Shown piece by piece: positions 1 through 49,779 of a DNA stretch of 49,779 nucleotides (its first letter is position 1; each line of letters begins with the position of its first letter). Both the position numbers and the translations under genes were made by a program. The stretch is from a virus. The stretch lies in the IMG/VR virus record IMGVR_UViG_3300017735_000014, positions 1 through 49,779 of that record; one strand, given 5' to 3'. The notes under the pieces were generated by a model. It worked only from the letters and a program-made list of their open reading frames with translations. It was not told where the DNA came from and did no database searches.

Positions 1-208
1 AGAAGAAACAACTGCTGGTGGTATTATTTTAACAGGAGAAACAAGTAAGGCTGCTAAGCCTGGTTTAGTTTTAGCAACTGGCCCAGAAGCTAAGCATATA
101 CAGAAAGGCGATAGAGTATTTTTAGATTGGTCCAAGTCTATGCCAGTTGATGTAGATGGCAACCCTGCTGTTATTGTTGATATGCTATTTATTAAAGCAG
201 TATTATAG
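1..208 (+). CDS. GroES-like co-chaperonin, C-terminal part (gp31 analogue)
   Basis: The 5' end lies outside the window; the frame opens at base 2 and stops with TAG at 206-208. The visible 68 residues begin with a GroES mobile-loop pattern (ETTAGGIILTGE) and continue with the GroES barrel signature (PGLVLATGP, then GDRVFLDW). The chain ends on a short hydrophobic strand (MLFIKAVL), as GroES does. The family caps GroEL; in T4 the equivalent gp31 lets host GroEL fold the large capsid protein gp23. A phage-borne cap therefore suggests the same capsid-folding role here, which is inference. It sits directly upstream of the nuclease gene with an 8-nt gap, so the two are probably co-transcribed. Confidence 0.85.
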   Translation, partial: EETTAGGIILTGETSKAAKPGLVLATGPEAKHIQKGDRVFLDWSKSMPVDVDGNPAVIVDMLFIKAVL

Positions 209-216
209 GAGAAAAA

Positions 217-630
217 ATGTATACTTATAAAGTAGAGGTTACCAGAGTTGTAGACGGAGACACTATTGATGTTGACGTTGATTTAGGCTTTGGTATGATT
301 TATAAAAAACAAAGAGTGAGAATGATGGGTATTGACACACCTGAATCACGAACTAGAGACCTAGAAGAAAAGTTTTATGGTAAGGCGAGTAAAGCTCACT
401 TAGTAGAAAAACTAGAAGGTCAAGATGTTAAACTGGTATCACATGATAAAGGTAAGTTTGGGAGAATCCTAGGTGAACTTTTTATTGGAGATAATGCAGT
501 AAGTGTTAATCAGCAAATGATTGACGAGTTCCATGCAGTCCCATACTATGGAGACTCTAAGGATTTAACAGAAGAACATCACATGAATAACCGTAAAAAA
601 CTTGCAGAAACCGGTTTACAATACAGTTAG
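217..630 (+). CDS. Thermonuclease-like (SNase-fold) nuclease
   Basis: This 137-residue protein is a staphylococcal-nuclease homologue. The N-terminal VVDGDTIDV strand is followed by the active-site segment RMMGIDTPES. Arg35, Asp40, Thr41 and Glu43 fall at the same numbers as in the S. aureus enzyme, and the second catalytic arginine is Arg83 in KFGRILGEL. The family cleaves DNA or RNA with calcium. There is no signal peptide, so it should act in the cytoplasm, possibly in host nucleic-acid breakdown (inference). The start has a good RBS (AGGAGAAAAA) 4 nt after the preceding stop region. The 3' end carries the -35 box of the next promoter. Confidence 0.88.
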   Translation: MYTYKVEVTRVVDGDTIDVDVDLGFGMIYKKQRVRMMGIDTPESRTRDLEEKFYGKASKAHLVEKLEGQDVKLVSHDKGKFGRILGELFIGDNAVSVNQQMIDEFHAVPYYGDSKDLTEEHHMNNRKKLAETGLQYS

Positions 631-643
631 ATTGTGTTATAAT
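615..643 (+). promoter_or_regulatory. Sigma70-type promoter P1
   Basis: TTTACA at 615-620 and TATAAT at 638-643 are separated by 17 bp, with GTGT directly before the -10. The -35 lies inside the end of the nuclease gene and the predicted start of transcription is near 650, about 22 nt before the next ATG. It belongs to the repeated promoter family of this window. Confidence 0.75.
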
Positions 644-671
644 ATATTATATTTGAAAATTGGAGTTTATT

Positions 672-1238
672 ATGAATGAATTGATTAAAAGTAAAAGCGA
701 ATGGTACCCTATTTCTTGGATACCAAGTACCAACAGTTCCACTTGGAAGGAATTTGTAAAGCAACATGGCGTCGGTGGTAAAATCCCAGGATGCTATCAG
801 ACTGCTTTAACAAAAGATATTGAAGATATTGGGGACAATATTGTCCACGAAGCTATTGGATATAATGGTAAAGCAAAGGATGTTATAGGTAGAACTGGTG
901 GTATTCGTGCACCTAAGGGCAGACATGGAGTCAGACGCTATATTGACAGTAATGATTTATGTAGAGAAAAAGATGTTGTTATTAGGTATTTAATTACCGA
1001 GAATGAGGACACATCTACCGAATTAGAAAACTCATTGCATAAAGAATTTGAAAATCAATTTGGTTTTAGGTTTGCATGGAAAACTGCTTCAGGTGGAATT
1101 GATGGTAAATATGATAACATCTTAGCCGAAGCAGAATATTTAACCTCAAAACAAGGGCTCGATATTATCAAAGACCTGAAAGAACTCTTTCTTGCCAAGT
1201 CGCTTGAAGAATATCAGGAGAAGCTAGATAATGTCTAA
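672..1238 (+). CDS. Conserved phage protein, possible GIY-YIG-like fold
   Basis: This 188-residue soluble protein begins at ATG 672, which has GGAG 6 nt upstream; an in-frame TTG at 660 is less likely. The middle carries PGCYQTALT, then GRTGGIR and a basic GRHGVRRY segment, followed by RYLITEN and a conserved Glu in ELENSLHKEFE. That order (short aromatic strand, Arg-rich centre, helix with Glu) recalls GIY-YIG nucleases, but the canonical tripeptides are not clear, so the assignment is tentative. It is transcribed from promoter P1 and overlaps the cytidylyltransferase gene by 8 nt. Confidence 0.6.
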   Translation: MNELIKSKSEWYPISWIPSTNSSTWKEFVKQHGVGGKIPGCYQTALTKDIEDIGDNIVHEAIGYNGKAKDVIGRTGGIRAPKGRHGVRRYIDSNDLCREKDVVIRYLITENEDTSTELENSLHKEFENQFGFRFAWKTASGGIDGKYDNILAEAEYLTSKQGLDIIKDLKELFLAKSLEEYQEKLDNV

Positions 1239-1659
1239 TAGAGTGGGTATTACCTGTAGCACATTTGATTTACTTCATTCTGGTCATGTTGCTATGTTAA
1301 GAGAAGCAAAGACTCAGTGTGATTATCTTATTTGTGCTTTACAAAATGATCCATCAGTTGATAGACCTGAAAAGAACCAACCCGTACAAAACATTGTTGA
1401 AAGACAGGCACAACTAGCTGCTATTAGCTATGTTGATGAAATTTTAGTATATAATACAGAGAAGGAACTTCTTGATATTCTTGGAATGTATCAAATAGAT
1501 GTTAAGATTATGGGAGAAGAATATCGTGATCTAGAATTTACAGGCAAAGATTTATGCCGACAAAGAGACATTGAGTTCTATTTCAATAAAAGAGACCATA
1601 GGTTTTCTACAAGTGATCTAAGAAAACGAGTAGTTATTTCTGAAAATGAAAGAAAATAA
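1231..1659 (+). CDS. Cytidylyltransferase-like nucleotidyltransferase (TagD type)
   Basis: This 142-residue protein has the HxGH signature of the class in TFDLLHSGH (His16, His19) and the C-terminal partner motif FSTSDLRKR, near residue 125. The length matches glycerol-3-phosphate cytidylyltransferases. These transfer CMP from CTP to a phosphorylated alcohol, releasing pyrophosphate, and feed surface polymer or lipid precursor synthesis. Related proteins occur in marine T4-like phages. The actual substrate cannot be read from sequence. RBS AGGAGAAG precedes the ATG inside the upstream gene, indicating translational coupling. Confidence 0.8.
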   Translation: MSNRVGITCSTFDLLHSGHVAMLREAKTQCDYLICALQNDPSVDRPEKNQPVQNIVERQAQLAAISYVDEILVYNTEKELLDILGMYQIDVKIMGEEYRDLEFTGKDLCRQRDIEFYFNKRDHRFSTSDLRKRVVISENERK

Positions 1660-1662
1660 TGG

Positions 1663-1691
1663 TTTACATTTCACACGGAATGTGATATAAT
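1663..1691 (+). promoter_or_regulatory. Sigma70-type promoter P2
   Basis: TTTACA at 1663-1668, 17-bp spacer and TGTGA-TATAAT with the -10 at 1686-1691. It directly serves the ribosomal protein gene that starts at 1714; the predicted transcript leader is about 16 nt and contains TTAGGAGAA as the RBS. Confidence 0.8.
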
Positions 1692-1713
1692 ATACTAATA
1701 ATTAGGAGAAAGT

Positions 1714-1983
1714 ATGCCAAGTATAGATTTAAGGCCAAGGCCAAATAGAAATAAAAAGGACAAGAGACCGCCTAGGGAAATGCCTTTTGATATAGCTCTA
1801 AGAAAATTTAGGAAAGCTGTAGAAAGAGCTGGAACTCTACAGAAAGTAAGGGAGAAGGAATTTTATGAAAAGCCTACTGCCAAAAGAAAACGTAAAAAAG
1901 CAGAGGCCATTTCCAGATGGAGAAAGCAAGAAAGACAAATGCAAATGAATGGTGGTGGTAAATCACCGAGGAGAAGAAAATAA
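1714..1983 (+). CDS. rpsU: Small ribosomal subunit protein bS21 (phage-encoded)
   Basis: This 89-residue, very basic protein contains the bS21 core. [18 protein letters not shown] is followed by [17 protein letters not shown], which closely parallels bacterial S21 (PFDVALRRFKR, then REFYEKPT and RKRAKA). The phage copy has about 20 extra basic residues at the N-terminus and a Lys/Arg tail. bS21 binds the 30S platform near the anti-Shine-Dalgarno region and helps initiation on structured or weakly matched mRNAs. A viral copy could exchange into host ribosomes and favour phage mRNA (inference; viral bS21 has been reported). It has its own promoter and shares TAATG with uvsX. Confidence 0.93.
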
Positions 1984-3038
1984 TGTCAGTAATGGATAAA
2001 TTAAAGAAGAATAGTAAAATTAAAGGAACAGATGTTCTAGAAGATTCTATTTACTTCACAGAAAAAGATATGTGTAAGACAGATGTTCCTATGATTAATA
2101 TTGCCTTATCAGGTGATGTTAATGGTGGTTTAACTGCTGGACTTACAGTTTTGGCTGGGCCTAGTAAACACTTTAAAACAAGTTTTGCTTTACTTATGGC
2201 TGGTGCCTATATGAAAGAACATAAAGACGCTGTTATGCTTTTCTATGATTCTGAGTTTGGTTCACCCCAATCATATTTTGAATCATTTGGCATTGATACA
2301 TCTAGAGTATTACACACTCCTATTACTGATGTAGAACAACTAAAATTTGATCTAGTTGGTCAGTTGGATAACATCGAACGCAAAGATAAAGTTATTGTAG
2401 TCATTGACTCTATTGGTAACCTTGCATCTAAGAAAGAACTAGAAGATGCTTTGAATGAGAAATCAGTTGCCGATATGAGTAGAGCTAAAGCATTAAAGGG
2501 ACTATTCCGAATGGTCACTCCTTATTTAACTATGAAGAATATCCCTTTACTTGCTGTTAACCATACGTACCAAGAAATGGGTCTATTTCCTAAAGCAATC
2601 GTATCAGGTGGCACAGGCATTTATTATTCTGCCGATAATATCTGGATTCTAGGCCGTAGACAGAATAAGAAAGGCACAGAAGTTAAAGGATATGACTTTG
2701 TTATTAATGTAGAAAAATCTAGGTTTGTAAAAGAAAAATCTAAGATTCCAGTAACAGTCAGCTGGGAAGGTGGTATTGAGAAATACTCAGGCCTTCTTGA
2801 AGTTGCTCTTGCAGGTGGTTATGTTACCAAACCTTCAATGGGTTGGTATTCAAAAGTTGACCAAACTACAGGTGAGCAGATGGAAGGTAAGGTAAGAGAA
2901 AAGGAAACACTTACTGCTGAATTTTGGGAACCAATCTTTGCAGATACTAACTTTGCAGAATTCCTAAAAGCTCACTATTCTATCGGCCATAAACCAATGT
3001 TAGAAATTGATTTAGAAAGCACTTTACAAGAGGGATAA
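1983..3038 (+). CDS. uvsX: UvsX RecA-like recombinase
   Basis: This 351-residue RecA-family ATPase has a Walker A of the T4 UvsX type, GPSKHFKTS at about residues 59-67, where GxxxxGK is degenerate. The Walker B strand is KVIVVIDSIGNL. The segment MSRAKALKGLFRMVTPYL and the motif LLAVNHTYQE also match UvsX. It forms filaments on ssDNA to drive strand exchange and recombination-dependent replication. Its start overlaps the stop of the bS21 gene (TAATG), so its translation is coupled to bS21, an unusual pairing. It is followed 1 nt later by a small conserved gene and then by the replicative helicase. Confidence 0.95.
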   Translation: MSVMDKLKKNSKIKGTDVLEDSIYFTEKDMCKTDVPMINIALSGDVNGGLTAGLTVLAGPSKHFKTSFALLMAGAYMKEHKDAVMLFYDSEFGSPQSYFESFGIDTSRVLHTPITDVEQLKFDLVGQLDNIERKDKVIVVIDSIGNLASKKELEDALNEKSVADMSRAKALKGLFRMVTPYLTMKNIPLLAVNHTYQEMGLFPKAIVSGGTGIYYSADNIWILGRRQNKKGTEVKGYDFVINVEKSRFVKEKSKIPVTVSWEGGIEKYSGLLEVALAGGYVTKPSMGWYSKVDQTTGEQMEGKVREKETLTAEFWEPIFADTNFAEFLKAHYSIGHKPMLEIDLESTLQEG

Positions 3039-3039
3039 A

Positions 3040-3396
3040 ATGGGTTATAATATAACGGACAAAGACTTTAAACTTGTAGAAAACGACGGCGATAGTGACT
3101 TTGCAGAATTTTATGGTGTTAAACTTACAAGTGGTAAATACAGAAACATCATTGTTATTTATGGCAAGGTATCTGTACAAGAACTAGACACGGATGAAGC
3201 TAAATTATCGTTTACATATGCTATTCAGGATCCAGCAGATTTTGACTTAGAGTTTTTACAAAGTGATGAAGATTTTAATAATTATTTAGGCGCAGTTTTG
3301 GAATATTTTATTCAAGACAGCTTAGAAAATAAAGAGGCAACAATTGGAAATATCAAATCAACTACCGACGCACATACTGAATCATCTCCTCAATAA
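3040..3396 (+). CDS. Small acidic conserved protein between uvsX and helicase
   Basis: This 118-residue acidic protein has no membrane segment. Alternating strands (RNIIVIYGKVSV) lead into an Asp/Glu-rich part with FNNYLGAVLEYFI. The position between uvsX and the gp41 helicase is shared with related marine T4-like phages, from memory. No catalytic motif is visible and the function is unknown. It begins one base after the uvsX stop region, with GAGGGATAA as RBS, and its last 53 nt overlap the helicase gene in another frame. Confidence 0.75.
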   Translation: MGYNITDKDFKLVENDGDSDFAEFYGVKLTSGKYRNIIVIYGKVSVQELDTDEAKLSFTYAIQDPADFDLEFLQSDEDFNNYLGAVLEYFIQDSLENKEATIGNIKSTTDAHTESSPQ

Positions 3397-4735
3397 CGAG
3401 GAGTATTGCCGTAGGGTAATACCTTACATCAAAAAAGAGTATTTCGAAGGTTCACATAAAACTGTATTTGATATGATAGTACAGTTTGTTCAACAGACTA
3501 ACAAGTTGCCCACATCTAAAATATTGCAACTTGAACTAAGAAAGCTGAGTGCGCCAGAGGAACTTCTGAATAGTGCAAATCAGCTGATTGGTGAAATATC
3601 TGTAAAGTCAGACGTTGATACTGAATATCTTGTTAAGGAATCTGAGAAGTGGTGTCGTGATAGAGCAGTATATAATGCTATCATGGATTCTATTCAAATC
3701 ATTGATGGCCAAGACAGCTCAAAAACAGATGGTGCTATCCCAGAAATTCTATCAGATGCTCTGGGTGTATCATTTGACCAAGCTATCGGACATGATTATA
3801 TTGATAATTCCGAAGAGCGTTTTGAATTTTATAACACTAAAGAACACAGAACACCATTTGATTTAGATTACTTTAATAAAATTACAAAGGGTGGTTTGCC
3901 TAATAAAACACTAAACATTGCTCTTGCAGGAACTGGTGTAGGTAAATCATTATTTATGTGTCATTGTGCTGCTTCTATTCTGCAACAAGGTAAAAATGTT
4001 TTATATATTACTATGGAAATGGCAGAAGAAAGAATTGCTGAACGTATTGATGCTAACTTAATGGACTTGCCTATCGAGCAACTTGAAAGATTACCAGAGA
4101 ATGTTTTCAATGACAAGATTGCTAATATTGCAAAAGCGTCTATCGGTAAACTTATTATTAAGGAATATCCTACTGGTGCAGCGCATACAGGACACTTTAG
4201 AGCTCTTCTAAATGAGCTGAAAATGAAGAAAAACTTTAAACCTGACATAATTTACATAGATTACCTTAATATTTGTGCCTCTTCGCGTATGAAAGGTATG
4301 GGTGGAAGTATAAATAGTTACACCTACATTAAAGCCATTGCTGAAGAACTTCGTGGCCTTGCTGTAGAGTTTAATGTACCGATTGTGTCGGCAACACAGA
4401 CCACTAGGTCTGGTTTCAGTAATACTGATGTCGGCCTTGAGGATACGTCGGAATCATTTGGTTTGCCTGCCACGGCTGATTTAATGTTTGCTCTTATTTC
4501 AACAGAGGAACTAGAAGAATTAGGCCAGATAATGGTAAAACAATTGAAAAATAGGTATAATGATCCTACCAAATATAAGAGATTTGTAGTTGGTATTGAT
4601 CGTTCCCGCATGAAATTATATGATGTAGAAGAATCGGCGCAACAGGATTTGGTATCAGATTCTGTTCCCGATAAACCAATAGCAACGTGGGGAGACCGAG
4701 AAAACAAAGACACGTTTGCTGAATTCAAAATATAG
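3344..4735 (+). CDS. 41: Replicative DNA helicase (gp41/DnaB-like)
   Basis: This 463-residue protein has a helical N-terminal domain resembling T4 gp41 (RRVIPYIKKEYFEG) and a RecA-like DnaB motor. Walker A is AGTGVGKS (about residues 195-202) and Walker B is IIYIDYLNICAS. A gp41-type ETMEMAEERIAER-like segment appears as ITMEMAEERIAER, and SATQTTRSGF is the sensor-like motif. It is a hexameric 5'-3' helicase that unwinds the replication fork with primase. The start is a TTG at 3344 with AAAGAGG 6 nt upstream; no ATG fits the conserved N-terminus. It overlaps the preceding gene by 53 nt. Confidence 0.93.
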   Translation: MEISNQLPTHILNHLLNNEEYCRRVIPYIKKEYFEGSHKTVFDMIVQFVQQTNKLPTSKILQLELRKLSAPEELLNSANQLIGEISVKSDVDTEYLVKESEKWCRDRAVYNAIMDSIQIIDGQDSSKTDGAIPEILSDALGVSFDQAIGHDYIDNSEERFEFYNTKEHRTPFDLDYFNKITKGGLPNKTLNIALAGTGVGKSLFMCHCAASILQQGKNVLYITMEMAEERIAERIDANLMDLPIEQLERLPENVFNDKIANIAKASIGKLIIKEYPTGAAHTGHFRALLNELKMKKNFKPDIIYIDYLNICASSRMKGMGGSINSYTYIKAIAEELRGLAVEFNVPIVSATQTTRSGFSNTDVGLEDTSESFGLPATADLMFALISTEELEELGQIMVKQLKNRYNDPTKYKRFVVGIDRSRMKLYDVEESAQQDLVSDSVPDKPIATWGDRENKDTFAEFKI

Positions 4736-4744
4736 GAGAAAAAT

Positions 4745-4924
4745 ATGGATATGTTATTAAAAGCAAAAGACTGGGTATCAGAAAGAGTGTTTGAAAGAAC
4801 ATCACTAGATGGTATCAGTTTAATTGTAGTTTGTGGTTCAGTCATTTTATTTGGCGGCATTGCAAAACTACTTGCCTGGGCCGGATTACTCTGGGGCATT
4901 TATACACTAGTGAAAAAGGGCTAA
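4745..4924 (+). CDS. 59-residue membrane protein
   Basis: ATG at 4745 follows AGGAGAAAAAT and the frame stops at 4922-4924. An amphipathic N-terminus (about 20 residues) leads into hydrophobic segments GISLIVVCGSVILFGG and LLAWAGLLWGIYTL, ending in KKG. That implies one hairpin or two short transmembrane helices in the inner membrane. It lies between helicase and thyX, a position where I recall similar short membrane proteins in cyanophages. The function is unknown. Confidence 0.75.
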   Translation: MDMLLKAKDWVSERVFERTSLDGISLIVVCGSVILFGGIAKLLAWAGLLWGIYTLVKKG

Positions 4925-4933
4925 TAATAATCA

Positions 4934-5593
4934 ATGTTTAATGTGAAACTTATATCATATAGTCAACCGCCGGAGGGGTCAGAGTTAAACAATGACCTTC
5001 TCCAGTTGGTTGCATACTGTGCTAGAGTATCAAACCCTAGCAACCAAAACAACGAAGCCACATCAGAAAAGCTCGTAAAATATCTAATCAAACACAAACA
5101 TTGGAGTCCATTAGAAATGGTATCTCTATGCCTTGAAATTGATACTACAAGAGATATTGCACGACAAATTCTAAGGCATCGTTCATTTACTTTTCAAGAG
5201 TTTTCTCAAAGATATGCTGATCCAACTGAGGATTTGTCATTCGTAACTAGAGAAGCTCGATTACAAGATACTAAGAATAGGCAAAATTCTGTTGATATTC
5301 CCCATGAAGATTCTATTCATTATATTTGGGAGTCATATCAAGAAGTTATTATTGAAAGATGTAGGCATGCATATCAATGGGCTTTAGATGCTGGTATAGC
5401 AAAGGAACAGGCCAGGGCAGTCTTACCCGAGGGTTTAACTAAGTCTCGTATGTATGTTAATGGTACACTCAGATCATGGATTCATTATATGGATCTAAGA
5501 AGCGGTAACGGTACACAGAAAGAGCATGCCGAAATCGCCAAAGCTTGTGCAGAAGTGATCTATAAGTTGTTTCCTGTTGATGATGTTATATAA
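4934..5593 (+). CDS. thyX: Flavin-dependent thymidylate synthase ThyX
   Basis: This 219-residue protein carries the ThyX signature RHRSFTFQEFSQRY at residues 81-94, a match to RHRxxSxNExSxRY with Phe-Gln in place of the usual Asn. The C-terminal ARAVLPEGLTKSRMYVNGTLRSW is also ThyX-like. The enzyme makes dTMP from dUMP using FAD, NADPH and methylene-tetrahydrofolate. With the NrdA/NrdB genes further on, it supplies dNTPs for phage replication. The ATG is 9 nt after the preceding stop and has a weak RBS. The chain is of normal length for the family. Confidence 0.95.
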   Translation: MFNVKLISYSQPPEGSELNNDLLQLVAYCARVSNPSNQNNEATSEKLVKYLIKHKHWSPLEMVSLCLEIDTTRDIARQILRHRSFTFQEFSQRYADPTEDLSFVTREARLQDTKNRQNSVDIPHEDSIHYIWESYQEVIIERCRHAYQWALDAGIAKEQARAVLPEGLTKSRMYVNGTLRSWIHYMDLRSGNGTQKEHAEIAKACAEVIYKLFPVDDVI

Positions 5594-5610
5594 AAGCGTA
5601 CCTTTATAAC

Positions 5611-5678
5611 AAAATAATATAAAAAAGTGCAATTATTTTCACTAAGCGTGTTTACTTTTGCTCTATATGTGTTATAAT
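5611..5678 (+). repeat. 68-bp promoter repeat, copy 1
   Basis: This segment aligns without gaps to 39596-39663, with 61 of 68 positions identical by my count. It comprises an A/T-rich upstream block, GCAATTATTTT, AGCGTGTTTAC (-35) and CTCTA-ATGTG leading into the -10. It is a duplicated full promoter module. Confidence 0.8.
5651..5678 (+). promoter_or_regulatory. Sigma70-type promoter P3
   Basis: TTTACT at 5651-5656, 16-bp spacer, ATGTGT-TATAAT with the -10 at 5673-5678. The A/T-rich block before the -35 (from 5611) looks like an UP element. It drives the gene starting at 5710; the interval 5594-5709 holds nothing else. Confidence 0.78.
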
Positions 5679-5709
5679 ATACCTATATTAAATGATAAGG
5701 AACCACATT

Positions 5710-6039
5710 ATGAAAGACTTAATTACAGAAATCCAAGATTTACTTATGATTATGCAAAATCAACTTCACAGTAAATTTGAACATACCATTGAAACTACTA
5801 AATACCACATGGAAGAAGGTAGAAATTATATCAAGTTGGTAAGATCTGATGAAGGTCGTGAATCAGTTTGTGGTTTCATTGTCAAAAATCCCCCAAAATA
5901 CATTGATAACAAAACAAATAAACCATTTGAAATTGGTGATATGTTGATGGCAGCTGGATGGAACAAACCTGCCACTAACTTTGCAAGGGGTAACATCTTT
6001 GACTATAATGAATCATCAATCAGATGGACAGGAATTTAA
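5710..6039 (+). CDS. Conserved hypothetical protein behind promoter P3
   Basis: This 109-residue soluble protein starts at ATG 5710, with GATAAGGA 9 nt upstream; an in-frame ATG at 5692 lies too close to the predicted transcript start and has no RBS. A helical N-terminal third (LITEIQDLLMIMQNQL) is followed by a compact part containing YIKLVRSDEGRESVCGFIV and MLMAAGWNKPATNFARGN. I do not recognise a family. A dedicated promoter suggests early or strong expression. It is followed by a small membrane protein gene with an RBS that overlaps its stop. Confidence 0.65.
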   Translation: MKDLITEIQDLLMIMQNQLHSKFEHTIETTKYHMEEGRNYIKLVRSDEGRESVCGFIVKNPPKYIDNKTNKPFEIGDMLMAAGWNKPATNFARGNIFDYNESSIRWTGI

Positions 6040-6049
6040 GGAGAATATT

Positions 6050-6250
6050 ATGAATAAATTAAAAGGTCTTTTATACGGAACAATTGCTGGTATTGCATTT
6101 GGTTTAACACTAAATTATATTGGTAATATTCCTGAAGTTCAAACAAGCTATTCTACTGGAGACTGCGTCAAGGTAGTCAACTATAAGGAAGGCGATATTT
6201 ACTCTTGTGAGAATATGCCTACAAAATACAATCACGTCTGGGTTCAGTAG
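6050..6250 (+). CDS. Small membrane-anchored or exported protein
   Basis: ATG 6050 follows AAGGAGAATATT. The 66-residue product opens with a hydrophobic segment (LLYGTIAGIAFGLTLNYIG). A short extracytoplasmic domain follows with two cysteines and the pattern GDCVKVVNYKEG, then YSCENMPTKYNHVWV. The two cysteines could form a disulphide outside the inner membrane (inference). Comparable short proteins occur in marine T4-like phages from memory; the role is unknown. No lipobox is present. Confidence 0.7.
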   Translation: MNKLKGLLYGTIAGIAFGLTLNYIGNIPEVQTSYSTGDCVKVVNYKEGDIYSCENMPTKYNHVWVQ

Positions 6251-6311
6251 TGGTTGTGCGTCACCTGCAGACGGAATTAAAAGTGCGTGGGGGTTATGAC
6301 CGAATATACAC

Positions 6312-6340
6312 AGGGGAAATGAAAAAGTCCCCTACTAATT
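6312..6340 (+). terminator. Weak hairpin, possible terminator
   Basis: AGGGGA (6312-6317) and TCCCCT (6328-6333) form a 6-bp stem around a 10-nt A-rich loop, followed by ACTAATTTT. It lies in the 105-nt non-coding gap between the genes ending at 6250 and starting at 6356. The rest of that gap shows nothing clear. Confidence 0.35.
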
Positions 6341-6355
6341 TTAAAGGAGTAAATT

Positions 6356-6535
6356 ATGAATTATTATGAACTATTAGCCAAACAATCAATTGTTGATGGC
6401 AAACAAACATTAAATGAGGATCAAGTTAGGTCTATGGTAGGGGCACCGAGTGTCTCTGAGGCCGATACATGTGCTTGTGGTGATAATGTAAACACATGTC
6501 CTGATTCTTATGAACATATGACCCACGGAGTATAA
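6356..6535 (+). CDS. 59-residue Cys-containing small protein
   Basis: ATG 6356 is preceded by TAAAGGAGTAAATT, a strong RBS. The product starts with a helix (MNYYELLAKQSIVDGKQ) and carries three cysteines in TCACGD and TCPDSYEH. These could bind metal or form a disulphide, though only three are present. It ends TAA-ATG directly against the ligase start, so it is the first gene of the ligase unit. I do not recognise the family. Confidence 0.7.
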   Translation: MNYYELLAKQSIVDGKQTLNEDQVRSMVGAPSVSEADTCACGDNVNTCPDSYEHMTHGV

Positions 6536-7888
6536 ATGAAGCCTTGGAAAATTATTCAGAAACTAGAAGCAACTAGTTCTCGGCTTGAGAAAGAAGAAAT
6601 AGTAAAGTCAAATTGGCATAATGTTGAATTTAAAACTGGCTTGAAACTTGCACTTGATCCTATGACTACTTTTGGTATTAAACAAATTCCAGAAAAGGTT
6701 GGTGGTGAGCCTTGGCCAGAGGTTCATTATCAAGTCGATGGCTGGGATGTACAACAAACTGGTGATACACTATTAACCATTCATGATTTTGTGGCATGTT
6801 GTGATCACTTCTCAAAAAGAGAATTAACTGGTAATAATGCTAAAGATGCTGTCGCCGGCATGATTGCTAGATGTGAATCATTAGATGAATGGAATTATTG
6901 GTACCGTAGAATCTTACTTAAAGATTTAAAATGTGGTATATCAGAAAAGACAGTTAATAAAGTTTATGGTAAGGGATTTATTCCCATTTTCGGCTGTATG
7001 TTGGCCAAAGACATTGCTGGTAAAGAAGATAAAATTCAAGGTGTTAATATTGTCGAGTATAAATTTGACGGAGTCAGATGTCTGGCAATGATAGAAAACA
7101 ACGAATGTACTTTATATACTCGCTCTGGTCGTGTAATAGAGAATGTTCCGCATAATAATAAGGCATTGAGTAAAGAGTATTATAATGGATATGTTCTCGA
7201 TGGCGAGTTAATGGGCAAAGATTTCCAACTTCTTATGAAAAAAATAAATGCAAAACATGGTTGGAAAGAAGAATCAATGGAGGAATATTTTGCTTGTTTT
7301 GATATTTTAACCATTGAAGAATTTAAAGCAGGTGGTAGTGATATACCACAAGCACAAAGAAAGAAAAAACTAGATAAATTATTCCGTGGAGATGCAGATT
7401 TATTTTGGAATTTTGCTGTTCAAAGTGTTAATTATGATGTATTGGATATGGACGATGAACTGGACTCTAGCCAATTTGCTGAGAAAATAGCCAAAGCAGC
7501 CCTTGAAGGGTTCGAAGGTGTTATGGTTAAACCAGCTGATGGTGTATACAAAACAAAGAGATCAGACGCATGGTTGAAATTGAAGCCCTTTATTGAAGTA
7601 ACATTGGAGTTAAAAGATGTTGAAGAAGGAACAGGAAGAAACGCTGGAAAGCTTGGTGCACTCATTTGTGAAGGTACAGACAATGGTAAACACATTAAAG
7701 TTAATGTTGGTTCTGGCCTCAGTGACGATGATCGCGATGCTATTTGGTCACTTCCTGAAAAATATTTAGGCTTGATGGTAGAGGTAAAAGCTGATACAAT
7801 TAGTCAAGCAGAAGATGCTGATTACTACAGTCTTAGGTTTCCTAGGTTTAAGGGATTCAGAGGATTTAAACCAGGGGAGAAAATATAA
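6536..7888 (+). CDS. 30: ATP-dependent DNA ligase (gp30-like)
   Basis: This 450-residue protein has the adenylation motif I in EYKFDGVRC (nucleophile Lys176). The following motifs are LDGELMG (III), FEGVMVKP (IV, Glu327) and AWLKLKP (V). A C-terminal OB-like part ends in RFPRFKGFR. Length and order match T4 gp30. It seals nicks between Okazaki fragments and in repair via a covalent ligase-AMP. The start codon follows the previous stop immediately (TAAATG). Confidence 0.93.
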   Translation: MKPWKIIQKLEATSSRLEKEEIVKSNWHNVEFKTGLKLALDPMTTFGIKQIPEKVGGEPWPEVHYQVDGWDVQQTGDTLLTIHDFVACCDHFSKRELTGNNAKDAVAGMIARCESLDEWNYWYRRILLKDLKCGISEKTVNKVYGKGFIPIFGCMLAKDIAGKEDKIQGVNIVEYKFDGVRCLAMIENNECTLYTRSGRVIENVPHNNKALSKEYYNGYVLDGELMGKDFQLLMKKINAKHGWKEESMEEYFACFDILTIEEFKAGGSDIPQAQRKKKLDKLFRGDADLFWNFAVQSVNYDVLDMDDELDSSQFAEKIAKAALEGFEGVMVKPADGVYKTKRSDAWLKLKPFIEVTLELKDVEEGTGRNAGKLGALICEGTDNGKHIKVNVGSGLSDDDRDAIWSLPEKYLGLMVEVKADTISQAEDADYYSLRFPRFKGFRGFKPGEKI

Positions 7889-7912
7889 TGTTAGGATACT
7901 ATAAGCCAATTG

Positions 7913-8098
7913 ATGTTTTTATGCGAAGACAACGGAAAAGTTGTTAAAGGTGAGGTTGTTAATATGGTTACAGGTAAATATATGAATGTGGATCTAGGTG
8001 GTATGAAACTTAGTATGCAGTGGAATTCTAAGTTGCAAGAATTTAGAACTAGAAAATCAGGACTAGATTTCATTGCTGGTGTTCCGGAGACTTACTGA
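7913..8098 (+). CDS. Small hypothetical protein after the ligase gene
   Basis: The frame encodes about 61 residues from ATG 7913 (TTG at 7910 is possible): a small beta-rich protein with GKVVKGEVVNMVTGKYMNV and a basic C-terminal half. The better RBS (GGGGAGA) belongs to ATG 7888, which shares TAATG with the ligase stop but runs in another frame and stops after 18 codons. So either ribosomes reinitiate at 7913 or a base change has split the frame. No family is recognised. Confidence 0.5.
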   Translation: MFLCEDNGKVVKGEVVNMVTGKYMNVDLGGMKLSMQWNSKLQEFRTRKSGLDFIAGVPETY

Positions 8099-8247
8099 TG
8101 TTTGCTTATAAAGTAATTGCTAAAGTAAAATACACAGAAGAAATAGTGGCTGAATATGTTTTTGATAAGATGCAAGATGCAATCAAATTTCATTCAGACA
8201 TGACAGGTAAAGGTTATGAATCAGTTTTAAGTCGCATTGAAGTGTAA
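8098..8247 (+). CDS. 49-residue conserved small protein
   Basis: ATG 8098 overlaps the preceding TGA. The product is a small alpha/beta protein: strand FAYKVIAKVKYT, helix FDKMQDAIKFHSDM, then SVLSRIEV. RBS CCGGAGA lies 9 nt upstream. The size and the VxAKVxY start resemble short proteins of marine T4-like phages, but no function can be given. Confidence 0.6.
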   Translation: MFAYKVIAKVKYTEEIVAEYVFDKMQDAIKFHSDMTGKGYESVLSRIEV

Positions 8248-8254
8248 GATTCAC

Positions 8255-8283
8255 TTTACAAATGTTATAAATAGTTGTATAAT
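8255..8283 (+). promoter_or_regulatory. Promoter P4 with embedded late-type TATAAATA box
   Basis: TTTACA at 8255-8260 and TATAAT at 8278-8283 are 17 bp apart, but unlike the other members the GTG before the -10 is missing. Within the spacer, TATAAATA at 8266-8273 matches the T4 late promoter box. Either could drive the gene at 8310, the first of the putative internal-protein cluster, so this could be a combined early/late start (inference). Confidence 0.6.
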
Positions 8284-8309
8284 ACTACTTTAATTAACAG
8301 GACTTAGTA

Positions 8310-9764
8310 ATGCGCGGATTTAAAACATTTATTCCAGAAGATTTACAAAATCTTCAATATACAGGTAATGACAATGCATTTGTATTAGGTGTTTTATCTG
8401 ATATTGATGATGCAATTAGTACTGTTAAAACCGAAATTGAAATAGATGTTAGACCCAATAAACAAAGTGGGGCTAAATTAGGTATCAGTCAAATGATGCC
8501 TGATAAAGATAGAGAAAAGTTTGCTAGTCTTGCTAGAGATATTATTGACAAGACAGACGGACTTACTTTAAGAATGGATAAAGTTCCTGGTTCTCGTAAA
8601 GAAAAGGACTATGCATTCGATCACAGTGAAATGGACAAGTATGTTTATGTTAACTGTCGTCCACAAGGTGGGCGTGGCGCACTCGGAGATGATCCACATG
8701 AATTGATGACAGCCGCATTATGTTTATTCCCTAAAGTCCATAAAATAGAAAATTCTGATGAAATGGATGCTCTTATTGAATTAGTAAGAGGACAATTAAA
8801 GAAAGTTAAGGGATACAAACAAGGCCAAGTTGATTCTCTTGTAGGTGATTATTCAAACTTATGTAAAGCAGTATCGGCCGCCAATGCTATTATTGAAGCA
8901 GGATATGGTAGTGCTGATATGGTTTACCTAACTGGTCAGGCATGGGACGATGATGTTAAAGCGTTCCAAATGTCTAAACACGGCATGAAGGATTTTAATT
9001 CATCCGATTTTATTATTAGAAAGGGTAAAAATTATGTTGGTATCTCTTTAAAGAAAAAGAAAAGGTCCACAGAAACTGACCCAACTCTAATTAATAAAGC
9101 ATTCACAAGTTTATTATCTGAAAAGAAATTTGATAAAGTAAGAAATCAAATTGATGATGATGCTGGAGCATTTTATGTTCATGTAATTAAACTTGCTCAG
9201 AAGCTCAAATTACTTTCACCCGAACTCGAAAAAGATATTAAGAAAACTAGGCCAAGTAGAAAGAATTGGAAACAGTTTATTCAAAGAATTCCTAATGACT
9301 TGGTAAACAGAGTTTTAAAGGGTAAACAAACACTATTTAAAAGAATGGCCCAAACCATTGATAAGAACAGTGACTTAATTGCAGAACAATTAGTTACACT
9401 TATATTTAAAGCAGACTTGCAAGAATTAAAGAAAGTCAATTTTGACTTTGCTCTTGTAACTGGTATTGGTGAATATGGTCCAAGAAAAGGTGTTGTGGTA
9501 GAGAAAGGCGAATATAAAGATATTGATACTACTACAACTATGATTGATGAATTATTTAGCAAAGGTAAAGCAAAGATGATTCTCACTCCTGGTGCGAGTC
9601 AAGCATTTGACCCTAATGCTAAAGCAGCAAACATTAAATTTACTTTAATGATTGGTAAACAATCAATTGCTAATATTGTATTAAGATATAAAGGTGACTT
9701 TAGAAGTGCTCCAAACTTTAATGCGGAGATGACTCCAGAATTTAAGAAATTATTTAAAGCATGA
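8310..9764 (+). CDS. Large protein with capsid-targeting-like leader, possible nuclease
   Basis: This 484-residue protein begins MRGFKTFIPE, nearly the form of the T4 internal-protein leader (MKTYQEFIAE); the I-P-E is a candidate gp21 protease site after residue 10. The body is rich in Lys and Asp. A central segment (SSDFIIRKGKNYVGISLKKKK) has the strand-Asp-strand-x-x-Lys look of a PD-(D/E)XK nuclease, and a C-terminal part contains LVTGIGEYGPRKG. Family identity is not known to me. If it is packaged and injected it would reach the host with the DNA. RBS is CAGGA, and it overlaps the sulfotransferase start by 4 nt. Confidence 0.7.
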   Translation: MRGFKTFIPEDLQNLQYTGNDNAFVLGVLSDIDDAISTVKTEIEIDVRPNKQSGAKLGISQMMPDKDREKFASLARDIIDKTDGLTLRMDKVPGSRKEKDYAFDHSEMDKYVYVNCRPQGGRGALGDDPHELMTAALCLFPKVHKIENSDEMDALIELVRGQLKKVKGYKQGQVDSLVGDYSNLCKAVSAANAIIEAGYGSADMVYLTGQAWDDDVKAFQMSKHGMKDFNSSDFIIRKGKNYVGISLKKKKRSTETDPTLINKAFTSLLSEKKFDKVRNQIDDDAGAFYVHVIKLAQKLKLLSPELEKDIKKTRPSRKNWKQFIQRIPNDLVNRVLKGKQTLFKRMAQTIDKNSDLIAEQLVTLIFKADLQELKKVNFDFALVTGIGEYGPRKGVVVEKGEYKDIDTTTTMIDELFSKGKAKMILTPGASQAFDPNAKAANIKFTLMIGKQSIANIVLRYKGDFRSAPNFNAEMTPEFKKLFKA

Positions 9765-10372
9765 AAATTTTAATTATGGCACCAGGCCGTTGCGGATCAA
9801 GTATGTTGGCAGAGGCTATAAGTCATAAATTAAAATTAAATTATATAAGTGAACCATTTAATAATGATTTACATGGTGAAATAAATTTTGATCATAAGAA
9901 TGTAAGTGATAATACTTTAGTTAAATGTATTTTGGGTGAAGCGGCAATACCAAATAATTATCAAACAGGTGTTGAAGGTGCTGTAGAATTTTTTACAGAG
10001 TTTGCAGAACAGTTTGATAAAAAAATACTTTTAGTAAGAGATGATTTTGGAGAAAGATTATTTTCAGTACTACATGCTCATCAATACGGCACGTGGGAAG
10101 GTAAATATGAAAAACAAGAAATAAATTTAGAGGATCCTAGGCATAATCCTCATATAGATCATTTTATGAAAGCTAACATTATTATACATGCTCTATGGAA
10201 GAATAAATATACTATATTACAATATTTAAATTTGTATAATAAAGATAAGGAAGTGTCTAGAAAAGAATGGAGCAAAATAGTCGGCCCTGAATTGCCCGGT
10301 TACTTTGAATCAATATACGAAAATTGGTTAAATCCTAAAAATAGGAAGAAAATTACAGATGTTAAAATTTAA
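9761..10372 (+). CDS. Sulfotransferase-like protein
   Basis: This 203-residue protein opens with MKILIMAPGRCGSSML, in which residues 7-16 match the 5'-phosphosulfate-binding loop of PAPS sulfotransferases. A downstream KKILLVRDDFGERLFS corresponds to the 3'-phosphate-binding strand-helix (LVRDP-like). The family moves sulfate from PAPS to an acceptor, often a glycan or lipid. Acceptor and role here are unknown; modification of host surface or virion glycans is possible. It lacks the leader seen on its neighbours. Its start shares ATGA with the previous stop and its 3' end overlaps the next gene by 14 nt. Confidence 0.75.
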   Translation: MKILIMAPGRCGSSMLAEAISHKLKLNYISEPFNNDLHGEINFDHKNVSDNTLVKCILGEAAIPNNYQTGVEGAVEFFTEFAEQFDKKILLVRDDFGERLFSVLHAHQYGTWEGKYEKQEINLEDPRHNPHIDHFMKANIIIHALWKNKYTILQYLNLYNKDKEVSRKEWSKIVGPELPGYFESIYENWLNPKNRKKITDVKI

Positions 10373-11603
10373 AAATCATACACCATTACATGAAGCTGCT
10401 AAAAATACGCACATGACTCATATTGAAGATTTAATTCTTGATGGTGGAGTTAAGGGGGCGCGCCAGGCTATACTTGCACTCAGGTCGCTGCGAGATATGT
10501 TATCCGGTAACGCAAAATCACCTGTAGACGTTACTGTTAAATGGGACGGCGCCCCTGCCGTATTTGCAGGAGTTGATCCAGGCGATGGTAAATTCTTTGT
10601 GGCAAAGAAAGGTATTTTTAATGCCAATCCTAAAATTTATAAATCACATGAAGATATTAAAGCAGATACCTCGGGTGATCTTAGTAAGAAGTTAATTTTG
10701 GCATTTGATGAATTATCTAAATTGGGTATCACGAATGTCATTCAAGGCGACTTTATGTATGATCAGAGTGATTTAAAGAGTGAAACTATTGACGGCCAAA
10801 AGATGACTGTGTTTCATCCAAATACAATTGCATATGCAATACCAAAAGGAACAACTTTAGAAAAAGAAATTAGTTCTGCTAAGATCGGTATTGTATGGCA
10901 TACAATTTATAGTGGTGCTACATTTGAAACAATGAAAGCAGAATTTGGTAGAGAAATTGTGCCAAAATTAAAGAAATCAAAAACAGTTTGGATGCAAGAT
11001 GCTACACTTCCTGATTTATCTGGAACAGCAACACTTACTTCAAAAGAAACTGACGAGCTAAACAGTAATCTTTCTAATGCTGGAAAGATATTTAAAAAGA
11101 TTGCTTCAACAACTTTAAAAGAAATAGAATCAAATAAAGAACTGAATATGATTATTAATGTATATAATAACAGAAAGGTTCGTGATGGCCAAAGAGTGGC
11201 AGATACAAAGAAACACGCCACGGGTCTTATTATGTTTGTTAGAGACCGATACGCAAAAGAAATTGATAAACGTTCATCACAAAAAGGTAAAGACGTACAG
11301 ATTAAGAAAAGAGATGAATTATTAAAGTTTTTTGATAAGAAAAACCTTAAAAATCTGCAATTAATCTTTGAATTACAGAATTTTGTTATAAATAGTAAAT
11401 TAATTATTATAAATAAACTAAACAAACTTTCTAAGATAGGAACGTTTGTTAAAACTAAGTCCGGATTTAAGGTAACCAACCCCGAAGGTTTTGTTGCCAT
11501 AGATCGAATGGAAGGTGGTGCTGTTAAGTTGGTAGACCGTATGGAATTTTCTACTAATAATTTCAGCAAAGATATTATAAAAGGTTGGGACAATCCTAAC
11601 TAA
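10359..11603 (+). CDS. Ligase-like covalent nucleotidyltransferase with leader
   Basis: This 414-residue protein begins MLKFKNHTPLHEAA, a leader with a candidate L-H-E cleavage site. The body has a full set of covalent nucleotidyltransferase motifs: VKWDGAPAVF (motif I, Lys61), IQGDFMYD (III-like, Asp131), EGFVAI (IV, Glu376) and AVKLVDR (V, Lys390). A helical, Lys-rich insertion of about 150 residues separates III and IV. I recall this as a phage family of unknown function (DUF6267-like). The motifs suggest an RNA or DNA ligase or a capping-like adenylyltransferase, distinct from the gp30-like ligase at 6.5 kb. Activity is inferred. Confidence 0.75.
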   Translation: MLKFKNHTPLHEAAKNTHMTHIEDLILDGGVKGARQAILALRSLRDMLSGNAKSPVDVTVKWDGAPAVFAGVDPGDGKFFVAKKGIFNANPKIYKSHEDIKADTSGDLSKKLILAFDELSKLGITNVIQGDFMYDQSDLKSETIDGQKMTVFHPNTIAYAIPKGTTLEKEISSAKIGIVWHTIYSGATFETMKAEFGREIVPKLKKSKTVWMQDATLPDLSGTATLTSKETDELNSNLSNAGKIFKKIASTTLKEIESNKELNMIINVYNNRKVRDGQRVADTKKHATGLIMFVRDRYAKEIDKRSSQKGKDVQIKKRDELLKFFDKKNLKNLQLIFELQNFVINSKLIIINKLNKLSKIGTFVKTKSGFKVTNPEGFVAIDRMEGGAVKLVDRMEFSTNNFSKDIIKGWDNPN

Positions 11604-11627
11604 TATATGGGTAACCGAGGATAGAAT

Positions 11628-11990
11628 ATGCTAACATTTCAGCAACATACAGAAGCTGCTTCTGCTCGAACAAGAATGAAGATGAAAATCGCCATGAAGA
11701 AAAACAAGGCGAAGATTGCTCTTGGAAGAAAGAAGGCAGCCAAAAAACTCGCATCCCCCGAACAACTCAAAAAACGAGCAGAAAAAACAGCACGTAACAT
11801 GCTCTTGAAGAAGATACTCAAGAAACGTGGTAAAGAGGATTTATCCTTTTCCGCTCGTCAAGATATAGAAAAGAAGCTCGATAAAAAGAAAGCAGCTATT
11901 AAGAAGATTGCAAAGAAAATCTTGCCATCTATTAAGGCAAAAGATAGAGCTAAATTGAAAAAAGGTGGAGATGCGGGAAAAGATGATTAA
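11628..11990 (+). CDS. Highly basic protein with leader, internal-head-protein candidate
   Basis: This 120-residue protein is dominated by Lys, Arg and Ala, with runs such as MKMKIAMKKNKAKIALGRKK. It starts MLTFQQHTEAAS, which resembles the other leaders though the L/I-x-E site is not exact (H-T-E). Composition and size resemble the packaged, DNA-associated internal proteins IPI-IPIII of T4; that link is inference. RBS GAGGATAGA precedes the ATG. Two TATAAATA boxes lie upstream at 11387-11394 and 11408-11415, inside the previous gene. It overlaps the next gene by 8 nt. Confidence 0.72.
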   Translation: MLTFQQHTEAASARTRMKMKIAMKKNKAKIALGRKKAAKKLASPEQLKKRAEKTARNMLLKKILKKRGKEDLSFSARQDIEKKLDKKKAAIKKIAKKILPSIKAKDRAKLKKGGDAGKDD

Positions 11991-13167
11991 GAGTTTTAGT
12001 GATTACGTAACAGAATCAAGAGGCGATGTAACAATCGTATTTGGTCGATTTAACCCACCTACAAGTGGTCATGAGAAGCTGTTTGAAGCCTTAAAAAAGG
12101 CATCAAGAGGCGGCACATATAGAATATATGCTTCTAAATCACAAGATCCTAAAAAGAATCCCCTAGATTTTAAAGAAAAAGTAAAATTTCTACGCAAGAT
12201 GTTTCCAAAGCATGCTCGTAATATTATGGCTGACTCTGATACTAGAACAGTTATTGATGTTGCAGTTAAGTTATACGACCAAGGATTTACTAAATTATCA
12301 ATGGTTGCAGGATCAGATAGAATAAAAGAATTTGAAATCTTGCTTAACAAATATAACGGTGTTAAGGCAAGACACGGTTTTTACCAATTCGAGGGCAACA
12401 TTAGAGTTGTTTCTGCTGGTGAAAGAGATCCGGATAGTGATGATGTTTCAGGTATGTCTGCTTCTAAAATGAGAGCTGCTGCACAAGCCAATGATTTAAA
12501 ACTTTTCTCAAAAGGTATGCCTAAGGGTTATAAAGGTGCAATCGAGTTATTCAATGCAGTAAGAAAGGGTATGGGTTTAAAGGAATCAAAATCATTTAGA
12601 ACACACGTTGAATTACCTAAAGTATCTGAAACTAGAGAAAAGTTTGTAGAAGGCAATCTGTTTAAAGTTGGAGAACAAGTAAAGATTAATGATTCAGGAA
12701 AAATTGGTACTATTATTAATTGTGGTGCTAACTATTTAACTCTAGCATTATCAGAAGGTTCTAAAAAGAAAGTCTGGCTAGATAGTGTAGAGAAGCTAGA
12801 TGAAAAGGCATACGGCGATATGAATGCTAAACAAAAAGCAGCACATGATAAGCCAAGAAAAGATATACCAAAAAGCAAACACACTAAGAATTTTAAAAAG
12901 AAATTTGGGGAAATGAAAAGTTTTGCCCAGGCATTAGAAGAAGCAGATGTTAAAAAAGCTCTTCAGAAAAAGGCAGATAAATCAGGAATGCCTTATTCAA
13001 TTTTAAAGAAGGTATTTGATAGAGGCTTTGAGGCATGGAAATCGTCTCACAGACCAGGAACAAATCCAACTCAATGGGGATTAGCAAGAGTTAATTCATT
13101 CGCAACAAAATCATCTGGCACATGGGGTAAAGCTGACGCAGACCTAGCCGCTAAAGTAAAGGGATAA
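11983..13167 (+). CDS. NMN-adenylyltransferase-like protein with leader and C-terminal phage domain
   Basis: ATG 11983 gives a 394-residue protein starting MIKSFSDYVTESR (leader-like, V-T-E site); an in-frame GTG at 11965 is less likely. Residues 18-190 form a nucleotidyltransferase of the NadM/NadR type: GRFNPPTSGHEKL (residues 21-33) and SGMSASKMRAA, the ISSTxxR equivalent. A KOW-like barrel follows (GEQVKINDSGKIGTI, about 225-270). A C-terminal domain has SGMPYSILKKVFDRGFEAW and GLARVNSF, a pattern I recall from cyanophage proteins (DUF5824-like). NAD synthesis or another nucleotidyl transfer is possible. Met311 begins a second leader-like sequence (MKSFAQALEEA). Confidence 0.75.
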   Translation: MIKSFSDYVTESRGDVTIVFGRFNPPTSGHEKLFEALKKASRGGTYRIYASKSQDPKKNPLDFKEKVKFLRKMFPKHARNIMADSDTRTVIDVAVKLYDQGFTKLSMVAGSDRIKEFEILLNKYNGVKARHGFYQFEGNIRVVSAGERDPDSDDVSGMSASKMRAAAQANDLKLFSKGMPKGYKGAIELFNAVRKGMGLKESKSFRTHVELPKVSETREKFVEGNLFKVGEQVKINDSGKIGTIINCGANYLTLALSEGSKKKVWLDSVEKLDEKAYGDMNAKQKAAHDKPRKDIPKSKHTKNFKKKFGEMKSFAQALEEADVKKALQKKADKSGMPYSILKKVFDRGFEAWKSSHRPGTNPTQWGLARVNSFATKSSGTWGKADADLAAKVKG

Positions 13168-13170
13168 AAA

Positions 13171-13995
13171 ATGAAATTTAAAGAATTAAGAGAAAAGTAT
13201 AAAAGTAAATATCCCGCAGCTCTTGTTGCTGCGGCAGTAAAGATTGCTATTGATATGGGTGGTGCAATGACTCCGGCCGTTAAGAAAATTGAAGCAATGA
13301 AAAGGGGTTTATCAGATGATCCTATTGTTAAAGATGCGTTAAGACAAGCTAATGAATCTGTTAATGAAGACTATGCTCAAGAATTAGACCTTGCACAAAA
13401 GAATATAGCAAGACTTTCCAAGAAAGAATCAGGCCAAGACCAGAAAGATTATCAAGCAGTAGCTCGGGCCCTAAATCAAGGTAACCTCGGTGCAGTTAAG
13501 AAAGTAATTAAAGGTATTTCAACAAAAGAAATCCAAGCTGACATATTAAATGTCCTTGTAGGTTATAATGACTTAATTGCTAAAATGTATCCTAAAGCAA
13601 TGTCAGGTGGTAAATTTAAAAGCGGCATGACAGTTGATAAAATGGTTAAAGAATCGGTTGACCTTGATGAGTCAACTAAAGCGTATGCTGCTTCATTAGA
13701 GAAAATGGCTAACGATAGAAAGCTGAAGAATATCTCTAAGAAAGATCGTGACATTCTGGCTAAACTAGCTGATATGATGAAGAACGCTAACGAAGAAGTT
13801 GAAGAAGCCAAGGCTCCGAAAGCAAAGGGTTTAAATATTTACGGTTCAGAAATTAGTGGTTTAAAAAATAAAAAAGGTAGACCACATACTGTAAAGCCAA
13901 TGAACGATAAAGGTAAACTCACATTTAGGGTAACAGATGAATTCGGTTCATTTAAAACTGTTGACTTAAAAACTTTTGCAAAAGAGTTTGGATAA
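13171..13995 (+). CDS. Helical, Lys-rich protein with leader
   Basis: This 274-residue protein starts MKFKELREKYKSKYP with L-R-E as a candidate processing site. A helical region (ALVAAAVKIAIDMGGAM, then VKKIEAMKRGL) is not a membrane segment given its charge. Repeated helices continue to about residue 210, then a short beta domain with GRPHTVKPMNDKGKLTFRV. No enzyme motif is seen. RBS GGGATAAAAA. Leader and position suggest a packaged or prohead-core protein (inference). It shares TAATG with the next gene. Confidence 0.65.
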   Translation: MKFKELREKYKSKYPAALVAAAVKIAIDMGGAMTPAVKKIEAMKRGLSDDPIVKDALRQANESVNEDYAQELDLAQKNIARLSKKESGQDQKDYQAVARALNQGNLGAVKKVIKGISTKEIQADILNVLVGYNDLIAKMYPKAMSGGKFKSGMTVDKMVKESVDLDESTKAYAASLEKMANDRKLKNISKKDRDILAKLADMMKNANEEVEEAKAPKAKGLNIYGSEISGLKNKKGRPHTVKPMNDKGKLTFRVTDEFGSFKTVDLKTFAKEFG

Positions 13996-14240
13996 TGAAA
14001 TCTTTTAAAGATATAAGAACAAAGAGCGTTGATGAAGCACCACTAATTATGGCAGATACTGATATGGCAACAACACTGTTTAAGCAAATTAAAGATGACA
14101 TGATGAAGAATGCCAGACAGAAAAAGGAAGAGAAGAATTGGCCAGTATTACAAACCCTTGCTAAATTAGCAGGATATGGAATTACTAAAAAGGGACAGAC
14201 TAAGGGCAGGTCATTTCGTTATGACTTAAAGAAAAAGTAA
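13995..14240 (+). CDS. Small basic protein with leader
   Basis: This 81-residue protein opens MKSFKDIRTKSVDEAP (candidate V-D-E site at 12-14). A charged helix with Lys/Arg clusters follows, then LAKLAGYGITKKGQTKGRSFRY. There is no known family. It is translationally coupled to both neighbours: TAATG upstream, and one base between its stop and the next ATG. Confidence 0.6.
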   Translation: MKSFKDIRTKSVDEAPLIMADTDMATTLFKQIKDDMMKNARQKKEEKNWPVLQTLAKLAGYGITKKGQTKGRSFRYDLKKK

Positions 14241-14241
14241 T

Positions 14242-14910
14242 ATGCGTTTTAAAGAACATATTAATATAATGGAAGGTGTAAATGATCCTTCTATTTTTAA
14301 AGCAGTATTCCTAGCAGGTGGACCGGGTTCTGGTAAATCATTTGTTGTAGGTAAAACTGCACTAAAAGCTCTTGGATTTAGATTGATAAATTCAGATGAT
14401 GCTTTTGAAAAAGGATTAAAGAGAGCAGGCCTGACACTGGATCCAGATGATATTGCATCAGCTCAAGGCCAGGCAGTAAGAGCTAGTGCGAAGGCACTTA
14501 GTGGTAAAATAATGGTTAGGGCTTTAGAGGGAAGAAATGGTATTGTAGTAGATGGTACCGGTAAGGACTATGCTAAGATTAAAAAGCAAGTTGATCTAGT
14601 TAGAGAATTAGGTTATGCAGTACATATGATATTTGTTAATACTGATTTAGAAACTGCAATAGATAGAAATAATCAAAGGCCCCGTTCGTTGCCAGATAAG
14701 ATGGTAGAAAAAATGTGGAAAGATGTACAAAAGAACATTGGTAAATTCCAAGGACTTTTTAGAAACCGTATGATTGTTTTAGATAATTCTAAAGGTTCTG
14801 ATATAGAAGCTTCAACATTAGAAGCTTATAAAGATATAAAAACTTGGGCAGCGAAGCCGCCCGAAAATTCCATTGCAATGAAATGGATAAAAAGCCAAAG
14901 GGGAAAATAA
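14242..14910 (+). CDS. P-loop kinase (zeta-toxin/PNK-like) with leader
   Basis: This 222-residue protein starts MRFKEHINIMEGV (leader with I-M-E site). A Walker A FLAGGPGSGKSF follows at about residues 25-36, then LINSDDAFE, GIVVDGTGKDYAKI and an Arg-rich lid (DRNNQRPRSLP). This is the AAA_33/zeta-toxin/polynucleotide-kinase family, which phosphorylates nucleotides, nucleic-acid 5' ends or UDP-sugars. The substrate is not readable. Next to a ligase-like enzyme with the same leader, a nucleic-acid end-repair pair is one reading (inference). The stop overlaps the next ATG (TAATG). Confidence 0.8.
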   Translation: MRFKEHINIMEGVNDPSIFKAVFLAGGPGSGKSFVVGKTALKALGFRLINSDDAFEKGLKRAGLTLDPDDIASAQGQAVRASAKALSGKIMVRALEGRNGIVVDGTGKDYAKIKKQVDLVRELGYAVHMIFVNTDLETAIDRNNQRPRSLPDKMVEKMWKDVQKNIGKFQGLFRNRMIVLDNSKGSDIEASTLEAYKDIKTWAAKPPENSIAMKWIKSQRGK

Positions 14911-15125
14911 TGAAGAGTTTTAAACAATTCAGAGAAGCACTTAAAAATCCATACAAAGGTATGGCTAAAAGTGATTTAAAAAGAAAACTGGATTCTTTTG
15001 AAAGTCAACATAGTGACTTAATCAGTAAGAGTAAAGGCAGATCAGTAAAGAAAATAGAGCCAGAAATTAGAGATATGGAAACTAAAATTCAGCAGATTAG
15101 ACAGTTGCTAGGAATTAAAAGATAA
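14910..15125 (+). CDS. 71-residue coiled-coil protein with leader
   Basis: ATG 14910 (RBS AAGGGGAAA) gives MKSFKQFREALK, the clearest copy of the recurrent leader (F-R-E). A Lys/Glu-rich predicted coiled coil follows (LKRKLDSFESQ, then IRDMETKIQQIRQLLG). A longer in-frame start at 14844 would run through the kinase gene and is rejected. The function is unknown. TAATG junctions lie on both sides. Confidence 0.65.
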   Translation: MKSFKQFREALKNPYKGMAKSDLKRKLDSFESQHSDLISKSKGRSVKKIEPEIRDMETKIQQIRQLLGIKR

Positions 15126-15502
15126 TGCATAGTTTTTTAGAACATATACAAGATAGGTTTGGGTTATATGAAGGTGCATATGTACCATTAGAGCAACCTA
15201 TGATTGAAATTGATGAAGAAAAACAACCAGAATTAAATAAACCAAAACGCTCTGGTGGTAAAAAGAAATATGTTGTATATGTTAAAAATCCTAAAACGGG
15301 TAATGTTAAAAAGATTGAATTCGGTGACGTAAAAGGTGGTTTAACATCTAAAATTAATGATAAGGGGGCAGCTGCTAGTTTTGCTGCTAGGCATAATTGT
15401 GATACTAAGACAGATAAACTATCGCCCGGTTATTGGGCTTGTAGGCTGCCTAAGTATGCTAAAAATTTGGGGTTAAAAGGTGGTGGAAATTACTTTTGGT
15501 AA
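15125..15502 (+). CDS. Conserved phage protein with leader and Cys-containing C-terminal domain
   Basis: This 125-residue protein starts MHSFLEHIQDRFGLYEGA (L-Y-E candidate site at residues 14-16). The C-terminal 75 residues form a small domain with KYVVYVKNPKTGNVKKIEFG, ARHNCDTK and PGYWACRLPKYAK, a signature I recall in many marine T4-like phage proteins of unknown role. Two cysteines (RHNC and WACR) may pair or bind metal. The last 23 nt overlap the next gene. Confidence 0.7.
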   Translation: MHSFLEHIQDRFGLYEGAYVPLEQPMIEIDEEKQPELNKPKRSGGKKKYVVYVKNPKTGNVKKIEFGDVKGGLTSKINDKGAAASFAARHNCDTKTDKLSPGYWACRLPKYAKNLGLKGGGNYFW

Positions 15503-15761
15503 ACCGTATTGGGAAGATGCTGAAATCAGAACATTTGACCCAACCATAGAAGATGCAGAATTTGTATGGCATCGTGATATGGAGGATCGTGAAGTAGAGA
15601 TACTAGAAGGCGAAGGTTGGCAATTTCAAATACAGGATTGCTTACCTTGGTTACTAAAAACTGGCATGATATTTGATATTAGTAAATTGGAATATCATAG
15701 ATTAATTAAAGGTGTTACACCATTAAAATGCAGGGTACATAGATATGTCAACAGTCAGTGA
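15480..15761 (+). CDS. Cupin-like small protein
   Basis: This 93-residue protein starts at GTG 15480 or 15483; no ATG is available. The sequence is rich in Trp, His and acidic residues: FVWHRDMEDREVEILEGEGWQFQ and LEYHRLIKG. HRD followed by EDR and later YHR recalls a single-domain cupin metal site; this is inference. Similar short proteins occur in cyanophages from memory. It overlaps its neighbours at both ends. Confidence 0.6.
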   Translation: MVEITFGKPYWEDAEIRTFDPTIEDAEFVWHRDMEDREVEILEGEGWQFQIQDCLPWLLKTGMIFDISKLEYHRLIKGVTPLKCRVHRYVNSQ

Positions 15762-16044
15762 ACAAAGAGCTGAACAGGCCATGAGGCTTGATAGAATTGA
15801 GCAGAAGATTGATCAAATGTCTACTGCCATTATTTCCTTAGCTAGAGCTGAAGAAAAGATTGCCACTATGGCAGAATTTGGTAAACAACAAGGTGAACAA
15901 ATATTAACTGTTATAAATAGAGTTGATAGGTTAGAAATATTAGTGCGTGAGAATGCACAAACTGTAAACGTAATTAATAAACTATTCTGGATAGTAATTG
16001 CAGGTGCTGCAACGGCTATTACAGGAATGCTTTTCATTCAATAG
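15745..16044 (+). CDS. Coiled-coil protein with C-terminal membrane anchor (holin-accessory-like)
   Basis: This 99-residue protein begins with a long amphipathic coiled coil (MRLDRIEQKIDQMSTAIISL and onward). It ends with one transmembrane helix, LFWIVIAGAATAITGMLFIQ. This layout matches XhlA/haemolysin-type phage proteins that assist holins, and also tail-anchored scaffolds. The role is therefore uncertain. It has its own start inside the end of the preceding gene. Confidence 0.65.
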   Translation: MSTVSEQRAEQAMRLDRIEQKIDQMSTAIISLARAEEKIATMAEFGKQQGEQILTVINRVDRLEILVRENAQTVNVINKLFWIVIAGAATAITGMLFIQ

Positions 16045-16053
16045 GAGACAAAA

Positions 16054-16545
16054 ATGAAAATTAATGATAAAGATACCTTAAGCATTGCTGCAGCTGTTAG
16101 CGATGTACTTGAAGGTAAAGTAAAAGAAGATGAGGTGAAATATCCTCATAAAATGTATGATCCAAAAACTGGTGATGAAGTATCAGTTAAGGATGAAGCA
16201 GAACATGAAAAATACAACAAGCAAGGTTGGGTTCACGAGAAGCCAAAACTTGAAGTTGCTGAACCAGAAGCTGAAAAAGAAAAAGAGTTTAAGGCCAAGC
16301 ATGTTGTAAAGAAATCTGGTGCTAAAGATGATGGTACTATTACCAAAGAATCAAAAGAAGAGCCAGAAGAAGATGAAGAAGAAGTTGATGAAGCTTCAGA
16401 AAAGCAAAAGAAATATCAAGCTTTCTTCCAAGCGGCTCTTAAAAAGTTTGGTGCTAAATCACCTTCAGAACTGGATAAAGAAAAAAGAAAAGAGTTCTTT
16501 AACTATGTAGATAAAAACTACGAAGCAGATTCTGAGGAAGATTAA
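16054..16545 (+). CDS. Acidic protein with conserved C-terminal domain
   Basis: This 163-residue protein has an N-terminus MKINDKDTLSIAAAVSDVLEG and a strongly acidic, low-complexity centre (EPEEDEEEVDEA). The C-terminal 45 residues include YQAFFQAALKKFGAKSP and FFNYVDKNYEAD, a domain I recall at the ends of several cyanophage structural or scaffold proteins. No catalytic residues are seen. RBS AGGAGACAAAA. TATAAATA at 15912-15919 upstream may be chance. A prohead-core or scaffold role is inference. Confidence 0.65.
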   Translation: MKINDKDTLSIAAAVSDVLEGKVKEDEVKYPHKMYDPKTGDEVSVKDEAEHEKYNKQGWVHEKPKLEVAEPEAEKEKEFKAKHVVKKSGAKDDGTITKESKEEPEEDEEEVDEASEKQKKYQAFFQAALKKFGAKSPSELDKEKRKEFFNYVDKNYEADSEED

Positions 16546-16575
16546 TCACTAGCCTTTGAAGGGTATATATAATAT

Positions 16576-16947
16576 ATGATGAAAATATTTGAAGAATTGA
16601 CGCATAGAAATTTTAAACTTTACGCGGCCCAGCATTATAACAACCCTGAGGCCGTTGATGTAGATGAGTTTAAAGAAGATGTAAGTAGGTTTAAATATAT
16701 TAAAAGACTTTTAAGTCGCTATGAAGCACATGGAGATTTACAAGAAAGATTAATATTAAACCACTTAATTGTATTATATAATGTCTTTGGCATAAACTGC
16801 GCAAATAAAATGTTGTGGTTTAAAATAGAAGAGCAACACTGGACATATATTAAACCATTCCTAGTGTTTTTAAACTATTTGCCTATAGACGAAAAAGTAG
16901 AGGTTCCACTGGATCCAGAAATAATAGAGAGGTTAAGAAAACTATAA
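16576..16947 (+). CDS. Conserved T4-like phage protein (DUF7207-like)
   Basis: This 123-residue soluble protein carries FKYIKRLLSRYEAHGDLQER and LILNHLIVLYNVFGINCANK, a signature seen in many marine T4-like phages from memory. The start MKIFEELTHRNF is leader-like but lacks a clear processing site. The function is unknown. The 30-nt gap before it has no good RBS but holds GGTATATATAAT. It overlaps the next gene by one base and is always seen with it in related phages, as I recall. Confidence 0.7.
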   Translation: MMKIFEELTHRNFKLYAAQHYNNPEAVDVDEFKEDVSRFKYIKRLLSRYEAHGDLQERLILNHLIVLYNVFGINCANKMLWFKIEEQHWTYIKPFLVFLNYLPIDEKVEVPLDPEIIERLRKL

Positions 16948-17528
16948 TGGGCTTAATATCAAGAACTGGTGATTTATTCTATGCCTTTAGGTTTCTTAGA
17001 ACTCTAACCAAGCAGTGGAATCAAATGGAAGCCTTTGAGTTAGGCATCATTGATGAAAATGGCAAGGTATTAAAAAAGGCAAAGGAATTAACTACGCCTG
17101 AAGAGAAATCTGCATATACAGTATTTCATAGACTTGTTTTTAATATTAAAAGATTACTGAATAAATTACCATTCGGTAAATCTAAACTAGCCTCTTATGC
17201 AGCTGCTCTATTTCTAATTAAAGAAAATACTGGGTTAACTGAAGAGGAAATTAAAAAGGTAATGTCGGAGGTGTTAGACAGTACAGAAGAGCTTGAAGAA
17301 TCTACTTGGTTCCAAGAAGATAGTAGATTAAAGCCTGGAAGGTACAAATTAACAGAAGAGGTTGCATCGCCAACAACAGGAGAAGTTGTTGCTCATCCTA
17401 AAGACATTATTGAAGTAACAGATTTTATAGAGCCAGTAGATAGGCTGTTTAGCCAAAACATATATGAAGTAACTCATATTAAAACTGGTTTAAAGTTGTA
17501 TATTACAAATGGAGAAATTAAAAGATGA
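16947..17528 (+). CDS. Conserved T4-like phage protein, helical plus beta tail
   Basis: This 193-residue protein starts with TGDLFYAFRFLRTLTKQWNQ. A helical region with FHRLVFNIKRLLNKLPFGKSK and ASYAAALFLIKE follows. A C-terminal beta part (GRYKLTEEV, then DIIEVTDFIEPVDRLFSQNIYEV) resembles a small SH3-like fold. It occurs in marine T4-like phages next to the gene before it. I know no biochemical function. It shares ATG/TAA overlaps with both neighbours. Confidence 0.7.
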   Translation: MGLISRTGDLFYAFRFLRTLTKQWNQMEAFELGIIDENGKVLKKAKELTTPEEKSAYTVFHRLVFNIKRLLNKLPFGKSKLASYAAALFLIKENTGLTEEEIKKVMSEVLDSTEELEESTWFQEDSRLKPGRYKLTEEVASPTTGEVVAHPKDIIEVTDFIEPVDRLFSQNIYEVTHIKTGLKLYITNGEIKR

Positions 17529-17731
17529 AAAAATTTAAGGATGTATGGGAAACTGCTGCCAATGCTACTGGTGCAAGTGTATCTATGCCTTCAGATGCAT
17601 CTCATGCTAAAAAGAAGAAGAAGGACATTTATGACGGTAGAACTAAGGCTGGAAGAAAATTTGTAGAAAGAATTTTAGCCAGAAGAAAGGCAGCAGAAGC
17701 CAAAAAGGTAAGTGAATTTAAAAAAGGTTAA
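17525..17731 (+). CDS. Small basic protein with leader
   Basis: This 68-residue protein opens MKKFKDVWETAANATGA, a leader-like start with V-W-E at residues 7-9. Lys-rich clusters follow (AKKKKKDIYDGRTKAGRKF). Small size, strong positive charge and leader make it a candidate packaged internal protein. It is the last member of the 8.3-17.7 kb series. ATGA overlaps the preceding stop. Confidence 0.62.
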   Translation: MKKFKDVWETAANATGASVSMPSDASHAKKKKKDIYDGRTKAGRKFVERILARRKAAEAKKVSEFKKG

Positions 17732-17734
17732 ATT

Positions 17735-18103
17735 ATGTCAAAAATATTGATTGGAATAATTGTTGTCATGGGTTTGGGAGGATATTTCCTCTATAATAAA
17801 AACTTAGAATTAGTTCAACTAAACAAGGCATATGAAGTAAGAGATGCCGAGCAAAGGGCAACAATCGTTGCCATACAAGAAAACATGGAAACTACTCAAA
17901 AAGCATTGACTGGTCTCCAAGTAAAAAATCAACAATACGAAGAAGAAATGTCCGAATATTTAGATATATTCAGAAGACATAACCTAGCAAAACTAGCAAG
18001 TGCAAAGCCAGGATTAATTGAACCAAGTGTTAATAAGAGAACTAAGGAGGTATTTGATGAGATTGAAAACATTAGTAATCGCATTTCTAGCCTTAACAAT
18101 TAG
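17735..18103 (+). CDS. Inner-membrane spanin (Rz-like)
   Basis: This 122-residue protein has one N-terminal transmembrane helix (ILIGIIVVMGLGGYFLY, residues 4-20) and then a long periplasmic coiled coil (RDAEQRATIVAIQENMETTQ). This is the i-spanin layout. Its last 47 nt overlap a lipoprotein gene in another frame, the classical embedded spanin arrangement. With its partner it would bridge and fuse inner and outer membranes in the last step of lysis of a Gram-negative host. Confidence 0.8.
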   Translation: MSKILIGIIVVMGLGGYFLYNKNLELVQLNKAYEVRDAEQRATIVAIQENMETTQKALTGLQVKNQQYEEEMSEYLDIFRRHNLAKLASAKPGLIEPSVNKRTKEVFDEIENISNRISSLNN

Positions 18104-18542
18104 TGGTTGTTCTCTACTAGGGCCTAAAGAAGTTGAAATTATAACAAAACCTGTTAAAATAGATATTGTTCAACCTACTCTCCCTAGAGGTATTAATTTA
18201 AAAGAACCTAAATGGTATGTTGTTTCTGATGCCAAAGTAATTGAGAATTGCTTAAAGAATCCAGAAACTAAAGAACCAGACTGTAAATTAGGTAGGGAAG
18301 ATAGGTATCCAGAAGGATATACACACATGGATAAATTTATAGATGCCATGCGTAAACAGCACGGAGGCGATGTTGTCTTTGTTGCAATGACAGTTGAGGA
18401 TTATGAGCTTATGGCTTATAACACTCAGGAAATTAAAAGATATATAAGTCAACTAGGCGAAGTAATTGTATACTATCGTAATGTAACTATAGGTGATGAT
18501 AATGCTGGAGCAGTTGAAATTAAGGTGGAGGAAAATGAGTAA
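18057..18542 (+). CDS. Outer-membrane spanin lipoprotein (Rz1-like)
   Basis: ATG 18057 has a near-perfect AAGGAGG 6 nt upstream. The 161-residue product starts with a lipoprotein signal, LVIAFLALTISGC, placing Cys at about residue 18. A Pro-containing linker and a periplasmic domain with four further cysteines follow. It is longer than typical Rz1, so it has a folded domain beyond the linker. The overlap with the i-spanin gene supports pairing. It ends 8 nt inside the lipase gene. Confidence 0.75.
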   Translation: MRLKTLVIAFLALTISGCSLLGPKEVEIITKPVKIDIVQPTLPRGINLKEPKWYVVSDAKVIENCLKNPETKEPDCKLGREDRYPEGYTHMDKFIDAMRKQHGGDVVFVAMTVEDYELMAYNTQEIKRYISQLGEVIVYYRNVTIGDDNAGAVEIKVEENE

Positions 18543-19290
18543 AATAAAAGAATTGGGTAAGTGGGATAGAGCATTAATTGCAGCAAAACTATCAGCTCTT
18601 GCATATAAAAATGAAAAACAAGTTGTCGATGGGGCTAAAAAATTAGGATTTCCATGGGCAAAATTAATTAGCAGAGATGGTGCAGAGGTATTAGTCGCAA
18701 AAGACAGAAATGATTTATGGTTTGCGTTTAGGGGTACAGAACCTTCTAAACTAAATGATGTCATGGCTGACTTAAATGTTATTAAAAATTCAGCCACAGC
18801 TGGTGGTAAAGTTCACAGTGGATTCCAAAAAGAAGTTAATGATTTATGGCTTGACATTGTAGCAGAATTAGAGCACAATGATCAATTAAAAATCCGTAAA
18901 GATGTTTATTTTACTGGTCATAGCTTAGGTGCTGCTATGGCAACTATTGCTTCTACCAGATACCCACAAGCTCAAGAGTTATTCACCTTTGGTTCACCGA
19001 GAGTAGGTGGCAAACACTTTATTAAAAATATTACAGTACCACATACAAGATTTATGAATAATAATGATATTGTATGTAGAATACCACCCGCATGGTTAGG
19101 GTTTAGGCATCACGGCGAAATGGTCTACTTTGATAGAAATGGTGATGCACAGGCTAAACCTACATGGGCTGATCTGTTTTATGGTATTTTAAACTCATGG
19201 AAAAGATTTAAGTTTTTCGATGGGATTGTTGACCACGGCATTCCCAATTATGTAAGAGCTATTAATAGACTAAAGAAAAGGGATAAGTGA
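18535..19290 (+). CDS. Class 3 lipase-like alpha/beta hydrolase
   Basis: This 251-residue protein starts at ATG 18535 after GGTGGAGG. It has the lipase-3 core: LWFAFRGTEP (oxyanion strand), VYFTGHSLGAAMA with nucleophile Ser130, ELFTFGSPRVGG, the likely acid in NNNDIVCRIPP and the likely catalytic His in DHGIPNY. There is no signal peptide. It may hydrolyse membrane lipids. Its place directly behind the spanin genes suggests a role in lysis or envelope disruption (inference). Its stop overlaps the next start (TGATG). Confidence 0.88.
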   Translation: MSKIKELGKWDRALIAAKLSALAYKNEKQVVDGAKKLGFPWAKLISRDGAEVLVAKDRNDLWFAFRGTEPSKLNDVMADLNVIKNSATAGGKVHSGFQKEVNDLWLDIVAELEHNDQLKIRKDVYFTGHSLGAAMATIASTRYPQAQELFTFGSPRVGGKHFIKNITVPHTRFMNNNDIVCRIPPAWLGFRHHGEMVYFDRNGDAQAKPTWADLFYGILNSWKRFKFFDGIVDHGIPNYVRAINRLKKRDK

Positions 19291-19580
19291 TGCACTGGTT
19301 AATCGTACTGTCACTAAAATCTATTCTCTCTAGTATTATTGGTTCCTCTTTTTATCAGTGGTTTCAAGGCACTACACTAGGTATATGGTTCCAAAAACAA
19401 GTGGATAGATTTATGGAGTATTTTGCATTAAAGTACTCTTTAGAGCTAATGAAGAAAGATGCCAAATTTAGAAAGCAATACCCTCTACAAGCAGAAAGAC
19501 TAGATGCTTTAGAAGAGGATATGGAGACTCTTTTTGAGATACATTCTAAAGAAATAACAAAACATCTTACTGAAAAATAA
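19290..19580 (+). CDS. Small membrane protein after the lipase
   Basis: This 96-residue protein has an N-terminal hydrophobic stretch (WLIVLSLKSILSSIIG, then SSFYQWFQGTTLGIW). A charged helical domain with Lys, Glu and Met follows. A single-pass membrane protein of unknown role; a lipase partner or holin-like role fits the context but is not shown. ATG 19290 is preceded by AAAAGGGA; the GTG at 19287 is less likely. Confidence 0.62.
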   Translation: MHWLIVLSLKSILSSIIGSSFYQWFQGTTLGIWFQKQVDRFMEYFALKYSLELMKKDAKFRKQYPLQAERLDALEEDMETLFEIHSKEITKHLTEK

Positions 19581-19592
19581 TTAAAAAATGTG

Positions 19593-19621
19593 TTTACAAT
19601 CCGTGTGGGTTGTGATATAAT
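19593..19621 (+). promoter_or_regulatory. Sigma70-type promoter P5 (nrd genes)
   Basis: TTTACA at 19593-19598, 17-bp spacer and TGTGA-TATAAT with the -10 at 19616-19621. The predicted transcript starts near 19628 and reads into nrdA. Confidence 0.8.
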
Positions 19622-19653
19622 ATACATATTATACAATGAATGGAATTAATACA

Positions 19654-21936
19654 ATGTCAATTAAGGTTACTAAGCGTGACGGCACGCTGCAAGAGTTTGA
19701 TTTAGAGAAAGTACATCAGGTACTAGAATGGGCCGTGGCGGATATCGCAGGTGTCTCTATGTCAGAGATAGAATTAAAAGCTAATATACAACTATATGAT
19801 AAGATTCCCGCATATGATATTCACGAATTGTTAATCAAGTCAGCTGCAGAACTTATATCAGATCACACCCCAAATTATCAATTTGTTGCCGCTAGGTTAA
19901 TTTCTTATAAGCTGAGAAAGGAAGTTTATGGGGATTATACACCTTGGCATCTAAAAGATCTTATTATTCAGAATGTAGACCGAGGAGTTTATGATGGCGG
20001 CATCATGAAAGCTTACATACCTGAAGAAATTAATGATTTAAATGATTATATTAAACATGAACGAGATGATACATTTACCTTTGCAGGCATGGAACAGTTT
20101 AGAGGTAAATATTTAGTTCAAGAAAGATCAACTAAAACACATTATGAAACACCACAGATGTTATACATGATGGTTTCTGCTACACTATTTCAAAATTACC
20201 CATTAGAAACTCGATTAAAATATGTTAAGGAATATTATGATGCAATTTCTCAATTCTACATTTCATTGCCTACGCCAATTATGGCAGGTGTACGGACTCC
20301 AACCCGTCAGTTTTCGTCTTGTGTGCTCATTGAATCTGGTGATTCTCTTGACAGCATCAACTCTACTGCCACCTCTATCGTAAAATATATCAGTAAAAAG
20401 GCTGGTATCGGTATTGGGGCTGGTGCTATTAGAGCCGATGGGGCAAGAGTGGGTGATGGTTCTATTGTTCACACAGGTCTTATTCCATTCTTAAAGTATT
20501 TTCAAGCCGCTGTTAAATCATGTTCACAAGGTGGTGTTCGTGGTGGTGCTGCTACTGTATATCTACCAATCTGGCACTATGAGTTTGAAGACTTAGTTGT
20601 ATTGAAAAACAATAAAGGTACTGAAGAAAATCGTGTAAGGCATATGGATTATGCATTCCAATTAAATAAAACAATGTATGAACGATTGCTTTCGGGTGGA
20701 GACATTACATTCTTTGATCCAAGCGATGTGCCAGGGCTATATGAATCATTCTTTGATGATCAAGATAAATTTAAAGAGCTATATGAAAAATACGAAAAGG
20801 CACGTAATGTTAGGAAGAAAGTATTACCTGCCCTAGATGTATTTCAGATGCTCTTAACAGAACGAAAAGACACAGGTAGAATTTATGTAATGAATGTTGA
20901 CCATGCAAATGATCATGGAGCATTTAATCCAAAAGAAGCTCCTATTCGTATGAGTAACCTATGCTGTGAAATTGATTTACCTACAAAACCACTCAATGCT
21001 GCTGATGATACCGAAGGGGAAATATCACTATGCACACTCTCTGCAATCAACTGGGGATTAATTAATGAGCCCTCAGAATTTAAAAGATATTGCGATTTAT
21101 CTGTCCGTGCTCTCGATGAGCTGCTTGATTATCAGTCTTATCCTGTACCTGCGGCAGAACATGGGACTATGAATCGTAGACCCCTTGGTGTTGGAATTAT
21201 CAATCTAGCATATTTTCTAGCCAAGAGAGGTCTTAAATATGATGAATCTGCATTCGAAGTTGTTGATGAATATGCAGAAGCATGGTCATATTATTTAATT
21301 AAAGCATCTGCAAATCTGGCCAAAGAAAAGGGTAAAATACCTTTAAATAATGAAACAAAATACGCCAGTGGAGTATTGCCAATTGATACATATAAGAGTG
21401 CGATAGATAATTTAATAGAGCATAAAGAAAGGAAAAAGTGGAACGAGCTGAGAACTCAACTCAAAGACACCGGTATCCGTAATTCTACTCTTATGGCATT
21501 AATGCCTGCAGAAACATCCGCACAAATTTCTAATAGCACGAATGGTATTGAACCACCACGTGCCTTGGTATCCTACAAACAAAGTAAGGACGGTGTTCTT
21601 GCACAAGTTGTTCCAGGCTACCACCATTTGAAAAACAAGTATGACTTGTTATGGGACCAAGAAAGTCCTGATGGTTATTTGAAAATTTGTGCAATTTTAC
21701 AGAAATATATTGACCAAGGTATCTCTGTAAATACTTCATATAACCCAGAGAAGTTTGAGGATAATAAAATCCCTATGTCTGTTATGTTACAAGATTTAGT
21801 AACATCATACAAGTATGGATTAAAACAACTATATTATTTTAATACCTATGATGGTTCTGGAGAAATTAAAGAAGAGTTACCAGAGCTAGAGCAAACAATC
21901 ATTGACGAGGAAGACTGCGATAGTTGTAAGATATGA
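19654..21936 (+). CDS. nrdA: Ribonucleotide reductase class Ia, large subunit
   Basis: This protein has about 760 residues. Signatures of the alpha subunit are RQFSSCVLIESGDS (first active-site Cys), the NLCCEIDLPT and ISLCTLSAINWG segments (second Cys), NRRPLGVGIINLA, ALMPAETSAQISNSTNGIEP, and a C-terminal redox pair (CDSC). It reduces ribonucleoside diphosphates with the NrdB radical. Start ATG 19654 has TGGA 9 nt upstream and fits the family N-terminus (SIKVTKRDG). An in-frame ATG at 19636 would leave an 8-nt leader without RBS. It overlaps a small gene by 4 nt. Confidence 0.95.
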   Translation: MSIKVTKRDGTLQEFDLEKVHQVLEWAVADIAGVSMSEIELKANIQLYDKIPAYDIHELLIKSAAELISDHTPNYQFVAARLISYKLRKEVYGDYTPWHLKDLIIQNVDRGVYDGGIMKAYIPEEINDLNDYIKHERDDTFTFAGMEQFRGKYLVQERSTKTHYETPQMLYMMVSATLFQNYPLETRLKYVKEYYDAISQFYISLPTPIMAGVRTPTRQFSSCVLIESGDSLDSINSTATSIVKYISKKAGIGIGAGAIRADGARVGDGSIVHTGLIPFLKYFQAAVKSCSQGGVRGGAATVYLPIWHYEFEDLVVLKNNKGTEENRVRHMDYAFQLNKTMYERLLSGGDITFFDPSDVPGLYESFFDDQDKFKELYEKYEKARNVRKKVLPALDVFQMLLTERKDTGRIYVMNVDHANDHGAFNPKEAPIRMSNLCCEIDLPTKPLNAADDTEGEISLCTLSAINWGLINEPSEFKRYCDLSVRALDELLDYQSYPVPAAEHGTMNRRPLGVGIINLAYFLAKRGLKYDESAFEVVDEYAEAWSYYLIKASANLAKEKGKIPLNNETKYASGVLPIDTYKSAIDNLIEHKERKKWNELRTQLKDTGIRNSTLMALMPAETSAQISNSTNGIEPPRALVSYKQSKDGVLAQVVPGYHHLKNKYDLLWDQESPDGYLKICAILQKYIDQGISVNTSYNPEKFEDNKIPMSVMLQDLVTSYKYGLKQLYYFNTYDGSGEIKEELPELEQTIIDEEDCDSCKI

Positions 21937-22106
21937 AAAAAGAAAGAATACCTTTAAAAGGTGGAGCAGAATGGGATGCTTTAACTGATGCTCGTAGATG
22001 GTATTGTTATTTAACAAAACCAGGCGTCACTAAAAGTATTAAAAAAGGTTATAATAAACGATTTAGAAAAAAAGGAAAAGTGAATGGCAGTATTGAAGAA
22101 GAATAA
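21933..22106 (+). CDS. 57-residue basic protein between nrdA and nrdB
   Basis: ATG 21933 overlaps the nrdA stop (ATGA). The product starts MKKERIPLKGGAEWDALTD, then WYCYLTKPGVTKSIKKGYN and a basic end. I recall similar short proteins in marine T4-like phages, so the gene is probably real. It is too short for a catalytic role. The last 23 nt overlap nrdB in another frame. Confidence 0.65.
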   Translation: MKKERIPLKGGAEWDALTDARRWYCYLTKPGVTKSIKKGYNKRFRKKGKVNGSIEEE

Positions 22107-23157
22107 AAAATCTCATATGAATAAAAATCTATTCTTAGATGAATCAGTAGATATTCAGAGATTTGATGAAGTAAAATATCCACAAATTGAAAAAATCACA
22201 GAGAAACAATTAGGATTCTTTTGGAGGCCCGAAGAGGTAGATATTTCAAAAGATAAAAAGGACTTTAACGGATTAACAGATCATGAAAAGCACATTTTCA
22301 CTTCTAATCTCAAGAGGCAAATACTACTGGATTCGGTTCAAGGCAGAGCTCCCAATCTGGCATTCTTACCTATTGCAAGTTTACCAGAGCTTGAAAACTG
22401 GATCGAAACTTGGAGTTTCTTCGAGACTATTCATAGTAGATCTTATACTCATATCATTAGGAATATTTACGCTGACCCTTCTACTGTATTTGATGGTATG
22501 CTAGATGTAAAAGAAATCCTAGATTGTGGTAATGATATTGCAAAATATTATGATGATTTAATTGATTGTAATAATAGTGCTACTAATAGAATGGACCATA
22601 AAACATCTCTATATATGTGTATGATGAGTGCCAATGCACTTGAAGGTATTAGATTCTATGTATCATTTGCTTGTAGTTGGGCATTTGCCGAACTAAAGAA
22701 AATGGAAGGTAATGCAAAGATTATTAAATTTATTGCACGTGATGAAAATACACACCTTGCTGGCACTACTACTATTATTAAGAAAATGCTTCAGGAAGAT
22801 AAGGACTTTGTAAAGATTGCAAAGAAAATGGAACCAGAAGTAATTAAATTATTCACTCAAGTTATCGAGCAAGAGAAAGAATGGGCCCGATACCTATTTA
22901 AAGATGGCTCGATGATCGGCCTAAACCAGGCAATATTGGAAGAATATATTGAGTGGATTGGTTGTAAAAGAATGAGAGCTTTAGGCCTTCATTGCCCATA
23001 TACTGTCCCTCAAGCAAACCCTTTACCTTGGACACAAAAGTGGATTGGTGGTGGTGATGTACAAGTCGCACCACAAGAAACCGAAATCACTTCTTATGTT
23101 ACTGGTGGAGTAAAGAAAGATGTTGATGAGAACACATTATCAGGATTAAGTTTATGA
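22084..23157 (+). CDS. nrdB: Ribonucleotide reductase class Ia, small subunit
   Basis: This 357-residue ferritin-like subunit has diiron ligands in FETIHSRSYTHII (Glu and His), in a later helix with ANALEGIRFYVSFA, and in FIARDENTHLAGT (Glu and His). Around the second helix, NIYADPSTVFD is NrdB-like. The start ATG 22084 has AAAAGGAAAA upstream. It generates the tyrosyl radical used by NrdA. The stop overlaps the next gene by 4 nt (ATGA). Confidence 0.93.
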   Translation: MAVLKKNKKSHMNKNLFLDESVDIQRFDEVKYPQIEKITEKQLGFFWRPEEVDISKDKKDFNGLTDHEKHIFTSNLKRQILLDSVQGRAPNLAFLPIASLPELENWIETWSFFETIHSRSYTHIIRNIYADPSTVFDGMLDVKEILDCGNDIAKYYDDLIDCNNSATNRMDHKTSLYMCMMSANALEGIRFYVSFACSWAFAELKKMEGNAKIIKFIARDENTHLAGTTTIIKKMLQEDKDFVKIAKKMEPEVIKLFTQVIEQEKEWARYLFKDGSMIGLNQAILEEYIEWIGCKRMRALGLHCPYTVPQANPLPWTQKWIGGGDVQVAPQETEITSYVTGGVKKDVDENTLSGLSL

Positions 23158-23357
23158 TTTATATACCTTGGTTCACAAAGCCTGAAGCCCAAAAGAAGGC
23201 ATTACAAATAGTTAATTTATCACCAAATGAATCAATGGTGGAAAAATTATCAGATATACACCCAATGCGACAAATTGTTTGGGCAACAGTTATTCAAGGA
23301 TTAGTCTTTGCAGGAATGTTGTTTTCGTTTTGGTTAATTAATGGAGTAGTAAATTGA
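23154..23357 (+). CDS. 67-residue membrane protein in the nrd operon
   Basis: ATGA overlap with nrdB. A soluble N-terminal part (WFTKPEAQKKALQIVNLSP) and a C-terminal transmembrane helix (IVWATVIQGLVFAGMLFSFWLI) are visible. Its presence between nrdB and glutaredoxin suggests conserved co-expression, but no function is recognised. Confidence 0.65.
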   Translation: MIYIPWFTKPEAQKKALQIVNLSPNESMVEKLSDIHPMRQIVWATVIQGLVFAGMLFSFWLINGVVN

Positions 23358-23575
23358 TAGCAGAAATATATGGAAAAGAACAATGTCCTTTTTGTGATAT
23401 GGCCAAAGTGTTATGTACACAGAAAGAGGTAAAATTTGAATATAAACAACTTGGGTCAGATTTTACAAGAGAAGAAATGATAGAAAAATTCCCAACTGCA
23501 AGAACATTCCCTCAGATCATTTTAAATGGGGAAAAAATTGGCGGGTACGAACAGTTAAAACAAAAAATAAGTTAG
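23354..23575 (+). CDS. Glutaredoxin
   Basis: This 73-residue protein has the dithiol active site CPFC at Cys11 and Cys14 (YGKEQCPFCDMAKVL), the cis-Pro motif TFPQIILNG and GGYEQLKQ. It likely re-reduces ribonucleotide reductase, fitting its place behind nrdA and nrdB. The start is TTG 23354, with GGAG 8 nt upstream; the first possible ATG would remove the active site. Confidence 0.92.
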   Translation: MIAEIYGKEQCPFCDMAKVLCTQKEVKFEYKQLGSDFTREEMIEKFPTARTFPQIILNGEKIGGYEQLKQKIS

Positions 23576-23583
23576 GAGAATAA

Positions 23584-23733
23584 ATGTTCACTTATCAACT
23601 GGAATGTGAAGGCTGTTTTTCATCCTGTGAAATTATTTTTGAAGGTGATGTGCCTGAAAGAATACATTGCCCTCATTGCGGTGAACAACAGGAATCTGAT
23701 GATAGATTCGGCGAACTAGATTTTGATGAATAA
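23584..23733 (+). CDS. 49-residue zinc-ribbon-like protein
   Basis: ATG 23584 follows TTAGGAGAATAA. Four cysteines sit as CEGCFSSC at the start and CPHCGEQ near the end, with an acidic tail ending DFDE. This is a zinc-ribbon spacing. Such mini-proteins often contact nucleic acid or polymerase; the role here is unknown. Confidence 0.72.
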   Translation: MFTYQLECEGCFSSCEIIFEGDVPERIHCPHCGEQQESDDRFGELDFDE

Positions 23734-23741
23734 ATAAGAGT

Positions 23742-24164
23742 ATGACATGGCATTATCAAGGCAGAGAGTACGACTTGCCAGAAGGGCAAGATCCCAAAGA
23801 ACTATATGGTTTTGTTTATCTGATAACGAACCGAGCCACGGGTCAGAAGTACGTGGGGAAGAAGTTCTTTTGGTTCAAAAAGACACTACCAATAACCAAG
23901 ACTCGCAAGAGAAGAAAGAAGCTTTTGATTGAAAGCGACTGGAAGAATTACTATGGGTCAAATAAACATTTGGTAGAAGATGTAGAGAAAATGGGCGTAG
24001 ACACGTTCCATAGAGACATACTGCACCTGTGTAAAACACGCGGAGAATGTGCTTATATGGAAGCTAAGGAACAGTTTGATCGAGAAGTGTTATTAACCGA
24101 TGATTATTATAACGGTATCATACAGATTAAGCTTGGTGGAAACGCAATAAAAAATTTAAAATAG
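23742..24164 (+). CDS. GIY-YIG family nuclease (homing-endonuclease-like)
   Basis: This 140-residue protein has the GIY-YIG core GFVYLITNRATGQKYVGKKFFW (residues 28-49; VYL and YVG replace GIY and YIG). A basic insert follows, then WKNYYGSNKHLVEDVEKMG, and a Glu in the C-terminal helix (ECAYMEAKEQF). Related freestanding nucleases of T4-like phages are homing or Seg-like. The position after the nrd genes is typical for such inserts. There is no accessory DNA-binding domain, so it may instead be a resident nuclease. Confidence 0.8.
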   Translation: MTWHYQGREYDLPEGQDPKELYGFVYLITNRATGQKYVGKKFFWFKKTLPITKTRKRRKKLLIESDWKNYYGSNKHLVEDVEKMGVDTFHRDILHLCKTRGECAYMEAKEQFDREVLLTDDYYNGIIQIKLGGNAIKNLK

Positions 24165-24167
24165 GGG

Positions 24168-24196
24168 TTTACAAATGCCTAAAAGTGTGTTATAAT
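24168..24196 (+). promoter_or_regulatory. Sigma70-type promoter P6
   Basis: TTTACA at 24168-24173, 17-bp spacer, GTGT-TATAAT with the -10 at 24191-24196. The next ATG is at 24206, only 9 bases after the -10, so the transcript would begin at or just before the start codon. Confidence 0.8.
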
Positions 24197-24205
24197 ATAC
24201 CTATT

Positions 24206-24571
24206 ATGGGAAAATTAATAGACTTTGCAACAGGGAAAGAGATCGAAAGACCTCTTGATCAAGACGAACTACTGAATGATCTACTAGATGGTTGTATTCA
24301 AACTGCACAACATCTTGTAGCTTGTGTTGAAGAAGAAGTGGCAGCATTATCACAAGAAGATGATATTGGCTGGTTACAAGGATTTAACATGAGGGAAGAA
24401 AAATTCGGTGAAGCTAGAGATATGCATGTAATCGTAAACTTACTTCATGCTACATTTGTGAGGTTTCTTGGTTTAGAACATGAATTACAAAAAGATATGG
24501 ATTCGCTCTATATAAAATTGAAAACACTTGAAGCTAGGAAAAAAATGGAAACAGATAATGATATTACTTGA
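24206..24571 (+). CDS. Conserved helical protein upstream of RNase H
   Basis: This 121-residue acidic, helical protein starts MGKLIDFATGKEIERP. Further on it has LLDGCIQTAQHLVACVEEE and MHVIVNLLHATFVRFLGLEH, suggesting a helical bundle. No RBS precedes ATG 24206. With promoter P6 immediately upstream it appears to be translated from a leaderless mRNA. The function is unknown; it overlaps rnh by 14 nt. Confidence 0.65.
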   Translation: MGKLIDFATGKEIERPLDQDELLNDLLDGCIQTAQHLVACVEEEVAALSQEDDIGWLQGFNMREEKFGEARDMHVIVNLLHATFVRFLGLEHELQKDMDSLYIKLKTLEARKKMETDNDIT

Positions 24572-25415
24572 TTATAGTCAAATTGCACTCAGCAATATTT
24601 TCATTCAGAAATTGAATGAAGAAAACATGATTCGACATATGATACTCAACAGCATTCGTATGTACAATAAACGATATAGAGACGAATATGGCCAGATGGT
24701 TATATGTGTTGATAGTGGGAACAGCTGGCGTAAAGAGTTATATCCACACTATAAGGCGAATCGTAAAAAGAACAGAGATAATAATAGTGATCAAGATTGG
24801 CCTGAAATTTTCCGTATCTTAACAATGGTTAGAGAAGAGATTCAACAAAATCTGCCTTACAAAGTTATTCAAATTGATACTTGTGAAGCTGATGATATTA
24901 TTGGTACTCTTGCTCTACAAACACAAGAATTTGGCCAACACGAGCCTGTAATGATTGTATCTTCTGATAAAGATTTTATTCAACTACAGAGGTATAAAAA
25001 TGTTAAACAGTTTTCTCCAATTCAAAAGAAAATGGTTGCAGACAAAAACCCACTTACATATATGTGGAATCATATTATGCGTGGCGACGCTGGAGACGGC
25101 GTCCCGAATATACTGTCCGCAGATGATACCTTTGTTACAGACGCCAAACAGACGCCACTCAGGCAGACCAGAATTGATGAATGGATTACCAACTCTGATA
25201 ATTTAAGAGAAGTAATGCCACAAGAAATTTTTAGAAATTACCAAAGGAATAAAAAGTTAATTGATTTGACTGAAGTTCCTGAGGAACTAAAAGGGCAAAT
25301 CCTAACAACTTACGAAGAACAGAAAGTTCCAATGAAGATGAAGGTTTTGAATTATTTAATTAAAAAAAGATGCAATCATTTGATTGATGTAACGGAGGAA
25401 TTTTACAATGGATAA
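24558..25415 (+). CDS. rnh: RNase H / 5'-3' FEN-family exonuclease (gp rnh-like)
   Basis: This 285-residue protein starts MILLDYSQIALSN, with the first metal Asp. It has MVICVDSGNSWRKELYPHYKANR, the acidic cluster DTCEADDIIGTLA, VSSDKDFIQLQ, and MRGDAGDGVPNI as the helix-hairpin metal site. This matches T4 RNase H, which removes RNA primers from Okazaki fragments and acts with gp32. The start ATG 24558 lies inside the end of the preceding gene. Eight nt overlap the next gene. Confidence 0.92.
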   Translation: MILLDYSQIALSNIFIQKLNEENMIRHMILNSIRMYNKRYRDEYGQMVICVDSGNSWRKELYPHYKANRKKNRDNNSDQDWPEIFRILTMVREEIQQNLPYKVIQIDTCEADDIIGTLALQTQEFGQHEPVMIVSSDKDFIQLQRYKNVKQFSPIQKKMVADKNPLTYMWNHIMRGDAGDGVPNILSADDTFVTDAKQTPLRQTRIDEWITNSDNLREVMPQEIFRNYQRNKKLIDLTEVPEELKGQILTTYEEQKVPMKMKVLNYLIKKRCNHLIDVTEEFYNG

Positions 25416-25821
25416 ACCAGTAATTAAAGTATTAAGAGAGACATCTAGGCTCAAAACTAGAGAAGAAAGAATTGCCAACTTGCAAGCGCATGAAAGTGGC
25501 TTATTAAAGGACATCATTAGAATGAATTTTGATGATGCAGTACAATGTATTTTACCAGAAGGCCTACCAGATGTAGAGCTTGATAAGAAAGGTAAAACTA
25601 CATTAGAAGCACACTATGATGATTTTAGGTACTTCTTTAAAACCAAATGGTCTAATCAAATTAAGAATTTTGAAAGACAAAACAAGTTTCTTCAGCTATT
25701 GCAGAGTGTATCTGCAGGTGAAGCTGAAATGCTATGTAAAGCGAAAGACAAGAAAATGAAATACGTAGGCATCACCAAACCACTATGCCAGGATGCATTT
25801 CCCGGTTTAATAGTGAAGTAG
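25408..25821 (+). CDS. Conserved phage protein (DUF6433-like)
   Basis: This 137-residue protein has RLKTREERIANLQAHES near the start, then AVQCILPEGLPD, FLQLLQSVSAGEAEMLCKAKD and a C-terminal GITKPLCQDAFPGL. This arrangement matches a family of unknown function common in marine T4-like phages. It is soluble and helical. It is coupled to rnh by an 8-nt overlap; RBS ACGGAGGAA. Confidence 0.75.
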   Translation: MDKPVIKVLRETSRLKTREERIANLQAHESGLLKDIIRMNFDDAVQCILPEGLPDVELDKKGKTTLEAHYDDFRYFFKTKWSNQIKNFERQNKFLQLLQSVSAGEAEMLCKAKDKKMKYVGITKPLCQDAFPGLIVK

Positions 25822-25829
25822 GATATATT

Positions 25830-26036
25830 ATGATAGTAATAAAGCTCATAACTAACATAAGGAACGCATTTATGAATTGTCAAGAAATTGAACGCTTAAA
25901 AAGAGATCGTAATGAGACTGTGAACTATCGTAGAAAACTATTGAAGAAGGGCAAAGATGTCCTTGCCTATAAAATGCAAAGAAAGGTAGATTATATTACC
26001 GAAACAATAAAATATATGCAGGCCGCTGGAGGTTAA
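25830..26036 (+). CDS. Small basic coiled-coil protein
   Basis: From ATG 25830 (TAGGATATATT upstream) the product is 68 residues; ATG 25872, with TAAGGA upstream, would give 54. A basic helix (IERLKRDRNETVNYRRKLLKKG, shown here only as its start IERLKRDRNET) continues to KVDYITETIKYM. No family is recognised. It is followed by the palindrome and promoter P7. Confidence 0.55.
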   Translation: MIVIKLITNIRNAFMNCQEIERLKRDRNETVNYRRKLLKKGKDVLAYKMQRKVDYITETIKYMQAAGG

Positions 26037-26044
26037 AGAAATCA

Positions 26045-26077
26045 GTAAACCCCTAGTTTTTTAAATTAGGGGTTTAC
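26045..26077 (+). other. Perfect palindrome overlapping the -35 of promoter P7
   Basis: GTAAACCCCTA (26045-26055) is exactly complementary to TAGGGGTTTAC (26067-26077), giving an 11-bp stem whose loop (GTTTTTTAAAT) can pair further. No T-run follows, so it is not a simple terminator. Its right arm covers TTTACA of P7, so it could be an operator, or a terminator of the preceding gene with the T-run in the loop. Confidence 0.75.
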
Positions 26078-26101
26078 AATCCTTGCTTAATGTGATATAA
26101 T
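26073..26101 (+). promoter_or_regulatory. Sigma70-type promoter P7
   Basis: TTTACA at 26073-26078, 17-bp spacer, TGTGA-TATAAT with the -10 at 26096-26101. The ATG at 26109 lies 7 bases after the -10, predicting a leaderless transcript. The -35 is embedded in the palindrome. Confidence 0.8.
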
Positions 26102-26108
26102 ACATATT

Positions 26109-26681
26109 ATGAATATATTTGTACTAGATAATGATCCAATAATCGCAGCACAATTACAGTGTGATAAACACGTAGTTAAAATGATTGTAGAATCTGCACA
26201 GATGCTATCAACTGTTCACCGAATGCTAGACGGAACAGAATTAAGAAAGCCCTCTAAATCTGGCAAGACAAAGGTAAAGTATTACCAATTGCCTGATGAT
26301 AGAGAGGATATATTATACAAAGCAGTGCACTTCAATCACCCATGCACAGTATGGTCAAGAGAAAGTTGCTGTAATTATTCTTGGCACTATGAGCATTTCA
26401 TTGCTCTGTGCGACGAGTATAAATATAGGTATGGTAAAATACATTCAACTGATACTAAATTGAGAAAGATACTAAAATCCCTTCCAACTAATATCAACAG
26501 AAATGGTGGTATGACTCCATTTAAACTAGCAATGAAATCAAATCCAGAATGCGTTGTTCATGGTTTAGGTGGAACCGATGCTGTAAAGTCATACCAATTA
26601 TTTTACAAAACTAAAGAAGCTAGGTTTAAAATGGCCTGGACAAATAGAAAAATACCGGAGTGGTTTATTAATGCTGTATGA
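26109..26681 (+). CDS. Conserved phage protein of unknown function
   Basis: This 190-residue protein opens MNIFVLDNDPIIAAQLQCDKHVVK, written here as its start FVLDNDPIIAAQ and CDKHVVKMIVESAQML. Further on are HFNHPCTVWSRES and YEHFIALCDEYKYRYGK. His, Asp and Arg are well represented, suggesting an enzyme. It is widespread in T4-like marine phages from memory and is sometimes compared to pyrimidine-dimer glycosylases; I cannot confirm that. No RBS, so leaderless translation is likely. It overlaps the next gene by 11 nt. Confidence 0.7.
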   Translation: MNIFVLDNDPIIAAQLQCDKHVVKMIVESAQMLSTVHRMLDGTELRKPSKSGKTKVKYYQLPDDREDILYKAVHFNHPCTVWSRESCCNYSWHYEHFIALCDEYKYRYGKIHSTDTKLRKILKSLPTNINRNGGMTPFKLAMKSNPECVVHGLGGTDAVKSYQLFYKTKEARFKMAWTNRKIPEWFINAV

Positions 26682-26913
26682 TTTTGAAAACATCGAAACT
26701 GGAGAGGTTAAAGAATATTCTATGCGCCTTGCCGATTATGATGAATTTATTAAAAATAATCCCCATCTAAAACGAGTGATGTTAAAAGCTCCCTCTACCA
26801 TTGCTGGAACAGGCAGTGTTGTATCTAAGACAGATGATGGATGGAAAGAAGTTCAACAAAAAATGAAAAGGGGTTTACCCCCTAGCCTCAGGGACAATAT
26901 TAGAGAAAAATAA
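26671..26913 (+). CDS. Small FmdB-like phage protein without zinc ribbon
   Basis: This 80-residue protein has the N-terminal YDFENIETGEVKEYSM pattern and a LKRVMLKAPST segment that recall FmdB-type small proteins of T4-like phages. The usual cysteine pairs are absent. The basic C-terminus (MKRGLPPSLRDNIREK) is typical of the phage group. Function unknown. RBS CCGGAG lies in the preceding gene. Confidence 0.65.
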   Translation: MLYDFENIETGEVKEYSMRLADYDEFIKNNPHLKRVMLKAPSTIAGTGSVVSKTDDGWKEVQQKMKRGLPPSLRDNIREK

Positions 26914-27605
26914 TGAGTCAACAAAAACCAAGTAAACTAAGGCTTGAACACTTAGTAAAACTAGAACCACTCACTGCTAATCAAGCAACGGCATTTGCTA
27001 AATACAAAGAAGGATCAAACCTTGTATTAACTGGCTGTGCCGGAACGGGTAAAACATTCATAGGTTCTTATTTGGCCTTGGAACAGGTAATGGATAAGGA
27101 TACACCATACGAAAAACTAATTGTAGTTCGTAGTGCGGTTCCCACAAGAGATATGGGATTCTTGCCAGGTACTATGGAAGAAAAAGAAGATGCATATACA
27201 GCACCTTATAGAGCAATCATTAATGATTTGTTTGATGATAAGGGCGCATGGGATAAGTTGACACAAAGTAAAAATATAGAGTTCTTAACAACTTCGTTTA
27301 TACGAGGTTTAACCATTAAGAATGCTATTGTAATAATTGATGAAGCTCAAAACTGTAACTATCATGAATTATGCTCAGTCATTACAAGGCTTGGTGATAA
27401 TACAAAGATGATAGTATCAGGAGATTATTACCAATCAGATTTTAGGCATAATAATGATAAAAACGGAATTGGTGAATTTTTAAAAATATTAGATGCAATG
27501 AAATACTTTGACCGAATTGATTTCGGTTGGGAAGATATTGTTCGTAGTGGGCTAGTTAGAGACTTCTTGATGACCAAGGAGTTAGTAGAAACAGGAAAGC
27601 TATGA
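26913..27605 (+). CDS. phoH: PhoH-like ATPase
   Basis: This 230-residue P-loop protein has TANQATAFAKYKEGSNLVLTG, given here as its first half TANQATAFAKYK, then Walker A GCAGTGKTF. A PhoH-type VRSAVPTRDMGFLPG, Walker B IVIIDEAQNC and GDYYQSDF follow. Length and motifs match the short PhoH of marine phages. The family is an ATPase with suspected RNA helicase or nuclease action; the link to phosphate stress is established in some hosts only. It sits in a coupled row of genes from 26109. Confidence 0.92.
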   Translation: MSQQKPSKLRLEHLVKLEPLTANQATAFAKYKEGSNLVLTGCAGTGKTFIGSYLALEQVMDKDTPYEKLIVVRSAVPTRDMGFLPGTMEEKEDAYTAPYRAIINDLFDDKGAWDKLTQSKNIEFLTTSFIRGLTIKNAIVIIDEAQNCNYHELCSVITRLGDNTKMIVSGDYYQSDFRHNNDKNGIGEFLKILDAMKYFDRIDFGWEDIVRSGLVRDFLMTKELVETGKL

Positions 27606-27691
27606 AAAAAATATGGAAAAGATTTCACAAATTTATGAAATCGGGAAGACTAAATAAAGTATGCAATAAATTTGCAGGAGTAAAGAAATAA
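27602..27691 (+). CDS. 29-residue basic peptide
   Basis: ATG 27602 overlaps the phoH stop (ATGA). The frame codes MKKIWKRFHKFMKSG and ends NKFAGVKK before TAA at 27689. It is very basic and aromatic, like an amphipathic peptide. Evidence is limited to the coupled start and uninterrupted frame filling the gap to the next gene. Confidence 0.4.
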   Translation: MKKIWKRFHKFMKSGRLNKVCNKFAGVKK

Positions 27692-27692
27692 G

Positions 27693-28367
27693 ATGTTTAT
27701 ACATGAACCAGTTGATTTAGGATACGAAGACCTAAAGTGTGAAACAAAATCCACAGGTAGGAAATATATTTCCCCTAATGGTAAAGAGTATCCGAGTATC
27801 ACTACGGTTCTGTCTTTACTTTCTCGCGATTCTATTGCAGAATGGAGAAAAAGAGTCGGCGCGGAAGAGGCCAATCGAATAAGTAGAACGGCCTCTACCC
27901 GCGGCACAGCAGTACACAATCTGCTGGAAAAGTATGTGGACAATGATCCAGATTACGCCAAAGGTGTAATGCCACATATCCTACAATCATTTCTTGATGT
28001 TAAGGATGTTCTGGACACTAGACTGAATAAAGTCTACGCACAAGAAGCTCCACTATTTTCAGAACATTTAGGTCTGGCAGGTAGAGTGGATTGTGTTGGT
28101 GTATGGGATGGTAAAGATGCCATTGTGGATTATAAAACATCCCGTAAATTAAAAAAGAAGGAGTGGATTGACAGTTACTTTATGCAATGTTGTGCATATT
28201 CCATTATGTGGGAAGAAAGGACTGGTAAACCCATTACTCAATTGGTAGTGTTAATTGCTGTAGATAATGAAGAACCCCAAGTTTTTATTGAACATAGAGA
28301 CAACTGGACTGAAAAATTATGGAATGTGATTAATGATTATAGACGCGAAAAACTATTTGGGAGATAA
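27693..28367 (+). CDS. RecB/Cas4-like PD-(D/E)XK exonuclease
   Basis: This 224-residue protein has the helix STRGTAVHNLLEKYV (His-containing), then the catalytic core LAGRVDCVGVWDG-AIVDYKTS, where Asp and the D-Y-K triad replace the usual E-x-K. QCCAYSIMWEE is the conserved Gln-x-x-x-Tyr helix. The family are ssDNA or dsDNA exonucleases of phages. It may act in recombination beside UvsX (inference). RBS AGGAG lies 12 nt upstream. Confidence 0.85.
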   Translation: MFIHEPVDLGYEDLKCETKSTGRKYISPNGKEYPSITTVLSLLSRDSIAEWRKRVGAEEANRISRTASTRGTAVHNLLEKYVDNDPDYAKGVMPHILQSFLDVKDVLDTRLNKVYAQEAPLFSEHLGLAGRVDCVGVWDGKDAIVDYKTSRKLKKKEWIDSYFMQCCAYSIMWEERTGKPITQLVVLIAVDNEEPQVFIEHRDNWTEKLWNVINDYRREKLFGR

Positions 28368-28370
28368 AAT

Positions 28371-28892
28371 ATGTTATCAGTAGGAGAAATGTTTCCTGTA
28401 TGCTCACTGCAGGGAATTGATCAAAACAATGAATTTGTGAGTTTTAAAGTGGAAGAAAATTATCAACCATTAAAACATGATTGGACGGTAGTATATTACT
28501 ATCCTAAGGACTTTACATTTATTTGTCCAACTGAAATTGCCGCAATGGATATGTTGGTAGATGAAGCAAATGTTGTTGGTATTAGTGGCGACAATGAGTT
28601 TTGTAAACTAGCATGGAAGAATGATAATGAATTAATTGGAAATATTAAACACACCCTTGCTGCAGATTGTGGCCTTAAATTGGCATGGCAGTTAGGTGCT
28701 GTTAATCGTGAAGAAGGTGTTGCTTATAGAGCCACATTTATCTTTGATAAAAACAGAGTAATTCAACATGCATCAATGAATGCATTGGATACAGGCCGAA
28801 ACGCAAAAGAAGTATTAAGGACTTTACAAGCTCTTAAAGCCGGTGGATTAACTGGTTGTGAGTGGAATCCAGGAGAGGATTTTGTAGCATGA
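28371..28892 (+). CDS. 2-Cys peroxiredoxin (AhpC/Prx family)
   Basis: This 173-residue protein has the peroxidatic site DFTFICPTEI with Cys52, the conserved Arg in YRATFIFD, and a C-terminal resolving Cys163 in GCEWNPGE. Length and both cysteines match typical AhpC. It reduces hydrogen peroxide and organic peroxides using thioredoxin or glutaredoxin-type donors. A phage copy could protect the infected cell or the iron cofactor of ribonucleotide reductase from oxidation (inference). It overlaps the next gene by 4 nt. Confidence 0.93.
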   Translation: MLSVGEMFPVCSLQGIDQNNEFVSFKVEENYQPLKHDWTVVYYYPKDFTFICPTEIAAMDMLVDEANVVGISGDNEFCKLAWKNDNELIGNIKHTLAADCGLKLAWQLGAVNREEGVAYRATFIFDKNRVIQHASMNALDTGRNAKEVLRTLQALKAGGLTGCEWNPGEDFVA

Positions 28893-29089
28893 ACTATCTA
28901 TTAGAAGCACTATGTGCAAAACTTGAAGGCGAAATTGCAGTAGGCAAAGCCAATGTTATGGTATATCAAAGAAATTCTGCAGGTATTGGAGAGCACTCTG
29001 ATATAGTAGAATCAATTGAAACTCAGATTGCTAAAATTGCAGAAGCCGAAGATAAACTAGAAACAATTAAAAAGCACTTTAAAAATTAA
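28889..29089 (+). CDS. 66-residue helical protein after the peroxiredoxin
   Basis: ATG 28889 overlaps the peroxiredoxin stop and has AGGAGAGG 11 nt upstream. The product starts MNYLLEALCAKLEGEIAVGK and continues to a Glu/Lys-rich helix (TQIAKIAEAEDKLETIKK). It probably forms a helical hairpin or coiled coil. Related short proteins occur in marine T4-like phages from memory. No function. Confidence 0.65.
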   Translation: MNYLLEALCAKLEGEIAVGKANVMVYQRNSAGIGEHSDIVESIETQIAKIAEAEDKLETIKKHFKN

Positions 29090-29103
29090 TTTACAGAAAC
29101 GTG

Positions 29104-29132
29104 TTGACAGCCCTTGTATTAAGTGTTATAAT
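29104..29132 (+). promoter_or_regulatory. Sigma70-type promoter P8 (with shared upstream block)
   Basis: TTGACA at 29104-29109, 17-bp spacer, GTGT-TATAAT with the -10 at 29127-29132. The 18-nt sequence CAGAAACGTGTTGACAGC begins at 29094 and recurs at promoters P10 and P11. It serves the gene at 29155. Confidence 0.82.
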
Positions 29133-29154
29133 ATACACATAAATAAGGGAAATT

Positions 29155-29391
29155 ATGAATAAAGTAAAAGTAAAAATAGTCGGAAAACCAATTATTAATG
29201 GTAAAGTCAGTGACTCAGCCATTTTAACTCTGCCCGTGCCACCAAGTTTAACAGAACTTGCGTTGTCGCATGATGCAGATGATTGGGATTCTATGTGTAA
29301 ACAGTTACCAGATTTTGGACTTATGAATCCAATTGGAAAGGTATCAATTAGCCATTTATTAGTAGATGGTAAGGAAAGAGTGTTCCATTGA
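29155..29391 (+). CDS. Hypothetical protein behind promoter P8
   Basis: This 78-residue protein opens with basic strands (NKVKVKIVGKPIINGK) and has TLPVPPSLTELALSHDADDWD. The fold is likely beta-rich. No family is recognised. RBS AAGGGAAATT precedes ATG 29155. It shares TGATG with the next gene. Confidence 0.62.
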   Translation: MNKVKVKIVGKPIINGKVSDSAILTLPVPPSLTELALSHDADDWDSMCKQLPDFGLMNPIGKVSISHLLVDGKERVFH

Positions 29392-29969
29392 TGAAAGACA
29401 ATATAATTTTAGTTGATTGCGACGGTGTATTATGTGATTGGGAATATTCATTTACACAATGGATGCATCACAAGGGCATACCTACGGTTGATGAATCACA
29501 ATATAATGTGGCAAAGAGATTCGGACTTAATAGAGACCATAACTATGTAAAAGAGTTTAATGACTCTGCAGCAATTGCTTTCTTGCCTCCTTTAAGGGAT
29601 GCAGTTTATTATATGAAAAGATTGAACATGTTGCATGGATTTAGGTTCCATTGCATTACTTCACTTTCTACTAATAAATATGCACAAAGGTTGAGAACAC
29701 AAAACTTAGAGTTATTGTTTGGTAAAGAAATCTTTGATGAATATGTTTATTTACCATGTGGTGCTGATAAAGATGAAGCTCTTGCAGAATATAAAGACAC
29801 TGGATGCTTCTGGGTTGAAGATAAACCAGAAAACGCTAAGGTTGGTGCAGCATTAGGATTAAATTCAATTCTAGTAGCTCATGATCACAATGCAGACGAA
29901 GTTAATGGGCCAATTCCAAGGTTTTGGAAGTGGAAACAAATATATAAACATATTATTGGAGAGGAGTAA
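29391..29969 (+). CDS. HAD-family 5'(3')-deoxyribonucleotidase-like phosphatase
   Basis: This 192-residue protein has the HAD motif I LVDCDGVLCDW (Asp9 and Asp11), a cap helix, motif II-like CITSLST, and motif IV FWVEDKPENAKVG. The layout matches the NT5C deoxyribonucleotidase family found in phages. These remove phosphate from dNMPs and could balance or recycle the nucleotide pool alongside NrdA/B and ThyX. The substrate is inferred. Start ATG 29391 is preferred to TTG 29388. Confidence 0.83.
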   Translation: MKDNIILVDCDGVLCDWEYSFTQWMHHKGIPTVDESQYNVAKRFGLNRDHNYVKEFNDSAAIAFLPPLRDAVYYMKRLNMLHGFRFHCITSLSTNKYAQRLRTQNLELLFGKEIFDEYVYLPCGADKDEALAEYKDTGCFWVEDKPENAKVGAALGLNSILVAHDHNADEVNGPIPRFWKWKQIYKHIIGEE

Positions 29970-29971
29970 TT

Positions 29972-30178
29972 ATGCCAGTAAAATTTAAACCAGACCATGT
30001 AACCGTAGAAAGAGGTACAGGTAAGAAATCAATTCAAAGATTCTATATTAGGAATACACCTAAAGAAGAGCTTTTTGAAACAATTAATAAAAGCAATTCT
30101 ACTGCTAAATTAAAACAAAAATGTATTAATGAATTAGTACGTAGAAACATTTCAATTGATTGGGTAGATAAATCATAA
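29972..30178 (+). CDS. Small conserved basic protein
   Basis: This 68-residue protein starts MPVKFKPDHVTVERGTGKK, then QRFYIRNTPKEELFETI and KQKCINELVRRNI. It resembles a short protein I recall in marine T4-like phages, of unknown role. ATG 29972 lies after GGAGAGGAGTAATT, a strong RBS. It overlaps the next gene by one base. Confidence 0.68.
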   Translation: MPVKFKPDHVTVERGTGKKSIQRFYIRNTPKEELFETINKSNSTAKLKQKCINELVRRNISIDWVDKS

Positions 30179-30375
30179 TGAGTAATTGGCATGGAGGCAA
30201 GGGTAGTAAACAAAGACCTACCGACTCTAAAAAATACCAAGATAATTGGGATGCTATCTTCAATAGTAAAAATCAAAAGCACAAGCAGCAAGATATGACC
30301 GAATTAAACGGCGATGGTAATCGTGATAGAGGTAGATATGGCGAAGACGAAAGTGCCAAAAACAAGGTTCCATAA
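30178..30375 (+). CDS. Small hydrophilic conserved protein
   Basis: This 65-residue protein opens MSNWHGGKGSKQRPTDSKK, then QDNWDAIFNSKNQK. This SNWHGGKG start is shared with T4-like phage short proteins from memory. No domain is recognised and the C-terminal half is low in complexity. TAATG junction upstream; its 3' end overlaps the next small gene by 38 nt. Confidence 0.65.
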   Translation: MSNWHGGKGSKQRPTDSKKYQDNWDAIFNSKNQKHKQQDMTELNGDGNRDRGRYGEDESAKNKVP

Positions 30376-30493
30376 AGTTTTATTTGATCAAGATAGTCCG
30401 TTCAAGCGACATCAGGTCGTAGAAGATAAAAAAAAGAAAAATGATAGGAAAGAGGCTAAAAATATTATAAATAAGACTATACAAGAGGAATAG
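30338..30493 (+). CDS. 51-residue basic protein
   Basis: ATG 30338 lies inside the preceding gene; the frame stops at TAG 30491-30493. The product has KTRFHKVLFDQDSPFKRHQV and a Lys-rich end (EDKKKKNDRKEAKN). The VLFDxDSPFKxxxV pattern is one I recall in marine T4-like phages, supporting it as real. Function unknown. Confidence 0.6.
   Translation: MAKTKVPKTRFHKVLFDQDSPFKRHQVVEDKKKKNDRKEAKNIINKTIQEE
30466..30473 (+). promoter_or_regulatory. Late-type promoter box TATAAATA
   Basis: TATAAATA at 30466-30473 is placed 24 nt before ATG 30498, with CAAGAGGAATAG as RBS between. Spacing and downstream genes (fibre-like protein and lysozyme) fit a T4 late promoter. The box is all A/T and expected several times by chance in this window. 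Confidence 0.45.
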
Positions 30494-30497
30494 TTTT

Positions 30498-30764
30498 ATG
30501 ACAGATAATCTTTTAGACTTTGATTTTGGTTTTACTGCAGTAGATGAAAATGAACTGGAAGCAGTCCAGTCCGTTAAATCTCAAGCATCAAGTGCATCAG
30601 AAACTGCTCAAGAGCTTGAAAATAAGCTCAATAAATTATATAATTCTATATTACCTCTCCTTAGCAATTTAAAGAAAAATCCCGAAAAAGAATATATACT
30701 TTGGCCTAATAGGGTTGAAAAGATAGAACAATTCGAGGATTTAATTACGGAGATAATTAAATAA
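30498..30764 (+). CDS. Small conserved T4-like phage protein
   Basis: This 88-residue protein starts with DFDFGFTAVDENELEAVQ. It contains a helix with ENKLNKLYNSILPLLSNLKKN and the signature PEKEYILWPNRVEKIEQF, found in many T4-like phages near fibre or baseplate genes from memory. Coiled-coil middle. The precise role is unknown to me. TAATG with the next gene. Confidence 0.75.
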   Translation: MTDNLLDFDFGFTAVDENELEAVQSVKSQASSASETAQELENKLNKLYNSILPLLSNLKKNPEKEYILWPNRVEKIEQFEDLITEIIK

Positions 30765-32560
30765 TGGCCATTGTACCTGTTGGATATCCTATAGGCCTGC
30801 AAGATGCTGGTAGTAACCCTACAGTAACTCAGGCACCCACGCTTACAGATATTGATATTACTGTAGGAACCACTTCATTTAATACTCTACAGGCCTGGAC
30901 TGAGATTGCATATAGTGGTAACCCATTCGGCGGATATACATACTATACAAGATATATTAAAAATTTAACAGGAGGATGGCTTCATGGATACTCATTGAGT
31001 ATGGGCTATAGCGGCAGTCTTTCAGTTAATGGAAGCAGTATTGGCCCTGGAGCTCGTGGTATGCTCTGTGACTCTGGTGCGCCTGGAAGTTCCTCAGGTG
31101 CCTCATTAGGCCCAAGTACAACATTCTCTGGATCTCCATGGTCTAGTAACAGATCAGAAATCATGAAGTCAAGTGGTTCAACCTATGGTGGAATACCACC
31201 CAATGGAGGCGTTCCAAGCCCCAACCAATTACCTGAAACCTTGCATCAAACATTTTCTTATCAAGGCCTTACCCATCACGGCCAAGATATTACTTTCAAC
31301 ACTAGTGGTTCTATAGGATCAGTAAGCAATACAAGCACCCTAAGCTTTACAGCGACCAATGGAGAGGTTTGGCATGTATTACAATTTATAGGCGGAAAAA
31401 ACGTATATACTACTGGTAATTTTCCGAACAAACTCGGGCCGTATTCTGGTTCACATAGAACAAGTTCTAATATAGGTAATTTTATATACTTGGCTATTTA
31501 CCGCGAAGGTACTTACTATAGTAATACTCAAGCACAGGGTATATACCCATTAGGTTCTGGCACAGGCCTAGATGCAGATAATATATTTTCGCATATAGAA
31601 TTTAGTGGTAGTTCTACGGTTTTAACTAGTGGCTTATCAGGTGTTAGCCATTCATCAGGTCAGAGCGGCATTGCACCCTCGGGCGGAGATGTAGTATGGG
31701 GACAAATTACTGCTAATGTAAACAATGTATTAGGTTTTCTTTGGTCAGGCCTGACCGATTCCCAAGTTGAAACATTTGTAAATTATCCAAATAGCTCTCT
31801 TAGTATTAGTATTAAGGGCCCAGTTTCATCTACATCTTATAATAATGGAGTTGCTGAAGAACATGGTGGAGCGGATAGCTCAGATGTAAAAATGAGTGAT
31901 TATATAAAAGGCGGCACTTATGTCGCTGCAGGTAATACATCTTCTACAATAGCTTCTTCATTATCTGATGTGTCTATTTCGGATTATAGAGATACTGAAG
32001 ATGATGGCAGTGCTGCTGGTGTTACTAGTGTCTTCATTTCTTCTGCTAGTAATGGTGATTTTTATCCATATAGAGGTGCTGCTGTGTATGGTGCTATTGT
32101 TGAATATGTTTACATGCAAGGCTTGCAGGCGAGTAGTGCATATGGTTCCTTTACACCATCCACTGCACTAGGAAGAACATTTAGCATTGATGGCACTAAT
32201 CAGGTATTAACAGAAGCTTCCATAGCTTATGCTACACCTGCTGGGACAAACCTTATATGCAGATTTACTCCAGCTAGCGCCAATCAAAATGATATTTTGG
32301 GAAATACCGATTGGACTTCAATAGTCTTAACAAAGACCAATAATACCAGTCACAGCAATACACTAACTCTAACCAGTAGCAGTTCGGGGTATTCATACAG
32401 TACTCTTACATCTTCTCAAGCATCAGGCCAGATAATACCCACTGCAAATTTGAGCTTCATTATTAATTCTCCATCTACTACTAATAATTACATTTATAAT
32501 TGGATCACAGATAATGGAACCAAGACAGGTTTACAAGATTTTACCATAAGCATTACATAG
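30764..32560 (+). CDS. Large Ser/Gly/Thr-rich protein, putative tail fibre or adhesin
   Basis: This 598-residue protein is rich in Ser, Gly, Thr, Tyr and Asn, with few charged residues: for instance GYSLSMGYSGSLSVNGSS and TLTSSSSGYSYSTL. Beta-rich composition, no signal peptide and position between a small T4-type gene and the lysozyme fit a virion surface protein such as a fibre or receptor-binding component. The N-terminal part (MAIVPVGYPIGLQDAGS) may be a baseplate or fibre attachment. No named domain is recognised. There is a 10-nt gap to the lysozyme gene. Confidence 0.65.
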   Translation: MAIVPVGYPIGLQDAGSNPTVTQAPTLTDIDITVGTTSFNTLQAWTEIAYSGNPFGGYTYYTRYIKNLTGGWLHGYSLSMGYSGSLSVNGSSIGPGARGMLCDSGAPGSSSGASLGPSTTFSGSPWSSNRSEIMKSSGSTYGGIPPNGGVPSPNQLPETLHQTFSYQGLTHHGQDITFNTSGSIGSVSNTSTLSFTATNGEVWHVLQFIGGKNVYTTGNFPNKLGPYSGSHRTSSNIGNFIYLAIYREGTYYSNTQAQGIYPLGSGTGLDADNIFSHIEFSGSSTVLTSGLSGVSHSSGQSGIAPSGGDVVWGQITANVNNVLGFLWSGLTDSQVETFVNYPNSSLSISIKGPVSSTSYNNGVAEEHGGADSSDVKMSDYIKGGTYVAAGNTSSTIASSLSDVSISDYRDTEDDGSAAGVTSVFISSASNGDFYPYRGAAVYGAIVEYVYMQGLQASSAYGSFTPSTALGRTFSIDGTNQVLTEASIAYATPAGTNLICRFTPASANQNDILGNTDWTSIVLTKTNNTSHSNTLTLTSSSSGYSYSTLTSSQASGQIIPTANLSFIINSPSTTNNYIYNWITDNGTKTGLQDFTISIT

Positions 32561-32570
32561 GAGACAAAAA

Positions 32571-33041
32571 ATGATTTGGAATAGACAAGAAAAAACAGTG
32601 ATTGACATTGATCAATTAAAAGAAACTTTAAAAATTGATGAAGGTGTTGTATATGAAATTTATCATGACCATCTCGGTTATCCTACTTTTGGTATCGGCC
32701 ATCTTGTGCTTGATAACGATGAAGAAAGTGGTGCTTCTGTCGGAACACCAGTATCAGAAGAAAGAGTAGATGATTGCTTTGCAAAAGATGTTGAATCAGT
32801 TATTAGTGATTGTAAAAAATTACACGATGCATGGGATGGATATCCTCAAGAAGTAAAACAAGTTATTGCGAACATGATGTTCAATATGGGACTTACGCGC
32901 TTAAGTAAATTTAAAAAGCACAACGCAGCGCTGCAATGTGGTGATTGGAAGGAGGCTGCTGTAGAAGGCAGAGATTCAAGATGGTACAAGCAAGTAACGA
33001 ACAGAGCAGAAAGACTTATGGTCAGACTAGAGGACCTTTAA
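32571..33041 (+). CDS. Endolysin, T4-type lysozyme (GH24)
   Basis: This 156-residue protein has the GH24 catalytic region KIDEGVVYEIYHDHLGYPTF, ending GIGH. The triad is Glu24, Asp33 and Thr39, with the same 9- and 6-residue spacing as Glu11, Asp20 and Thr26 of T4 gpe. MMFNMGLTRLSKFK is the conserved C-lobe helix. It hydrolyses peptidoglycan and lacks a secretion signal, so it needs a holin to reach the wall. RBS AGGAGACAAAAA precedes the ATG. It overlaps a small gene at its 3' end. Confidence 0.93.
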   Translation: MIWNRQEKTVIDIDQLKETLKIDEGVVYEIYHDHLGYPTFGIGHLVLDNDEESGASVGTPVSEERVDDCFAKDVESVISDCKKLHDAWDGYPQEVKQVIANMMFNMGLTRLSKFKKHNAALQCGDWKEAAVEGRDSRWYKQVTNRAERLMVRLEDL

Positions 33042-33175
33042 AGGTCGAATCTAGTATTCCACAAGAAGAACAAGAAAGCAAAGGTTGGTACTGGTGTCAC
33101 GAAAAGCAAGGACTTTTTAGATACTCAGACTGGCATAAAAGTTTAGAAGAGCTCAATTTAACTAGCATAAACTAA
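32981..33175 (+). CDS. Hypothetical protein overlapping the lysozyme gene
   Basis: From ATG 32981 the frame gives 64 residues. It shares 61 nt with the lysozyme 3' end and continues alone to 33175. The unique part has WYWCHEKQGLFRYSDWHKSLEEL, whose Trp/Tyr/His-rich look suggests a real small domain. The RBS is weak (GAAGGCAGAGATT). A longer start at 32945 is unlikely. Confidence 0.45.
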   Translation: MVQASNEQSRKTYGQTRGPLKVESSIPQEEQESKGWYWCHEKQGLFRYSDWHKSLEELNLTSIN

Positions 33176-33190
33176 GCTTAAGACCTATAC

Positions 33191-33204
33191 CTTATAAATA
33201 TAAG
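33191..33204 (+). promoter_or_regulatory. Late-type TATAAATA within a palindrome, before the curli operon
   Basis: TATAAATA at 33193-33200 is embedded in CTTATA-AA-TATAAG (33191-33204), an inverted repeat. A T4-type late start would fall close to the ATG at 33206, giving a leaderless or near-leaderless transcript. The upstream gap holds no other promoter I can see. Chance occurrence is possible. Confidence 0.4.
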
Positions 33205-33205
33205 T

Positions 33206-33502
33206 ATGGGTGAGATATTTAAATTAATAGGCGAAGTCGGAGCCCCTATAGCAGGAAGTCTTGTTATGGGGTTTTTTATATTTCTAGTAATAAAACAAAT
33301 ACTAGAAGGCATTGTAGATCAAATTAAAACACTTACTCTCTTTTGTAAATCTCTTGAAAATAGAGCAAGAACAATGAGTAATGAGATTATAAAAATAGAT
33401 TTATTAGTATCAAGTGCATTAGATTTAAAGCCAGATATTGATAGAATAGCTAGAGCCGAAAACTTTGTTGAAGACGGCAAACTTGATGTGAGGAGAGATT
33501 AA
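33206..33502 (+). CDS. Small membrane protein, first gene of the curli-like operon
   Basis: This 98-residue protein has an N-terminal hydrophobic helix (GAPIAGSLVMGFFIFLVIKQIL, about residues 12-33). A helical, charged C-terminal part follows with LESRAR-like repeats (SLENRARTMSNEI). The layout resembles holins of the small N-terminal-anchor type, or a scaffold. It is a near relative in layout of the next gene and overlaps it by one base. No RBS is seen upstream. Confidence 0.65.
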   Translation: MGEIFKLIGEVGAPIAGSLVMGFFIFLVIKQILEGIVDQIKTLTLFCKSLENRARTMSNEIIKIDLLVSSALDLKPDIDRIARAENFVEDGKLDVRRD

Positions 33503-33774
33503 TGCCGGAATTAGGAATATCCGATATGATTTCCCAATATGGATTTCCTATTGTAATGGCTGTTGGCCTTGGGTACTTTATATATTATGTTTGGAAATTT
33601 ATAGGTGATCATATTGAACCACAACTAGATGAAATGCATATAGCACTTATTAGAGTAATTGATCAGACCAGAATGTTAGATCAAGATATGATCAGATTAC
33701 AGCAGAAAGTTAATGTTGTATTAGAGTATAGAGAAAGGCAAAAGCAAAAGAAGGGAGAATTGAATGAAAAATAA
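33502..33774 (+). CDS. Small membrane protein, paired with the previous gene
   Basis: This 90-residue protein has one transmembrane segment (YGFPIVMAVGLGYFIYYVWKFI, residues 13-34). A predicted coiled coil (DQTRMLDQDMIRLQQKV) and a Lys/Arg-rich tail follow. The order TM then coil mirrors the 33206 product, so the two may form a hetero-oligomer. A holin-like role is possible because lysozyme lies upstream, and an assembly platform for the curli-like exporter is an alternative. Stop overlaps csgF by 11 nt. Confidence 0.65.
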   Translation: MPELGISDMISQYGFPIVMAVGLGYFIYYVWKFIGDHIEPQLDEMHIALIRVIDQTRMLDQDMIRLQQKVNVVLEYRERQKQKKGELNEK

Positions 33775-34252
33775 AATAAGAATAAGTGGATTTGTATTAT
33801 TTATGTTTACTTTTAATAGTGCATTGTCTGCAGACATAGTACACACTTTTAAAAATCCATCATTTAGTGGAATAGGCACTGGTGCTCATTATTTAACAAT
33901 TGAAAATCAGGAATCAAGTAGAAAGAAAGCTATTAGAGATGCTCTAGAGGCCGCTGAAAAGGCAGCACAAAGAGAAGCTGATAATTCAACAATGGCCAAA
34001 TTCATTAGAAATTTAGAAAGCAGAATATATGCTCAAATGTCTAAACAACTAGTGGAGTCCATGTTTTCGAATGATTCAGCTACTTCATTTGGCTCATTTA
34101 CTTTAGAAGGTAACGTAGTCACTTGGGAAGTAATTACTGCAGAGGATGGCAGTGAGTGGATTAAAATGACCATAGTAGATTCAGACGGGACTGAAACTGT
34201 TATAGAGATTCCAGTAGGAACAGGTAATTATGCACAAGATATTGACGGCTAG
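33764..34252 (+). CDS. csgF: CsgF-like curli assembly protein
   Basis: This 162-residue protein has a Sec signal (FVLFMFTFNSALSAD; mature start near residue 24). The CsgF N-terminal signature follows, FKNPSFSGIGTGAHYLTIENQ, which parallels E. coli [20 protein letters not shown]. Next comes an Ala/Glu-rich helix and a beta tail with VVTWEVITAEDG. CsgF sits in the mouth of the CsgG pore and couples secretion to nucleation of curli. Its immediate neighbour is csgG, with a 23-nt overlap. The family call rests on the N-terminus and context. Confidence 0.87.
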   Translation: MKNKIRISGFVLFMFTFNSALSADIVHTFKNPSFSGIGTGAHYLTIENQESSRKKAIRDALEAAEKAAQREADNSTMAKFIRNLESRIYAQMSKQLVESMFSNDSATSFGSFTLEGNVVTWEVITAEDGSEWIKMTIVDSDGTETVIEIPVGTGNYAQDIDG

Positions 34253-35195
34253 TCTATTAACATTATTAATAAGTGGTTGTGCTTCTGTTCCACAATGGAG
34301 TAATGATCCACAAGATTGCAATGATAAAGCAGGAAAGTATAGTGAAGGTTATCAAAGACATTTACAGATGGGGCTTCAAAAAACAATGTCCCGTAAATAT
34401 ATCTGCGTTGATGTAGCAGAGGCTGTAAGGTTACCGTCTTTTATAGATTTATTAAATCTTCCAGATGCTAAAGAAAAACCTATTGTTGCAGTATATAATT
34501 TTGGCGATAAAACAGGCCAAAGAAAATCAAGAGAAGGCATAGCAGACTTCTCAACAGCTGTTACCCAAGGGGGTACAGAAATGATTATTGACGCTCTGAA
34601 AACTGCAGGTGGTGGTACCTGGTTCAGAGTAGTAGAAAGACAAGGCATTGATAATCTGGTAAGAGAAAGACAGATTATTAGAAGTGCTAGAACTGAGTTT
34701 GCGGATCCCAAGAAAGGCCCGCAACAATTGAATCCACTTTTGTTCGCCGGTATGATTATCGAAGGTGGAATTATAGGATATGATACCAATTTATTAACGG
34801 GTGGCCGAGGCGCACGGACACTAGGAATTGGTTTCTCTAAACGATACCGAAAGGACGTAGTGACTGTTTCTATTAGAGCAGTATCAGTTCTAACGGGTGA
34901 AGTATTATTAAACGTCCAATCAAGAAAGACAGTTTTAAGCTATGGAAGTTCGGGAGACGTCTTCCGATTTATAGAGCAAGGAACTCAATTAATTGAATAC
35001 GAAGACGGTGTGGGAAATAATGAGAGTGTGACATATGCGGTACGAACAGCCATTGAGGCTGGAGTACTGGAACTAATATACCAGGGCCATGATAGAGGCT
35101 TCTGGGTAATAGAGAATGGACATCGACACCCCCATCAGCATGATGGTAAAAACGATAAACATTCTATAAAAGAGGAAAATAACGAAAATGAATAA
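34230..35195 (+). CDS. csgG: CsgG-like curli secretion channel lipoprotein
   Basis: This 321-residue protein has a lipoprotein signal (LTASLLTLLISGC, lipid on Cys17). The CsgG core contains VAVYNFGDKTGQ, FSTAVTQGGTEMIIDAL, RVVERQGIDNLVRERQII, LLFAGMIIEGGIIGYDTN and SRKTVLSYGSSGDVFRFI. These align with E. coli CsgG throughout. The pore-constriction loop keeps Phe in DFSTAV, but the neighbouring Asn is Asp and the usual Tyr is not conserved. The C-terminus is a His/Asp-rich tail (HRHPHQHDGKNDKH). It would form a nonameric outer-membrane channel for unfolded amyloid subunits. It overlaps the next gene by 8 nt. Confidence 0.93.
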   Translation: MHKILTASLLTLLISGCASVPQWSNDPQDCNDKAGKYSEGYQRHLQMGLQKTMSRKYICVDVAEAVRLPSFIDLLNLPDAKEKPIVAVYNFGDKTGQRKSREGIADFSTAVTQGGTEMIIDALKTAGGGTWFRVVERQGIDNLVRERQIIRSARTEFADPKKGPQQLNPLLFAGMIIEGGIIGYDTNLLTGGRGARTLGIGFSKRYRKDVVTVSIRAVSVLTGEVLLNVQSRKTVLSYGSSGDVFRFIEQGTQLIEYEDGVGNNESVTYAVRTAIEAGVLELIYQGHDRGFWVIENGHRHPHQHDGKNDKHSIKEENNENE

Positions 35196-35931
35196 ACTAT
35201 ATAGTATAGCCCTTATGGGTCTATTAGTGTCGACATCTTTTGTTTTCGCACAAGCCACTGATGATAACGAAATTAAGATTACACAATCTGGTGATACACT
35301 AGAGTTGTATATTGATCAAGTTGGGTTTGGTAATAAAATTGGAGGTGACGATTTTTCAAGCGGCAGTACTTCAATGAATATTACTGGGTCTAGTTTAATG
35401 TTTGATCTAGATTTCGTAGGTAACCAAAACATTTTGTTTGGCCCGCTAGAAGCAGATAGTAGTAATTATACACTATCTTATTCAGGTGATTCAAACGAAA
35501 TAGATTGGAATATCGGATATAGCGGTAGTGCAGATGATTCTGATATAAACTTTAGTGTAACTGGAGACAGTAATACTTTTGATTTAGATCAAGGTTATGC
35601 AGCAAGTGCAGAAAGACTAGATGCTGATTTAGTGTTAATTGGAGACAATAACATTTTTGATGTAGATTGGGAGAGTGATGATAATGTTTGGAACCTGGAT
35701 ATTACTGGGGGATCAAATGATATTAATACTTTACAAAATGATGGTGCTCAAAATTTGGAGTTTACATTAGTAGGTGATGGCGGAGACGTCGATATAAACC
35801 AAATTTCAGGAACTTGTGCAACAGGTGCTGGAACTGCGTGCTCAACTCCTAATGCGAACATCGTTTTAGATGTAACATCAGACAATGCAATTATTACAAT
35901 TACACAAAAAGACGGCAACGGCGACTCTTAG
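35188..35931 (+). CDS. Curlin-like amyloid repeat protein 1
   Basis: This 247-residue protein has a Sec signal (LYSIALMGLLVSTSFVFAQA). About eight irregular repeats of 20-25 residues follow, with a core of strand-GDxNxxD-strand (for example VTGDSNTFDLDQG and LIGDNNIFDVDW). The first repeat, ITQSGDTLELYIDQVGFGN, has the Gln/Gly/Asn spacing of CsgA/CsgB. The chain is acidic. A Cys pair lies near the C-terminus (GTCATGAGTACSTP) and the end is ITITQKDG. It is the likely exported fibre subunit or nucleator of the operon. No Arg/Lys clusters or enzymatic motifs. Confidence 0.82.
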   Translation: MNKLYSIALMGLLVSTSFVFAQATDDNEIKITQSGDTLELYIDQVGFGNKIGGDDFSSGSTSMNITGSSLMFDLDFVGNQNILFGPLEADSSNYTLSYSGDSNEIDWNIGYSGSADDSDINFSVTGDSNTFDLDQGYAASAERLDADLVLIGDNNIFDVDWESDDNVWNLDITGGSNDINTLQNDGAQNLEFTLVGDGGDVDINQISGTCATGAGTACSTPNANIVLDVTSDNAIITITQKDGNGDS

Positions 35932-37000
35932 TCTCTGCCTATTACTCATCAGTGGGGTTAGTTTAGCGGCTGACCCCATAGGTGGCGTAAGGGAAGTTAC
36001 AGGTAATACTTCAATACTTCGTGATAAAGAAGAAATTGAAGCTAAAGAAAAGCAAGATATAGAACTCTATGACCAGGCCCAAACGGGTAAAGGTAGAATG
36101 TTAATAGAGTTTTTAGATAAAGCAGAACTTCAACTTAAAGAACATTCACTCGTTTTAATAGACGAGATCTACTACGACCCAAATCCTAACCTATCTAAAA
36201 TGTCTATGAAAATGGTTATGGGTACTGCACGTTTTGCATCAGGTAGATTAGGCCTTGTAAATAAAGCCAATATAGACATACAAACTCCTACTGCTACTAT
36301 TGCTGTAAGAGGAACAGATTTTACTACAACCATAGATGAATTAGGTAGAAGCCTAATCATTTTACTACCAGATGAAAATGGTGATCCATCTGGAGAAATT
36401 ATTGTAACAAATGAGGCAGGATCAGTTACACTTAATGAAGCTTATGCAGCGACCATGGTAGCTACCTTGGATTCGGCTCCAACATCTAGTGCTATAATCC
36501 AAGGTATCACACCTGCTTTAATTGATAATATGTTCATAGTAAATCCTCCTGCAGAAATAAAAGACAGGATTCAAGAAGAACTGCAAGATGAAAATAATGA
36601 TGATCAAGGATTGCTTGATATAGACTTTTTAGAATTTACTGAACTAGAGGAAGAAGCACTAGATGAAGAGTTTTTAGATGAAACAACTGAGCTAGATGTA
36701 GATGAATTAAGTGTTGAATACTTAATAGATGTGTTGGATATAGTTGATTCTGGTGATTTATTTGATACACTAGGAGAATTTGATATAAAAGGTGGCATGA
36801 GGGGATTTAATGATGAATCACAATATAATATATTCCTTAGAGATGGAGACCTGGTATTATATCGTAATATAAACGGCAGTATAGATATACAAATTGGAGC
36901 TGGAAATAACTTTACACTTAATACTACAACTCCAACTTGGGAAGGCACAATAACAGGTAATGAAGGCGAAGACATATTAATAGTGATTAATCAACAATGA
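35885..37000 (+). CDS. FecR-domain exported protein
   Basis: This 371-residue protein starts at ATG 35885, 47 nt inside the previous gene. A signal segment (TATLSLCLLLISGVSLAA) precedes a FecR domain: VREVTGNTSILRD at the start, then LIEFLDKAELQLKEHS and PTATIAVRGTDFTTTI near residues 135-147. A long acidic region and a C-terminal beta part with GAGNNFTLNTTT follow. FecR domains in this arrangement usually pair with curli-type or cyclase genes rather than sigma factors. It is probably periplasmic or surface-linked. ATGA overlap leads to the next gene. Confidence 0.85.
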   Translation: MQLLQLHKKTATATLSLCLLLISGVSLAADPIGGVREVTGNTSILRDKEEIEAKEKQDIELYDQAQTGKGRMLIEFLDKAELQLKEHSLVLIDEIYYDPNPNLSKMSMKMVMGTARFASGRLGLVNKANIDIQTPTATIAVRGTDFTTTIDELGRSLIILLPDENGDPSGEIIVTNEAGSVTLNEAYAATMVATLDSAPTSSAIIQGITPALIDNMFIVNPPAEIKDRIQEELQDENNDDQGLLDIDFLEFTELEEEALDEEFLDETTELDVDELSVEYLIDVLDIVDSGDLFDTLGEFDIKGGMRGFNDESQYNIFLRDGDLVLYRNINGSIDIQIGAGNNFTLNTTTPTWEGTITGNEGEDILIVINQQ

Positions 37001-37719
37001 GTATAAATAAATACATGAAGAAATTAATTATAACATTCTTTTTACTGCAAATAAGTATATTACAAGCAGATGATAATGTTATATCCGTAGAACAATCTGG
37101 AGATAACCTTGTATTGGGTATAGATCAGATAGGATATAACAATCAAATAATAATGAAAGATGATAATTCATATATTACATCATCTAGTTTATCAATGTAT
37201 CTAGTACAGCACAATGATAGCAATAGCATTAATAAAATTATATTTGATGAAGTAAGTGGCTCGGGTAATCAAATAAAACTGGCTCAAGGAGTTGCATGGA
37301 ATACTCTTGATTCTGATACAGATTTAACTTGGTGGGCAGATGGTTATGAAGGTGGAGGCCATGAAATAGATATTACACTATATGGTGATAATAATGATAT
37401 GGCAGTACAACAAACAAACCAAGGGTCTACAACGGGTCATAGTTTTGATTTGCATCTAGCTGGAGATGGTAATAAGGTTCAAGTCAAACAACAAAGTGAT
37501 GGTGCTAAAAATCTAAATTTAACAATTTATAATGATTATAATGATGTATTTGTTCGTCAAAAAGGAAATAATACGAGTCATACTGCAACCATAACGCTTG
37601 ATGGATTATATGGAACAGACTTAACATTAAAACAAATGAGTACTACATCACAGACATATAACTTATCGCAAACATGCATGACGGTTGGTGGTTGTGCTGT
37701 AAGTGTGACGCAAGATTAA
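36997..37719 (+). CDS. Curlin-like amyloid repeat protein 2
   Basis: This 240-residue protein from ATG 36997 (ATGA coupling) has a signal IITFFLLQISILQA; ATG 37015 would give a shorter n-region. About seven repeats follow with the Q-G-N pattern: VEQSGDNLVLGIDQIGYNN, then LYGDNNDMAVQQTNQG and LAGDGNKVQVKQQSDG. It ends TCMTVGGCAVSVTQD, sharing the two-Cys and TQD end with the first curlin-like protein, from which it probably arose by duplication. It is closer to classical curlins in its Gln-rich repeats. TAATG with the cyclase gene. Confidence 0.83.
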   Translation: MSINKYMKKLIITFFLLQISILQADDNVISVEQSGDNLVLGIDQIGYNNQIIMKDDNSYITSSSLSMYLVQHNDSNSINKIIFDEVSGSGNQIKLAQGVAWNTLDSDTDLTWWADGYEGGGHEIDITLYGDNNDMAVQQTNQGSTTGHSFDLHLAGDGNKVQVKQQSDGAKNLNLTIYNDYNDVFVRQKGNNTSHTATITLDGLYGTDLTLKQMSTTSQTYNLSQTCMTVGGCAVSVTQD

Positions 37720-39554
37720 TGAAATACATAACTTCTATATGGGCTACTCTGGCCATTGTGATACTAGGTGTTGTAATAAGAGTATCTGATCCTTCATTTC
37801 TACAGCAATTAAGGCTTACAGTCTTTGATCAATACATAACATCTATAGAAGAAACAAAGTCAAATGATATTGTATTGTTAAATATATCAGAAGAAACTTT
37901 AGGCGTTCACGGCCAATACCCATTCCCACGACATATATATGCACAGATGATTTCTGACTTGCGTAACGCTGGTGCTGGAATGATTGGATTCACTATCATG
38001 TACCCAGAGGCCGATAGATTCGGTGGTGATGAAGTCTTCGCATCTTGGATTAAAGATAATGGTATTATATTATCACAAGATGCAGACCCAAGTGGTAGAA
38101 GCTCTACTGCGCCTTATGTTGGTTCAGCAGTATTTGGTACTGGAGACCCAATGGATTGGGTAGTACGTTATGATGGATTGGTTACCAATATACCTGCATT
38201 AGAAGAAGGAGCTTGGGGCCATGGATTAATTAATGCAATGCCTGAAATAGATGGTGTTGCAAGAAGAATACCACTACTATCTCAAATTAATAATCAACTC
38301 TATCCGTCATTTAGTTTGGAGACTATAAGAGTTATGCAGAATAAGCCGTCATATACCGTTAAGGTAAATGATACAGGTATTGAAGAAATTATACTTAGGC
38401 CCTTTCAAATACCAACAGGCAATCAAGGGCAAATCTGGTTAAATCCTAATATTAAGTTTACGGAAATAAACTACGGGTCCAGTGAGTTACCAAATCTAAT
38501 GGGGAAATCTGTACTGATTGGTTTAACTGCTTCTGGCTTGGCATCACAGATTCCAACTCCAAGTGGTATGAAGTCTGCACATTCATTACAGGCTTCTGCC
38601 ATTCAGACCATCGTTGATGGTACTCAGATAACTCGTCCTTTGTGGGCCGATATACTAGAGATAGTGAGTATGATAGTGGGTTCGATACTGATTGTGGTGG
38701 CAGTATATTATCTTCCGATATGGATTTCAGGTACCACATTCTTGATCCTTTCAAGTGTTGTTGTAGGTGGATTTATTTATATATGGCAGAGCTACAGTAT
38801 ACTGTTGTCCCCTTTAAGTACCTTAATATTATATATAATAACCTTTACCTCAGCCGCGTTCAATAATTTCTATAAACAGTTTGTTTTAAGGCAACAGATA
38901 AAGAAACAATTTGAAACATACCTTGATCCTAGGCAGGTATATCTATTGCAGAAGAGTCCTGAATTATTAAAGCTCGGGGGTGAGCGTAGAGAGATGACTT
39001 TCTTGTTTATGGATATATGTGGATTCACTCCAGTATCAGAGCACTATAAAAACAACGACGATCCAGAAGGACTTGTATTACTAATCAATGATTTCTTGGA
39101 TAATATGACTAAAATAATTATGAATAATGGTGGAACAATAGATAAATATATGGGCGACTGTATAATGGCATTCTGGAACGCACCATTAGACTGTCCAAAT
39201 CACGCAGATATGGCTGTTAAATCAGCTCTTGAAATAGAGGCAAAAACAGATGAACTTAGACGAAAATATAAAGAACAGGGTTTACCCCCCATCAATGTTG
39301 GAACTGGCATCAATACTGGCGATTGCATTGTTGGTAATATGGGTAGTGAGTCTCGGTTTGATTACTCTGTCATCGGAGACGCAGTCAACCTTGCCGCAAG
39401 ACTCGAAGCCACAGCAGCAAGAGGAGAGTACATCAACTGTCCAACCATCATCTCCAGTTTCACAATGGAACAACTTACCGACTTTAAACCGAGACCAATA
39501 GGTGATATAACGGTTAAAGGTAAGAAAGAGCGTATTAAAATATACGCACCATAG
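37719..39554 (+). CDS. CHASE2-domain membrane adenylate/guanylate cyclase
   Basis: This 611-residue protein has an N-terminal TM (WATLAIVILGVVIRV) and a CHASE2 extracytoplasmic sensor (about residues 25-300, with QYPFPRHIYAQMI and GLINAMPEIDGVARRIPL). Three TMs follow at about 310-395, then a class III cyclase domain. Its metal sites are FMDICGFT (Asp near 432) and YMGDCIMAFW (Asp near 483). The purine-selecting Asp is in FDYSVIGD (near 547), and NLAARLE supplies the transition-state Asn and Arg. All expected residues are present, so it should be active; Asp at the purine site favours cAMP. It closes the curli-like operon. Confidence 0.93.
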   Translation: MKYITSIWATLAIVILGVVIRVSDPSFLQQLRLTVFDQYITSIEETKSNDIVLLNISEETLGVHGQYPFPRHIYAQMISDLRNAGAGMIGFTIMYPEADRFGGDEVFASWIKDNGIILSQDADPSGRSSTAPYVGSAVFGTGDPMDWVVRYDGLVTNIPALEEGAWGHGLINAMPEIDGVARRIPLLSQINNQLYPSFSLETIRVMQNKPSYTVKVNDTGIEEIILRPFQIPTGNQGQIWLNPNIKFTEINYGSSELPNLMGKSVLIGLTASGLASQIPTPSGMKSAHSLQASAIQTIVDGTQITRPLWADILEIVSMIVGSILIVVAVYYLPIWISGTTFLILSSVVVGGFIYIWQSYSILLSPLSTLILYIITFTSAAFNNFYKQFVLRQQIKKQFETYLDPRQVYLLQKSPELLKLGGERREMTFLFMDICGFTPVSEHYKNNDDPEGLVLLINDFLDNMTKIIMNNGGTIDKYMGDCIMAFWNAPLDCPNHADMAVKSALEIEAKTDELRRKYKEQGLPPINVGTGINTGDCIVGNMGSESRFDYSVIGDAVNLAARLEATAARGEYINCPTIISSFTMEQLTDFKPRPIGDITVKGKKERIKIYAP

Positions 39555-39595
39555 CCCTTATAACCAAAATGTGTGACAAATATGTTACATATTCC

Positions 39596-39663
39596 AAAAT
39601 AATATAAAAAAATGCAATTATTTTTACTTAGCGTGTTTACATATGCTCTAAATGTGATATAAT
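39596..39663 (+). repeat. 68-bp promoter repeat, copy 2
   Basis: Ungapped match to 5611-5678, 61 of 68 positions identical by my count. It carries the A/T-rich upstream block, the -35 and the -10 at the same offsets. The stretch 39555-39595 before it, CCCTTATAACCAAAATG onwards, has no gene. Confidence 0.8.
39636..39663 (+). promoter_or_regulatory. Sigma70-type promoter P9
   Basis: TTTACA at 39636-39641, 16-bp spacer, ATGTGA-TATAAT with the -10 at 39658-39663. It initiates the small-gene region after the curli-like operon, separating their expression. Confidence 0.8.
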
Positions 39664-39698
39664 GGTACCATAAATTAATGAAACAAGTGAGAGAAAAT

Positions 39699-39971
39699 AT
39701 GACTATGAATAACCTAATCAAAGAAATTAACGGCCTAGACCTAGAGTCAATGAATGCATTAATCCCAGTGTTTAATGCCCGAATGAAGGTATTACGTTCT
39801 ATTAAACAGGCCTCAGCCAAAGCACAATTTTCGGTAGGTGACTCTGTATTCTTTACTTCAAGAGGTCAGAAAGTGACCGGTAAGGTAATCAAGATAATGC
39901 CCAAAAACATCAAGGTTGAAACAATGACTGGTCTTTGGAAAGTTGCTCCATCATTATTGAGTGCAGCATAA
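39699..39971 (+). CDS. KOW/SH3-like small protein
   Basis: This 90-residue protein starts at ATG 39699 with GTGAGAGAAAAT upstream; ATG 39678 would have no RBS. A helical N-terminus (NLIKEINGLDLESMNALI) leads to a beta domain, FSVGDSVFFTSRGQKVTG-KVIKIMPKNIKV, typical of KOW-type barrels that bind nucleic acid. Similar proteins occur in marine T4-like phages. TAATG junction to the next gene. Confidence 0.75.
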   Translation: MTMNNLIKEINGLDLESMNALIPVFNARMKVLRSIKQASAKAQFSVGDSVFFTSRGQKVTGKVIKIMPKNIKVETMTGLWKVAPSLLSAA

Positions 39972-40153
39972 TGCAGTACTTAAAAGAAATCACTGATTGG
40001 GGGGATTCAACTCCCAATCATACCTACATCGTTAATGATGCAGGTCACTTGGCAGGATATGTCAAGACTGGAACTCGTGAGGAGATTTGGTTTAAATCTC
40101 CCATGAAGCAATTCAGTAAATCCCGTAGACGTTTTGTAAAACTTAAGAGGTAG
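39971..40153 (+). CDS. 60-residue hypothetical protein
   Basis: This short protein has TYIVNDAGHLAGYVKTGTREE, then WFKSPMKQFSKSRRRF and a basic end. The beta-hairpin-like N-terminal part and Lys/Arg tail suggest nucleic-acid contact. It is coupled to the previous gene by TAATG. No family is recognised. Confidence 0.62.
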   Translation: MQYLKEITDWGDSTPNHTYIVNDAGHLAGYVKTGTREEIWFKSPMKQFSKSRRRFVKLKR

Positions 40154-40158
40154 TAAAT

Positions 40159-40587
40159 ATGCCATTACTCGTTATGAAAGGACGAATGAAAAACAAAGCC
40201 AAGATTGTAACCTATATTGGTAACCTATGTAAGGAACTCGGTATTAACCGTATGCATTCTAAGGTGATCTTTCTTAACTTTAAAACACAGCTTGAAGAAG
40301 ATGCTCAAGGCTTGTGTTGGGGTGATATGAAAAAGGGATACTGTGATATACAAATCTCTCGTACTGAAGAGGGTAATCCACTTCCCTTTGAACAAATGAT
40401 GCAGACAATAGCCCATGAAATGGTGCATGCAAAACAATACTTCCGAGGGGAGTTAAATTCATACGGCTCTCGTGTATGGAAAGGTCGTAATGCAGAGGGT
40501 TGGAAATATGAAAACCAACCATGGGAACGTGAAGCTTTCAGGCTTGAAGAGAAATTATACAATAAATGTTGGCCGAAAAATAATTAA
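40159..40587 (+). CDS. SprT-like zinc metalloprotease
   Basis: This 142-residue protein has the metal-binding motif AHEMVHAKQY (His86, Glu87, His90 of HExxH). GRNAEGWKYENQPWEREAF near the end matches SprT-like phage proteins, with Glu as possible third ligand. The family includes DNA-protein-crosslink proteases, which suggests a replication or repair role (inference). No signal peptide. It ends 19 nt before the promoter P10 region. Confidence 0.8.
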   Translation: MPLLVMKGRMKNKAKIVTYIGNLCKELGINRMHSKVIFLNFKTQLEEDAQGLCWGDMKKGYCDIQISRTEEGNPLPFEQMMQTIAHEMVHAKQYFRGELNSYGSRVWKGRNAEGWKYENQPWEREAFRLEEKLYNKCWPKNN

Positions 40588-40606
40588 AAATAATTGCAGA
40601 AACGTG

Positions 40607-40635
40607 TTGACAGCCCTTCAAAATAGTGTTATAAT
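40607..40635 (+). promoter_or_regulatory. Sigma70-type promoter P10 (with shared upstream block)
   Basis: TTGACA at 40607-40612, 17-bp spacer, GTGT-TATAAT with the -10 at 40630-40635. CAGAAACGTGTTGACAGC starts at 40597, as at P8 and P11. It drives the gene at 40666. Confidence 0.82.
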
Positions 40636-40665
40636 GGTTACATAAAGTGAATTAAGGAGTATATT

Positions 40666-40872
40666 ATGAGTATGAATGATGATAAATTATTGAGTGTTTC
40701 AGAGCCAAAGGTCATGCAGTCAGCTGCTGGTTATTACATTGGCCAGTCATGTGAGGTAGAATACTACTGGAGTGACGGAACCACTTCGGTTGGTACCGAG
40801 CCCTATGACAGACTGTCTGGGTATTTTGCAACGCCTCAACAGGCAGAACTTTATTTGATGGAGGTAGCGTAA
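40666..40872 (+). CDS. 68-residue hypothetical protein
   Basis: This soluble protein has SVSEPKVMQSAAGYYIGQSC, then VEYYWSDGTTSVGTEPYDRLSGYFATP, shown here only by its ends VEYYWSDG and YFATPQQAELY. The layout suggests a small beta sheet with a C-terminal helix. RBS AAGGAG precedes. It overlaps the next gene by one base. No family known. Confidence 0.65.
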   Translation: MSMNDDKLLSVSEPKVMQSAAGYYIGQSCEVEYYWSDGTTSVGTEPYDRLSGYFATPQQAELYLMEVA

Positions 40873-41261
40873 TGACTACTCGTGTAACATATTATCCCTC
40901 AACCAATGATGGATGTGGCTCTAGCCGACAAGGTGAAATGACTGCATCTTATAATGATCTAATTGAAATGTTTGGCCAACCTGAGGAATACATCTCAGGC
41001 GATGGAAAATGTACATTTGAGTTTGTAATTGAATACGAAGTTGAAGATGAGTTTGGTGTTGAATCATCATACTTTACTCTATATGATTGGAAAGGCAATC
41101 GTCCTTATAATGATTCTGAAGAGTTTCTAGTTCACATTGGTGGAAAGAAATTTGAGGATCAATGGGCCGCTAAAAGAGCCCTTGAATTATTTAAAAAGAC
41201 AGATGTACGTTATGGGCATGACCATAGTGTGTTGTGTCATGGTTATAGTCATGCTTACTAA
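40872..41261 (+). CDS. 129-residue hypothetical protein
   Basis: This soluble acidic protein has CTFEFVIEYEVEDEFGVESSYF, given here as FVIEYEVEDEF, then YFTLYDWKGNRPYND and a helix WAAKRALELFKKTDV. It ends with several His/Tyr residues (HDHSVLCHGYSHAY). The fold is possibly a beta-sandwich; function unknown. TAATG with the previous gene. Confidence 0.65.
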   Translation: MTTRVTYYPSTNDGCGSSRQGEMTASYNDLIEMFGQPEEYISGDGKCTFEFVIEYEVEDEFGVESSYFTLYDWKGNRPYNDSEEFLVHIGGKKFEDQWAAKRALELFKKTDVRYGHDHSVLCHGYSHAY

Positions 41262-41269
41262 AGGATTAT

Positions 41270-41572
41270 ATGTCAGTGCCTGAATTTAACAAAAATGAGT
41301 TGGAAAACTCAAAACGAATTTTTAAGAGTGCAACTCCCAAGTATACACTAGATTGGTATTTAAAGTGGGTTGCAAGTGCGTTTGTATTAATTGCTATGTC
41401 CATTAGGGGCGTAGAAGGTATGCAAATATATGATCTATACCTATCTATTAGTGGTATTGCTCTATGGTTATGGGTGTCTATTATATGGCAAGATAGAGCA
41501 CTAATACTACTTAATGGTGTAGGTCTGATGTTTTTAATTAACAATTTAGTTAAATTAATTGCATCTTTTTAA
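41270..41572 (+). CDS. Membrane protein of about 100 residues
   Basis: An amphipathic N-terminus (FNKNELENSKRIFKSATPK) is followed by three hydrophobic segments: WVASAFVLIAMSI, LYLSISGIALWLWVSIIW and LLNGVGLMFLINNLVK. It is likely an inner-membrane protein with three helices. AAAGGA precedes ATG 41270. The function is unknown. Confidence 0.65.
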   Translation: MSVPEFNKNELENSKRIFKSATPKYTLDWYLKWVASAFVLIAMSIRGVEGMQIYDLYLSISGIALWLWVSIIWQDRALILLNGVGLMFLINNLVKLIASF

Positions 41573-41582
41573 CAGAAACGTG

Positions 41583-41611
41583 TTGACAGCATCGACACAA
41601 TGTGATATTAT
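41583..41611 (+). promoter_or_regulatory. Sigma70-type promoter P11 (with shared upstream block)
   Basis: TTGACA at 41583-41588, 17-bp spacer, TGTGA-TATTAT with the -10 at 41606-41611, the only family member with a changed -10. CAGAAACGTGTTGACAGC starts at 41573. It serves the gene at 41642. Confidence 0.78.
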
Positions 41612-41641
41612 GTACATATAAATTGAAGGAGTAAACATATT

Positions 41642-41932
41642 ATGTCAAATGAATCGTATAACCAAATCATGAAAATCCTCAAAGAGGAAAAGAAACTTTA
41701 TGATAAAGAACAGAAGGCCAAAAAGGCAGCAGCCAAGAAAGAGGCCAAGAAGTTTAAGGCAGACCAGTCCGCATTAACCAAATACGTTAAGAAGGCAGGT
41801 CACCAATCCCCAAATTCCCTAGAATGTAACAGTCCCAAAAATATGTATTACAGTGAGCAACAGACCAAAGACTATTTGGCTGGCACATCGTATATGGATA
41901 CATATCGAGCAACTTGTAATGACTGGGACTAG
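41642..41932 (+). CDS. Lys-rich helical protein
   Basis: This 96-residue protein has a highly charged helical first half (EEKKLYDKEQKAKKAAAKKE). The second half, QSPNSLECNSPKNMYYSEQQ and TYRATCNDWD, has two cysteines. RBS AAGGAG lies 10 nt upstream. No family is known. It is the first gene of a chain of small genes. Confidence 0.62.
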   Translation: MSNESYNQIMKILKEEKKLYDKEQKAKKAAAKKEAKKFKADQSALTKYVKKAGHQSPNSLECNSPKNMYYSEQQTKDYLAGTSYMDTYRATCNDWD

Positions 41933-41939
41933 TCGTACC

Positions 41940-42077
41940 ATGCGTAGAGTATTTGCTCTACAAAAGGCTAGGGATAGAGCAACTAACCCTGACTTTAAAA
42001 AGTTATGGGAAGATAAGTTGCAAGAATTAATTAAACTCGCCGAACAAGGCAGGAGTTCTTATGACACAATACACTAA
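41940..42077 (+). CDS. 45-residue basic helical protein
   Basis: From ATG 41940 the frame codes MRRVFALQKARDRATNP and FKKLWEDKLQELIKLAEQG. An in-frame ATG at 41922 would overlap the previous stop. Neither start has a good RBS. It fills the gap before the next gene and overlaps it by 17 nt, so it is probably real. Confidence 0.5.
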   Translation: MRRVFALQKARDRATNPDFKKLWEDKLQELIKLAEQGRSSYDTIH

Positions 42078-42330
42078 ATCGGTAGAAAGGCAAAAAATCA
42101 AAATGGAAGCCGAGGCCTGGGCAACATCTGTAAAAAGTATTCATGCACATTCATTAGATAGCATGCATTATGACGACAGACCAGAGGATACCATTGACGG
42201 TCAGTGTGTAACCGATACTGAATTCAATAGTGGCGTAGTAGAGCGTAGGCAGAACGGCAGATTAATACATACCTTCGGTAAAAAACTTACTGGCCAAGAA
42301 TTGATAGATGAATATGAGAGGAAAACATAA
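42061..42330 (+). CDS. 89-residue hypothetical protein
   Basis: ATG 42061 follows AGGCAGGAGTTCTT. The product has a helical start (KSVERQKIKMEAEAWATS), an acidic middle (DDRPEDTIDGQC) and GVVERRQNGRLIHTFGKKL. No family is recognised. One-base overlap with the next gene. Confidence 0.65.
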   Translation: MTQYTKSVERQKIKMEAEAWATSVKSIHAHSLDSMHYDDRPEDTIDGQCVTDTEFNSGVVERRQNGRLIHTFGKKLTGQELIDEYERKT

Positions 42331-42743
42331 TGAGTATAGAACCAATGTTAAAAAAGCCAAAACTATTTAGACGCACTGTTATGGGTATTGTAAGTGCCTG
42401 GAGACGCGTCATGGACGTTAAATATAACCCCCTAAAGTACATTCCAGACCCAAGTCTGCAAACATATTTCATGTTAGTATTGTTTACTGTATGGAGTGTA
42501 TTTTTTGGATTCCTAGCGGCAAACTATCTAGGATTCTTTAATTACAATACAGTGGTCAGTATTATTGCTCACTGTGCAGTGTTAGTTCCACTAGCATTAA
42601 CTAATGCAATCTTTATTGATGCAGAACGTGATGGTCATAAGTGGTTAAAGGAATGGAAAGAAGAACAAAGCCGATATAAATTACTTGTAAACCGACTTAA
42701 AACTAAGAACCTGACCCTATGGGATCCAAGTAAGGAGGCATAA
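42330..42743 (+). CDS. Conserved phage membrane protein (2 TM)
   Basis: This 137-residue protein has a basic N-terminus, then YNPLKYIPDPSLQTYFMLVL, leading into TM1 (LVLFTVWSVFFGFLAANYLG). TM2 is TVVSIIAHCAVLVPLALTNA, followed by FIDAERDGHKWLKEWKEEQ. The KYNPLKYIPDPS and IDAERDG signatures are ones I recall from cyanophage proteins of unknown function. Both ends overlap neighbours by one base. Confidence 0.75.
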   Translation: MSIEPMLKKPKLFRRTVMGIVSAWRRVMDVKYNPLKYIPDPSLQTYFMLVLFTVWSVFFGFLAANYLGFFNYNTVVSIIAHCAVLVPLALTNAIFIDAERDGHKWLKEWKEEQSRYKLLVNRLKTKNLTLWDPSKEA

Positions 42744-43051
42744 TGCGTAATTCTATTGGAAGTTTAAGATATGATATGTATGGCAGAAAGCGTAAGACAC
42801 CTGCATTAAACAAACCACGTAGGCCTAAAGCAGATTTTAAACCTATGGTGCATGAACAGACTTTGGCAGAGAAGATGTCAGCAGAACACAGAACCAAATA
42901 CCCCTCAGCCGAAATGTCAAGTACATATACACCTAATAAAGATCAATCATGGAAGCAAGAAGCTTCTAAAAACTTTACAGTCGCACCTGCATACAACAAA
43001 GGTGCATATCAAGTGATACCTCGCAAAGATGTAGAGCACATTGGGAGATAA
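42743..43051 (+). CDS. Basic disordered-looking conserved phage protein
   Basis: This 102-residue protein is rich in Arg, Lys, Pro and Thr: RKRKTPALNKPRRPKADFKP and TLAEKMSAEHRTKYPS. The C-terminus has YNKGAYQVIPRKDVEHIG. It is likely extended, with a short ordered end. I recall a similar protein following the previous one in related phages. RBS AAGGAGG. Confidence 0.68.
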   Translation: MRNSIGSLRYDMYGRKRKTPALNKPRRPKADFKPMVHEQTLAEKMSAEHRTKYPSAEMSSTYTPNKDQSWKQEASKNFTVAPAYNKGAYQVIPRKDVEHIGR

Positions 43052-43057
43052 ATATAT

Positions 43058-43189
43058 ATGGAAACTTTTATTGGAATAGTATTATGTGGAATCGGATTTT
43101 TATTTTGTTATATGTCTAGCCACATAATCGAAGAAGAAAAACAAGGCAAAAGAATGCCTATGTTTTGGGAGAAAAAAGATGGCGAATAG
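43058..43189 (+). CDS. 43-residue membrane peptide
   Basis: ATG 43058 follows GGGAGATAAATATAT. The product begins METFIGIVLCGIGFLFCYMS (one TM, residues 4-19) and ends with a charged tail IIEEEKQGKRMP. Small single-span membrane protein; role unknown. It overlaps the next gene by 11 nt. Confidence 0.62.
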   Translation: METFIGIVLCGIGFLFCYMSSHIIEEEKQGKRMPMFWEKKDGE

Positions 43190-43439
43190 TAGTCACGACG
43201 AACACATGAGGCTTCAAGGCCTCTCAAATGATATAGTGCTTATGAGTGAGTTTATGAATGATCCAAAGACAGCACAAGTAGTTAAAAAGAAATCAGATAA
43301 TACATTTGGAGTTAGATTTGTACATAAAGGCAAGACCTTAGGTATTGAATGGTACGAAGGTAAATCTGAAGTATGGGCTGAAGAAGCCGCTGAAAATTGG
43401 ATTTTAGGAATTAAGGATATTGATCCTACAGAAGTTTAA
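43179..43439 (+). CDS. 86-residue hypothetical protein
   Basis: Helical start (HDEHMRLQGLSNDIVLMSEF), then a beta hairpin, TFGVRFVHKGKTLGIEWYEGK, and a helix EEAAENWILGIKDI. Soluble. No known family. Followed directly by the strong hairpin and promoter P12, so it is the last gene of the P11 unit. Confidence 0.65.
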   Translation: MANSSHDEHMRLQGLSNDIVLMSEFMNDPKTAQVVKKKSDNTFGVRFVHKGKTLGIEWYEGKSEVWAEEAAENWILGIKDIDPTEV

Positions 43440-43445
43440 GCTTGT

Positions 43446-43503
43446 GGGCCGAGTAACATTGCACTCCTTTATTTATAATTATGTTACTCGGCCCCTTTAC
43501 TTT
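43446..43503 (+). terminator. Terminator with 14-bp stem
   Basis: GGGCCGAGTAACAT (43446-43459) and ATGTTACTCGGCCC (43481-43494) pair perfectly across a 21-nt loop, followed by CTTTACTTTT. It ends the P11 transcription unit and abuts promoter P12, whose -35 begins 2 nt after the stem. Confidence 0.85.
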
Positions 43504-43524
43504 TGCATAAAAGTGTGATATAAT
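43496..43524 (+). promoter_or_regulatory. Sigma70-type promoter P12
   Basis: TTTACT at 43496-43501, 17-bp spacer, TGTGA-TATAAT with the -10 at 43519-43524. The -35 is formed by the T-rich tract of the terminator. It drives the gene at 43549. Confidence 0.78.
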
Positions 43525-43548
43525 AACATATATTATTAAGGAGATATT

Positions 43549-44736
43549 ATGGCGACAGCAACAGAAATAGCGGCTAAGAAAAAGGCCAAGAGGTCAGAGA
43601 AAAGATCCAAAAGACTTTCTCTTGATCAAATTCATATGGGCCCTGAACCATTCTGGGAAGAAGGGGTAACAAAGAAATATACTCAATCAGAAGTAAATGT
43701 TGAGTGGACCAAAGCAGCACACTGGTATAACTATTACTACAAACTTAAAGATTACATACCTTATGTAATTAGATATGCTGAAGATATTGGGTTTGATACA
43801 GATCAAATTAAAGCTCTGAAAGCATGCCAAGATTATAAATTAGTTGGTAGTTGTAAAGCTGTAATACGTTTACACTATCGTGGATGGGAACATACCGAAG
43901 AACAGTATGCCAAAGTTAAAACACATCTATTGGAACAGGTAGAAGAAGGCAAGATTTTACTACTAGAAAAGAAAGAAGAAACTAAAAATGCCCCACCTGT
44001 TATCTCTATTGCTGAGAGAACCAGACGCAAAATGATGGATACAATCTATGCAGCATGGGATGAAACAATTGTTGATGGCTGGATGGATAACAAATACAAA
44101 GAGAAGCTTGATGTCTATAGTTTATTTAAAGAACATCAATTAAAGGGCAATGCAATTGCTCCATTTCAAAGAATCATTCAATCAAATTATGATGAAATTA
44201 GTGATGCACTCAATAAGAAGTGTGATCAATGTGTAGAGGCTTATTCGCACATTAGTCCTGCTAATAAAAGAAAAATGTTAAAACAAATGGATACTATCTT
44301 TGCTGATTTGGATTCATTGAAACTGTCATTCAAGGCTAGTAAAACCCCTCGTATTGCTAAGAGAAAATCTACAGACGATCAGGTTAAAAACCTTAAATAT
44401 AAATCCGATGATACTGATTTTAAGATTGCTTCAATCAATCCTGTCACTATCCCCGGTAAAGAAACTCTATTCATCTTTAATACAAAGAATAGAACACTTT
44501 ATCAGTATGTTACCACTGCGACTGCTGGTTTTGAAATAGGTGGAACGTCTATTAAAAACTTTGAGCCTAAATTATCAAAGTGTACTAGGTTGCGTAAACC
44601 TGAGGATATTCTACCACTTATATTAACCAAGACACCAAAACAGATTGAGTCGCAGGTGTGGAAAACAGTCACAACCAAAGTAAATCCCTGCAATGGAAGG
44701 GTGAATGCTGATTGTGTATTATTAAGGACATTATGA
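43549..44736 (+). CDS. Conserved T4-like phage protein of 395 residues
   Basis: A basic N-terminus (KKKAKRSEKRSKRLS) precedes WTKAAHWYNYYYKLKDYIPY. A helical region follows with AERTRRKMMDTIYAAWDETI. A beta part carries GKETLFIFNTKNRTLYQYVT and ends in KVNPCNGRVNADCVLLRTL. I recall this protein adjacent to gp33/gp32-type genes of cyanophages, without assigned function. RBS AAGGAGATATT. It overlaps the gp33-like gene by 4 nt. Confidence 0.75.
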   Translation: MATATEIAAKKKAKRSEKRSKRLSLDQIHMGPEPFWEEGVTKKYTQSEVNVEWTKAAHWYNYYYKLKDYIPYVIRYAEDIGFDTDQIKALKACQDYKLVGSCKAVIRLHYRGWEHTEEQYAKVKTHLLEQVEEGKILLLEKKEETKNAPPVISIAERTRRKMMDTIYAAWDETIVDGWMDNKYKEKLDVYSLFKEHQLKGNAIAPFQRIIQSNYDEISDALNKKCDQCVEAYSHISPANKRKMLKQMDTIFADLDSLKLSFKASKTPRIAKRKSTDDQVKNLKYKSDDTDFKIASINPVTIPGKETLFIFNTKNRTLYQYVTTATAGFEIGGTSIKNFEPKLSKCTRLRKPEDILPLILTKTPKQIESQVWKTVTTKVNPCNGRVNADCVLLRTL

Positions 44737-44978
44737 ATGATATTATAGAACATAAAATAATGACGAAGAAGAGATTCTCGTTAGCAGTGGAGACACTTGT
44801 ATCTAAGACACCTAACACATCTTATATAGATGCAGCGGTAATGATTATCGAGCAGAGAGGAATGGATTATTCAAACCTAAAACGTTTATTAACCGATTCA
44901 CTTAAAGCAAAGATAGAAAACGAGGCCCATGGTCTCAATTTAATTAAATCAAAGGGTGGCAACAAGCTACCAGTATAG
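44733..44978 (+). CDS. 33: gp33-like late transcription coactivator
   Basis: This 81-residue protein from ATG 44733 (AAGGACATT upstream) has TSYIDAAVMIIEQRGMDYSN, then LKRLLTDSLKAKIENEAHGLN. This parallels T4 gp33 (SYLEATTAFLEENSI, then IIEKIQSEAIDENLL). gp33 binds the RNA-polymerase beta flap and links it to the sliding clamp for late transcription. Neighbours dsbA, gp59 and gp32 strongly support the call. It is shorter than T4 gp33, which lacks nothing essential in this alignment. Confidence 0.85.
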   Translation: MNDIIEHKIMTKKRFSLAVETLVSKTPNTSYIDAAVMIIEQRGMDYSNLKRLLTDSLKAKIENEAHGLNLIKSKGGNKLPV

Positions 44979-44987
44979 GAGAATATT

Positions 44988-45251
44988 ATGAGTAGTAATG
45001 TAATTATCCCATCATCTGATGAAGATAAAAAGCGAATCAAGGGCTGTATTGAAGAAATCAGCAATTCAATGACGCGTATGGCAGCTGAACGAGAGTTTAT
45101 TAAAGAAGCCATTATATCGTGTTGTGATGATGTTGAAATTGATAAAAAGTACTTGAAGAAAATGGCAACTATCTACCACAAACAAAACTTGAATGATGTT
45201 GTGGGTGAAGTAGAAGATGTAGAAGCCCTATACGAAAGTGTGATGGTTTAA
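44988..45251 (+). CDS. dsbA: DsbA-like double-stranded DNA-binding protein
   Basis: This 87-residue helical protein has SSDEDKKRIKGCIEEISNSM, then KKYLKKMATIYHKQNLNDVV and an acidic end VEDVEALYESVM. T4 DsbA shares LLALYHKDNRDVF and EVVELYDTVF at the same places. DsbA binds dsDNA and stimulates late promoters. The context (gp33 before, gp59 after) is that of T4. RBS AGGAGAATATT. Confidence 0.82.
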   Translation: MSSNVIIPSSDEDKKRIKGCIEEISNSMTRMAAEREFIKEAIISCCDDVEIDKKYLKKMATIYHKQNLNDVVGEVEDVEALYESVMV

Positions 45252-45252
45252 T

Positions 45253-45843
45253 ATGATTGATCCGTTTGAGTCATACAAGTTATATAATGCTTTAAAACTA
45301 CACTTCGAGCAAGAAGGCTATGATGCCTTTAAATATAACTTTAAAACAAATGTGAAGCCGACTTCATTTTTAAAACGGAAAGATAAGTACTTCTTTGCAA
45401 AGGTTGCAAGGCAGTATGAAAAGGATATGATGGGTTACTATGTTTCAAACTTTAAACATGGTGTATCATATGTCGGAGAGATGATCAACGAGTGCGGTGA
45501 AGATAATTATAAGAATCATAAAAGAATCTTAGAAAGTATTCATCGTCACTTTTCAGTTGATATAAATATACTGAGTGAACAGAAAGTTAACTTTGAAGAA
45601 CTCTTTGAGAGTTATGATGGTCAACTTCCCTTTGTTATTCAGTTGTGGATGCAAGAAGAGATTAGTTTAGAGACTGTTGTTATTCTTAATTCCTTATTGG
45701 GATTTGTACCTCGAGAATCTTCTAAAATAACAGATACCATTATGTGGCCTGATGTTAAGAAAAGAATCGAAAAGTACACTCCCTTTGTAAGCTTTAATTC
45801 AGATAAATGTAAAAATTTATTAAGAAAAGGGTTTACAAATTAA
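45253..45843 (+). CDS. 59: gp59-like helicase loader
   Basis: This 196-residue protein matches T4 gp59. FESYKLYNALKLHFEQEGYD and FLKRKDKYFFAKVARQYE resemble T4 YKLYLMIKQHM and YQKRRDKYFFQKL. In the C-terminal half, VIQLWMQEEISLETVVILNSLL resembles T4 IFKLLQSNIISFETFILLDSFL. gp59 loads gp41 helicase onto gp32-coated DNA. The 3' end contains the -35 box of promoter P13. Confidence 0.85.
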   Translation: MIDPFESYKLYNALKLHFEQEGYDAFKYNFKTNVKPTSFLKRKDKYFFAKVARQYEKDMMGYYVSNFKHGVSYVGEMINECGEDNYKNHKRILESIHRHFSVDINILSEQKVNFEELFESYDGQLPFVIQLWMQEEISLETVVILNSLLGFVPRESSKITDTIMWPDVKKRIEKYTPFVSFNSDKCKNLLRKGFTN

Positions 45844-45860
45844 CACAAATGTGTTATAAT
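45832..45860 (+). promoter_or_regulatory. Sigma70-type promoter P13 (gp32)
   Basis: TTTACA at 45832-45837 (inside the gp59 gene), 17-bp spacer, GTGT-TATAAT with the -10 at 45855-45860. It gives gp32 a leader of about 58 nt that could hold a translational control site. Confidence 0.82.
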
Positions 45861-45924
45861 ATACATTATATTATGCGTAAGTGGATAATTCAGTAAATAC
45901 AATGCAATATACGGAGAAAAAAAT

Positions 45925-46833
45925 ATGTCATTTGCAAACTTAAAGAGCTCACGAGGCTCGTCAATCGACAAACTCGTAAAAGCTGCTGAAGCAGTATCTA
46001 CCAATACAGAAACTAAATCATATGGTGATGACCGTTTCTGGAAACCTACCAGAGATAAAGCAGGAAATGGTTTCGCGGTAATCCGATTTTTACCATGCAT
46101 GGAAGGCGAAGACCTACCATGGGTAAGATATTGGGACCACGGATTCCAAGGACCTGGTGGACTATGGTATATTGAGAACTCCTTAACTTCTATCGGCCAA
46201 CCTGATCCTGTATCAGAAGCCAATACCGTTCTATGGAACACAGGTAGAGACGAAGATAAGGTAACAGTAAGGGATCGTAAAAGACGCCTACATTATGTGT
46301 CAAACATTCTTGTGGTATCTGATCCTGCCAATCCTCAAAACGAAGGAAAGGTATTCTTGTACAAATTTGGCAAGAAAATCTTTGATAAAGTGATGGAATC
46401 AATGCAACCTGCATTTGAAGATGAAACACCTATCAATCATTACGATTTCTGGGAAGGTGCTGACTTCAAAATCAAAGTACGTAAAGTAGAAGGTTGGGTA
46501 AACTATGATAAGTCAGAGTTTGCTGCTGCCGGTGCTTTATTTGGCGGCGATGAGGATAGACTGGAAGAAGTGTATGGTAAACTATACTCACTACAAGACT
46601 TCCTTGATCCTAAAAACTATAAGTCTTATGATGAACTCAAGGCAAAGATGAATAAAGTCCTAGGTGTTGACGCAGGTCATGCTCCTATGGCGGCACCTGT
46701 AGTTGAAAATGTAATGGAAGCCCCAGCGGCAACTGCTGCATATGCAACTCAGGATTCACCCGAGCCAGCGAGTAGTGATAGTGATGAAGATGATACGTTG
46801 TCTTACTTTGCTAAACTTGCAAAAGACTCATAA
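45925..46833 (+). CDS. 32: gp32 single-stranded DNA-binding protein
   Basis: This 302-residue protein has a basic N-terminal cooperativity region (SSRGSSIDKLVKAAE) and an OB-fold core, FWKPTRDKAGNGFAVIRFLP, with WYIENSLTSIG. RRLHYVSNILVVSDPANPQN and DFWEGADFKIKVRKVEGW also match gp32. An Ala/Glu-rich linker leads to an acidic tail ending DSDEDDTLSYFAKL. It protects ssDNA and recruits replication proteins. Unlike T4, only one cysteine is present, so the zinc finger is lost. RBS CGGAGAAAAAA. A UUCG-loop terminator follows. Confidence 0.93.
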   Translation: MSFANLKSSRGSSIDKLVKAAEAVSTNTETKSYGDDRFWKPTRDKAGNGFAVIRFLPCMEGEDLPWVRYWDHGFQGPGGLWYIENSLTSIGQPDPVSEANTVLWNTGRDEDKVTVRDRKRRLHYVSNILVVSDPANPQNEGKVFLYKFGKKIFDKVMESMQPAFEDETPINHYDFWEGADFKIKVRKVEGWVNYDKSEFAAAGALFGGDEDRLEEVYGKLYSLQDFLDPKNYKSYDELKAKMNKVLGVDAGHAPMAAPVVENVMEAPAATAAYATQDSPEPASSDSDEDDTLSYFAKLAKDS

Positions 46834-46850
46834 TAATAAGAGTTGTAATA

Positions 46851-46896
46851 GGCCACCCCAGTTCAGTCTGGAGCATATCTGATAAAGTGTGTGGCA
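46851..46896 (+). other. Short tRNA-like stem region (relic?)
   Basis: Between gp32 and its terminator, GGCCAC can pair with GTGGC 40 nt later. The inner part (AGTTCAGTCTGGAGCAT) resembles a D-arm with a shortened loop. T-arm and a proper anticodon stem are missing and the total is under 50 nt, so this is not a functional tRNA. It may simply be leader sequence of the terminator hairpin. Confidence 0.2.
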
Positions 46897-46899
46897 TTC

Positions 46900-46924
46900 A
46901 GGGACCCTTCGGGGTCCCTTTTTT
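46900..46924 (+). terminator. Intrinsic terminator of the gp32 unit
   Basis: AGGGACCC (46900-46907), loop TTCG, and GGGTCCCT (46912-46919) are followed by a six-T tract ending at 46924. The UUCG loop closed by C-G is exceptionally stable. It ends + strand transcription just before the convergent tape-measure gene. Confidence 0.95.
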
Positions 46925-48641
46925 ATCTTGCGAATGAACCAAAGCCAAAGTGTAGGAAATCAGAAGTCCTACTAGGTCTATGGCCTTGAATAACTGTATT
47001 AGAAGTGTTACCACTATTTGAAGTATTAGAAGATGATACCTGTGTAACCACATTATTCTCTGAGCCAGTCTGTACCCCTGCTAGAGCGTTCTCAGCCGAC
47101 ATATCAGATAATTGTGCACCTGTATCAATCTCTGGTATCTCCATAGTTGCCATATCAGGCATTGCAAACCCTTCAACTTCACCAACACCTTCGGGTTGAG
47201 CAGCTGCTTCATTTGCGGCATCTATCTTGGCTTGTTCAGCTTTAGCCTCTAATTCAATCTTCTTCTTCTCGGCATTATTAGTGTCCATCTTAGGAATTTC
47301 AGGTATATCAAACTCAAACCCTAAGAACTTACCAAACTTCTCTACCATACCTGTAATAAAGTTGACTATGGAACCGATGAAATTAACTACTGTTGCGAAT
47401 GCATCTTGTAAGTAAGCAAGGCCGAGCATCATTACATCAAAGATAGATGTAAATCCTAATGCGTCTCTTATTTTTACTAGAGCAATACCAATGATAGCAA
47501 AGAGTGCAGCGATGGCAAGAATAGGTAATAAGATAGGTGCCATGGCTATTAGAATAGGTACCATTGCACTCATCATACCTACTAGTGCAGATATCATTGC
47601 TGGAACAAAGGAGGTTAACATAAACACTCTAAAGACCATAAAGGCTTTTCTTAATCCATTAAATACCTTCATAAATGCTCCACCTACAGACGACATCATA
47701 CTAGATAGACTGCCCATAATGGTTGGAACAAAGGAGGTTAACATAAACACTCGGAATGTTTTAAAGCCTGCAACAAGAGCACGTATTGGTTTCATCATAG
47801 TAGCACCAACAGCTTTCATTTTTTCACCCAAGCTGAATAGCATATCTTTAACAAAGGTTCCTTTCATAAAGGTACCGAAGACCTTAAATGCAGTTGCAAC
47901 TTTTCTTACAGCCCTGAGTGCCTTACCTAGGTTTAATAATAACATACCACCAAGGATTCCGCCAATTATACCAAGGTTGTCTTTTAATACATCTGCGGCA
48001 CCACTAAAGTCTCCAGCAAATACTTTCTCTACCACATCTACCATATCTTGAACAAATCCGATGACAGCTTTAATACCCTTTGCAAAGGCTTCTGGATTTA
48101 ATATGAGTGTGGCTAGACCAGCTATACCTGCAAGGAAGCCGCCAGTTTCTTTAACCTTACCTATTCCTTTATCAAATGAATTAGACATTTTTAATAGGAG
48201 AGAATTGGCTTCTTCTTGTTTCTTTATAGCTTCTCTTTTATCTTCTTCTGATTGGATACCCTCTTGTAATGCAGCAAGTTGGTCGTTTGTTCTGTCTATT
48301 AACCCTTGGTCGAATTTAAGGCCCTGTTCTTGCAGTGATACCTGTTCTTGCATGATGGCATTTAAACTATCAAACTGTTCTCTTATGGCCTCTGTTTCTT
48401 CATTAGAGTTCATTCCCATAAACCCTTCAAGACCCTGCAGTGATTTCTGCATATCAACAGTAGCAGTAACTTGCGAAGTAACATTAGATGATTGAGTTTT
48501 CATTGACTCAACTAATTCAGTTAAACTTTTAGCTTGTTTTTCAGCCGCCTTCTTGGCATCTTTACCACCAAACCCAGCCTCAACCTGTTTCATTGATAGC
48601 TTGTTATTGCCACCTTTCATCTTGTTACTTTCGTCAGCCAT
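46923..48641 (-). CDS. Tail tape-measure / baseplate hub protein (gp29-like)
   Basis: This 572-residue minus-strand protein is about the length of T4 gp29 (590). The N-terminal third is a charged coiled coil (ANSLLLKMSNSFDKGIGK nearby). The middle is highly hydrophobic and helical, with repeats containing FRVFMLTSFVP and LLPILAIAALFAIIGIALV. A Glu/Ala-rich region and a Ser/Asn-rich C-terminus follow. This coil-plus-hydrophobic order and the position after gp26/gp51-like genes fit a tape measure. A direct repeat of 29 bp lies 123 bp apart. The identity is inferred from layout and context, not a motif. Confidence 0.75.
   Translation of the reverse strand: MADESNKMKGGNNKLSMKQVEAGFGGKDAKKAAEKQAKSLTELVESMKTQSSNVTSQVTATVDMQKSLQGLEGFMGMNSNEETEAIREQFDSLNAIMQEQVSLQEQGLKFDQGLIDRTNDQLAALQEGIQSEEDKREAIKKQEEANSLLLKMSNSFDKGIGKVKETGGFLAGIAGLATLILNPEAFAKGIKAVIGFVQDMVDVVEKVFAGDFSGAADVLKDNLGIIGGILGGMLLLNLGKALRAVRKVATAFKVFGTFMKGTFVKDMLFSLGEKMKAVGATMMKPIRALVAGFKTFRVFMLTSFVPTIMGSLSSMMSSVGGAFMKVFNGLRKAFMVFRVFMLTSFVPAMISALVGMMSAMVPILIAMAPILLPILAIAALFAIIGIALVKIRDALGFTSIFDVMMLGLAYLQDAFATVVNFIGSIVNFITGMVEKFGKFLGFEFDIPEIPKMDTNNAEKKKIELEAKAEQAKIDAANEAAAQPEGVGEVEGFAMPDMATMEIPEIDTGAQLSDMSAENALAGVQTGSENNVVTQVSSSNTSNSGNTSNTVIQGHRPSRTSDFLHFGFGSFAR
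47601..47752 (-). repeat. 29-bp direct repeat inside the tape-measure gene
   Basis: The 29 bases at 47601-47629 recur identically at 47724-47752, exactly 123 bp (41 codons) apart, and encode FRVFMLTSFVP twice in the protein. It marks a duplicated hydrophobic module. Confidence 0.9.
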
Positions 48642-48646
48642 TTTTA

Positions 48647-48763
48647 TTAATCCTTAAATTTGTTGTCTATCCAACATTTACCGTAATATAATATACCTAA
48701 CCAAATTGAAAATAAAACACCATCAACATATGATAGTGAATCCCATGCACTAACCGGATCCAT
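48647..48763 (-). CDS. 38-residue membrane protein
   Basis: The minus-strand ATG at 48763-48761 shares TAATG with the preceding gene. The product has MDPVSAWDSLSYVDG and a hydrophobic helix VLFSIWLGILYYG, then a short charged tail KCWIDNKFKD. It lies 5 nt before the tape measure ATG, in a tightly coupled row. Function unknown. Confidence 0.6.
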   Translation of the reverse strand: MDPVSAWDSLSYVDGVLFSIWLGILYYGKCWIDNKFKD

Positions 48764-49086
48764 TATTTCTTACCCGAATATGCTTGAGCACCAAAGAAGG
48801 CAGCTACAATACCTGCAACAGCCACAAAATATGTTGGTGCCATACTACCCAATGTTTTTTGAGCTTCATCTAATCCTGCAAGTGAAGCAACTACTACAGC
48901 GAATGGATATAACAATAGTCCACCTAATGCAAACCATGTCATCTTGCGCTGCGCATCTCTCATTGCGTCTTGATCTTCTAGTTCTTTTTCTTTAAACTTT
49001 AAATAAAGTTCTTCTTCTTTTGTTGACACTTTACCGTCTCCATTAGTATCTGCCGGATGGTAATCTTTTTTAATTTCTTCACTCAT
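48763..49086 (-). CDS. EF-hand membrane protein (holin-like)
   Basis: This 107-residue protein has one canonical EF-hand loop, DTNGDGKVSTKE (Asp13 to Glu24). A charged linker follows, then two hydrophobic helices (WFALGGLLLYPFAVVVASLAG and YFVAVAGIVAAFFGAQAY). Calcium at the loop could regulate a membrane function. The two-helix layout suits a holin-like protein, but the tail-assembly context also allows a virion or assembly role. TAATG overlaps both sides. Confidence 0.75.
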   Translation of the reverse strand: MSEEIKKDYHPADTNGDGKVSTKEEELYLKFKEKELEDQDAMRDAQRKMTWFALGGLLLYPFAVVVASLAGLDEAQKTLGSMAPTYFVAVAGIVAAFFGAQAYSGKK

Positions 49087-49288
49087 TATTTTTTCATTTT
49101 CCTATTTTGTTCTGCAACACGCTCATTTTCTTCTTTAATCCATTGTTGGAGTAGGGCGACATATATCTCCCTTTCCCATGGTACCATATTTTCTAATTCA
49201 CTTAAACTATACTTATGGTGTTGCATCATTGCAAAGTTAGTTTTATAGTAGTTAACTAGAGTATCATGCGAAAGGCCTAGGTAAAAAA
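49086..49288 (-). CDS. gp51-like tail assembly protein, expressed by -1 frameshift
   Basis: Continuing from the slippery site, the frame reads FFYLGLSHDTLVNYYKTNF, then SLSELENMVPWEREIYVALL and a basic end KEENERVAEQNRKMKK. The ENM-PWEREIY pattern is one I associate with T4-like gp51-type proteins. There is no ATG, GTG or TTG for the first part; the only ATGs (49229 and 49226) lie inside and have no RBS. So it is most simply read as the C-terminal extension of the gp26-like protein. See the frameshift entry. Confidence 0.65.
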
Positions 49289-49779
49289 ACTAGAGAGACC
49301 TCTTAGCTCTATCTCCTGTTCTGCCCCACATGATATACATGTAAACTCCATCTTATGTTCTAGTGAAGGAAGCTTTCCGAAAAACTCAGTAATCTTCGCA
49401 AACTGTTGAGAATTTAAACCATCAATAAACTCTTTGAGTTCCTTTTCGGTCTGATTCTCTGCATTCCATACTTCATCATCACTAAAAATATTTTCAATAC
49501 AATTGATAATCATCTTATATGTCATATCCATTTGTTTCTCTGGTTTAGTTGTCTCTGGATCAAACTCCAAAGATGCTACCAAATCAACAGAAGGATAATT
49601 AAATTCCATACCGATAGAATCGGTTAACATAATATGATTCTCTTTGGGTAATTCACCCATTTGAATCTCTTCAAGGTTAATCTGTACAGGTGTATTTGCA
49701 CTACACTCTCCACATTTTAAGTTAATATCTACAGTCTCGCCGACTGATTTTGATCTTAGTCTTAGGAATAATTCCTCTA
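49277..49779 (-). CDS. 26: gp26-like baseplate hub assembly protein, partial
   Basis: The gene enters from beyond the window edge on the minus strand; 166 C-terminal residues are visible. It begins ELFLRLRSKSVGETVDINLK, then the first CGEC pair. The middle is helical (IDGLNSQQFAKITEFFGKL), and the second CISCG pair precedes a final LRGLSSFF. The CxxC-CxxC spacing and order fit T4-like gp26/baseplate hub assembly proteins. The two pairs may form one zinc site. Its frame ends with FFT-stop right after the slippery T-run. Confidence 0.75.
   Translation of the reverse strand, partial: EELFLRLRSKSVGETVDINLKCGECSANTPVQINLEEIQMGELPKENHIMLTDSIGMEFNYPSVDLVASLEFDPETTKPEKQMDMTYKMIINCIENIFSDDEVWNAENQTEKELKEFIDGLNSQQFAKITEFFGKLPSLEHKMEFTCISCGAEQEIELRGLSSFFT
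49283..49289 (-). other. Slippery heptamer T-TTT-TTT, putative -1 frameshift site
   Basis: Seven T residues read in the gp26-like frame as (AG)T-TTT-TTT, followed by ACC-TAG. Slipping by -1 on TTT TTT gives TAC-CTA-GGC and opens the 67-codon downstream frame. The zero-frame stop is 4 nt beyond the slip site. The layout matches programmed frameshifts of tail assembly chaperone genes upstream of tape measures. Confidence 0.7.

Follow-up and report, generated by a model that had tools for sequence, protein, structure and literature searches.

The window is a stretch of 49,779 nucleotides of DNA from a marine T4-like phage (IMG/VR record IMGVR_UViG_3300017735_000014). At its end, on the minus strand, lies the 3' part of a gp26-like gene of the T4_baseplate family (49277..49779), the putative short form TAC-N. 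Its frame belongs to PF12322 (E 1.1e-43, 149.9 bits against a cut-off of 24.5) and matches phrog_150 (E 3.9e-41). In this 0 frame the gene ends with GGT CTC TCT AGT TTT TTT ACC TAG, the stop (49279-49277) standing one codon past the heptamer T TTT TTT, a run of seven T (49283..49289, minus strand). A second frame of 67 codons opens exactly at the -1 position, in the T run at 49289 and immediately past a -1-frame TAG, and continues on the same strand to 49086 (49086..49289). Its translation, FFYLGLSHDTLVNYYKTNFAMMQHHKYSLSELENMVPWEREIYVALLQQWIKEENERVAEQNRKMKK, falls into phrog_634, baseplate hub assembly catalyst (E 1.9e-30, residues 2-66), and would form the gp51-like C-terminal part of a long form, TAC-NC. 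The gp51-like stop at 49086 overlaps the start of the next gene (TAATG). The preliminary description had read the junction in the same way: a gp26-like frame running into T-TTT-TTT-ACC-TAG, and a second frame in -1 that ends against the following gene. The start of gp26 lies outside the window; full lengths were taken from a contig identical to it over the shared part (L014), where gp26 has 239 amino acids and the fusion 303.

The next gene of the operon (48763..49086, minus strand) encodes a small membrane-like protein located between the chaperone gene and a large tail gene; it has hydrophobic stretches and an EF-hand-like motif, whose weak profile match is below the cut-off. The large gene (46923..48641, minus strand) encodes a 572-residue protein with four TM-like segments. 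From its size, position and hydrophobic segments it is plausibly the tape measure protein, and in several relatives the tail tube gene lies directly upstream of the chaperone gene. Profile searches gave no family match for the 572-residue protein, and PHROGs assigned none of the downstream large proteins to a tape measure family, the only match being a partial one to an endolysin domain in P-HM2. For kinship of the large protein with T4 gp29, BLASTP gave marginal matches only, the best at E 4.6e-4 (P-HM2 against T4 gp29). Elsewhere in the window, a run of open reading frames at 33764-39554 resembles by eye a curli-type secretion set (CsgF-like and CsgG-like proteins, curlin-like repeats), with candidate FecR-like and CHASE2/adenylate cyclase-like proteins in the same run.

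We gathered 157 non-redundant junctions from IMG/VR and from isolate genomes. At the lower end of the IMG/VR set gp51 is about 63-70% identical to the queries, and the isolates are more distant. The heptamer T_TTT_TTN, a canonical X_XXY_YYZ site followed by an open -1 frame, is present in 157/157, a count of loci that share kinship and do not amount to 157 independent trials; the queries started with the Phe pair, and a site displaced by several codons could have escaped them, although most search patterns lay further downstream. Its last base is C in 84 loci, T in 65, A in 6 and G in 2, and the 0-frame stop of gp26 follows after 0-1 codon in 150 of the 157. At the first Phe of the site the codon is invariably TTT (157/157), against a TTT share of 72% for Phe in the remaining, upstream part of gp26. 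Likewise, the codon preceding the site always ends in T, though it may encode Ser, Asp, Ala, Asn, Gly or Thr. The same layout is found in KVP40, K575, Aeromonas 65, phiM19, N34, P10VF, P-SSM2, S-PM2, Mosig, Melnitz, S-WAM1, S-H34 and P-HM2. Judged from these alignments, the junction pattern is not due to chance. The preliminary description had asked whether related T4-like phages conserve a slippery heptamer here, and they do: no orthologue with a normal start codon and without the slippery site was found among the Kyanoviridae-type marine phages, the KVP40-type phages, Aeromonas phage 65 and the phages of Sinorhizobium and Rhizobium.

Two further elements flank the site. On the 5' side, 9 nt upstream, there is a Shine-Dalgarno-like AAGAGG (49299..49304, minus strand), picked out by its conserved position and duplex energy. 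Over the set, the only peak of pairing with the 16S rRNA 3' end lies at positions -17 to -10 relative to the heptamer, with a mean of -5.9 kcal/mol against a background of -0.67, and the duplex energy is -4 or lower in 135/157 loci. As this pairing is partly due to the encoded Lys/Arg/Glu-Gly codons, it is suggestive of an upstream stimulator, short of proof.

On the 3' side, folding and pairing analysis places a candidate stem 6 nt past the heptamer: its 5' arm, GCCTTTCGCATG (49265..49276, minus strand), pairs at 10 of 12 positions with the 3' arm, CATGGGAAAGGG (49169..49180, minus strand). The 110 nt that begin at +12 fold with a mean z of -3.1, against -0.1 to -1.3 for adjacent segments. 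Measured against synonymous-codon shuffles, mean z comes to -2.2, with more pairing at +13 to +22 than in the shuffles in 67/83 loci. From 0.19 at +11, the probability of pairing climbs to 0.78 at +14, that is, about 6 nt past the heptamer. The partner on the 3' side depends on the clade: it lies at about +109-121 (as in the window, or with CCCTCTC and GAGAGGG as the arms, for instance), at about +55-72 in the S-WAM1 group, or in a local hairpin. These differences between clades account for the failure of RNAalifold to return a single consensus structure over 76 sequences. Taken alone, the window's 107-nt fold is unremarkable against dinucleotide shuffles (z -0.90). The long-range stem gave 46 covariation cells against 21 in shuffles when all clades were pooled, a count that mixes in sequences with other partners. 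Sliding the stem by 3 columns yields a similar 47-48 cells, at 41-47% paired cells against 74%, so covariation by itself argues only weakly for the stem. The dnaX gene of E. coli, a cellular gene with a -1 frameshift, has a comparable arrangement: an SD-like element about 10 nt upstream, an A_AAA_AAG heptamer and a downstream hairpin. That hairpin is local, in contrast to the long-range stem of part of our set.

In T4 itself the arrangement is different. Genes 26 and 51 diverge from a single intergenic gap, and at the homologue of the junction the end of T4 gp26 reads GAG TTC TTT GAG, with no slip site. T4 gp51 and its relatives belong to PF12322 over residues 1-201, and hhalign matches T4-type gp51 to the frameshift product over its full length, junction included (E 1e-25 over profile columns 15-291; E 1.5e-12 for the C-terminal part alone). 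All 13 searched genomes with gp51 in the -1 frame, including two Ackermannviridae, have one PF12322 gene, and all 5 T4-type genomes have two. In an unrooted tree, the T4-type 26 set and 51 set each cluster, separately from the frameshift set. By these comparisons, the long form of T4-type phages is a separate full-length gene, gene 51; the frameshift reading is supported by this dedicated long-form gene in the one large group that lacks the slip site. The window, which is a fragment, has the slip site, and in this it departs from the T4-type pair of two gp26-family genes. In one T4-type gene 51 (L223, 3001-3746) a stop comes after only about 120 codons while the tblastn match spans residues 1-247, which indicates a frame break or an insert. 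T4-type gp51 matched no solved structure by sequence, and its model (pLDDT 94.6) had no significant PDB match by fold, so fold kinship with other tail assembly chaperones finds no support in the predicted structure; the model of a window-like gp26 reached a pLDDT of 91.8.

Could gp51 be a separate small gene, begun at its own codon or by re-initiation past the gp26 stop? Public records do start it at an ATG, for example in P-SSM2, S-PM2, Mosig, Melnitz and KVP40, and several phages carry an ATG 4-6 codons past the slip site. In the window, the preliminary description had stated that gp51 has no usable start codon. An ATG is present at 49229; however, it is codon 21, the sole ATG near the beginning of the frame, and a start there would drop 20 conserved residues. 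In 89/157 loci, the window's sequence included, no ATG, GTG or TTG occurs in the -1 frame anywhere from the upstream stop through codon 19. Even so, mean dN over codons 2-19 is 0.195 and dS 1.30; in this stretch the -1 frame is open in 156/156 loci, whereas the 0 frame has stops in 156 of them and the +1 frame in 153. By its substitutions, then, the -1 frame behaves as coding sequence before any start codon is reached. Purifying selection on these codons excludes independent starts at the ATG as the principal route, and the invariant heptamer and the single joined chain of T4-type phages speak against a separate gene as well; we consider it highly improbable. A related observation concerns the deposited records: in five of them (L095, L096, L097, L099 and L100) gp51 begins at an internal ATG and conserved residues are missing, and in that of S-WAM1 (L098) gp51 is left unannotated.

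The run of T invites two other explanations. RNA polymerase could slip on it and add a base to some mRNAs, which would then be read in the gp51 frame, and a homopolymer of seven T is indeed present in the window and in 65/157 loci. But 84 loci have only T6C and eight others end in A (6) or G (2), which suits re-pairing of tRNAs better, and SD-like elements and RNA stems at such typical spacings act on ribosomes rather than on polymerase; transcriptional slippage seems to us slightly less probable even than a separate gene. A sequencing error or a decayed gene might also come to mind, a frame break in a homopolymer being the usual type of error. The same break recurs, however, in 157/157 separate metagenome and isolate sequences, together with selection on the -1 frame, and this refutes the idea for practical purposes entirely.

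The Ackermannviridae present a variant (L108 at 3070-3240, L109 and L116-L134). A gp51-like domain (phrog_9633, weakly phrog_634) lies past gp26 in the -1 frame, and the junction reads ATT TTC ATT TAA or GTT TTC ATC TGA, with no canonical heptamer; in one subgroup (L130-L132) it contains TAATG. Another kind of slippage and re-initiation are both candidate mechanisms there.

The frameshift reading of the gp26/gp51 junction is not in itself new. Vladimirov, Gautam and Davidson reportedly identified the tail assembly chaperones of T4-like phages in 2022; frameshifting is said to be conserved in several T4-like groups, and T4 to use separate genes 26 and 51. The -1 frameshift in T4-like tail chaperones and the gene-26/51 split are already known (Vladimirov, Gautam & Davidson, Virology 2022, 566:9-15), so the novelty that the preliminary description suggested falls away. 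In passages that cite this work, T4-like TAC-N genes carry poly-T slippery sequences (PMC12846349), and some T4-like phages instead have the long form as a fused gene beside a short one (PMC10274946). Both the T4-like chaperones (genes 26 and 51) and our locus have short and long forms with a common gp26-like part, and no difference in kind was found. Chaperones of the Vandenendeviridae and Andersonviridae also have a conserved poly-T -1 site that ends TAC-N, but their motif is GTTTTT and they are separate phage lineages (PMC12846349). In lambda, gpG and gpGT arise by -1 frameshifting and bind the tape measure protein; they share with our set a -1 shift close to where the short frame ends, a fixed C-terminal extension and, as proposed here, a tape measure role, and differ in protein family and slip site, which is T_TTT_TTN here (PMC5009743).

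What may be added to published work are the upstream and downstream stimulatory elements. Tentatively, and with rather less than even confidence, we see as the new part in cis a dnaX-like cassette whose stem start is fixed about 6 nt past the heptamer and whose 3' partner changed between clades, the T4 clade having lost the slip site after the long form became a gene of its own.

Altogether, a programmed -1 ribosomal frameshift very probably yields gp26 as the short form and gp26-51 as the long form, the T4-lineage version of lambda gpG/gpGT. All the comparative evidence fits this reading, which the preliminary description proposed: conservation of the heptamer, the purifying selection that acts on the -1 frame, the element upstream, significant downstream structure, and a long form that by sequence comparison is equivalent to T4 gp51. 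We infer the slippage, the slip rate and a role as chaperone, as follows. Most ribosomes would translate gp26 and terminate at the TAG one codon past the slip site; their product is the short form (239 amino acids in the near-identical L014). Pairing of AAGAGG with 16S rRNA and the RNA stem 6 nt past the heptamer would hold some of them; these would slip back by one base on T_TTT_TTT, enter the gp51 frame and make a long form of about 303 amino acids. By analogy with gpG and gpGT, both forms would then cover the tape measure protein and bring in subunits of the tail tube.

For genome annotation, this means that in many deposited cyanophage genomes the start of gp51 is wrong or gp51 has been missed, and with its candidate stimulatory elements the site lends itself well to a reporter assay. 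In the review of T4 tail assembly, gp26 and gp51 are hub assembly chaperones, gp51 being essential and absent from the particle (PMC3004832). A long-form chaperone would offer a reason why T4 gene 51 is required for tail assembly and yet missing from the particle. Over a wide set of marine phages and phages of soil bacteria, the comparison bears out for T4-like phages the two-form chaperone logic of lambda.
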